Below are positions 1-24,324 of a stretch of DNA of 24,324 nt, piece after piece. The DNA comes from a virus. The notes below the pieces were generated by a model. It was given only the letters and a program-made list of their open reading frames with translations. It did no database searches and was not told where the DNA came from. The stretch covers positions 1 through 24,324 of the IMG/VR virus record IMGVR_UViG_3300032401_000084; one strand, 5' to 3'. Position 1 is the stretch's first letter. Each line of letters starts with the position of its first letter. The translations under genes were made by a program, and so were the position numbers.

Positions 1-211
1 AAATAGAATCAAAAAATACCCAAATTCTGTCGTAATCTACATAAATAAACCCATTTTTTTCATCCTGGTAATACACAAATAACGGTTTTCTGTTCTCATC
101 AACATAAAAGGTTTTATCACGTTTAACCACCTCAGTTAAATTACCAAACTCCTTGTTTAACCACTTTAAGACCAATCTGTCTCTACTACTTTCAGTTATT
201 ATTATTTTCAT
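1..211 (-). CDS. Array-linked small protein, copy A (3' end outside window)
   Basis: The gene starts at ATG 211 and is open to the window edge, giving about 70 residues of an incomplete protein. It begins MKIIITESSRDRLVLKWLNKEF and continues with KTFYVDENRKPLFVYYQDEKNG and DRIWVFFDSI. It is a clear paralogue of the genes at 308-625 and 9600-9920: all share the LVLKWLNKEFG..T.VVK.DKT.YVD..R.PLF.YYQD blocks. Its start codon directly follows the truncated 24-nt end of the first repeat array, with no promoter of its own, so it is probably co-transcribed with that array and the upstream copy B. The family is unknown to me. The fold looks mixed alpha/beta and aromatic-rich. Whether this copy also carries an array at its 3' end cannot be seen. 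Confidence 0.8.
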   Translation of the reverse strand, partial: MKIIITESSRDRLVLKWLNKEFGNLTEVVKRDKTFYVDENRKPLFVYYQDEKNGFIYVDYDRIWVFFDSI

Positions 212-216
212 ATTAT

Positions 217-371
217 CTCAAATTATAGGTCTCCTCCAACTCAGGCTCGTATTTAATTTTGCCAACCATGGTGTGACCCCCCTTAAATTATAGGTCTCCT
301 CCAACAATTACCATATTTTCTTAACCAAACCAAAAGGTGTGACCCCCCTTAAATTATAGGTCTCCTCCAAC
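217..371 (-). CRISPR. Orphan CRISPR-like array 1 (two spacers), type VI-B-like repeat
   Basis: Read on the minus strand, there are two full 36-nt repeats (371-336 and 305-270) and one truncated 24-nt repeat (240-217). They are separated by unique spacers of 30 nt (335-306) and 29 nt (269-241). The repeat begins GTTGGAGGAGACC and ends GGGGGTCACACC. The full copies here read TTTAAGGGGGG in the middle, while the truncated terminal copy reads TTTGAG, the form found in array 2. The first repeat is also the coding 3' end of copy B, and the truncated repeat is followed by ATAATATG, which starts copy A. No cas gene lies in the window. Repeat and spacer lengths fit types II, V or VI. Similarity to Cas13b direct repeats (recalled, not searched) favours VI-B. 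Direction is inferred from the gene and from the repeat ends. Confidence 0.75.
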
Positions 372-625
372 CATACCTTCAAAATGTCCTGTGTTTCCAA
401 CTCTTCCAACCCAAAAATGGATTCAATAAGAAACCAAATTCTTTCGTAATTTATATAAACATACCTATTTTTTGAATCCTGGTAATAGTAAAATAACGGT
501 TTTCGGTCCTCATCAACATAATATGTTTTATCATCTTTAACCACCGGAGTTAGATCACCAAACTCTTTGTTTAACCATTTTAACACTAACGTATCCCTAC
601 TACTTTCAGTAATTATTATTTTCAT
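308..625 (-). CDS. Array-linked small protein, copy B, running into array 1
   Basis: This 105-residue protein starts at ATG 625 (MKIIITESSRDTLVLKWLNKE). Residues 1-80 or so match copies A and C. The C-terminus VWLEETYNLRGVTP is encoded by the first CRISPR-like repeat, and the last residues plus the stop codon lie inside the first spacer (stop at 308-310). So the final eight residues are spacer-encoded and probably not under selection. An ancestral end WLEETYNLR-stop can be read from the truncated repeat at 240-217. A TATTTATA motif lies four bases upstream of the ATG, just after the methyltransferase terminator, so this gene plus the array probably forms the start of a transcript. The N-terminal ITE followed by S could be a prohead-protease site, but copy C lacks it. 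Function is unknown. Confidence 0.8.
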   Translation of the reverse strand: MKIIITESSRDTLVLKWLNKEFGDLTPVVKDDKTYYVDEDRKPLFYYYQDSKNRYVYINYERIWFLIESIFGLEELETQDILKVWLEETYNLRGVTPFGLVKKIW

Positions 626-629
626 TACA

Positions 630-637
630 TATAAATA
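630..637 (-). promoter_or_regulatory. TATTTATA motif, candidate phage promoter for copy B and array 1
   Basis: Minus-strand TATTTATA (context GGTTATATTTATATGTAATG) lies 4 nt before the ATG at 625 and just downstream of the terminator at 649-680. It is one of eleven such sites in gene orientation. Confidence 0.45.
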
Positions 638-648
638 TAACCATAAAC

Positions 649-680
649 AAAAAACCCACCTTATTCAGATGGGTTTTTTT
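649..680 (-). terminator. Intrinsic terminator after the DNA methyltransferase gene
   Basis: On the minus strand, AAAACCCATC, a short loop TGAATAA and GGTGGGTTTTTTG form a GC-containing stem followed by a T-run. The stem overlaps the last codons and stop of the methyltransferase gene. The complementary A-run makes it potentially bidirectional. Confidence 0.7.
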
Positions 681-1527
681 CAAATTCTAATTCCTTTTGT
701 TTGTTTAAATCAACAAACCCCTGAACCCTCTCTTCCGCAATTTTACAATAGTTTGGCGATAACTCAATTCCAACCCATCGTCGTCCCAAAACTTCTGCGG
801 CAACCATACTAGTACCTGATCCAGCGAATGGATCCAAAATCACATCGTTTTTGTAGGATAATATCTTAATCGCCTTTGTTGGAATGTCCATTGAGAAGGT
901 CGCCTTGGTGAGTGATCTAGTGTCTGCAAAATAATTCCACTGACCAAACACAAGTTCCATAAACTCTTTCTTATCCGTATCTTCATAAACTACTTTCTTT
1001 TTTATGGTTCCATCCTCCTGTTCAATTTCAGTAGGTGTCCCTTTCCACTGAGGTTCTCCCTTAACCTTTTTAATGTGGTGTTTTTTGTATGCCAAGATTA
1101 CACACTCCTTTGGATTATAAATATATGGCGAGCTCGGACTCATCCAAGAACCCCAAGCAGTTGTCTTAGATCTATGTGGTGATTGTTCTTCCAAATCAAC
1201 AATACCAAAGAACCCAAAACCAATTTGTTTCATTACCTGATACATCTCAGATACAAAAAATATTCTCCCACCCTTTTTTTGTCTATTGATTTCATAAGGA
1301 ATGTTCAAGGCAATTCTACCATCATCTTTTAATAAATTATAAGCCTCAGTTAACCATTCTTTTGCAAATACCAAATATTCATCAAACTCAACATCATCAT
1401 CATGGGTATCATAAGCAATACCAACACCGTAGGGCGGCGACGTGACAATTAGATCTACAGACCCATCAGGTAAAGTTTTCATTACCTCAATACAATCTCC
1501 GTTTATTATTTTTCCTGTTTCTATCAT
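661..1527 (-). CDS. DNA methyltransferase, N4-cytosine/N6-adenine type (beta order)
   Basis: This 288-residue SAM-dependent DNA methyltransferase acts on the amino group of cytosine (N4) or adenine (N6). The catalytic motif IV TSPPYGVG is at residues 29-36. The SAM-binding motif I (ILDPFAGSGTSMVAAE) follows near residue 230, so the catalytic motif precedes the SAM motif, as in the beta class. TSPPY rather than DPPY is typical of N4-cytosine enzymes. The central stretch, about residues 100-220, would hold the target-recognition part, and the phrase YIYNPKECVILAYKK is common in phage members. No restriction enzyme is adjacent, so it is probably a solitary phage methylase that protects DNA from host restriction. 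It ends in a terminator. The target sequence cannot be read from the gene. Confidence 0.92.
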   Translation of the reverse strand: MIETGKIINGDCIEVMKTLPDGSVDLIVTSPPYGVGIAYDTHDDDVEFDEYLVFAKEWLTEAYNLLKDDGRIALNIPYEINRQKKGGRIFFVSEMYQVMKQIGFGFFGIVDLEEQSPHRSKTTAWGSWMSPSSPYIYNPKECVILAYKKHHIKKVKGEPQWKGTPTEIEQEDGTIKKKVVYEDTDKKEFMELVFGQWNYFADTRSLTKATFSMDIPTKAIKILSYKNDVILDPFAGSGTSMVAAEVLGRRWVGIELSPNYCKIAEERVQGFVDLNKQKELEFEKNPSE

Positions 1528-1536
1528 TTTTTTTAT

Positions 1537-1743
1537 TTATTTAATTGTCTCCAAATAATCCCACACTTCGTTTGAAAACTCTTCAAATAAATCTCCCACC
1601 ATATCATCAGATAGATCAACAATATTTTCATCAACACAAAAATCAACAATTGTTTCGTGTGTCTCACCCAATGTTTGTTCATCATTTTTTAATCCTTCAT
1701 ATAGATTAAAGATCTGATTTTTTTGTTCTTCCGTTAGTCCCAT
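1537..1743 (-). CDS. Small acidic protein of unknown function
   Basis: This 68-residue acidic protein (MGLTEEQKNQIFNLYEGLKN..., ending VWDYLETIK) is predicted to be largely helical. It sits 9 nt upstream of the methyltransferase start and 2 nt after the stop of the next upstream gene, so it is part of a tight minus-strand operon. No motif is recognised and there are no cysteines apart from one in VDFCVDENI. Its size and charge would suit a DNA-mimic or adaptor, but nothing in the sequence shows this. Confidence 0.7.
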   Translation of the reverse strand: MGLTEEQKNQIFNLYEGLKNDEQTLGETHETIVDFCVDENIVDLSDDMVGDLFEEFSNEVWDYLETIK

Positions 1744-1745
1744 CT

Positions 1746-2570
1746 TTATTTATTTTCTAATGTGTCAATATGATGTTGCAAATACCACAACGCCTTTTTA
1801 AGATCTTCCAATTCCTTTTCTTTATTCTTTTTTCCCGCCCTTGAGATATACTTTACCGTATTACCAAGTGAGAATCCCAAGTCCCAAGCATCAATAACTT
1901 TGATTGCTTCATAATCATTCTCAGACCCTCCATAATGTTGTGGGTGATTTACTTGTTCCGTTTTTTCTTCCATTTGTTTTGATTGTTTTTGAGCCCAAAA
2001 TGCCCCATCTATATTATAGGCATTAAATCCTGACCAATCAATACCCATTACAACATCATCAATCTCAGGATGGGGATCTTTTGTTGAATTAAAATCATCC
2101 ACATATAAAATACCATTCTCATTTAATCTTCCGTATGTATTAATAATATCATTATACACACAATCTTTAAGGTGGCAACCATCAATTTCAATAAAATCAA
2201 AATTCTCCATTATTGTGTCCAAAGTTCTTGGTACGGTGCTTAATGAATCCCCTTGAACCATATGCAAATGAATGTTCCATTTTCTAAAGTGGTTTGCAAT
2301 TATCTCAAAATTAGACATACTACATTCATACTTACAGATATCAAATATAAATAACCTGATCGGGCTTGAGTTATACCAATTATCTTCCTGAATTAATTCA
2401 ACTAAAGTGTTACAAATTAACAATGCCGAATGTCCCTCATTAAATCCGATCTCAATAAGATTTTTTGGTTTGTGTTGTGTTATAAGATCTTTAATTGTAT
2501 GAATCCTTTCTGGATACCAACTAACGTTTCCCTCACCACAACCTGTAATCATACCTTTTAATAACTCCAT
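1746..2570 (-). CDS. Fusion: class I SAM methyltransferase-like domain + DUF3310
   Basis: This 274-residue protein has two parts. Residues 1-185 or so look like a class I methyltransferase of the Methyltransf_24 type. They contain KNLIEIGFNEGHSALLI (motif I, SAM binding), LFIFDIC, a FDFIEIDGCHLKDCVYNDI block and GILYVDDF. Residues 207-274 match DUF3310 (VNHPQHYGG, then LGNTVKYISRAGKKNKEKELEDLKKALWYL). DUF3310 is related to T7 gp1.7, which is reported to act as a nucleotide kinase. DUF3310 is usually a stand-alone phage protein, so the fusion is unusual. The linker QKQSKQMEEKTEQ is short and charged. The small-molecule target of the methyltransferase part is unknown. An ancient loss of a stop codon between neighbouring genes is a plausible origin. 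Confidence 0.8.
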   Translation of the reverse strand: MELLKGMITGCGEGNVSWYPERIHTIKDLITQHKPKNLIEIGFNEGHSALLICNTLVELIQEDNWYNSSPIRLFIFDICKYECSMSNFEIIANHFRKWNIHLHMVQGDSLSTVPRTLDTIMENFDFIEIDGCHLKDCVYNDIINTYGRLNENGILYVDDFNSTKDPHPEIDDVVMGIDWSGFNAYNIDGAFWAQKQSKQMEEKTEQVNHPQHYGGSENDYEAIKVIDAWDLGFSLGNTVKYISRAGKKNKEKELEDLKKALWYLQHHIDTLENK

Positions 2571-2571
2571 A

Positions 2572-2955
2572 TTATTTCTTTTCTTGATATGCTAAATGTA
2601 ATGTATCAGTTTTTACCACAAATCTAAGTTTTGTGATTTGTAATTTATCTTTCCCATACGATTGTTTAATCTCAAAGTTTAACCCTTTAACATCAAACTT
2701 AAGTTTCTGAACTGCAAGACCTGTAGGATCCAAATACTCAATTGTTACACCAACAATATTTAACAAATCTTTTGGGTTATATGTGTGTTGAACCGTTTCA
2801 AGATATTCGGTTAAGAATATAATCTCATCACCCTCATTATACATTTTATATTTTCTAAAAAGATATGGTTCAATATCCAAACCTTCAAATCGTATTAACC
2901 AACGATTACATTTTAATGGTTCCCATATTGGAAACTCTGTTACTAAATCTGCCAT
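2572..2955 (-). CDS. Hypothetical protein, possible structural beta-rich protein
   Basis: This 127-residue protein is read from MADLVTEFPIWEPLKCNRW. I chose ATG 2955 because it follows the previous stop as TAATATG, the junction used throughout this window. An in-frame ATG five codons further upstream (2970) would overlap the upstream gene. The pattern of alternating hydrophobic residues (RWLIRFEGLDIEPYLFRKYKMYN) and YLDPTGLAVQKLKF suggests a small beta-rich domain. The WLIRFEG...PYLF opening resembles baseplate or tail-tube proteins of T4-like phages only in a general way, so no function is assigned. Confidence 0.75.
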   Translation of the reverse strand: MADLVTEFPIWEPLKCNRWLIRFEGLDIEPYLFRKYKMYNEGDEIIFLTEYLETVQHTYNPKDLLNIVGVTIEYLDPTGLAVQKLKFDVKGLNFEIKQSYGKDKLQITKLRFVVKTDTLHLAYQEKK

Positions 2956-2956
2956 A

Positions 2957-3139
2957 TTATTTGTTTTCATTTATATATTTTATGATTTCATCCTCGGTTT
3001 TATCTTCGCAATACATTTTAAAGACCTCACTTGAGAAATCATCTGTTGTGATTATTGCATCCGCACTCAGATACCGAAATATATTATCAACGTTATTGAT
3101 AATATTATCCTTCTTGAGTATCCTCTTGTTGAATCCCAT
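2957..3139 (-). CDS. Small hypothetical protein
   Basis: This 60-residue protein (MGFNKRILKKDNIINNVDNIF..., ending IIKYINENK) overlaps the 3' end of the upstream 52-residue gene by 35 nt and ends one base before the next start. It has a basic N-terminus, a central stretch (YLSADAIITTDDFSSEVFKMYC) and an acidic helical end. No family is recognised. Its place in an unbroken minus-strand run and the TAATATG junction support it being real. Confidence 0.6.
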   Translation of the reverse strand: MGFNKRILKKDNIINNVDNIFRYLSADAIITTDDFSSEVFKMYCEDKTEDEIIKYINENK

Positions 3140-3263
3140 CTTTCTTTTCTTTTTTTAATTTTTCACCATCAAGATATAGTTGTCTAATTTTTCTACCCAA
3201 ATCCCCATCATTTGGGTATTCCTTTATTAAATCCTCAATCACTTTATTAAACATAAATTTCAT
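3105..3263 (-). CDS. Small helical protein
   Basis: This 52-residue protein (MKFMFNKVIEDLIKEYPN..., then DLGRKIRQLYLDGEKLKKEKK) starts 1 nt after the stop of the gene at 3265-4050 and overlaps the next gene by 35 nt. Position, spacing and a sensible amphipathic-helix composition support it. It is charged and lysine-rich near the end. No function is recognised. Confidence 0.6.
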   Translation of the reverse strand: MKFMFNKVIEDLIKEYPNDGDLGRKIRQLYLDGEKLKKEKKDGIQQEDTQEG

Positions 3264-3264
3264 A

Positions 3265-4050
3265 TTAATTAATTTTTACAATTTTTTTACCATCACTAAT
3301 TGTTGATTGACCAATATAGGTTATCAATTTTCGTTTGAACAATGGAAGTAACGTCTCGTTAATTGGAAAGATATCGTCACATTTCATTTCACATACCGAA
3401 AGTGATGGTTGATCATCTCCAATATTCCATTTTGAAAATGTATTAATTATTTTTGGAATTGTCAATTTACCTTTTGGTTCAGAATAAACTAAATTAACCA
3501 ATGTTTTTTCTTCTGGGGATCCTTTACCGGCAAATTTCACCATATATTCCCACACATATAGATTGGTTGATTTTTTTTCATAGTAATAAAAATAACCTTT
3601 TTTTAAATCTAAGTTCTTTTTATTTTTCTTAACATTCACCTCAATCGTATCAAACACTATTGTCCATACAGATTTGGCAATATTAAAATATTCTAATAGT
3701 CTTGGAGCTGAAAATTTTAAGATACCCGCAAACTCCTGCATTTCTTCAGAAGTCATATCAGGGACTTTTTTAACTTTTAAATCCCTAACCAATAACTCAT
3801 CATCAATTGATTCAAATTTTTTGTCGGTATATATTAATTTTCTTTCTTTGATTAATGTTTGGATGCTGGCAAGGTGTAATGATATTTCAATAAAACCAGG
3901 GTATAGTTCCATATTATCAAGTTTTTCTCCCATTTTTTGGAAGTAACTCAATAATTTATATTCTTTATGTTCTTGGTCAATCGGGTCTTCAAATAACCAA
4001 TCGGTATTCATTATAAACTCAATTTCTTTATTTTTTCTTCTTTTTGCCAT
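3265..4050 (-). CDS. Hypothetical phage protein, 261 residues
   Basis: The protein begins MAKRRKNKEIEFIMNTDWLFEDPID and contains a helical middle section (EEMQEFAGILKFSAPRLLEYFNIAKSVW). A more beta-like part follows (KGYFYYYEKKSTNLYVWEYMVKFAG), then a final basic stretch (PLFKRKLITYIGQSTISDGKKIVKIN). It is the second gene of a minus-strand run, 39 nt downstream of a large putative head protein. The tyrosine-rich YFYYYEKKSTNLYVW segment and strong charge alternation are visible. I recognise no domain and assign no function. Confidence 0.75.
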   Translation of the reverse strand: MAKRRKNKEIEFIMNTDWLFEDPIDQEHKEYKLLSYFQKMGEKLDNMELYPGFIEISLHLASIQTLIKERKLIYTDKKFESIDDELLVRDLKVKKVPDMTSEEMQEFAGILKFSAPRLLEYFNIAKSVWTIVFDTIEVNVKKNKKNLDLKKGYFYYYEKKSTNLYVWEYMVKFAGKGSPEEKTLVNLVYSEPKGKLTIPKIINTFSKWNIGDDQPSLSVCEMKCDDIFPINETLLPLFKRKLITYIGQSTISDGKKIVKIN

Positions 4051-4089
4051 TTAGACAATTATACGATATGTTTTGTTATGTGTAAATTA

Positions 4090-5574
4090 TTAAGACGTTC
4101 TTATAACAACATAATCTGTACCATTTATTTCAATTTTATCATAACTATCATTATAACCACCAATATTACTATAATCATTTTCACGAACCAAAGTGTTAAC
4201 AAATGAACGTCTATCAATAAAATTATCCATATTTATTTCATAGTCGTTAATCCATCTCATAGGATCACTTCTTACCTCATCCATTCTATCACTAACCTCA
4301 GATTCAACCTCATCATCATCTAAATCACCATCAGGATTATTTTTAATGTCATCAATTTCATCATTAATCTCAACTATCCGATCAGTTCTTTCATCTTCAT
4401 ATTCATCTTCACCATCCTCATAAACATTTCCTGGAGTCGTTAAAATACCACCCTTATATAGTCTCCATTGGTTCCCTTCGTATTTAAACTCAAACTCATT
4501 ATCATTTGCGTCCATAAAATCATACACACCATTTTCAACCGTTAAGTATTGTAATCCTCTAATCCCATAATATTCCAATATCATTTCCTCAACCTGTAAG
4601 TCTCTAATTTCTTTTTCTTGGGAGTCAGACAATTCTCTACGTATACTATAACTTTCCGGACTTTCATATATATCATTTCTAAACATATCTTCAAAATAAT
4701 CCGCAACTTCATCACTATCAATACTAGATTCTAACGTATAAGTATTAAACGACGAATAACCAATGTCATCAACTAGTTGATCAAAATATTCATATAATGC
4801 ATTATCGGCTTCAGATTCTGTTCCAACCATATAATTACCACCATCAAATTCATCATAAGTTGTTTCAAAAACATCTAAATCATAATTAGACCCTCTTGGT
4901 ATCAAACCATAAACATCAACATTCTTTTTTTCTAATTCTTCAATTTCATCCTCCAAATCAGTTATTTCATCATATAATCCCGAGACTTGATCCGGTTCTT
5001 CAACATTATCATATCTCTCTTTTAGATCCTCTAATTGACTTTTTAATGTTGTTAATCTTTCTTTTTCATCATCCCCTAAAACATCAACCATCGCCCCATT
5101 AACAATACTCTCAAATACCGCATTTGCCTTTTCTCCTTCACTATCAATATTTGGATTTTCTAAATCCCACTCACCATTTTCTCTTCTTTCTTGAGCCTCA
5201 TCCAACTCCTCTTGTTTTTTTCTACGATCCAACATATCTTGATATGGTGTTGAATAAACATTAGTATACCCATTTACCATCACATCTTTGATGTCTTTAA
5301 TCTTACTATTTGATAAATCTAACCTACCAGTAACCCATAACTTACCCAAATTAGTAACCGGAGTATTTGATAAATTTAAATCCCCAATAACCTTCAATGG
5401 TTTTCCCCCAAACTTTCTTAATTTTAATAACCCAACGGCATTGTATCCACTTGCAGACAATAGTTGTTTATATTCTGCCGCAGGTATTTCGTAATATTCA
5501 TCATCCTGTTCATTAAGAGTTCTCTTAATAATCTTTATTAATTCAGATTCGGTAAGTTTAATTACTTTTTTCAT
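4090..5574 (-). CDS. Putative capsid-targeted acidic protein with short leucine-rich-repeat segment
   Basis: The protein has 494 residues from ATG 5574; a TTG two codons upstream is less likely. The N-terminal helix ESELIKIIKRTLNE ends in L-N-E followed by Q, which fits a T4-type prohead protease (I/L)xE cleavage site and resembles capsid-targeting leaders. After it come two leucine-rich-repeat-like turns (LKVIGDLNLSNTPVTNLG and WVTGRLDLSNSKIKDI), then charged coiled-coil stretches (RRKKQEELDEAQERRE and a later DLEDEIEELEKK). A very acidic, tyrosine-rich remainder follows. The strong negative charge suits an internal head or core protein. A TATTTATT motif lies four bases upstream of the ATG. 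The virion role is inferred from the N-terminus only. Confidence 0.75.
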   Translation of the reverse strand: MKKVIKLTESELIKIIKRTLNEQDDEYYEIPAAEYKQLLSASGYNAVGLLKLRKFGGKPLKVIGDLNLSNTPVTNLGKLWVTGRLDLSNSKIKDIKDVMVNGYTNVYSTPYQDMLDRRKKQEELDEAQERRENGEWDLENPNIDSEGEKANAVFESIVNGAMVDVLGDDEKERLTTLKSQLEDLKERYDNVEEPDQVSGLYDEITDLEDEIEELEKKNVDVYGLIPRGSNYDLDVFETTYDEFDGGNYMVGTESEADNALYEYFDQLVDDIGYSSFNTYTLESSIDSDEVADYFEDMFRNDIYESPESYSIRRELSDSQEKEIRDLQVEEMILEYYGIRGLQYLTVENGVYDFMDANDNEFEFKYEGNQWRLYKGGILTTPGNVYEDGEDEYEDERTDRIVEINDEIDDIKNNPDGDLDDDEVESEVSDRMDEVRSDPMRWINDYEINMDNFIDRRSFVNTLVRENDYSNIGGYNDSYDKIEINGTDYVVIRTS

Positions 5575-5578
5575 ATAC

Positions 5579-5586
5579 AATAAATA
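5579..5586 (-). promoter_or_regulatory. TATTTATT variant of the candidate phage promoter
   Basis: The minus-strand context GAGTATATTTATTGTATATG differs from the common octamer by its last base and lies 4 nt before ATG 5574. The intergenic region to 5669 also holds a plus-strand site, so this is a divergent promoter region. Confidence 0.35.
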
Positions 5587-5630
5587 TACTCTTTTTATTA
5601 AAGTTATTTACAAATTGCTCTTGGTTATGA

Positions 5631-5638
5631 TATTTATA
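5631..5638 (+). promoter_or_regulatory. TATTTATA motif, candidate phage promoter
   Basis: The context ATGATATTTATAATAAAAT lies 30 nt before the start at 5669. The extended form GATATTTATAATAA recurs upstream of the genes starting at 8943 and 20206 on the minus strand, which makes chance unlikely. Confidence 0.5.
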
Positions 5639-5668
5639 ATAAAATAAACTAAAGTAAAACCAACTAAC

Positions 5669-5812
5669 ATGGGATGTGGATGCAAAAATAAGACCAATGG
5701 TGGGACAACACCTCAACAAGCTCCTGTTCAAGGACAACCTCAACAGGTGAAAAATGCAACTGTTCAGGAATCTGTGAAAAAGATCGTTGAGAAGTATTAT
5801 ACAAAAAAATAA
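5669..5812 (+). CDS. Small Cys-start protein (MGCGCK)
   Basis: This 47-residue open frame begins MGCGCKNKTNGG, has a low-complexity Q/P middle (TTPQQAPVQGQPQQ) and ends in an amphipathic lysine-rich helix (VQESVKKIVEKYYTKK). It has a promoter motif 30 nt upstream and an intrinsic terminator right after it, so it is an isolated transcription unit. The two closely spaced cysteines could bind a metal, but nothing more can be said. Small MGCGCK-type proteins occur in other Bacteroidota phages as far as I recall; their function is unknown. Confidence 0.65.
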   Translation: MGCGCKNKTNGGTTPQQAPVQGQPQQVKNATVQESVKKIVEKYYTKK

Positions 5813-5834
5813 TAGAATTTCTACCAAATAATTG

Positions 5835-5863
5835 GGTGGTTACTGGTAGTTTCCACCTTTTTT
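5835..5863 (+). terminator. Intrinsic terminator after the MGCGCK gene
   Basis: The stem GGTGG (5835-5839) pairs with CCACC (5853-5857), with an inner ACT/AGT stem and a GGT loop, followed by six T residues. It separates the small gene from the next one. Confidence 0.8.
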
Positions 5864-5865
5864 AG

Positions 5866-5873
5866 TATTTATA
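5866..5873 (+). promoter_or_regulatory. TATTTATA motif directly after a terminator
   Basis: It lies two bases after the terminator T-run and three bases before ATG 5877. If used as a -10-type element, the transcript would be nearly leaderless. Confidence 0.45.
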
Positions 5874-5876
5874 GGT

Positions 5877-6899
5877 ATGGCAAGTGTTCAAGATTTTGTG
5901 GTTAAATTTAATAATGGTGAATGGGAGGATTTTTCATCCATATTTGGTGACGATATAAATACGTTTTTATCATTTATTAAAAAGAGAGGATTTTTATTTG
6001 AAATAGATTTAAATTCTTTATATGATAACGACGAATATTTATTTAACTCAACACTTAAAATGATGTTAGAGGTTGACCCATCATATTTAACTACAGTAGT
6101 CCAATCTTATCTATCTGATGTTATAATTCGACCAGATGGTTATTATTTAAAATTAAGAGACCAAGAAGAACTTTCCGAATTTTTTAAAGACGATCAATAT
6201 AGTAGAGAATATAATGATAGGGATGTCGTTAAAAGTGTAATGCGTGAAGATTGGTGGGAACCATATTCTGATACGGTACACGATTTATATGATGATATCA
6301 TTAAGGTATTAAACGATAAGAATATTCAAGAACTTGCCTCAAGAATTCTTGAGATCTGTGGGAATCAGGAATTAAGTCTGGATGATTATCATTCCGATTT
6401 ATTTGAGGAGTTATCTGATGAGGATGGAAATTTTATCATAACAGAATCAAACATTAGAGATATTATTAACGACGAAGATTCTATGAAGTCATTGTTTAAA
6501 GATATCTTAAACGACATTTATCATCAATTACGTAATATGGGTGATAATGCATATAATCAAGCATATACCGATGAAGTTTATAATTCAATATGGAACGAAT
6601 TATCAACCTTATTTGAAGGTAAGATTGAGTGGGAATCCAGGAAACTGGAAAATAACCCCAATACACTCCATATACCATTTGTTAAAATACAAAATCTATA
6701 TAATGATGTTATGGAATTTTTAAATGATTTTAACGGTTATAATGAAACATTTATAGATTATGATGGTTACACCTCAATGAAAACCTATTGGATGGATCAG
6801 CACGACCAATTTTTAGCAATTAGATTATCTGACTACCCAGACCATAATAAAGTTGAGGAATATATCAACGATATGTTTACCGACTACCTATATTACTAA
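5877..6899 (+). CDS. Acidic hypothetical protein, 340 residues
   Basis: The protein begins MASVQDFVVKFNNGEWEDF and is rich in D, E, Y and N throughout (DDQYSREYNDRDVVK, SLDDYHSDLFEELSDEDGN, then NDFNGYNETFIDYDGYTSM), ending FTDYLYY. It has no cysteine pairs or membrane segment. Its tyrosine-rich acidic composition resembles the gene at 4090-5574, but the capsid-targeting leader is absent. It is the first gene of a plus-strand pair between a terminator (5835-5863) and the bidirectional terminator at 7647-7681. I do not recognise the family; a virion or anti-host protein are both possible. Confidence 0.75.
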   Translation: MASVQDFVVKFNNGEWEDFSSIFGDDINTFLSFIKKRGFLFEIDLNSLYDNDEYLFNSTLKMMLEVDPSYLTTVVQSYLSDVIIRPDGYYLKLRDQEELSEFFKDDQYSREYNDRDVVKSVMREDWWEPYSDTVHDLYDDIIKVLNDKNIQELASRILEICGNQELSLDDYHSDLFEELSDEDGNFIITESNIRDIINDEDSMKSLFKDILNDIYHQLRNMGDNAYNQAYTDEVYNSIWNELSTLFEGKIEWESRKLENNPNTLHIPFVKIQNLYNDVMEFLNDFNGYNETFIDYDGYTSMKTYWMDQHDQFLAIRLSDYPDHNKVEEYINDMFTDYLYY

Positions 6900-6901
6900 A
6901 C

Positions 6902-6909
6902 TATTTATA
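6902..6909 (+). promoter_or_regulatory. TATTTATA motif, candidate phage promoter
   Basis: It lies in the 50-nt gap between the two plus-strand genes, 40 nt before ATG 6950, overlapping nothing coding. Confidence 0.4.
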
Positions 6910-6949
6910 TTGTTATTTTAATTACATACTCATTATAAAAAATAATAAT

Positions 6950-7645
6950 ATGAGATTAATTAACAAAAATTCAAAACGAGGTATCACCAATCTATTTGCA
7001 GATTTTATTTTATCAAAAATAGATACATCACATAAATCAATTATCCAAGTTACAGATTGTGGTCCGTTTATGGTTGTTAATGGTTTAACAACAAGCGAAG
7101 ATCTAATTGATATCTTAAAAATAAAGGAAGAGTTTATTGAGAAATTTTCCGATATCTTAAAATCTTTGGATATAACAAACATCAACATTATTGATGTGAT
7201 CAAATACTCCCAAGAAATTAGTATGAATAACAAGGGATGGATTATGGTTTCTAAATCACCATTTAATGAAGAATCAGAACCAATTAATGAATTATCCATA
7301 TCTTCAGAATTTCCCTATGGTTATAGTTTAGATTGTGGTAGGTTAATGACCTATTATTCTCATTACGTCTTTAACCATATGTTTAACTTATTGGATGTTG
7401 ATGAGGTTTCATTTTATTTCACAACAGAACAGGATAAAAATGAAGACCTTAAAATAAAAGTAATATCCAATTCAAAGATTGATAAAAATTCAATTAAATC
7501 ACTTGTCCTTGATGTATTTGACTTTGATCTAACGAACTTTAAATCTCGTTTGGATACATACAACCTTATTGATGATATATTGGATCCTGAAGGTGAAAAA
7601 CCATACTTACAACAAGATATGTTGGAACACGTAATTTTATTCTAA
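6950..7645 (+). CDS. Hypothetical protein, 231 residues
   Basis: The protein begins MRLINKNSKRGITNLFADFIL. It continues with a mixed alpha/beta pattern (VTDCGPFMVVNGLTTSEDLIDI, SINEL-type strands, VSFYFTTEQDKNEDLKIKVIS) and ends YLQQDMLEHVILF. A section such as LDCGRLMTYYSHYVFNHMFNLLDVDEV looks like a compact folded domain. It has no membrane segment or recognised catalytic motif. It is followed at once by a bidirectional terminator shared with the oppositely oriented glutaredoxin gene. Function is unknown. Confidence 0.75.
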   Translation: MRLINKNSKRGITNLFADFILSKIDTSHKSIIQVTDCGPFMVVNGLTTSEDLIDILKIKEEFIEKFSDILKSLDITNINIIDVIKYSQEISMNNKGWIMVSKSPFNEESEPINELSISSEFPYGYSLDCGRLMTYYSHYVFNHMFNLLDVDEVSFYFTTEQDKNEDLKIKVISNSKIDKNSIKSLVLDVFDFDLTNFKSRLDTYNLIDDILDPEGEKPYLQQDMLEHVILF

Positions 7646-7646
7646 T

Positions 7647-7681
7647 AAAAAACCCCATCTCTAATAAAGGTGGGGTTTTGT
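7647..7681. terminator. Bidirectional terminator between convergent genes
   Basis: AAAAACCCCA (7647-7657) pairs with TGGGGTTTT (7671-7679), extended by CT/AG around a CTAATAA loop. The A-run and T-run on either side let it work for the plus-strand gene ending at 7645 and the minus-strand gene ending at 7683. Confidence 0.85.
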
Positions 7682-7682
7682 T

Positions 7683-7967
7683 TTATCTTTCTAACCATTC
7701 TTTTATTATACCAATACCATCCTCAAGATCATCATAATCTCTTTCAGGAGCATATAATTCACTAACAGGTTCCGTTTCAGGATTTTCTATTAACATAAAC
7801 GATGGGACATACTCATTTTCAGTAATCTCAACGAACATATTGTATTCTTCTTCATATTCATCTATATCACGATCAACAAAGTCAATACCCTCCTTAACTA
7901 ACATTTCTTTCATCTCCACACAATGTGGACATCCTTTCATAGTGAAAAGAACTATAACCTTATCCAT
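7683..7967 (-). CDS. Glutaredoxin-like protein
   Basis: This 94-residue thioredoxin-fold oxidoreductase has the active site GCPHC at residues 12-16 in the context VIVLFTMKGCPHCVEMKEML, followed by FVDRDID and the conserved cis-proline loop EYVPSFMLI. CPHC (in place of CPYC) is seen in phage and NrdH-like glutaredoxins. The start overlaps the end of the thioredoxin gene by 8 nt (ATGGATAA), so the two are translationally coupled. In T4-like phages such proteins donate electrons to ribonucleotide reductase; no reductase gene is in this window. The acidic insert YEEEYNMFVEITENEY is unusual in composition. Confidence 0.88.
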   Translation of the reverse strand: MDKVIVLFTMKGCPHCVEMKEMLVKEGIDFVDRDIDEYEEEYNMFVEITENEYVPSFMLIENPETEPVSELYAPERDYDDLEDGIGIIKEWLER

Positions 7968-8274
7968 TGATTAATTCTTGAACTAACTCTTTTATTTGTT
8001 GTTCCTGTATAAGACCAACTTTTGTATTAACAACATTTCCATTATTAAAGGATAATATTGTTGGGATACTTTTAATTCCGAATGACATTGCAACTTCTCT
8101 GTTTTGATCCACATCCATTGTATACATCAACACACTAGTTGTGTTTTCAGATGCAACCCTTTCAAATAATGGTTTCATCATTTTGCACGGACCACACCAA
8201 GTACCCCATAGTTCAACTATTACTTTTTCCCCATTTTTAATTTTTTCCTGTAATTGATTTCCTGTAATTTCCAT
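7960..8274 (-). CDS. Thioredoxin
   Basis: This 104-residue protein is the usual thioredoxin length. The redox site WCGPCK has its cysteines at residues 27 and 30, in the context VIVELWGTWCGPCKMMKPLF. A cis-proline follows in GIKSIPTILSFNNG. Also visible is VDQNREVAMSFGI, the standard helix after strand 3. It is a cytoplasmic disulfide reductase, likely supporting phage ribonucleotide reductase or serving as a polymerase processivity factor as in T7; which of these cannot be told here. It is followed by an 8-nt overlap with glutaredoxin and preceded by a homing-type endonuclease gene whose stop lies 3 nt upstream. Confidence 0.93.
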   Translation of the reverse strand: MEITGNQLQEKIKNGEKVIVELWGTWCGPCKMMKPLFERVASENTTSVLMYTMDVDQNREVAMSFGIKSIPTILSFNNGNVVNTKVGLIQEQQIKELVQELING

Positions 8275-8277
8275 ATT

Positions 8278-8943
8278 TTATATATTTTTCCATCGTTTAT
8301 TATTTTTTATCGCACTTAAATAACTTTTATTAAATTGCGGATACATATTTGAGATTTCTTTAATTTTAAATCCTTCTTTAAATTTATTTTTTATTTCTTT
8401 TATTAATTCAACCCCATATTTTGAGTTTTTTCGTACAATTTCATTAGCTTTACTAACTCGTTTTTCTTTGTCTTCCTTTGATATTGATCCCCAACCTTTT
8501 TTAACCGATAATCTTCGTTTTTCTCTTTCCTCATCAGCTTTATCACCATATAATTCTTCATATGTTTTACCTTTATGTGAATTACCATCTCTAGTGTTTT
8601 CAGAAATCTTTTTTCTTATTTCAGGTGAATGAACATACCCTAAACAACCTTCACCACCTACCGTAGAATTTAACCCATATTCATATGTTTTAAATTCAGT
8701 AATATAAAATTTTTCTCTTTCGTATATTACAGATATCTCACATTCTTCAATTAATTCTATATTAAAATTTTCAACACTATATTTTCGTATAGAATTACAA
8801 AATTTAGTATTAGAATCAGATTTTAAACATCTATAAATATGTTCTTCAAATCTTTTATTTATGGGATAAATTGTACATCCAATATACTTTTTTTCGTTTA
8901 TTAGATTTGTTATTTTATATATGTTACCTTTTTTTACGCTCAT
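8278..8943 (-). CDS. GIY-YIG homing-type endonuclease with NUMOD3-like segments
   Basis: This 221-residue endonuclease has the GIY-YIG core at the N-terminus: GNIYKITNLIN, then KKYIGCTIYPINKRFEEH, with the catalytic arginine in NKRFEEH and a later YEREKFYITEF. The following GLNSTVGGEGCLGYVHSPEIRKKIS and KTYEELYGDKA segments are the NUMOD3-type DNA-binding repeats typical of phage Seg-like and intron endonucleases. A basic helical tail follows. It is probably a free-standing mobile gene inserted between the thioredoxin gene and the unknown gene at 8990. Its very AT-rich, lysine-rich composition differs from the neighbours and fits recent mobility. A TATTTATA motif is 13 nt upstream. Confidence 0.9.
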   Translation of the reverse strand: MSVKKGNIYKITNLINEKKYIGCTIYPINKRFEEHIYRCLKSDSNTKFCNSIRKYSVENFNIELIEECEISVIYEREKFYITEFKTYEYGLNSTVGGEGCLGYVHSPEIRKKISENTRDGNSHKGKTYEELYGDKADEEREKRRLSVKKGWGSISKEDKEKRVSKANEIVRKNSKYGVELIKEIKNKFKEGFKIKEISNMYPQFNKSYLSAIKNNKRWKNI

Positions 8944-8956
8944 TGGTCTTCTTTAT

Positions 8957-8964
8957 TATAAATA
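8957..8964 (-). promoter_or_regulatory. TATTTATA motif, candidate phage promoter for the GIY-YIG gene
   Basis: The minus-strand context GGTGATATTTATAATAAAG lies 13 nt before ATG 8943 and has the extended form of the motif. Confidence 0.5.
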
Positions 8965-8989
8965 TCACCAAGTAGCACAAAAAATAATT

Positions 8990-9328
8990 TTATTTTAATT
9001 TTGATAATTGTTTTATGAATAACACAACCTCATCTAATTGCGCAACATCGTATATTACTTTTATTTTATAAGTAGCCTCAACATCCATTTTAGATAAGTA
9101 TAAAAATATTCCTGCAGGATTTTTAAATATTCCTTCCGAATGAACTAAACTACCCCCATAAGATTTACTACTAAGATACTCACTTGTAAATCGTTTAGTC
9201 AATAAAAGTTCAGGAGTAATCGGAATATGATCCATACAATCAATAACACTATACACTTTACCAGTAGTTTCAAGTAATGATTTTAAGAAATCATTCTCTT
9301 TTATAAAATATTTTATTTCATTTTCCAT
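8990..9328 (-). CDS. Hypothetical protein following array 2
   Basis: This 112-residue protein begins MENEIKYFIKENDFLKSLLETTGKVYSV and contains DCMDHIPITPELLLTKRFTSEYL, SKSYGGSLVHSEGIFKNP and a final helix (LDEVVLFIKQLSKLK). The start ATG lies 5 nt after the truncated terminal repeat of array 2 (TTTGAGATAATATG), exactly as copy A lies after array 1. Before the array appeared, this gene was presumably the direct downstream neighbour of copy C, with a normal TAATATG junction. No domain is recognised, and there is no evidence that it is a Cas protein. Confidence 0.75.
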   Translation of the reverse strand: MENEIKYFIKENDFLKSLLETTGKVYSVIDCMDHIPITPELLLTKRFTSEYLSSKSYGGSLVHSEGIFKNPAGIFLYLSKMDVEATYKIKVIYDVAQLDEVVLFIKQLSKLK

Positions 9329-9333
9329 ATTAT

Positions 9334-9687
9334 CTCAAATTATAGGTCTCCTCCAACTTTTATACAAAGTATGATAATAGGAAGTGTGGTGTGACTCCCC
9401 TCAAATTATAGGTCTCCTCCAACCTTCATCAATATCACTTGTAGATAATCCAGGGTGTGACTCCCCTCAAATTATAGGTCTCCTCCAACTTTCCAAATAT
9501 CTTTGCACCAGTTGATTTCGGGTGTGACTCCCCTCAAATTATAGGTCTCCTCCAACGTCTCCTGCTCCTATACATCCAGCCCCACAGGTGTGACTCCCCT
9601 CAAATTATAGGTCTCCTCCAACTTTCTGATCCTTTCACAACCACAATCAAGGGTGTGACTCCCCTCAAATTATAGGTCTCCTCCAAC
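9334..9687 (-). CRISPR. Orphan CRISPR-like array 2 (five spacers), type VI-B-like repeat
   Basis: There are five identical full 36-nt repeats on the minus strand (9687-9652, 9622-9587, 9556-9521, 9489-9454, 9423-9388) and a truncated 24-nt copy (9357-9334). The five spacers are unique: 9651-9623 (29 nt), 9586-9557 (30), 9520-9490 (31), 9453-9424 (30) and 9387-9358 (30). The repeat starts GTTGGAGGAGACC, has TTTGAGGGG in the middle and ends GAGTCACACC, with a short internal CCT/AGG pairing. It contains TATAAT at repeat positions 14-19. The first repeat is the coding tail of copy C, and the last is cut after position 24 and followed by ATAATATG. No cas gene is nearby. Repeat length, about 30-nt spacers and the repeat ends resemble Cas13b arrays of Bacteroidota (recalled, not searched). 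Confidence 0.85.
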
Positions 9688-9920
9688 CATACCTTCACAA
9701 TCGCCTGTGAATCAGAGTAGTTAAGACCAAAAATGGATTCAAAAAATACCCAAATTCTTTCGTAATTAACATAAACATACCCATTTTTTGAATCCTGGTA
9801 ATAGTAAAATAACGGTAATCCGTCCTTATCAACATAATATGTTTTATCATCTTTAACCACCGGAGTTAGATCACCAAACTCTTTGTGTAACCACTTTATT
9901 ACCAATTTTTGTTTATCCAT
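9600..9920 (-). CDS. Array-linked small protein, copy C, running into array 2
   Basis: I chose ATG 9920 (MDKQKLVIKWLHKEFGDL); a TTG three codons upstream is also open. It shares with copies A and B the blocks KEFGDLTPVVKDDKTYYVDK, LFYYYQDSKNGYVYVNYERIW and FFESIFGL. The end VWLEETYNLRGVTP is the first repeat of array 2. Reading then continues through the 29-nt first spacer and stops at 9600-9602, inside the second repeat. So the last 16 or so residues are array-derived and frame-shifted, and are probably not meaningful. The gene begins a few bases after the terminator of the DUF932 gene. Family and function are unknown; the constant link to arrays in all complete copies is its main clue. Confidence 0.78.
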   Translation of the reverse strand: MDKQKLVIKWLHKEFGDLTPVVKDDKTYYVDKDGLPLFYYYQDSKNGYVYVNYERIWVFFESIFGLNYSDSQAIVKVWLEETYNLRGVTPLIVVVKGSESWRRPII

Positions 9921-9927
9921 ATTAACC

Positions 9928-9953
9928 AAAAAAAGGAGGGCGATTAACCCTCC
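9928..9953 (-). terminator. Intrinsic terminator after the DUF932 gene
   Basis: Minus-strand GGAGGG (9953-9948), loop TTAATCG and CCCTCC (9940-9935) form a perfect 6-bp GC stem, followed by seven T residues. It lies 8 nt before the copy C start codon. Confidence 0.88.
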
Positions 9954-9960
9954 GTTGTTT

Positions 9961-10716
9961 TTAAATCATTTCTTCAGCAAGTTCCCAAAGTTTTGTGTTA
10001 ATATTATTAACTGCCATAATACTTTTAAGATCTCTCAATTTAGATTTACGACCTGTATTAGTTCGGTAGTCAAAACCTCCACGAATAAACTTCTCTTGAA
10101 CCACATTAAAGGTTGTCCAAAGATCGTTCTTATCGTCCTCAACACGATTTGGTCTTAGTAAATCAACAAGTTGATCGTCACTTGGAACTGATCCCTCTGC
10201 CCATCTGATTTTTGCTGAGTTCTGAACATACTGAATTTTCTCATCAATAGTCAATTCTCTTTCCATCATTCTCCCAACAGACCCTTGAATTAATGGTAGT
10301 TTTTTAGAAAACCCGTCCATCAATCGTTTAACATCATCAAGTTCAAATCCACTATGTCTAACATTAAATTTATCCGTAACAGATGTGGGAACCGTTAATC
10401 CGTTTGAACAACATACTCTGTGTAATCCAGCAGAAACTGATAGTGTTGACATTCCATTGTGAGAATTTTTAATGATTGCCTCAATCAATGTATCCCCCAC
10501 AGGTGGGAGTTCCCCATTACGAAACCTTACTTGGTGTGTTGCGTGAATTCCTTTTCCTGTTTGTTTAACGTCTGAAATTTGCCAACCTTCACGATCAAAG
10601 TATTCAATAAGTTGGTCTGTAGGTACGAAAACGTATTTATCAGACAACTTATTAGACGCTGATGTTGCAAAAATTGAGGGTGCCACTGATTTGATAAGTT
10701 CTGGTGTGTAGATCAT
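9961..10716 (-). CDS. DUF932 family protein
   Basis: This 251-residue protein matches the DUF932 phage/plasmid family as I know it. Visible are SDKYVFVPTDQLIEYFDREGW near the start, KGIHATHQVRFRNGELPPVGDTLIEAII, then NSHNGMSTLSVSAGLHRVCCSNGL, the most typical block, followed by RHSGFELDDVKRLMDGF. DUF932 proteins are frequent in phages and mobile elements and their biochemical role is not established. This gene has a host-type promoter (10742-10771) and its own terminator (9928-9953), so it is a single-gene unit, probably expressed early. It stands directly upstream of copy C and array 2. Confidence 0.85.
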   Translation of the reverse strand: MIYTPELIKSVAPSIFATSASNKLSDKYVFVPTDQLIEYFDREGWQISDVKQTGKGIHATHQVRFRNGELPPVGDTLIEAIIKNSHNGMSTLSVSAGLHRVCCSNGLTVPTSVTDKFNVRHSGFELDDVKRLMDGFSKKLPLIQGSVGRMMERELTIDEKIQYVQNSAKIRWAEGSVPSDDQLVDLLRPNRVEDDKNDLWTTFNVVQEKFIRGGFDYRTNTGRKSKLRDLKSIMAVNNINTKLWELAEEMI

Positions 10717-10741
10717 ATAATGTTTTTTTTTAAGTATATTA

Positions 10742-10771
10742 CAAATATAATACTTATTTCTTAATAAACAA
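10742..10771 (-). promoter_or_regulatory. Bacteroidota-type promoter of the DUF932 gene
   Basis: On the minus strand, TTG (10771-10769), a 19-nt spacer and TATATTTG (10749-10742) match the -33 TTTG / -7 TAnnTTTG consensus of Bacteroidota primary sigma promoters. The gene starts 26 nt downstream. Confidence 0.65.
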
Positions 10772-10781
10772 CAAGTTTAAA

Positions 10782-11087
10782 TTAATTTAATCCAATAAGA
10801 CCAAATTTGGTTTTTTCAAAAAGTTTATCAACTTCAATCACCATATCAATTTTTAAATCTTTAACCGGAAGTTCCTTAAATTTTAACTCAAGAACCACCT
10901 CAACAATTTGTGTCTTGGTTAATGTTATCTCTTCACCCTTCTCAAAGTTTTCTTCACATCGTTCTCTTAACTTAACATAAAACTCATCCTTTTGGACATC
11001 CCCAATTAATTCCATAAGATCGTTGGGATTGTTTTCAAAAAAATTAATTAATTGTGATACATATATTTCAACATCAACATTTCCCAT
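10782..11087 (-). CDS. Hypothetical acidic protein
   Basis: This 101-residue protein begins MGNVDVEIYVSQLINFFENNP and contains DLMELIGDVQKDEFYVKLRERCEENF and ITLTKTQIVEVVLELKFKELP, ending FGLIGLN. It is helical in appearance and acidic. It starts 17 nt after the stop of the large LRR protein and shares its transcript. No motif or family is recognised. Confidence 0.7.
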   Translation of the reverse strand: MGNVDVEIYVSQLINFFENNPNDLMELIGDVQKDEFYVKLRERCEENFEKGEEITLTKTQIVEVVLELKFKELPVKDLKIDMVIEVDKLFEKTKFGLIGLN

Positions 11088-11104
11088 AAAATTATTTATT
11101 TAAG

Positions 11105-12943
11105 TTACTCAATAATGTGATAGAACCCTTCACTTAATTCCTCCATTTTTTCCTTTAACCTATCAGGTATTACCAAATTTGGATTAGATCCAGTTAAAGC
11201 AATTAATTCTAAACTTTGTAAATCCGCTAATGATTCTGGAATACTCACCAAATTTTTATTGTTTTGTAAAGTTAAGAACATTAAACTTTCCAAACGACCA
11301 AGTTCTTCAGGAATTTCTTTAACACAATTCTCAAGTACAATTGCGAGCAAATCTTGGAACTTTATAATACTTCTTGGTAATGTTAAATCAAGACTATCGT
11401 TTGACTTATTAATAATAGTTAAATACGCAATAGAACTAGGTAAGTTTTCAAATAATTCATCAAAACCAAATAATGCAATATATTTAGATGAATCATCATT
11501 TGGATATGAAATGTTTACAATACTTTCACCTCCAGTTGTTAATTGTCCCACATATTTAGTCTTCAACTCCTCCTTCAAGTTTTTCATCCCTGGCATATTA
11601 ATAAGTGCAATATCAGCAGTTGTTAATTGAGACAAACTTTTAGTTTTTAATGAATCAATTTTTCTTGCCAAATAATACTTAACAACATCTGGTTCCGAAT
11701 TTGAAATCATTTCCCCAGTAAGATCCATACCCAAAGATATGTATTTCTTTTTAAGTTCTGACGGTAAGTTAATATAAACATTTGGTTTATTTGTTAAGTT
11801 TGGACTTGCAATCTCCAACCAAAATTCTGCGTTTTCAGCCGAACCAAGTTCTCTAACCGCATCATCATTAACTGTAATGTGTTTAAATCTTCTTAATAAG
11901 TCTTTCTCATTACTTGTTAATGGATCCGCAACAAACAAAGATTCCTTATCACTTAACTTTGGAACTTTTGATGATATAACATCCCAAGATTCTGTCTTAT
12001 GCCCTGAAAATCCTCCGGCCATATTTTTTCCATCAGCAATTCTTTTACGACCATATTCATCAACTAAGATAACAACCGCAAAGTTTAAATCATCAAATGC
12101 TTTATCTTTATCAATAACATAATACAAGGTAAGGTTATTCTCTAAACGATAGTTGTAGTACAAGTTACCACCACCCACTCTTGACGTACACCAAGGTCTT
12201 CCGTGAGACAATCTAATACATTGTTCCTTACCATTTGGTTTGAAGATATATAAATTATCTTGGTCATATATTGTATCAATATCTTTAAAATCGTCAGTCT
12301 TTTTCTTTGGTGTATCATCACCATCAGGAAGATGATCTAAAGCCGCCTCCAACTGATCAAACGACATTGACATAATTGGTGGTGTATTTGGTGCCAATCT
12401 AGCATATAAATCAACATATCTCTCAATATACGATAAGATCTGTTCGTTAGTAAGATCCGTTCGTTCTCTTTTGTATTTATCAAATGCCGCCTTAGTAATT
12501 AAAGACCCAAATTTATTCTGAATTAATTCAACCAACTTAAGATAAGGGTACTCCATTAAATCCCTAGTTTTTCTTGGTAATAAATCACGTATCTCCAAGA
12601 ACATTTTAATCATTTGCTTAACCTGTCTTTGATCTGCACCAGCAACTGTTGGCATATAATCTTTGAATAGAGTACCTTCCTCTTTTTTAATCGTCTTAGA
12701 CTTAATTAAATTCTTTAACTTATCGTAAGTGTATTTAGTAATATCTCTCTCCTCAGCAGGTAAACCATTCTTATAACGGTCAAACATATTAAGGTACTCT
12801 TTCATTTGTTCCTCACTGTCCTCAGTTTCATCTTTGAACTTATCAACAAGTTGAACCATTAATTTATTTGATATTTCTGTTAATCTCATTTTTGGGTTAA
12901 CATTTTCTCTAATTACAGAGGATAAAATCTTTACTAATTCCAT
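11105..12943 (-). CDS. Putative capsid-targeted leucine-rich-repeat protein, 612 residues
   Basis: The leader MELVKILSSVIRE, followed by N, fits an N-terminal capsid-targeting sequence with an (I/L)xE cleavage site. Three helical repeats follow at about residues 49-81, 113-142 and 172-203, sharing a MF..Y...LP...RD...Y.Y..L..LI pattern. A central domain (about 225-340) has IYDQDNLYIFKPNGKEQCIRL, the motif GRPWCTSR at 249-255, NLTLYYVIDKD and FAVVILVDEYGRKRIADGKN. The last 130 residues are leucine-rich repeats (VKEIPEELGRLESLMFLTLQNN, then LVSIPESLADLQSLELIAL). The central part recurs in phage LRR proteins as far as I recall; its activity is unknown. An injected effector or internal head protein is plausible. 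A promoter motif lies 14 nt upstream. Confidence 0.8.
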   Translation of the reverse strand: MELVKILSSVIRENVNPKMRLTEISNKLMVQLVDKFKDETEDSEEQMKEYLNMFDRYKNGLPAEERDITKYTYDKLKNLIKSKTIKKEEGTLFKDYMPTVAGADQRQVKQMIKMFLEIRDLLPRKTRDLMEYPYLKLVELIQNKFGSLITKAAFDKYKRERTDLTNEQILSYIERYVDLYARLAPNTPPIMSMSFDQLEAALDHLPDGDDTPKKKTDDFKDIDTIYDQDNLYIFKPNGKEQCIRLSHGRPWCTSRVGGGNLYYNYRLENNLTLYYVIDKDKAFDDLNFAVVILVDEYGRKRIADGKNMAGGFSGHKTESWDVISSKVPKLSDKESLFVADPLTSNEKDLLRRFKHITVNDDAVRELGSAENAEFWLEIASPNLTNKPNVYINLPSELKKKYISLGMDLTGEMISNSEPDVVKYYLARKIDSLKTKSLSQLTTADIALINMPGMKNLKEELKTKYVGQLTTGGESIVNISYPNDDSSKYIALFGFDELFENLPSSIAYLTIINKSNDSLDLTLPRSIIKFQDLLAIVLENCVKEIPEELGRLESLMFLTLQNNKNLVSIPESLADLQSLELIALTGSNPNLVIPDRLKEKMEELSEGFYHIIE

Positions 12944-12957
12944 TTGGTTGTTTTTAC

Positions 12958-12965
12958 TATAAATA
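12958..12965 (-). promoter_or_regulatory. TATTTATA motif, candidate phage promoter for the LRR gene
   Basis: The minus-strand context GCAATATTTATAGTAAAAAC lies 14 nt before ATG 12943, outside coding sequence. Confidence 0.5.
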
Positions 12966-12990
12966 TTGCGTTTTTTAAAAATATACTATT

Positions 12991-13836
12991 TTATTGATAA
13001 TTCATTATAAGAAGTTCTTCTCCCATGTTTTGTTTCGTTCCCTTCTTTGCCGAAGCTGCCTTAGCAAACTCCTTTTTTTCCCAAATATACTCATTTTTTG
13101 GAAACCAATCACTAAGAATTTCAAAATCATAATAAGATAATGAAAATTTACCCTCCATACCTTTTAATACATTCGCCAAACGTTCGTGATCCTCTCTATC
13201 AAAGTCGTGGTTAGAATAATAGTTTTCAGTTTTCCAATATGGGGGATCAACATAAAAATAAGTTGTCGGTGAATCATACTTGGCAATAACATCAGCAAAA
13301 TCCATATTCTCAACCTCACTAATCTTTAAGAAATGTTCAACCCAATCAGGTTTAGATAATTTATCCCTAAAAGTTAAATACTTTGATTTGTATTTACCCT
13401 TCAAATCAATAAATGAACTTTTTTCAGGTTTTGACCCACTAAACACCTGTGTTAAGATATAAACATATTTAGCCGCAACCTCATAATTACCAGGTTCTAC
13501 GCTGAAATTTTCAGCAAATATTTCAGCCTGAAACCTTACAAACTGTTCTTTATAAGTTGGTGGTGTAACTTCTTCACCAAATTTTTGACAGTCAATTGAG
13601 TTAATTGCCTTTAATAATTCACTTGGGTTTTGAACACACTTAAATAGATTATAATTTAATGGATTAAAGTCGTTGTAAACGACTTTCTTTAGGTTTGGGA
13701 ACTCTTTCAAGCCCATACTAAAAAATGTCCAGAACATTCCACCAAAAACTTCCACAAATTCTTCAATATCGTTTGGGATATTTGGTATTATTAGTTTTGG
13801 GGCGATTTTACTCTTACCCCCAATATAAGATAACAT
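12991..13836 (-). CDS. dam: DNA adenine N6-methylase, D12 (Dam) class
   Basis: This 281-residue enzyme is the usual size for the D12 class. The first residues MLSYIGGKSKIAPKLI correspond to the conserved WxGGK start. The SAM-binding motif I is FVEVFGGMFWTFFSMG (the usual form is EPFxGxGA, so the second glycine-rich half is altered). KVVYNDFNPLNYNLF is the N/D acidic block, and the catalytic DPPY is at 197-200 (TYFYVDPPYWKTENYY). A C-terminal FSLSYYDFEILSDWF matches the family. It probably methylates a short adenine-containing site to protect phage DNA or time its processes; the site (GATC in classic Dam) cannot be confirmed. The stop of the upstream HNH gene is 6 nt before its start, so the HNH gene may have integrated beside it. 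Confidence 0.88.
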   Translation of the reverse strand: MLSYIGGKSKIAPKLIIPNIPNDIEEFVEVFGGMFWTFFSMGLKEFPNLKKVVYNDFNPLNYNLFKCVQNPSELLKAINSIDCQKFGEEVTPPTYKEQFVRFQAEIFAENFSVEPGNYEVAAKYVYILTQVFSGSKPEKSSFIDLKGKYKSKYLTFRDKLSKPDWVEHFLKISEVENMDFADVIAKYDSPTTYFYVDPPYWKTENYYSNHDFDREDHERLANVLKGMEGKFSLSYYDFEILSDWFPKNEYIWEKKEFAKAASAKKGTKQNMGEELLIMNYQ

Positions 13837-13842
13837 ATAATT

Positions 13843-14643
13843 TTAATTTAAAAATTTATTTGATTTTGTTAAATTATCTTTAGCCCATAAAGGTTGTAAA
13901 TTATCTAACGAATTAATTATAGTGATTTTTTCTGACTTATCAAACTTTGAAACGGGTTTTATGTGATCAATATGCCATTCCCCCCAATTTTCCCAACTCA
14001 TACCTTCAGTAAATTTCTGTTCTATATTTTCTTTCAGTTCTTTAGCGGAATAACCTAATACTTCATTTGTTTTACCTTCTTTGGTTGTTCCAATTCTTTT
14101 AATCGTATTCATTAAAATAGTCCTCCACGCAATTATATGGTTATTTTTTTCTTTATTTTTATGATAATTATCTCGTTTTTTCTTTAGTCCAATTTCAGAT
14201 TTTCTATATTTATTCTTTTTTTGTTGATATCTTTCGTAATTATCTTTTACCCATCTTCTTGTTAAATTTAATACTCTTTCTTTATTTTTTTCACGATAAT
14301 CTTTTTTCTTAATTTTAAGAAACTCTCTATTTTTTTCACGATAAGAATCCATAATTTTTTTAAATTTATCATGGTTTTTTTCTTTCCACATTTTATTTCT
14401 TAATAAAATTACCTCTCTATTTTTAACATATTCTTTTTTTCTATATTCTTTAACTTTTTCAGGATTTTTTTGTCTCCAAATCATATTACGTTTATTGTTC
14501 TTAATTTTTTCTTCACCATCTTTTCTTTGTTCCAAAATACAAGATTTACAAATACTTTTTCTACCATCCTTTGAATGTACAAATTTATGGAAATCAAGAA
14601 GTTCTTTCTCAATCTCACATTTACTACAAATTTTTCCCATCAT
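13843..14643 (-). CDS. HNH homing-type endonuclease
   Basis: This 266-residue protein (265 from the second ATG at 14640) has three parts. A zinc-finger-like N-terminus (ICSKCEIEKELLDF ... SICKSC) has two CxxC pairs. A long lysine/arginine-rich helical spacer has repeated YREKNRE.L..KKKDYREKN elements. A C-terminal HNH core carries WHIDHIKPVSKF, IINSLDNLQPLWAKDNLTKSN. This order is typical of phage free-standing HNH endonucleases. It is extremely AT- and lysine-rich compared with neighbours, consistent with a mobile gene. Its start overlaps the end of the small gene at 14624-14788 by 20 nt, so the two are probably coupled. Confidence 0.9.
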   Translation of the reverse strand: MMGKICSKCEIEKELLDFHKFVHSKDGRKSICKSCILEQRKDGEEKIKNNKRNMIWRQKNPEKVKEYRKKEYVKNREVILLRNKMWKEKNHDKFKKIMDSYREKNREFLKIKKKDYREKNKERVLNLTRRWVKDNYERYQQKKNKYRKSEIGLKKKRDNYHKNKEKNNHIIAWRTILMNTIKRIGTTKEGKTNEVLGYSAKELKENIEQKFTEGMSWENWGEWHIDHIKPVSKFDKSEKITIINSLDNLQPLWAKDNLTKSNKFLN

Positions 14644-14788
14644 AATACTCTTTAACTAATTTCTGAATGAACTTAGAAATACTTATTTCCTCATTCTTCA
14701 TTTTATCAAACAGATATTTATCAATACTGATCCCGTATTTGATTTTTTTATCTTTTTCTTCTTTTAAAGGCCTTCCAATTTTCCCCAT
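14624..14788 (-). CDS. Small ribbon-helix-helix-like protein upstream of the HNH gene
   Basis: This 54-residue protein is read from ATG 14788: MGKIGRPLKEEKDKKIKYGI, then SIDKYLFDKMKNEEISISKFIQKLVKEYY. A basic GRPLKEEK arm, a short strand (KYGISID) and two helices fit the ribbon-helix-helix DNA-binding fold. It overlaps the HNH gene by 20 nt, an arrangement often seen where a small DNA-binding protein accompanies a homing endonuclease, possibly as its repressor or targeting partner. A TATTTATA motif lies 5 nt upstream. The fold is inferred from the pattern only. Confidence 0.7.
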   Translation of the reverse strand: MGKIGRPLKEEKDKKIKYGISIDKYLFDKMKNEEISISKFIQKLVKEYYDGKNL

Positions 14789-14793
14789 ATAAT

Positions 14794-14801
14794 TATAAAT
14801 A
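14794..14801 (-). promoter_or_regulatory. TATTTATA motif, candidate phage promoter for the RHH-HNH pair
   Basis: The minus-strand context AGTATATTTATAATTATATG lies 5 nt before ATG 14788. Confidence 0.5.
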
Positions 14802-14863
14802 TACTTAATGATAAAAAAAGTGCGTCAAAAAGTAAAGTTTTTTTAAAAAAAGATTACAAAAGT

Positions 14864-14894
14864 TTTGGCAGAATCAAAAACTTCACTATCTTTG
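14864..14894 (+). promoter_or_regulatory. Bacteroidota-type promoter of the untranslated RNA
   Basis: TTTG (14864-14867), a 19-nt spacer and TATCTTTG (14887-14894) match the Bacteroidota -33/-7 consensus exactly. It lies in a 333-nt gene-free stretch and faces the repeat-containing RNA region. Confidence 0.75.
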
Positions 14895-14926
14895 TATTGT
14901 TGATGTGGGTAACACTACTGAAAACA

Positions 14927-15020
14927 AGGATGTCAGTACTCCTAATTAACAATCTGAACGCCTGGTGTTGGGTGTGTCGACACAGGATGTCAGTAACTCC
15001 TACTCAATAATCTGACCGCC
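14927..15020 (+). repeat. Imperfect tandem 36-37-nt element inside the RNA
   Basis: Copy 1 (14927-14962) and copy 2 (14984-15020) share AGGATGTCAGTA, CTCCTA, AATCTGA and CGCC, differing at a few bases and one insertion. They are separated by 21 nt that form a GTGT/ACAC hairpin. Within each copy, TCAG and CTGA can pair. The 57-nt period suggests a duplicated RNA domain rather than coding repeats. Confidence 0.85.
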
Positions 15021-15084
15021 AAGAATCAGGTGAGTTGATTCGGGTTGATTACCTCAAATCCCTTTGGAGAAATAATCTTAGTAG

Positions 15085-15110
15085 AACCCCTTCAATTATG
15101 GAGGGGTTTT
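15085..15110 (+). terminator. Intrinsic terminator of the RNA region
   Basis: AACCCCTTC (15085-15093) pairs with GGAGGGGTT (15100-15108, one G-T pair) around an AATTAT loop, followed by a T-rich run. It ends 13 nt before the next start codon. Confidence 0.88.
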
Positions 15111-15111
15111 A

Positions 15112-15119
15112 TATTTATA
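15112..15119 (+). promoter_or_regulatory. TATTTATA motif between terminator and GTG start
   Basis: It directly follows the terminator and lies 4 nt before GTG 15124, the same arrangement as at 5866-5873. Confidence 0.45.
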
Positions 15120-15123
15120 TAAT

Positions 15124-15606
15124 GTGAAACTTCTAAATGTCTTAAAAAAAATAATATGCGAATCAAAAGATACGTATTACGGTAGTTTTTTTTATAAGGA
15201 TAAAGAGTTTAAAATATACGGAACCACACATTCCCACGAAACAACATCCAATTCCGCAGAATCAGGAAGATACGATGTTGGTGAATTATATCAAACAATA
15301 ATTGATTTTGATGATGTGTATGGAAAATTATCTATGGATATTCTTTCTGACAACACAAAAAACTCAATACTTACGTTTGATAATCTTCTTGGTGTTAATT
15401 TTGTTACTTATGTTAATTATGTTAGTAAAGATGTTGTTAATTTAAGGATCCACACTTCACTAAAAAATAGAAGAAAATTAAATATTAAACCAGTTAATAA
15501 AGTTTTATATATCACTAATTCAGGTGATACAATCATAAAAGAACAATTTAATAATAATAACTTTACTAAAATTGTTAGAGGTGATATTATTATATATCTA
15601 ATTTAA
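15124..15606 (+). CDS. Putative capsid-targeted protein, 160 residues (GTG start)
   Basis: The start is GTG 15124; an overlapping ATG at 15122 is followed at once by a stop. The leader reads MKLLNVLKKIICE, followed by S, a short amphipathic helix ending in IxE as in T4-type capsid-targeting sequences. The remainder has a mixed alpha/beta look: YYGSFFYKDKEFKIYGTTHSH, then SGRYDVGELYQTIIDFDDVYG, and later KVLYITNSGDTIIKEQFNN. The final KIVRGDIIIYLI is hydrophobic. The histidine-containing GTTHSHETTSNSAESGRYDVG could be an enzyme loop, but no family is recognised. The adjacent upstream RNA may control it. Being packaged and injected is an inference from the leader only. Confidence 0.72.
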   Translation: MKLLNVLKKIICESKDTYYGSFFYKDKEFKIYGTTHSHETTSNSAESGRYDVGELYQTIIDFDDVYGKLSMDILSDNTKNSILTFDNLLGVNFVTYVNYVSKDVVNLRIHTSLKNRRKLNIKPVNKVLYITNSGDTIIKEQFNNNNFTKIVRGDIIIYLI

Positions 15607-15609
15607 AAT

Positions 15610-15780
15610 ATGGAACAAGAAGAAAAAAAAACCGAAGCAACAACAGTAACAGGATGTAAAACGTGTAAAAAAGGAATGAATAAAGGTCAGTGGGGCATAT
15701 TACTACTTGGACTATATATGGTTGGAGCAACCATCTATGGTACCATATCAATAATCAAAGACATAGTCGCATCATTTTAA
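15610..15780 (+). CDS. Small membrane protein with CxxC
   Basis: This 56-residue protein starts at ATG 15610, 3 nt after the previous stop. It begins MEQEEKKTEATTVTGCKTCKKGM with a CKTC pair and then a hydrophobic segment (WGILLLGLYMVGATIYGTISII) long enough to cross the membrane, ending KDIVASF. Its last four bases overlap the end of the convergent dnaJ gene. Tandem arrangement with the gene before supports it being real. A membrane-anchored accessory of unknown role is all that can be said. Confidence 0.7.
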   Translation: MEQEEKKTEATTVTGCKTCKKGMNKGQWGILLLGLYMVGATIYGTISIIKDIVASF

Positions 15781-16694
15781 ACCCTATCAAACCTTACGTG
15801 TTGGTTAACCAATAGATCACCAATAACATTACCCTTAAACCCTTTTGATCTAACTCTTAAGGGTTTTGTCGTATCAAAGGTATCAGGGAATTTTAATTTT
15901 AATGACCCATCAGGATGAGGTATTTCAAAAGAATCCTCTTTAAGGTTTTCCAAATTAAAATAAGCATTATATACCAAATGAGGTCCATACTTCTCAAAGT
16001 TATCAATAGAGACCATCTTAACCCTTACAACCAAATTACCATATATACCATTTCTGAAATCACCAATACCTTGCAATCTTATAAATTGCCCATCATCAAT
16101 TCCGTGAGGTAGTTGAACCTTAACCGTTTTCATTTCATCCTTAGTCCCAGTACCACTACAATTATAACAAGGTTTGGTGGTCATTTGACCCGCACCTCTA
16201 CAATTATCACAAGCAACTTGAACTATCTGAATAAACATTCCTTGTCCCATCTGTCTTGTAACAAATCCATTTCCCCTACAAGTTCCACAAGTTTGTTTTT
16301 CACCCCCAGATCCATTACACGGATCACATTTTAATTTTCGTTTATATGTGATTTCTTTCTCAGTCCCCAAATAAGATTCAACAACTGTAAGTTCCGTATC
16401 AATGATTAAGTCGTGTACCCGATTTCTTTCTCTATGACCAAACGCTTGGTTATACATATGATTGAATAGGTCGTCATTAACACCTGAAGGATTCTTTAAC
16501 TTATAGTTATAATCATTACGTTTTTTCTCATCCCCAAGGACATCATACGCTTGAGCAATCTTTTTAAACTTCTCCTCATCACCACCAACATCAGGATGAT
16601 TCTCCTTAGCCAATTTACGGTAAACTTTTTTAATCTCATCTTGAGTAGATGTTTCATCAACCCCTAATATTTGGTAATAATTATCAATATTCAT
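15777..16694 (-). CDS. dnaJ: DnaJ-type co-chaperone
   Basis: This 305-residue Hsp40 protein has an N-terminal J domain (NYYQILGVDETSTQDEIKKV) with the essential HPD at 33-35. There is only a short linker and no long G/F region. Four CxxCxGxG zinc-binding motifs follow (CDPCNGSG, CGTCRGNG, CDNCRGAG, CYNCSGTG), then the substrate-binding C-terminal part (VQLPHGIDDGQFIRLQGIGD). It is shorter than bacterial DnaJ (about 375). It should stimulate the ATPase of a host or phage DnaK. It has a host-type promoter, so it is probably expressed early, perhaps to help replication or folding of capsid proteins. No dnaK or grpE is in the window. Confidence 0.95.
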   Translation of the reverse strand: MNIDNYYQILGVDETSTQDEIKKVYRKLAKENHPDVGGDEEKFKKIAQAYDVLGDEKKRNDYNYKLKNPSGVNDDLFNHMYNQAFGHRERNRVHDLIIDTELTVVESYLGTEKEITYKRKLKCDPCNGSGGEKQTCGTCRGNGFVTRQMGQGMFIQIVQVACDNCRGAGQMTTKPCYNCSGTGTKDEMKTVKVQLPHGIDDGQFIRLQGIGDFRNGIYGNLVVRVKMVSIDNFEKYGPHLVYNAYFNLENLKEDSFEIPHPDGSLKLKFPDTFDTTKPLRVRSKGFKGNVIGDLLVNQHVRFDRV

Positions 16695-16723
16695 TTATAT
16701 AGTATTTTTATTATATTTAACTA

Positions 16724-16754
16724 CAAAGATATAATAAAATGGATAATTATACAA
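16724..16754 (-). promoter_or_regulatory. Bacteroidota-type promoter of dnaJ
   Basis: Minus-strand TTG (16754-16752), a 20-nt spacer and TATCTTTG (16731-16724) fit the Bacteroidota consensus. It overlaps the start of the divergent gene at 16739. dnaJ begins 29 nt downstream. Confidence 0.6.
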
Positions 16755-17380
16755 TCGTATTGTTCAAAAATAAGACAAAAAAGAAAATTATAAAGAAATT
16801 TAAAACTTATGTTAGGGCTAAAAAATATTTTGATAACCATATAGAAAAGAATAAAACCGTTATTTTTGAGATGGAGACACAAAACGGTAAGTCTTGTAAT
16901 TACGAAATTGGGTTGGTTGAGAGATCATCTGGTAGTACCCCATCATATTTTGTTAGAGATGATTTTGGTAGAACCGTTAAAGTTGAATTGGATAATCCAG
17001 GTTTTACAATCTTACAAATATCACAATTCAAAAGGGAGGAAATGTTATACGACATTAAAAACTCAAAGAGAATTACCGTAGATACTTTTTTAAAGAAATA
17101 CTTACCCAAAGTTGGTGTGAAATTGATATCTAAAATAAACCATAAAATTTCAGTGCAGAGTGATGACCAAATAAATCTTTTCTCACTCAAAAATGAATAT
17201 GATTGTAATAGATTTATTGACTCACTATCAAACTATCTGATGGAAAATGGTAGGATTGATACAATCTTAGTTAAAGACTCGTCATTGAGCCAGAAAAAGT
17301 ATTTATACGATCTGTTAGAATCTAATGGTTACTCCAAATCAATTCTTTACAGGAAGTTTACCACTTTTACGAGAGAATAA
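16739..17380 (+). CDS. Hypothetical protein, 213 residues
   Basis: The protein begins MDNYTIVLFKNKTKKKIIKKF, then a basic stretch (YVRAKKYFDNHIEKNK). It contains NYEIGLVERSSGSTPSYFVRD and DFGRTVKVELDNPGFTILQI, a helical section (VDTFLKKYLPKVGVKLISKIN) and a basic end (SKSILYRKFTTFTRE). It is divergent from dnaJ, sharing a 44-nt promoter region. Its last 42 nt overlap the convergent gene at 17339-17656. The short FGR..KVELDNPG section looks like a beta barrel or similar small domain. I recognise no family. Confidence 0.72.
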   Translation: MDNYTIVLFKNKTKKKIIKKFKTYVRAKKYFDNHIEKNKTVIFEMETQNGKSCNYEIGLVERSSGSTPSYFVRDDFGRTVKVELDNPGFTILQISQFKREEMLYDIKNSKRITVDTFLKKYLPKVGVKLISKINHKISVQSDDQINLFSLKNEYDCNRFIDSLSNYLMENGRIDTILVKDSSLSQKKYLYDLLESNGYSKSILYRKFTTFTRE

Positions 17381-17656
17381 TCTACCCCAAAATGAAAGTT
17401 TTGGTTCTTCTACTTGGGAAATAACTTGTGATGATCCCTCTAAAATAAAAATCACCTCAACACCAGATATATCAATTTTAAATTGAGTGTGATATTGATC
17501 TACTTGTTTAAAGTTCCGTTGAACGTTTTTGAACTCATTGTAATTTAGTTCAAAAATTAATGCCGATTTTCCTTCAGGAAATAATGCTTGTGTTGAGTCA
17601 GTTATCAATGCTAATTTTTCAATTATCCCATCAATACTTTTTTTATTTTCGTCCAT
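17339..17656 (-). CDS. Hypothetical protein, 105 residues
   Basis: The protein begins MDENKKSIDGIIEKLALITDS and contains LFPEGKSALIFELNYNEFKNVQ, a strand pattern FKIDISGVEVIFILEGS and a basic tail (FWGRLFSRKSGKLPVKN). The LSFWGRLFSRK segment may form a membrane-surface or capsid-binding amphipathic helix. A similar LTLWTKIKKVL tail occurs in the next upstream gene, which suggests related roles. It overlaps that gene by 34 nt. Function is unknown. Confidence 0.65.
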   Translation of the reverse strand: MDENKKSIDGIIEKLALITDSTQALFPEGKSALIFELNYNEFKNVQRNFKQVDQYHTQFKIDISGVEVIFILEGSSQVISQVEEPKLSFWGRLFSRKSGKLPVKN

Positions 17657-17829
17657 AGTGTTAATTTTTGAACCTCCACACCTTTAGGTATGATGTCTTC
17701 TTTTTTATATTTTTTAATATCCTCCAAAAATTTTAACTTACTAATTTCTAAATCTCTTCTGTCTTTTTCGGCTTCATTCTTGAACCAATCCTGCATCCCT
17801 TCCAGTCGGCTCAGTGGTTTCTTCGTCAT
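17623..17829 (-). CDS. Small charged helical protein
   Basis: This protein of up to 68 residues runs from MTKKPLSRLEGMQDWFKNEA to LTLWTKIKKVLMG. An internal ATG at 17796 (MQDWFKNEAEKDRRDLEI) would reduce a 56-nt overlap with the upstream gene to 23 nt and may be the true start. It has a central K/E-rich helix (SKLKFLEDIKKYKKED) and an amphipathic tail. No family is recognised. The overlap is longer than other junctions here, so coupled translation or a programmed frameshift is conceivable. Confidence 0.55.
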   Translation of the reverse strand: MTKKPLSRLEGMQDWFKNEAEKDRRDLEISKLKFLEDIKKYKKEDIIPKGVEVQKLTLWTKIKKVLMG

Positions 17830-18214
17830 CTTCTAATTCTATTTTAGTTTCGGTTATTTCAAACTTCAATGCTTGTAAACTATTTAAATTTTGTTTCTCA
17901 AAGATCATTTTCAACTCATTCACCTTGTTTTGGAAAAGTCTATCTTTTTCTTCTCTCTCTTTATTGTAAGCAATGATATTTTTTATACTACCAATTAACT
18001 CATCAATTGATGTTTCATTAAATTCCGCAACAAAAGAAAAGAACCTATGTCCGGCTAATGACCTATCATTCTCTACTAAAGATTTTTCATTAACATATTT
18101 TTTAGGTAATTTCCAAGTATCAGGAAATTGCACATCAAATGATAAATATGTTTCAATTTTCCTTACCGATTGTAAATAAGGAAACAATATATTAAATTCT
18201 GTGAATAAACTCAT
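17774..18214 (-). CDS. Hypothetical protein, 146 residues, coiled-coil end
   Basis: The protein begins MSLFTEFNILFPYLQSVRKI and contains SFDVQFPDTWKLPKKYVNEKS, then GHRFFSFVAEFNETSIDELIG and a long helical stretch (KEREEKDRLFQNKVNELKMI, FEKQNLNSLQALKFEI) before an acidic end (EDDEETTEPTGRDAGLVQE). Its start overlaps the stop of the upstream membrane protein by one base (TAATG). The VQFPDTWKLPKKYV phrase recurs in T4-like phage proteins of unknown role as far as I recall. No function is assigned. Confidence 0.72.
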   Translation of the reverse strand: MSLFTEFNILFPYLQSVRKIETYLSFDVQFPDTWKLPKKYVNEKSLVENDRSLAGHRFFSFVAEFNETSIDELIGSIKNIIAYNKEREEKDRLFQNKVNELKMIFEKQNLNSLQALKFEITETKIELEDDEETTEPTGRDAGLVQE

Positions 18215-18405
18215 TAATTCAACTGTATTATGTATGTTATTATGTATGATAAAGATAAACCAAGGTAAAAAGTTTCCCTACCACTTAAATCCAATTTAGT
18301 TGGGTTCTCTTGTAGTAGGGAAATTAAAAATCTAAATGCAATTCTAGATATAGCAATGACAGAAAACACAAATATGAAAAGATATATGGTGCTTAAATTC
18401 GTCAT
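18214..18405 (-). CDS. Small membrane protein (two segments)
   Basis: This 63-residue protein is read from ATG 18405, which follows the Hc1-like gene's stop as TAATATG; an upstream ATG at 18438 would overlap that gene. Two hydrophobic stretches (IYLFIFVFSVIAISRIAF and FYLGLSLSYIITYIIQL) are separated by a polar loop (LLQENPTKLDLSGRE). Size and topology are holin-like, but it lies away from the lysis genes, so the role is open. Confidence 0.68.
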   Translation of the reverse strand: MTNLSTIYLFIFVFSVIAISRIAFRFLISLLQENPTKLDLSGRETFYLGLSLSYIITYIIQLN

Positions 18406-18406
18406 A

Positions 18407-18580
18407 TTAATCGTTTTTTCTTGCAACCAAGATTTCACCTCTTAATTGTTGTAATAATGATTTCAACTCTTGTGAAGTCTTTCTTGCACGGGTACCCGCA
18501 CTCTTATTACCACTTTCAAACTTTACAACATCAACGCTAAGTTCTTCAGTAAGTGTTTTAATTTTTTCTAATGTTTCCAT
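18407..18580 (-). CDS. Histone H1-like (Hc1) protein
   Basis: This 57-residue protein has METLEKIKTLTEELSVDVVK, then FESGNKSAGTRARKTSQELK, then SLLQQLRGEILVARKND. The block KFE.GNK.AGTRARK..QELK..LQ..R is the signature of the Hc1 histone H1-like family (chlamydial HctA and short Bacteroidota relatives), which bind DNA non-specifically. Length matches the short Bacteroidota form, which lacks a long lysine-rich tail. In a phage it may help condense DNA, act on the host nucleoid or mask DNA. It overlaps no other gene and its stop is 1 nt before the next start. Confidence 0.82.
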   Translation of the reverse strand: METLEKIKTLTEELSVDVVKFESGNKSAGTRARKTSQELKSLLQQLRGEILVARKND

Positions 18581-18645
18581 TTTTTTTTATTAAAAAGTTT
18601 ATTTATGATAGGTTAAATCTAAATTATATATCCTCAATGTCAATA

Positions 18646-19110
18646 TTAGACATTCATATTTTTATCTAAAGATTTATAGATACTTGAAATCATATCAAGA
18701 TCCGATTTTGTGAATGGTTTTTTTCTATCAAATAAATCATTAAAGAAAGTTCCGATTGAGTCCTTAATTCTACTTTCTTTTTGGTTGTAGAATATTTCAG
18801 TAAAAAAAGATAAGAAGTATTCGTAGTGATCACCCTTAAGATTAAAAGTGATTTCTTCTTTTTTGAAATTCCCGATTGTTTTATTCCAACACCAATCAAA
18901 GTGTTTGGTCTTATCATCATCACTTAACGTGACTTTTGTTTCATTACTTTTTTCTTCACCCAAATAGGTGTCTAAAACCAAATAATATAAGGAAAAACTG
19001 AAATCATAATATAATTCCATCTTTTCTGGAATGATATTATTCACTCTGAACCAGACATCTACATCGTCAGGGTTCATTGGCTTTGCTATATAGTTAAAAA
19101 AATTCTCCAT
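18646..19110 (-). CDS. Hypothetical protein with hairpin over its start codon
   Basis: This 154-residue protein begins MENFFNYIAKPMNPDDVDVW and contains PEKMELYYDFSFSLYYLVLDT, DDDKTKHFDWCWNKTIGNFK and YEYFLSFFTEIFYNQKES, ending KSLDKNMNV. It is rich in aromatic and acidic residues. The FDWCWNKTIGNF region resembles a conserved, uncharacterised T4-like phage protein as far as I recall. A perfect 10-bp inverted repeat (19103-19131) places the ATG in its 3' arm in the mRNA, pointing to translational control. Function is unknown. Confidence 0.74.
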   Translation of the reverse strand: MENFFNYIAKPMNPDDVDVWFRVNNIIPEKMELYYDFSFSLYYLVLDTYLGEEKSNETKVTLSDDDKTKHFDWCWNKTIGNFKKEEITFNLKGDHYEYFLSFFTEIFYNQKESRIKDSIGTFFNDLFDRKKPFTKSDLDMISSIYKSLDKNMNV

Positions 19111-19131
19111 AGATTAAATACCTATGGAGAA
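19103..19131 (-). promoter_or_regulatory. Perfect hairpin masking a start codon
   Basis: TTCTCCATAG (minus strand 19131-19122) and CTATGGAGAA (19112-19103) are perfect complements around a 9-nt loop. The ATG at 19110 lies in the second arm, so the mRNA stem would hide it. No T-run follows, so it is not a terminator. Confidence 0.75.
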
Positions 19132-19159
19132 ATTATAATATAATATGTTAGCATGTAAA

Positions 19160-20206
19160 TTATTGAGTGTTATCTTCGTAACCCATCAATTGTTTCATAC
19201 GGGTAAACTCTTCAGTTAGTTTTTGTGTTTGTTTGTTATTAATCGACTCAACCTTAATATCCAACCCTTTACCTGACTCTTGACCTGGCTTATCACTAAC
19301 AACAGGTTGTGGTGATTTATTTGCCGCCATTCTTCTAGCCTTAGCAAATTTATTTTCTTTACGTTTTTTATTAATCTTTTCACCTAACTTAGTTTCTTCA
19401 GCGTTTGCCCATTCAGGGTTATTTCCAGTTCTTGATGATCCCTCAATATTATCTTTCATCCAATCTTCATTAGGGTGTATTTCATCATAATCAAGATTTT
19501 CCATACCAGGTCTCATATAATCATCTAAAAAATCCTCACCATCTTTAGATATTTCATACGCTTTCTTTTCCATTTTTTCTAATTGACCATTACCTTTTGG
19601 GAAAATCTTAGGGTTCATTTCATACTTACCTTTAGACCCACCCTTTAAATAATCTTTCATTTTTTTAGATAAATCTTTCATATAATCATCTTCTTCCTTT
19701 CCAGAACCTTTATGTGATTTTTCATATGCCGAATATCCTGCCGGTGATTTACCTCTTTTAATGTTGTCTTCTTCTTTAATAATACCCTCAATTATATCAA
19801 TAATCTCATCTTCAGTGAATACCGCAGATTCGTTAATATATTCTAATTTATATAAAACATTCTCATTGATATCATCTTCTTCTTTAGTCTCTTTTCGTTT
19901 TCTCAACATTTTGAAATCCTGAGAATCTATCTTTCCGTTCTTATTCTTGTCGATTCGTGATTGTTTCCCATAAAGTTTTTCCATAACTTCACCTTCTTCC
20001 TCTCTCATTCCACCACACTCCATACATTCACCCTCAGTCATTTCCGTACCACATTGTTCGCAAGTTTCACCTTCAGCAACATAATCAAATTCACCCGTTG
20101 TTAATTTAGGGTACTTCATTTTATTCATTATGTTATCTGCCTTTTCTTCTAAAGTTTCAGTTAAAACTTTTTTCAAAATATTATCGTAATATGTGTTATT
20201 TTTCAT
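19160..20206 (-). CDS. Putative virion protein with zinc-ribbon and EF-hand-like loop
   Basis: In this 348-residue protein the leader YYDNILKKVLTE, followed by T, fits the capsid-targeting pattern. Cysteines at 49, 52, 61 and 64 (TCEQCGTEMTEGECMECGG) form a small zinc-ribbon-like knot. Residues 86-97 (DKNKNGKIDSQD) match a complete EF-hand calcium loop with acidic or Asn ligands at positions 1, 3, 5, 9 and 12. The middle (KGNGQLEKMEKKAYEISKDG, then NLDYDEIHPNEDWMKDNIEG) and the end (EEFTRMKQLMGY) are polar. I recall similar proteins in other uncultured T4-like phages next to virion genes. The exact role is unknown. A promoter motif lies 13 nt upstream. Confidence 0.78.
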   Translation of the reverse strand: MKNNTYYDNILKKVLTETLEEKADNIMNKMKYPKLTTGEFDYVAEGETCEQCGTEMTEGECMECGGMREEEGEVMEKLYGKQSRIDKNKNGKIDSQDFKMLRKRKETKEEDDINENVLYKLEYINESAVFTEDEIIDIIEGIIKEEDNIKRGKSPAGYSAYEKSHKGSGKEEDDYMKDLSKKMKDYLKGGSKGKYEMNPKIFPKGNGQLEKMEKKAYEISKDGEDFLDDYMRPGMENLDYDEIHPNEDWMKDNIEGSSRTGNNPEWANAEETKLGEKINKKRKENKFAKARRMAANKSPQPVVSDKPGQESGKGLDIKVESINNKQTQKLTEEFTRMKQLMGYEDNTQ

Positions 20207-20219
20207 AGTGTATTTTTAT

Positions 20220-20227
20220 TATAAATA
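20220..20227 (-). promoter_or_regulatory. TATTTATA motif, candidate phage promoter
   Basis: The minus-strand context AAGATATTTATAATAAAAAT lies 13 nt before ATG 20206 and 5 nt after the stop of the upstream gene. Confidence 0.5.
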
Positions 20228-20231
20228 TCTT

Positions 20232-20942
20232 TTATTTAGTTAATTTTTCCATTTCATTCAAAATAATATCTTTAATATGGTCTTCGTGTAGATCATACAT
20301 ACCACTTACCTTTTGGATAACCCCTTTAAGAGTATCGTTTTCAAAAATATTAAGGGCTTTAATATCACCCTGATTACAGTAGGGAAATTTCTTACATTTT
20401 TTTTTAACCTGAACGAATTTTCCTCCGGGTAGTTGTGTTTTTGATTTTCCTCTCCAATCTTTTTTAGACATTGACTTGGCAAGAAACGAGGGACTCTCAT
20501 ATGATCCTGACGATGATGAACCTGTGGCTTCTTTAGTTTCCACCTTCTTAATCTCAGGTTCTTCACCTGAAAAAAGAGGTGCTTCATATCCACCACTACC
20601 TCCAGATCCTGTTGCTTCCTTACTTTCTTCTTTTTTAGTATCTTCAGATCTCCTAAATGAATTTAAAAAGTCATACAACTCTTCCGGGTCATTTAATAAT
20701 TTTCTAATCTCAGATTTAATCTTATTATTACTTAATTTTTTATTTTTAGCCAAATCATATATTTGGGATAGTGTTACACCATCCTTCAAATAAGATTTTG
20801 ACGATTTCTTTTCATTTTCCTCAGTAACTTCACTCGGTTTAAAGTTTTTACTCATATCGGATGCATCAGGACCTAAAACACCCGCCTGACTACCATACTC
20901 TCTAAGTTTAGAGTTAAACATATCAATATAGTTAGTTTCCAT
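20232..20942 (-). CDS. Putative virion protein with duplicated KEATGS segment
   Basis: This 236-residue protein has an N-terminal half (METNYIDMFNSKLREYGSQ, then LKDGVTLSQIYDLAKNKKLS) and a helical segment. Two copies of a low-complexity element follow (KEATGSGGSGGYEAPLFSGE and KEATGSSSSGSYESPSFLAK, about 31 residues apart). A basic conserved block comes next (KDWRGKSKTQLPGGKFVQVK, KKCKKFPYCNQGDIKAL) and a final helix. The KKCKKFPYCNQGD block with two cysteines is the most conserved part in relatives I recall from T4-like phages, usually beside the preceding gene. Start and upstream stop overlap as TAATG. Function is unknown; a structural role is inferred. Confidence 0.75.
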   Translation of the reverse strand: METNYIDMFNSKLREYGSQAGVLGPDASDMSKNFKPSEVTEENEKKSSKSYLKDGVTLSQIYDLAKNKKLSNNKIKSEIRKLLNDPEELYDFLNSFRRSEDTKKEESKEATGSGGSGGYEAPLFSGEEPEIKKVETKEATGSSSSGSYESPSFLAKSMSKKDWRGKSKTQLPGGKFVQVKKKCKKFPYCNQGDIKALNIFENDTLKGVIQKVSGMYDLHEDHIKDIILNEMEKLTK

Positions 20943-21187
20943 TACACACTTTTAAATTTAGATTCCCAAAAACTTCTTTGTTGATACATAATCGTATAGA
21001 ATTCTCTGAAAGATTTTATGATTAGATCTTTAACACTACCCTCCAACTTACCACGTTTTAGGTCTTTACCAATTTTATCCATTAGTTTATCCTCAAACTG
21101 TTTTACAGTAGTTGATCCCATGAAATCTTTAATTTCTTTTCTGACCATAGTTTCCATTTCTCTTTTTTCCGCTTGAGTAAGTGCCAT
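20942..21187 (-). CDS. Small helical protein
   Basis: This 81-residue protein (MALTQAEKREMETMVRKEIK, then FEDKLMDKIGKDLKRGKLEG and SFREFYTIMYQQRSFWESKF) is all-helical and charged. It overlaps the next gene by one base and starts 1 nt after the spanin-like gene's stop. It resembles small proteins near virion genes of related phages as far as I recall; no function is known. Confidence 0.7.
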   Translation of the reverse strand: MALTQAEKREMETMVRKEIKDFMGSTTVKQFEDKLMDKIGKDLKRGKLEGSVKDLIIKSFREFYTIMYQQRSFWESKFKSV

Positions 21188-21188
21188 A

Positions 21189-21596
21189 TTATTTAAATAG
21201 TGTGATATATGTTAATGCTCCAATAATTGCCCCACCAACAATTTCAATGATTGTATTTTTTGTTTTAAGTTTCTTAATATCTGTTCTCAAATCTTTGTTC
21301 TGATCATCAACAATTGTATATTTTTCACCTTCTTTTTTTATTTGTAATAGATAATTGTCTTCTTTAAGTTCCATAGTAGTTATAATACTATCCTGAACAA
21401 CGACTTTCTTTTGAGTTTCTTTTAATTCTTTGTCTGTCAATTTTACCAACTCAGTTAATTGATCTAACTTATTTAAATCCAACGCAATTTGTTTACCAAC
21501 ACTATAAGGAAAACATATTTGGGTCGTGTCTTTTTTAATTTGTCCAAATGAAAACAATGGAACAAATACCAATAATGTTATTATTAAATTTTTCAT
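21189..21596 (-). CDS. Exported coiled-coil protein, possible outer spanin-like subunit
   Basis: I chose ATG 21596 (MKNLIITLLVFVPLFSFGQ) because it follows the upstream stop as TGATATG and begins a clear signal peptide ending SFGQ, a typical Bacteroidota cleavage site. The 135-residue product then has ICFPYSVGKQIALDLNKLDQ, a long coiled coil (LVKLTDKELKETQKKVVVQD onward) and a C-terminal hydrophobic segment (IIEIVGGAIIGALTYITLF). Exported coiled-coil plus adjacent membrane-anchored coiled-coil (21598-21951), next to an amidase, resembles a spanin pair that fuses membranes at lysis. No lipobox cysteine is seen at the signal end, so the assignment is tentative. Confidence 0.68.
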   Translation of the reverse strand: MKNLIITLLVFVPLFSFGQIKKDTTQICFPYSVGKQIALDLNKLDQLTELVKLTDKELKETQKKVVVQDSIITTMELKEDNYLLQIKKEGEKYTIVDDQNKDLRTDIKKLKTKNTIIEIVGGAIIGALTYITLFK

Positions 21597-21597
21597 A

Positions 21598-21951
21598 TCA
21601 ATACTTATATCTTTTATGGAATAAACTATCAATTTGTGATGGTTTCATTCCCGTTATTTTTTCACCATTTTCTTTATAATATTCTTTTATAATAGTTTTT
21701 TGGTTTCTAACTTTTGCAATTGTTGAATCTATTTTTGTTAATTGAGTGTTGTACCCCTCAATTCGTTTATCAAGTTTCACCTGATTGTCCTTTATTATCT
21801 GAATATCTTTATTCAATTGTTCTAACTTAAATTTATCAAGTTCCGACATATCAGGTTTTGGTGTAAATAAATAAACCACCCAGTATAATACAAAAATCCC
21901 AACCGCAGCAATCAAGATATATTTGAAATTGTTATTTAAAAATTCTTTCAT
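21598..21951 (-). CDS. Membrane-anchored coiled-coil protein, possible inner spanin (Rz-like)
   Basis: This 117-residue protein has one N-terminal membrane segment (YILIAAVGIFVLYWVVYLF) followed by a coiled coil (SELDKFKLEQLNKDIQIIKD, NQVKLDKRIEGYNTQL) and a basic tail (PSQIDSLFHKRYKY). This topology is that of Rz-type inner spanins. It lies between the amidase operon and the exported coiled-coil gene. The last bases overlap the start region of neighbouring genes, so it is co-translated. The spanin role is inferred from topology and position. Confidence 0.66.
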   Translation of the reverse strand: MKEFLNNNFKYILIAAVGIFVLYWVVYLFTPKPDMSELDKFKLEQLNKDIQIIKDNQVKLDKRIEGYNTQLTKIDSTIAKVRNQKTIIKEYYKENGEKITGMKPSQIDSLFHKRYKY

Positions 21952-22568
21952 TGTTCAGGTGTTTTTTTTCTTGTCGCAATTACTTTAGACCATTTTGATT
22001 TAAACTTTTCATAGTAGGATTGTAATTTAGTTATAAACTCCATAAAATCGTCATCCAACTTAATCATAGTTCCATTTATATATACCCCCTTACTTTCACC
22101 AATTGAGAAGAAGAACTCAAGATCCATTTCTGCAATCTTACCAGACCATTCAACATTGTTGGGATATACATTTAATTTATTAAAATCCACAATCTCCGCA
22201 ACCTCCGAAATAAACTCATCCATACTTTCTTGGAATGCAATTTTATCATCTGTTGTTAATTGTGTATCCGTCTTGTCGTTACCATGAAGAACTAAGATAC
22301 CACCAGAAATTCTATATGCTCTTTTCTGTTCTGACTTACTTTCTTTACCATCTTCATCATCATTATCTTTAGCGGTATCATACTCAATAGTTTGTTCAAT
22401 ATCTTTCATAGGATTTATCTTAGTAGTTACTGAGTTATCCTCAACTTCTTGTTCAGAGAACATACCATAACTTTTTTTAATCCTTTGTTTGTCTTCAGTT
22501 AAAAGACTATCACCAAGTAATGATCTTGACGCTTCCAATAATTTCTTTATTTGTTCGTAATCACTCAT
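21948..22568 (-). CDS. Hypothetical protein, 206 residues
   Basis: The protein begins MSDYEQIKKLLEASRSLLGD, with a disordered acidic part (EYDTAKDNDDEDGKESKSEQ), then a folded C-terminal half: YRISGGILVLHGNDKTDTQL, VDFNKLNVYPNNVEWSGKIA, MDLEFFFSIGESKGVYINGT and a final helix with a basic end (KWSKVIATRKKTPEQ). The N-terminal KKLLEASRSLLGDSLLTE contains possible (I/L)xE sites (LLE followed by A; LTE followed by D), so a processed head protein is possible. It overlaps the amidase gene by 8 nt and the next gene by 4 nt. Confidence 0.72.
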   Translation of the reverse strand: MSDYEQIKKLLEASRSLLGDSLLTEDKQRIKKSYGMFSEQEVEDNSVTTKINPMKDIEQTIEYDTAKDNDDEDGKESKSEQKRAYRISGGILVLHGNDKTDTQLTTDDKIAFQESMDEFISEVAEIVDFNKLNVYPNNVEWSGKIAEMDLEFFFSIGESKGVYINGTMIKLDDDFMEFITKLQSYYEKFKSKWSKVIATRKKTPEQ

Positions 22569-23157
22569 TTTCTATATATTTTAAAAACTTTTCAAAGTTA
22601 AATGCCGGACTAACATCGGTAAATTCACTATCAAAATTACTTCTAGTGACTATTCCTTCGTATCTCCCAACACCGTTTATTTTAGTGTTATGTCCAATAC
22701 AATCTTTTGCAATAGAGAGAATTTCATTTAAGGTTTTACATAATTCAGCAGTTTTTTCAATCTGAATTTCTGTATATGGTTGCCAAAAAAAGTAATCCCT
22801 CCACTTTTTTTCATATATCTTATCCTTATAAATATTACCAATCCAGTTAATGTGTGAATTTTTTAGCGGTTCTTTTTCAACCCACCCCAAATTTTCCAAA
22901 CATATAATAATGGAATTCCTATTTATGTTCGGATCTGAGAAATAATTGGTGTGTTCATTATCCTTTAAGAGTTGTAAGATATGACCTTTTCTATCAATTA
23001 TATAGTTGGGAATTTTATCGTATTTCCCATTATAACGATATTTTAGGGACATTAAGTAGTTCTCAACATCCCGTGACGTATGTGTTAAAATGATTTGTTT
23101 TTTCTTTTTTTGCTTACCTGTCGGTTTAAATGTCCCATATTGTATAACATCAGTCAT
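22561..23157 (-). CDS. N-acetylmuramoyl-L-alanine amidase (endolysin)
   Basis: This 198-residue protein is of the amidase_2/PGRP type (as T7 lysozyme), cutting the bond between muramic acid and L-alanine in peptidoglycan. Visible are the first zinc-histidine strand (KKKQIILTHTSRDVENYL), YNGKYDKIPNYIIDRKGHIL, a NRNSIIICLENLGWVEKEP strand, FFWQPYTEIQIEKTAELCK and the second ligand region CIGHNTKINGVGRYEGIVTR followed by FTDVSPAFNF. A histidine in LTHT and one in IGHNT fit metal ligands; the third ligand is probably D in FTDVSPAF. There is no signal peptide, so it needs a holin. It overlaps the upstream membrane gene and the downstream gene by 8 nt each. Confidence 0.85.
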   Translation of the reverse strand: MTDVIQYGTFKPTGKQKKKKQIILTHTSRDVENYLMSLKYRYNGKYDKIPNYIIDRKGHILQLLKDNEHTNYFSDPNINRNSIIICLENLGWVEKEPLKNSHINWIGNIYKDKIYEKKWRDYFFWQPYTEIQIEKTAELCKTLNEILSIAKDCIGHNTKINGVGRYEGIVTRSNFDSEFTDVSPAFNFEKFLKYIENE

Positions 23158-23890
23158 TTGTTTTCTTGTATATCAATCTTTTAGTTGTTTCTACAGGTTC
23201 CTGTAAATCTAAATACCTTGTTTCATCAATCACATCGTCCTCAATGTCTAAAACTTCGTCTAAAATTATGTCTAACTCGTCTGAATTTAATTCAGGTTTA
23301 GACATAACCTCAACATCAACTTGGTCGGTAACTTGGTCGGTAACTTGGTCGTTTACTTGGTCGTTTACTTGGTCGTTATTTAACTCCACAACAATCTCCT
23401 CCAACAACTCTTTTGTTGTATCAATCTTTGGGGTTTCATACTTAACAAAGAAATGTAATGACGTTAATGATATAATCGGTAATAACCCCCCTTCTAAAAA
23501 TGCCAACCATCTCTTCATTGATATTACATCCGTTGGATCTGATCCAAACATACTCCATAATGGTCCCGTAAGTTCAACCCAAGATTTAAATAGACCACCA
23601 TTGGGATCAATCTCATTAAAAGAATAAAAGATATTCCCAATCATCTGTATCATTGTGATGAGTCCGAACATTGCCCAAACACCACCCTTTATTTTATTGG
23701 TCGCGGCAACCAACGCAGTCATAGCACCAACCTCTATCGCAATGGATAGGTAAATCGCCCAACTAATCGGATTGGCAATATCATACCAACTCACAACGTG
23801 AGATATAGATATTCCCGCAACCAAAATAATGGGGATTAAGAACATCGTCCTGTTGGGGTTATTCTTAATCCAATTCCATAAATTTTTCAT
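23150..23890 (-). CDS. Polytopic membrane protein, holin candidate
   Basis: This 246-residue protein has about four hydrophobic segments in its first 170 residues (TMFLIPIILVAGISISHVVS, ISWAIYLSIAIEVGAMTALV, GGVWAMFGLITMIQMIGNIF, then WLAFLEGGLLPIISLTSLHF). A hydrophilic, acidic cytoplasmic tail contains a 12-nt tandem repeat coding (N/T)DQV, then ELDIILDEVLDIEDDVIDE. Its position directly upstream of the amidase, with an 8-nt overlap, makes it the best holin or lysis-accessory candidate, although it is larger than most holins. Similar four-segment proteins are common in Bacteroidota phages as far as I recall, without proven role. Confidence 0.7.
   Translation of the reverse strand: MKNLWNWIKNNPNRTMFLIPIILVAGISISHVVSWYDIANPISWAIYLSIAIEVGAMTALVAATNKIKGGVWAMFGLITMIQMIGNIFYSFNEIDPNGGLFKSWVELTGPLWSMFGSDPTDVISMKRWLAFLEGGLLPIISLTSLHFFVKYETPKIDTTKELLEEIVVELNNDQVNDQVNDQVTDQVTDQVDVEVMSKPELNSDELDIILDEVLDIEDDVIDETRYLDLQEPVETTKRLIYKKTND
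23319..23378 (-). repeat. Five copies of a 12-nt tandem repeat in the membrane protein tail
   Basis: Five tandem 12-nt units (plus-strand ACTTGGTCGGTA or ACTTGGTCGTTT) are nearly identical and in frame, giving NDQV/TDQV steps. Because the unit is a multiple of three, copy-number change would alter tail length without a frameshift. Confidence 0.9.
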
Positions 23891-24180
23891 TATTTTAAAA
23901 GATTTTCAATTTCTTTATCAATCTCTCTCTCACGATTTCTATCAATAAGAGTTCTACTAATAGACTGTATCATTCTTTTTTCAGATCTAAGACCCTCAAG
24001 TCTAATTTCTTTTTGTATTTCAAATTTTAATGTGTCAACCTTTTGGTTAGTCATTTCAATCTCGTCAGTCACACCATCAACCCTACCATTGGTTGAACAA
24101 GTCTTTAAAAACATAATCAAAATTAATGGGACAATAATAACCATACCATACTTGTTAATAAATTCAATAATTCTTTTCAT
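23890..24180 (-). CDS. Single-pass membrane coiled-coil protein
   Basis: This 96-residue protein has a membrane segment (YGMVIIVPLILIMFLKTC) at about residues 11-28. It is followed by a polar coiled coil (DEIEMTNQKVDTLKFEIQKE, then RLEGLRSEKRMIQSISRTLI) and a charged end (REREIDKEIENLLK). It is the first gene of the minus-strand lysis cluster, with its stop adjoining the next start. Topology resembles an Rz-like subunit or a holin accessory; with the pair at 21189-21951 present, the precise role is unclear. Confidence 0.68.
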   Translation of the reverse strand: MKRIIEFINKYGMVIIVPLILIMFLKTCSTNGRVDGVTDEIEMTNQKVDTLKFEIQKEIRLEGLRSEKRMIQSISRTLIDRNREREIDKEIENLLK

Positions 24181-24224
24181 AATATTTTTTTTTAAAATTA
24201 TAACCCTAAACGAGTATTAATAAA

Positions 24225-24232
24225 TATTTATA
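24225..24232 (+). promoter_or_regulatory. TATTTATA motif, candidate phage promoter
   Basis: The context TAAATATTTATAAAATATG lies 4 nt before ATG 24237, in the 56-nt gap between divergent genes. Confidence 0.45.
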
Positions 24233-24236
24233 AAAT

Positions 24237-24324
24237 ATGAATTTAAGAGGTCTAATAAAAGAACACCTTATTCTTGAAAAAAGAATTGGTCAAATCAGTA
24301 CCGATATGTCGGTAACATTTAATT
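24237..24324 (+). CDS. Start of a putative capsid-targeted protein (cut by window edge)
   Basis: Only 29 residues are visible (MNLRGLIKEHLILE, then KRIGQISTDMSVTFN). The leader ends in I-L-E followed by K and resembles the other four capsid-targeting-like leaders in this window. It is divergent from the lysis cluster and has a TATTTATA motif four bases upstream. The product beyond the edge is unknown. Confidence 0.6.
   Translation, partial: MNLRGLIKEHLILEKRIGQISTDMSVTFN

Follow-up and report, generated by a model that had tools for sequence, protein, structure and literature searches.

Small CRISPR arrays without cas genes are already known from viruses. The mini-arrays of Saccharolobus portogloboviruses hold one or two spacers, have host-like leaders and repeats and probably receive their spacers from adaptation proteins of the host; the spacers match related viruses, and close relatives differ in the spacer at the same position (PMC6858448). 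Huge phages carry compact arrays, reported near phage cas genes (PMC7162821), and for none of them is anchoring in a coding module known to have been described. Mimics of CRISPR repeats also occur in phages as RNA anti-CRISPRs or solitary repeat units (PMC10651486). Among bacterial systems, type VI-B arrays (Bergeyella, Flavobacterium) combine 36-nt repeats with ∼30-nt spacers and grow at the GTTG side, and in Flavobacterium these arrays acquire spacers in trans through the type II-C Cas1 (PMC8092290). Type II integration depends on no more than 10 bp of the leader and 5 bp of the repeat, and a short junction motif suffices for off-target integration by Cas1-Cas2 (PMC6895254).

The phage arrays described here resemble those of the portogloboviruses in being viral and cas-less, those of huge phages in being compact and borne by large phages, and VI-B arrays in dimensions, sequence and direction of growth. 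Unlike the portoglobovirus arrays, they hold up to seven spacers, have a coding gene where a leader would stand and a repeat that drifts with this gene, with no exact host match and no full protospacer. They differ from VI-B arrays in that the first repeat is coding, and we found neither Cas13b nor a conserved hairpin, nor anything to suggest that mRNA is targeted. RNA anti-CRISPRs are solitary repeats with a crRNA-like structure, whereas the phage arrays are multi-unit and growing, and no mimicry of RNA structure was seen. In contrast to off-target integration, the phage site is conserved across a gene family and is used repeatedly. We found no open-access paper on arrays anchored in a coding gene, and this arrangement seems undescribed.

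Results

The window, the whole stretch of DNA analysed, is an IMG/VR virus record of 24,324 bases, possibly a fragment. In array 1 the 36-nt repeat GTTGGAGGAGACCTATAATTTGAGGGGAGTCACACC occurs on the minus strand in five identical copies, with a 24-nt truncated terminal copy, and no two of its spacers (29, 30, 31, 30 and 30 nt) are alike (Table 1). Five identical 36-nt repeats, five unique spacers of 29-31 nt and a truncated last repeat, as given in the original prediction, were all recovered; the coding first repeat, array 2, the direct join of the truncated repeats to the next gene and the recurrence of this anatomy in other phages go beyond that prediction. Since five identical 36-mers at a spacing of 65-67 nt within 24 kb exclude chance, array 1 is confirmed as real. 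The full repeats of array 2 each carry two changed bases relative to array 1, and the genes carrying the two arrays are paralogues. In both arrays the next gene begins, with ATAATATG, directly at the truncated repeat; behind array 2 this gene is a third paralogue, which has its ATG at 209-211 and is incomplete because the contig ends within it. No other viral contig carries the exact repeat of the window, and an Rfam search gave chance-level matches only. Elsewhere in the window are a gene resembling those of GIY-YIG homing endonucleases (8278-8943, downstream of array 1) and two DNA methyltransferase genes (661-1527 and 12991-13836). N-termini like MKIIITES or KKVIKLTESEL recur in the gene at 4090-5580 and in many module genes, and are possibly a common targeting or cleavage signal.

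Table 1. Features of the two arrays, in window coordinates.
Feature	Position	Strand	Remarks
Gene module upstream of array 1, in leader position, ending in repeat 1	9652..9920	-	ATG 9918-9920; from homologues and alignment
Array 1 repeat 1, coding (LEETYNLRGVTP)	9652..9687	-	In frame within ORF 9600-9929(-)
Array 1 spacer 1, 29 nt	9623..9651	-	Translated into the C-terminal tail of the gene
Array 1 repeat 2	9587..9622	-	
Array 1 spacer 2, 30 nt	9557..9586	-	20-nt core without viral contig match
Array 1 repeat 3	9521..9556	-	
Array 1 spacer 3, 31 nt	9490..9520	-	
Array 1 repeat 4	9454..9489	-	
Array 1 spacer 4, 30 nt	9424..9453	-	
Array 1 repeat 5	9388..9423	-	
Array 1 spacer 5, 30 nt, terminal	9358..9387	-	
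Array 1 truncated terminal repeat, first 24 nt	9334..9357	-	Adjoins start of ORF 8990-9328
Array 2 paralogous gene module, ending in its own repeat 1 (336-371)	336..625	-	
Array 2 repeat 2	270..305	-	Flanking spacers 306-335 and 241-269
Array 2 truncated terminal repeat	217..240 (about)	-	Adjoins third paralogue

With the protein of the window paralogue as query, 74 viral loci were retrieved, and two repeat patterns added more. A repeat profile gave 239 instances, of which 131 are distinct by content, a count that includes single repeats without a following unit and in which one contig can give several loci; 99 of these have at least one spacer. The family holds 193 unique spacers, mostly of 30 nt and up to seven per array, and their lengths are broader than in the bacterial VI-B arrays extracted here. 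The same anatomy, an array behind the end of a coding gene, recurs in many IMG/VR phage contigs; nothing resembling the repeat was found in the annotated phage collection. A host repeat that is the same or nearly the same was likewise not found: the repeat had no match in ∼ 85,000 species genomes or in 395 genomes of one phylum, sets from which the true host is possibly absent, and the module was not found in the bacterial genomes sampled, where the protein search was run without a positive control genome. Judged by one gene (DUF932, 33% identity), Flavobacterium phages are the nearest relatives in culture, a weak hint to the host.

The repeat unit has sharp edges. In 100 internal repeats, identity to the first repeat of the same array covers exactly positions 1-36 and is at background level on either side. 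As in any CRISPR array, the direct repeats are nearly identical, and the spacers between them are unique and similar in length. Around the array, two contigs (L124 and L131) show 99.5% and 100% identity and differ solely in the gene-proximal spacer, and of two others (L118 and L056) one array equals the other plus one extra gene-proximal unit. In every partially sharing pair the shared spacers are distal and the differing ones gene-proximal, so that growth is polarised and terminal spacers are common to relatives, as in CRISPR arrays generally; the pairs amount to about six independent comparisons, some, such as those of L016, L019 and L025, not being independent. L118 is an exception in that the last 12 nt of its new first repeat differ from the next repeat. 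Terminal repeats of the family lose identity beyond about position 23. In L020, L021, L022 and L023, near 5325-5430, a late repeat enters a poly-G tract of variable length, which is followed by an older unit.

For comparison with type VI-B, a degenerate repeat pattern applied to ∼ 85,000 species genomes yielded 32 loci, nearly all from Bacteroidota; the pattern fixes part of the consensus, and the set is not representative of all VI-B repeats. Cas13b adjoins the array in all three loci tested. Compared with 21 real VI-B repeats, that of the window scored 19 (z 9.8 over shuffles), a score that none of 4000 random phage 36-mers reached and that lies just under the range of 21-34 among VI-B repeats themselves. 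Against 11 repeat consensuses near other cas1 genes, a set that includes several variants of a single repeat, its score was at most 2. Phage repeats of the family likewise align with the VI-B set far better than shuffled sequences do, and not with these 11 consensuses. The resemblance to VI-B repeats proposed in the original prediction is upheld, and the repeat is not one that lacks similarity to every CRISPR class. Repeat length (36 nt) and spacer length (∼ 30 nt) also agree with VI-B. The phage repeats are more variable than real VI-B repeats, and the stable hairpin with a GTTG/CAAC stem, clear in most of the latter, is mostly missing or weak in the former; covariation gave no support for a VI-B-shaped RNA structure. 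Our cas searches in phage contigs covered Cas13b and Cas1. None of 50 contigs, often fragments, yielded Cas13b, for which the original prediction had suggested a search (the gene may lie in the host), and none yielded Cas1 above cut-off. Within this scope the predicted phage-borne, cas-less array was borne out, and the absence of cas genes from the virus agrees with other virus-borne mini-arrays.

Under a codon model the score of the non-terminal spacers, -3.81, lies between those of shuffled spacers (-3.99) and real coding 30-mers (-3.68). They show no clear strand preference (56% sense-like), the newest ones being spread over the frames of both strands, and look like coding DNA of either strand. 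In five large contigs, with 25 spacers in all, no spacer recurs within its own contig (at most 16 matching bases, like reversed controls), and templating from within the genome, as by a diversity-generating retroelement or gene conversion, was thus not seen in these five. Viral contigs, the annotated phage collection and 50 full contigs yielded no full protospacer. No spacer matched the annotated phage collection, and three spacer cores had no match beyond their own array. The comparison with the 50 full contigs, in which large contigs were scored on their best candidates only, returned array copies, homologous arrays and weak matches; weak matches of 19-22 bases mostly equalled the level of reversed controls. 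The best match joins 22 consecutive bases of an L014 spacer (23/31 overall), in sense orientation, to an intein that eight phage contigs carry in a helicase gene, and it is suggestive only. Phage helicase-like genes with a LAGLIDADG-type intein matching this spacer over 22 bases were noted in L212-L219; gene and intein are named from sequence motifs. When 198 bacterial VI-B spacers were compared with the phage loci, matches were confined to 21-base stretches with two mismatches.

By translation, repeat 1 of array 1 encodes the C-terminal W-LEETYNLRGVTP of its ORF. Across the family, 111 of 115 first repeats (contig-edge cases excluded) are read in frame +1 within a long ORF, and the TG|GKTG junction is 96-100% conserved across 108 modules, which may reflect the invariant tryptophan codon alone. 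No excess synonymous conservation was seen in the coding repeat. The module of ∼ 97 residues has a confidently predicted structure (mean pLDDT 88.8), with no match at E < 0.001 in a structure search of the PDB; in this model the last strand (residues 96-100) would be formed by the end of the repeat and the first residues of the tail. Fusions of the module occur as well: its partners are an Fe/Mn superoxide dismutase, a protein whose weak DHH match falls below the curated cut-off, and an unknown protein of ∼ 530 residues. Array-bearing modules were noted at the C-terminus of unrelated proteins, one of them a superoxide dismutase, in L008 (3496-4989), L014 (320-2125) and L025 (3621-5264).

Two clades differ in how the array is read. 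Clade B arrays (GGTGG repeats) mostly keep the frame and none of their 26 non-first spacers has a stop in the gene frame, so translation through the array is maintained there. In clade A, that of the window, 73 of 83 arrays have no read-through and ∼ 54% of the spacers have a length that three does not divide; older spacers seem to have somewhat fewer gene-frame stops. A solenoid built of translated units was considered but gained no support; the extra units of one clade B protein are predicted to be disordered (pLDDT near 30). In a different gene family, L054 (4140-5400) encodes about ten in-frame units of 22 residues, each made of VEDTIQNGVKHT and 10 variable residues, the same 36 + 30 nt design.

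Discussion

Beyond what was observed directly (a sharp 36-nt unit, gene-proximal growth, spacers that look like coding DNA and have no source in their own contig, a VI-B-like repeat and a coding first repeat), we consider it probable that the phage arrays owe their growth to CRISPR-type integration of spacers, with a leader-repeat mimic within a protein-coding module as the site. The integrating enzyme, which we infer along with its host origin, is probably the Cas1-Cas2 of the host acting in trans. At the 3' end of the module it would recognise the TG|GKTG junction together with the 36-bp repeat, insert ∼ 30 bp of foreign DNA and duplicate the repeat; the coding repeat would stay with the gene, the new spacer would supply its C-terminal tail and older units would shift away. 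Each proposed step has a published parallel (PMC8092290; PMC6895254; PMC6858448). The repeat, however, varies as if it followed the gene rather than one host repeat. The mismatch in the first repeat of L118, the broader spacer lengths, the failure to find a full protospacer and the absence of repeat and module from the sampled bacteria also speak against integration of this kind.

That the end of the gene was simply repeated in tandem by slippage or recombination is hardly credible: the repeat is indeed the coding end of the gene, but slippage would have copied the spacer too, and this is contradicted because the spacers are unique and do not come from the same genome; the repeat edges, moreover, are sharp. 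We also find it improbable that the arrays serve to diversify the protein, each insertion providing a new C-terminal tail whose variability is selected. Translated first spacers, the predicted last strand that would span repeat end and tail, the open frame of clade B and the in-frame units of L054 argue for such a role, whereas the off-frame lengths of clade A, the persistence of 36-nt identity past the stop codon and the predicted disorder of the additional units in one clade B protein argue against it. There is equally little likelihood that a phage-encoded integrase outside the CRISPR systems writes the arrays. Module and repeat have so far been seen in viruses only, and Cas1 stayed below cut-off in the 50 contigs, but no candidate enzyme was found and the similarity to VI-B repeats would be left unexplained. 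To our knowledge, only CRISPR integrases insert ∼ 30 bp with duplication of a repeat-length segment.

The function proposed in the original prediction, supply of working guide or decoy RNAs to Cas13b, gained no support from our indirect tests: no conserved hairpin, no antisense bias and no host repeat in ∼ 85,000 genomes. As a guide-RNA mini-array, the locus would be transcribed with the gene and processed by a host Cas13b for use against rival phages or host transcripts, a function compatible with array growth through the Cas1-Cas2 of the host. We regard it as unlikely. The VI-B-like repeat and spacer sizes, the position of the array behind a gene in the VI-B direction, the working viral mini-arrays of this kind in archaea (PMC6858448) and the intein match of the L014 spacer are consistent with it. 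On the other hand, the sole partial spacer match is in sense orientation, the truncated terminal repeat would deprive the last spacer of a full repeat, and the spacers lack an antisense bias, whereas VI-B spacers from natural F. columnare isolates reportedly target mRNA (PMC8092290). Slightly less unlikely is an adaptation decoy, in which copies of the leader-repeat mimic absorb the integration complexes of the host, so that its own arrays would gain anti-phage spacers more slowly. Similarity to VI-B at the DNA level without a conserved RNA structure would fit, as would the presence of several modules per contig, some fused to unrelated genes; the 1-4 modules on each of five large contigs may, however, be too few for competition. 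On these indirect negative results, a DNA-level effect, in which integration is absorbed or tolerated, looks more likely than guide RNAs. We tentatively raise the possibility, to which we would give rather less than even weight, that the phage gene module is itself an integration site, whose coding 3' end captures foreign DNA without making guide RNAs, either as a sink for the CRISPR adaptation machinery of the host or through its own integrase.

CRISPR-like arrays with a coding gene at the leader position recur in many uncultured phages, and searches that rely on cas genes or on host-identical repeats would miss them. If growth by spacer integration, the account we prefer, is confirmed, these arrays would amount to a natural archive of spacers inserted into the DNA of phages, and the diversion of host CRISPR adaptation by phages would become testable.
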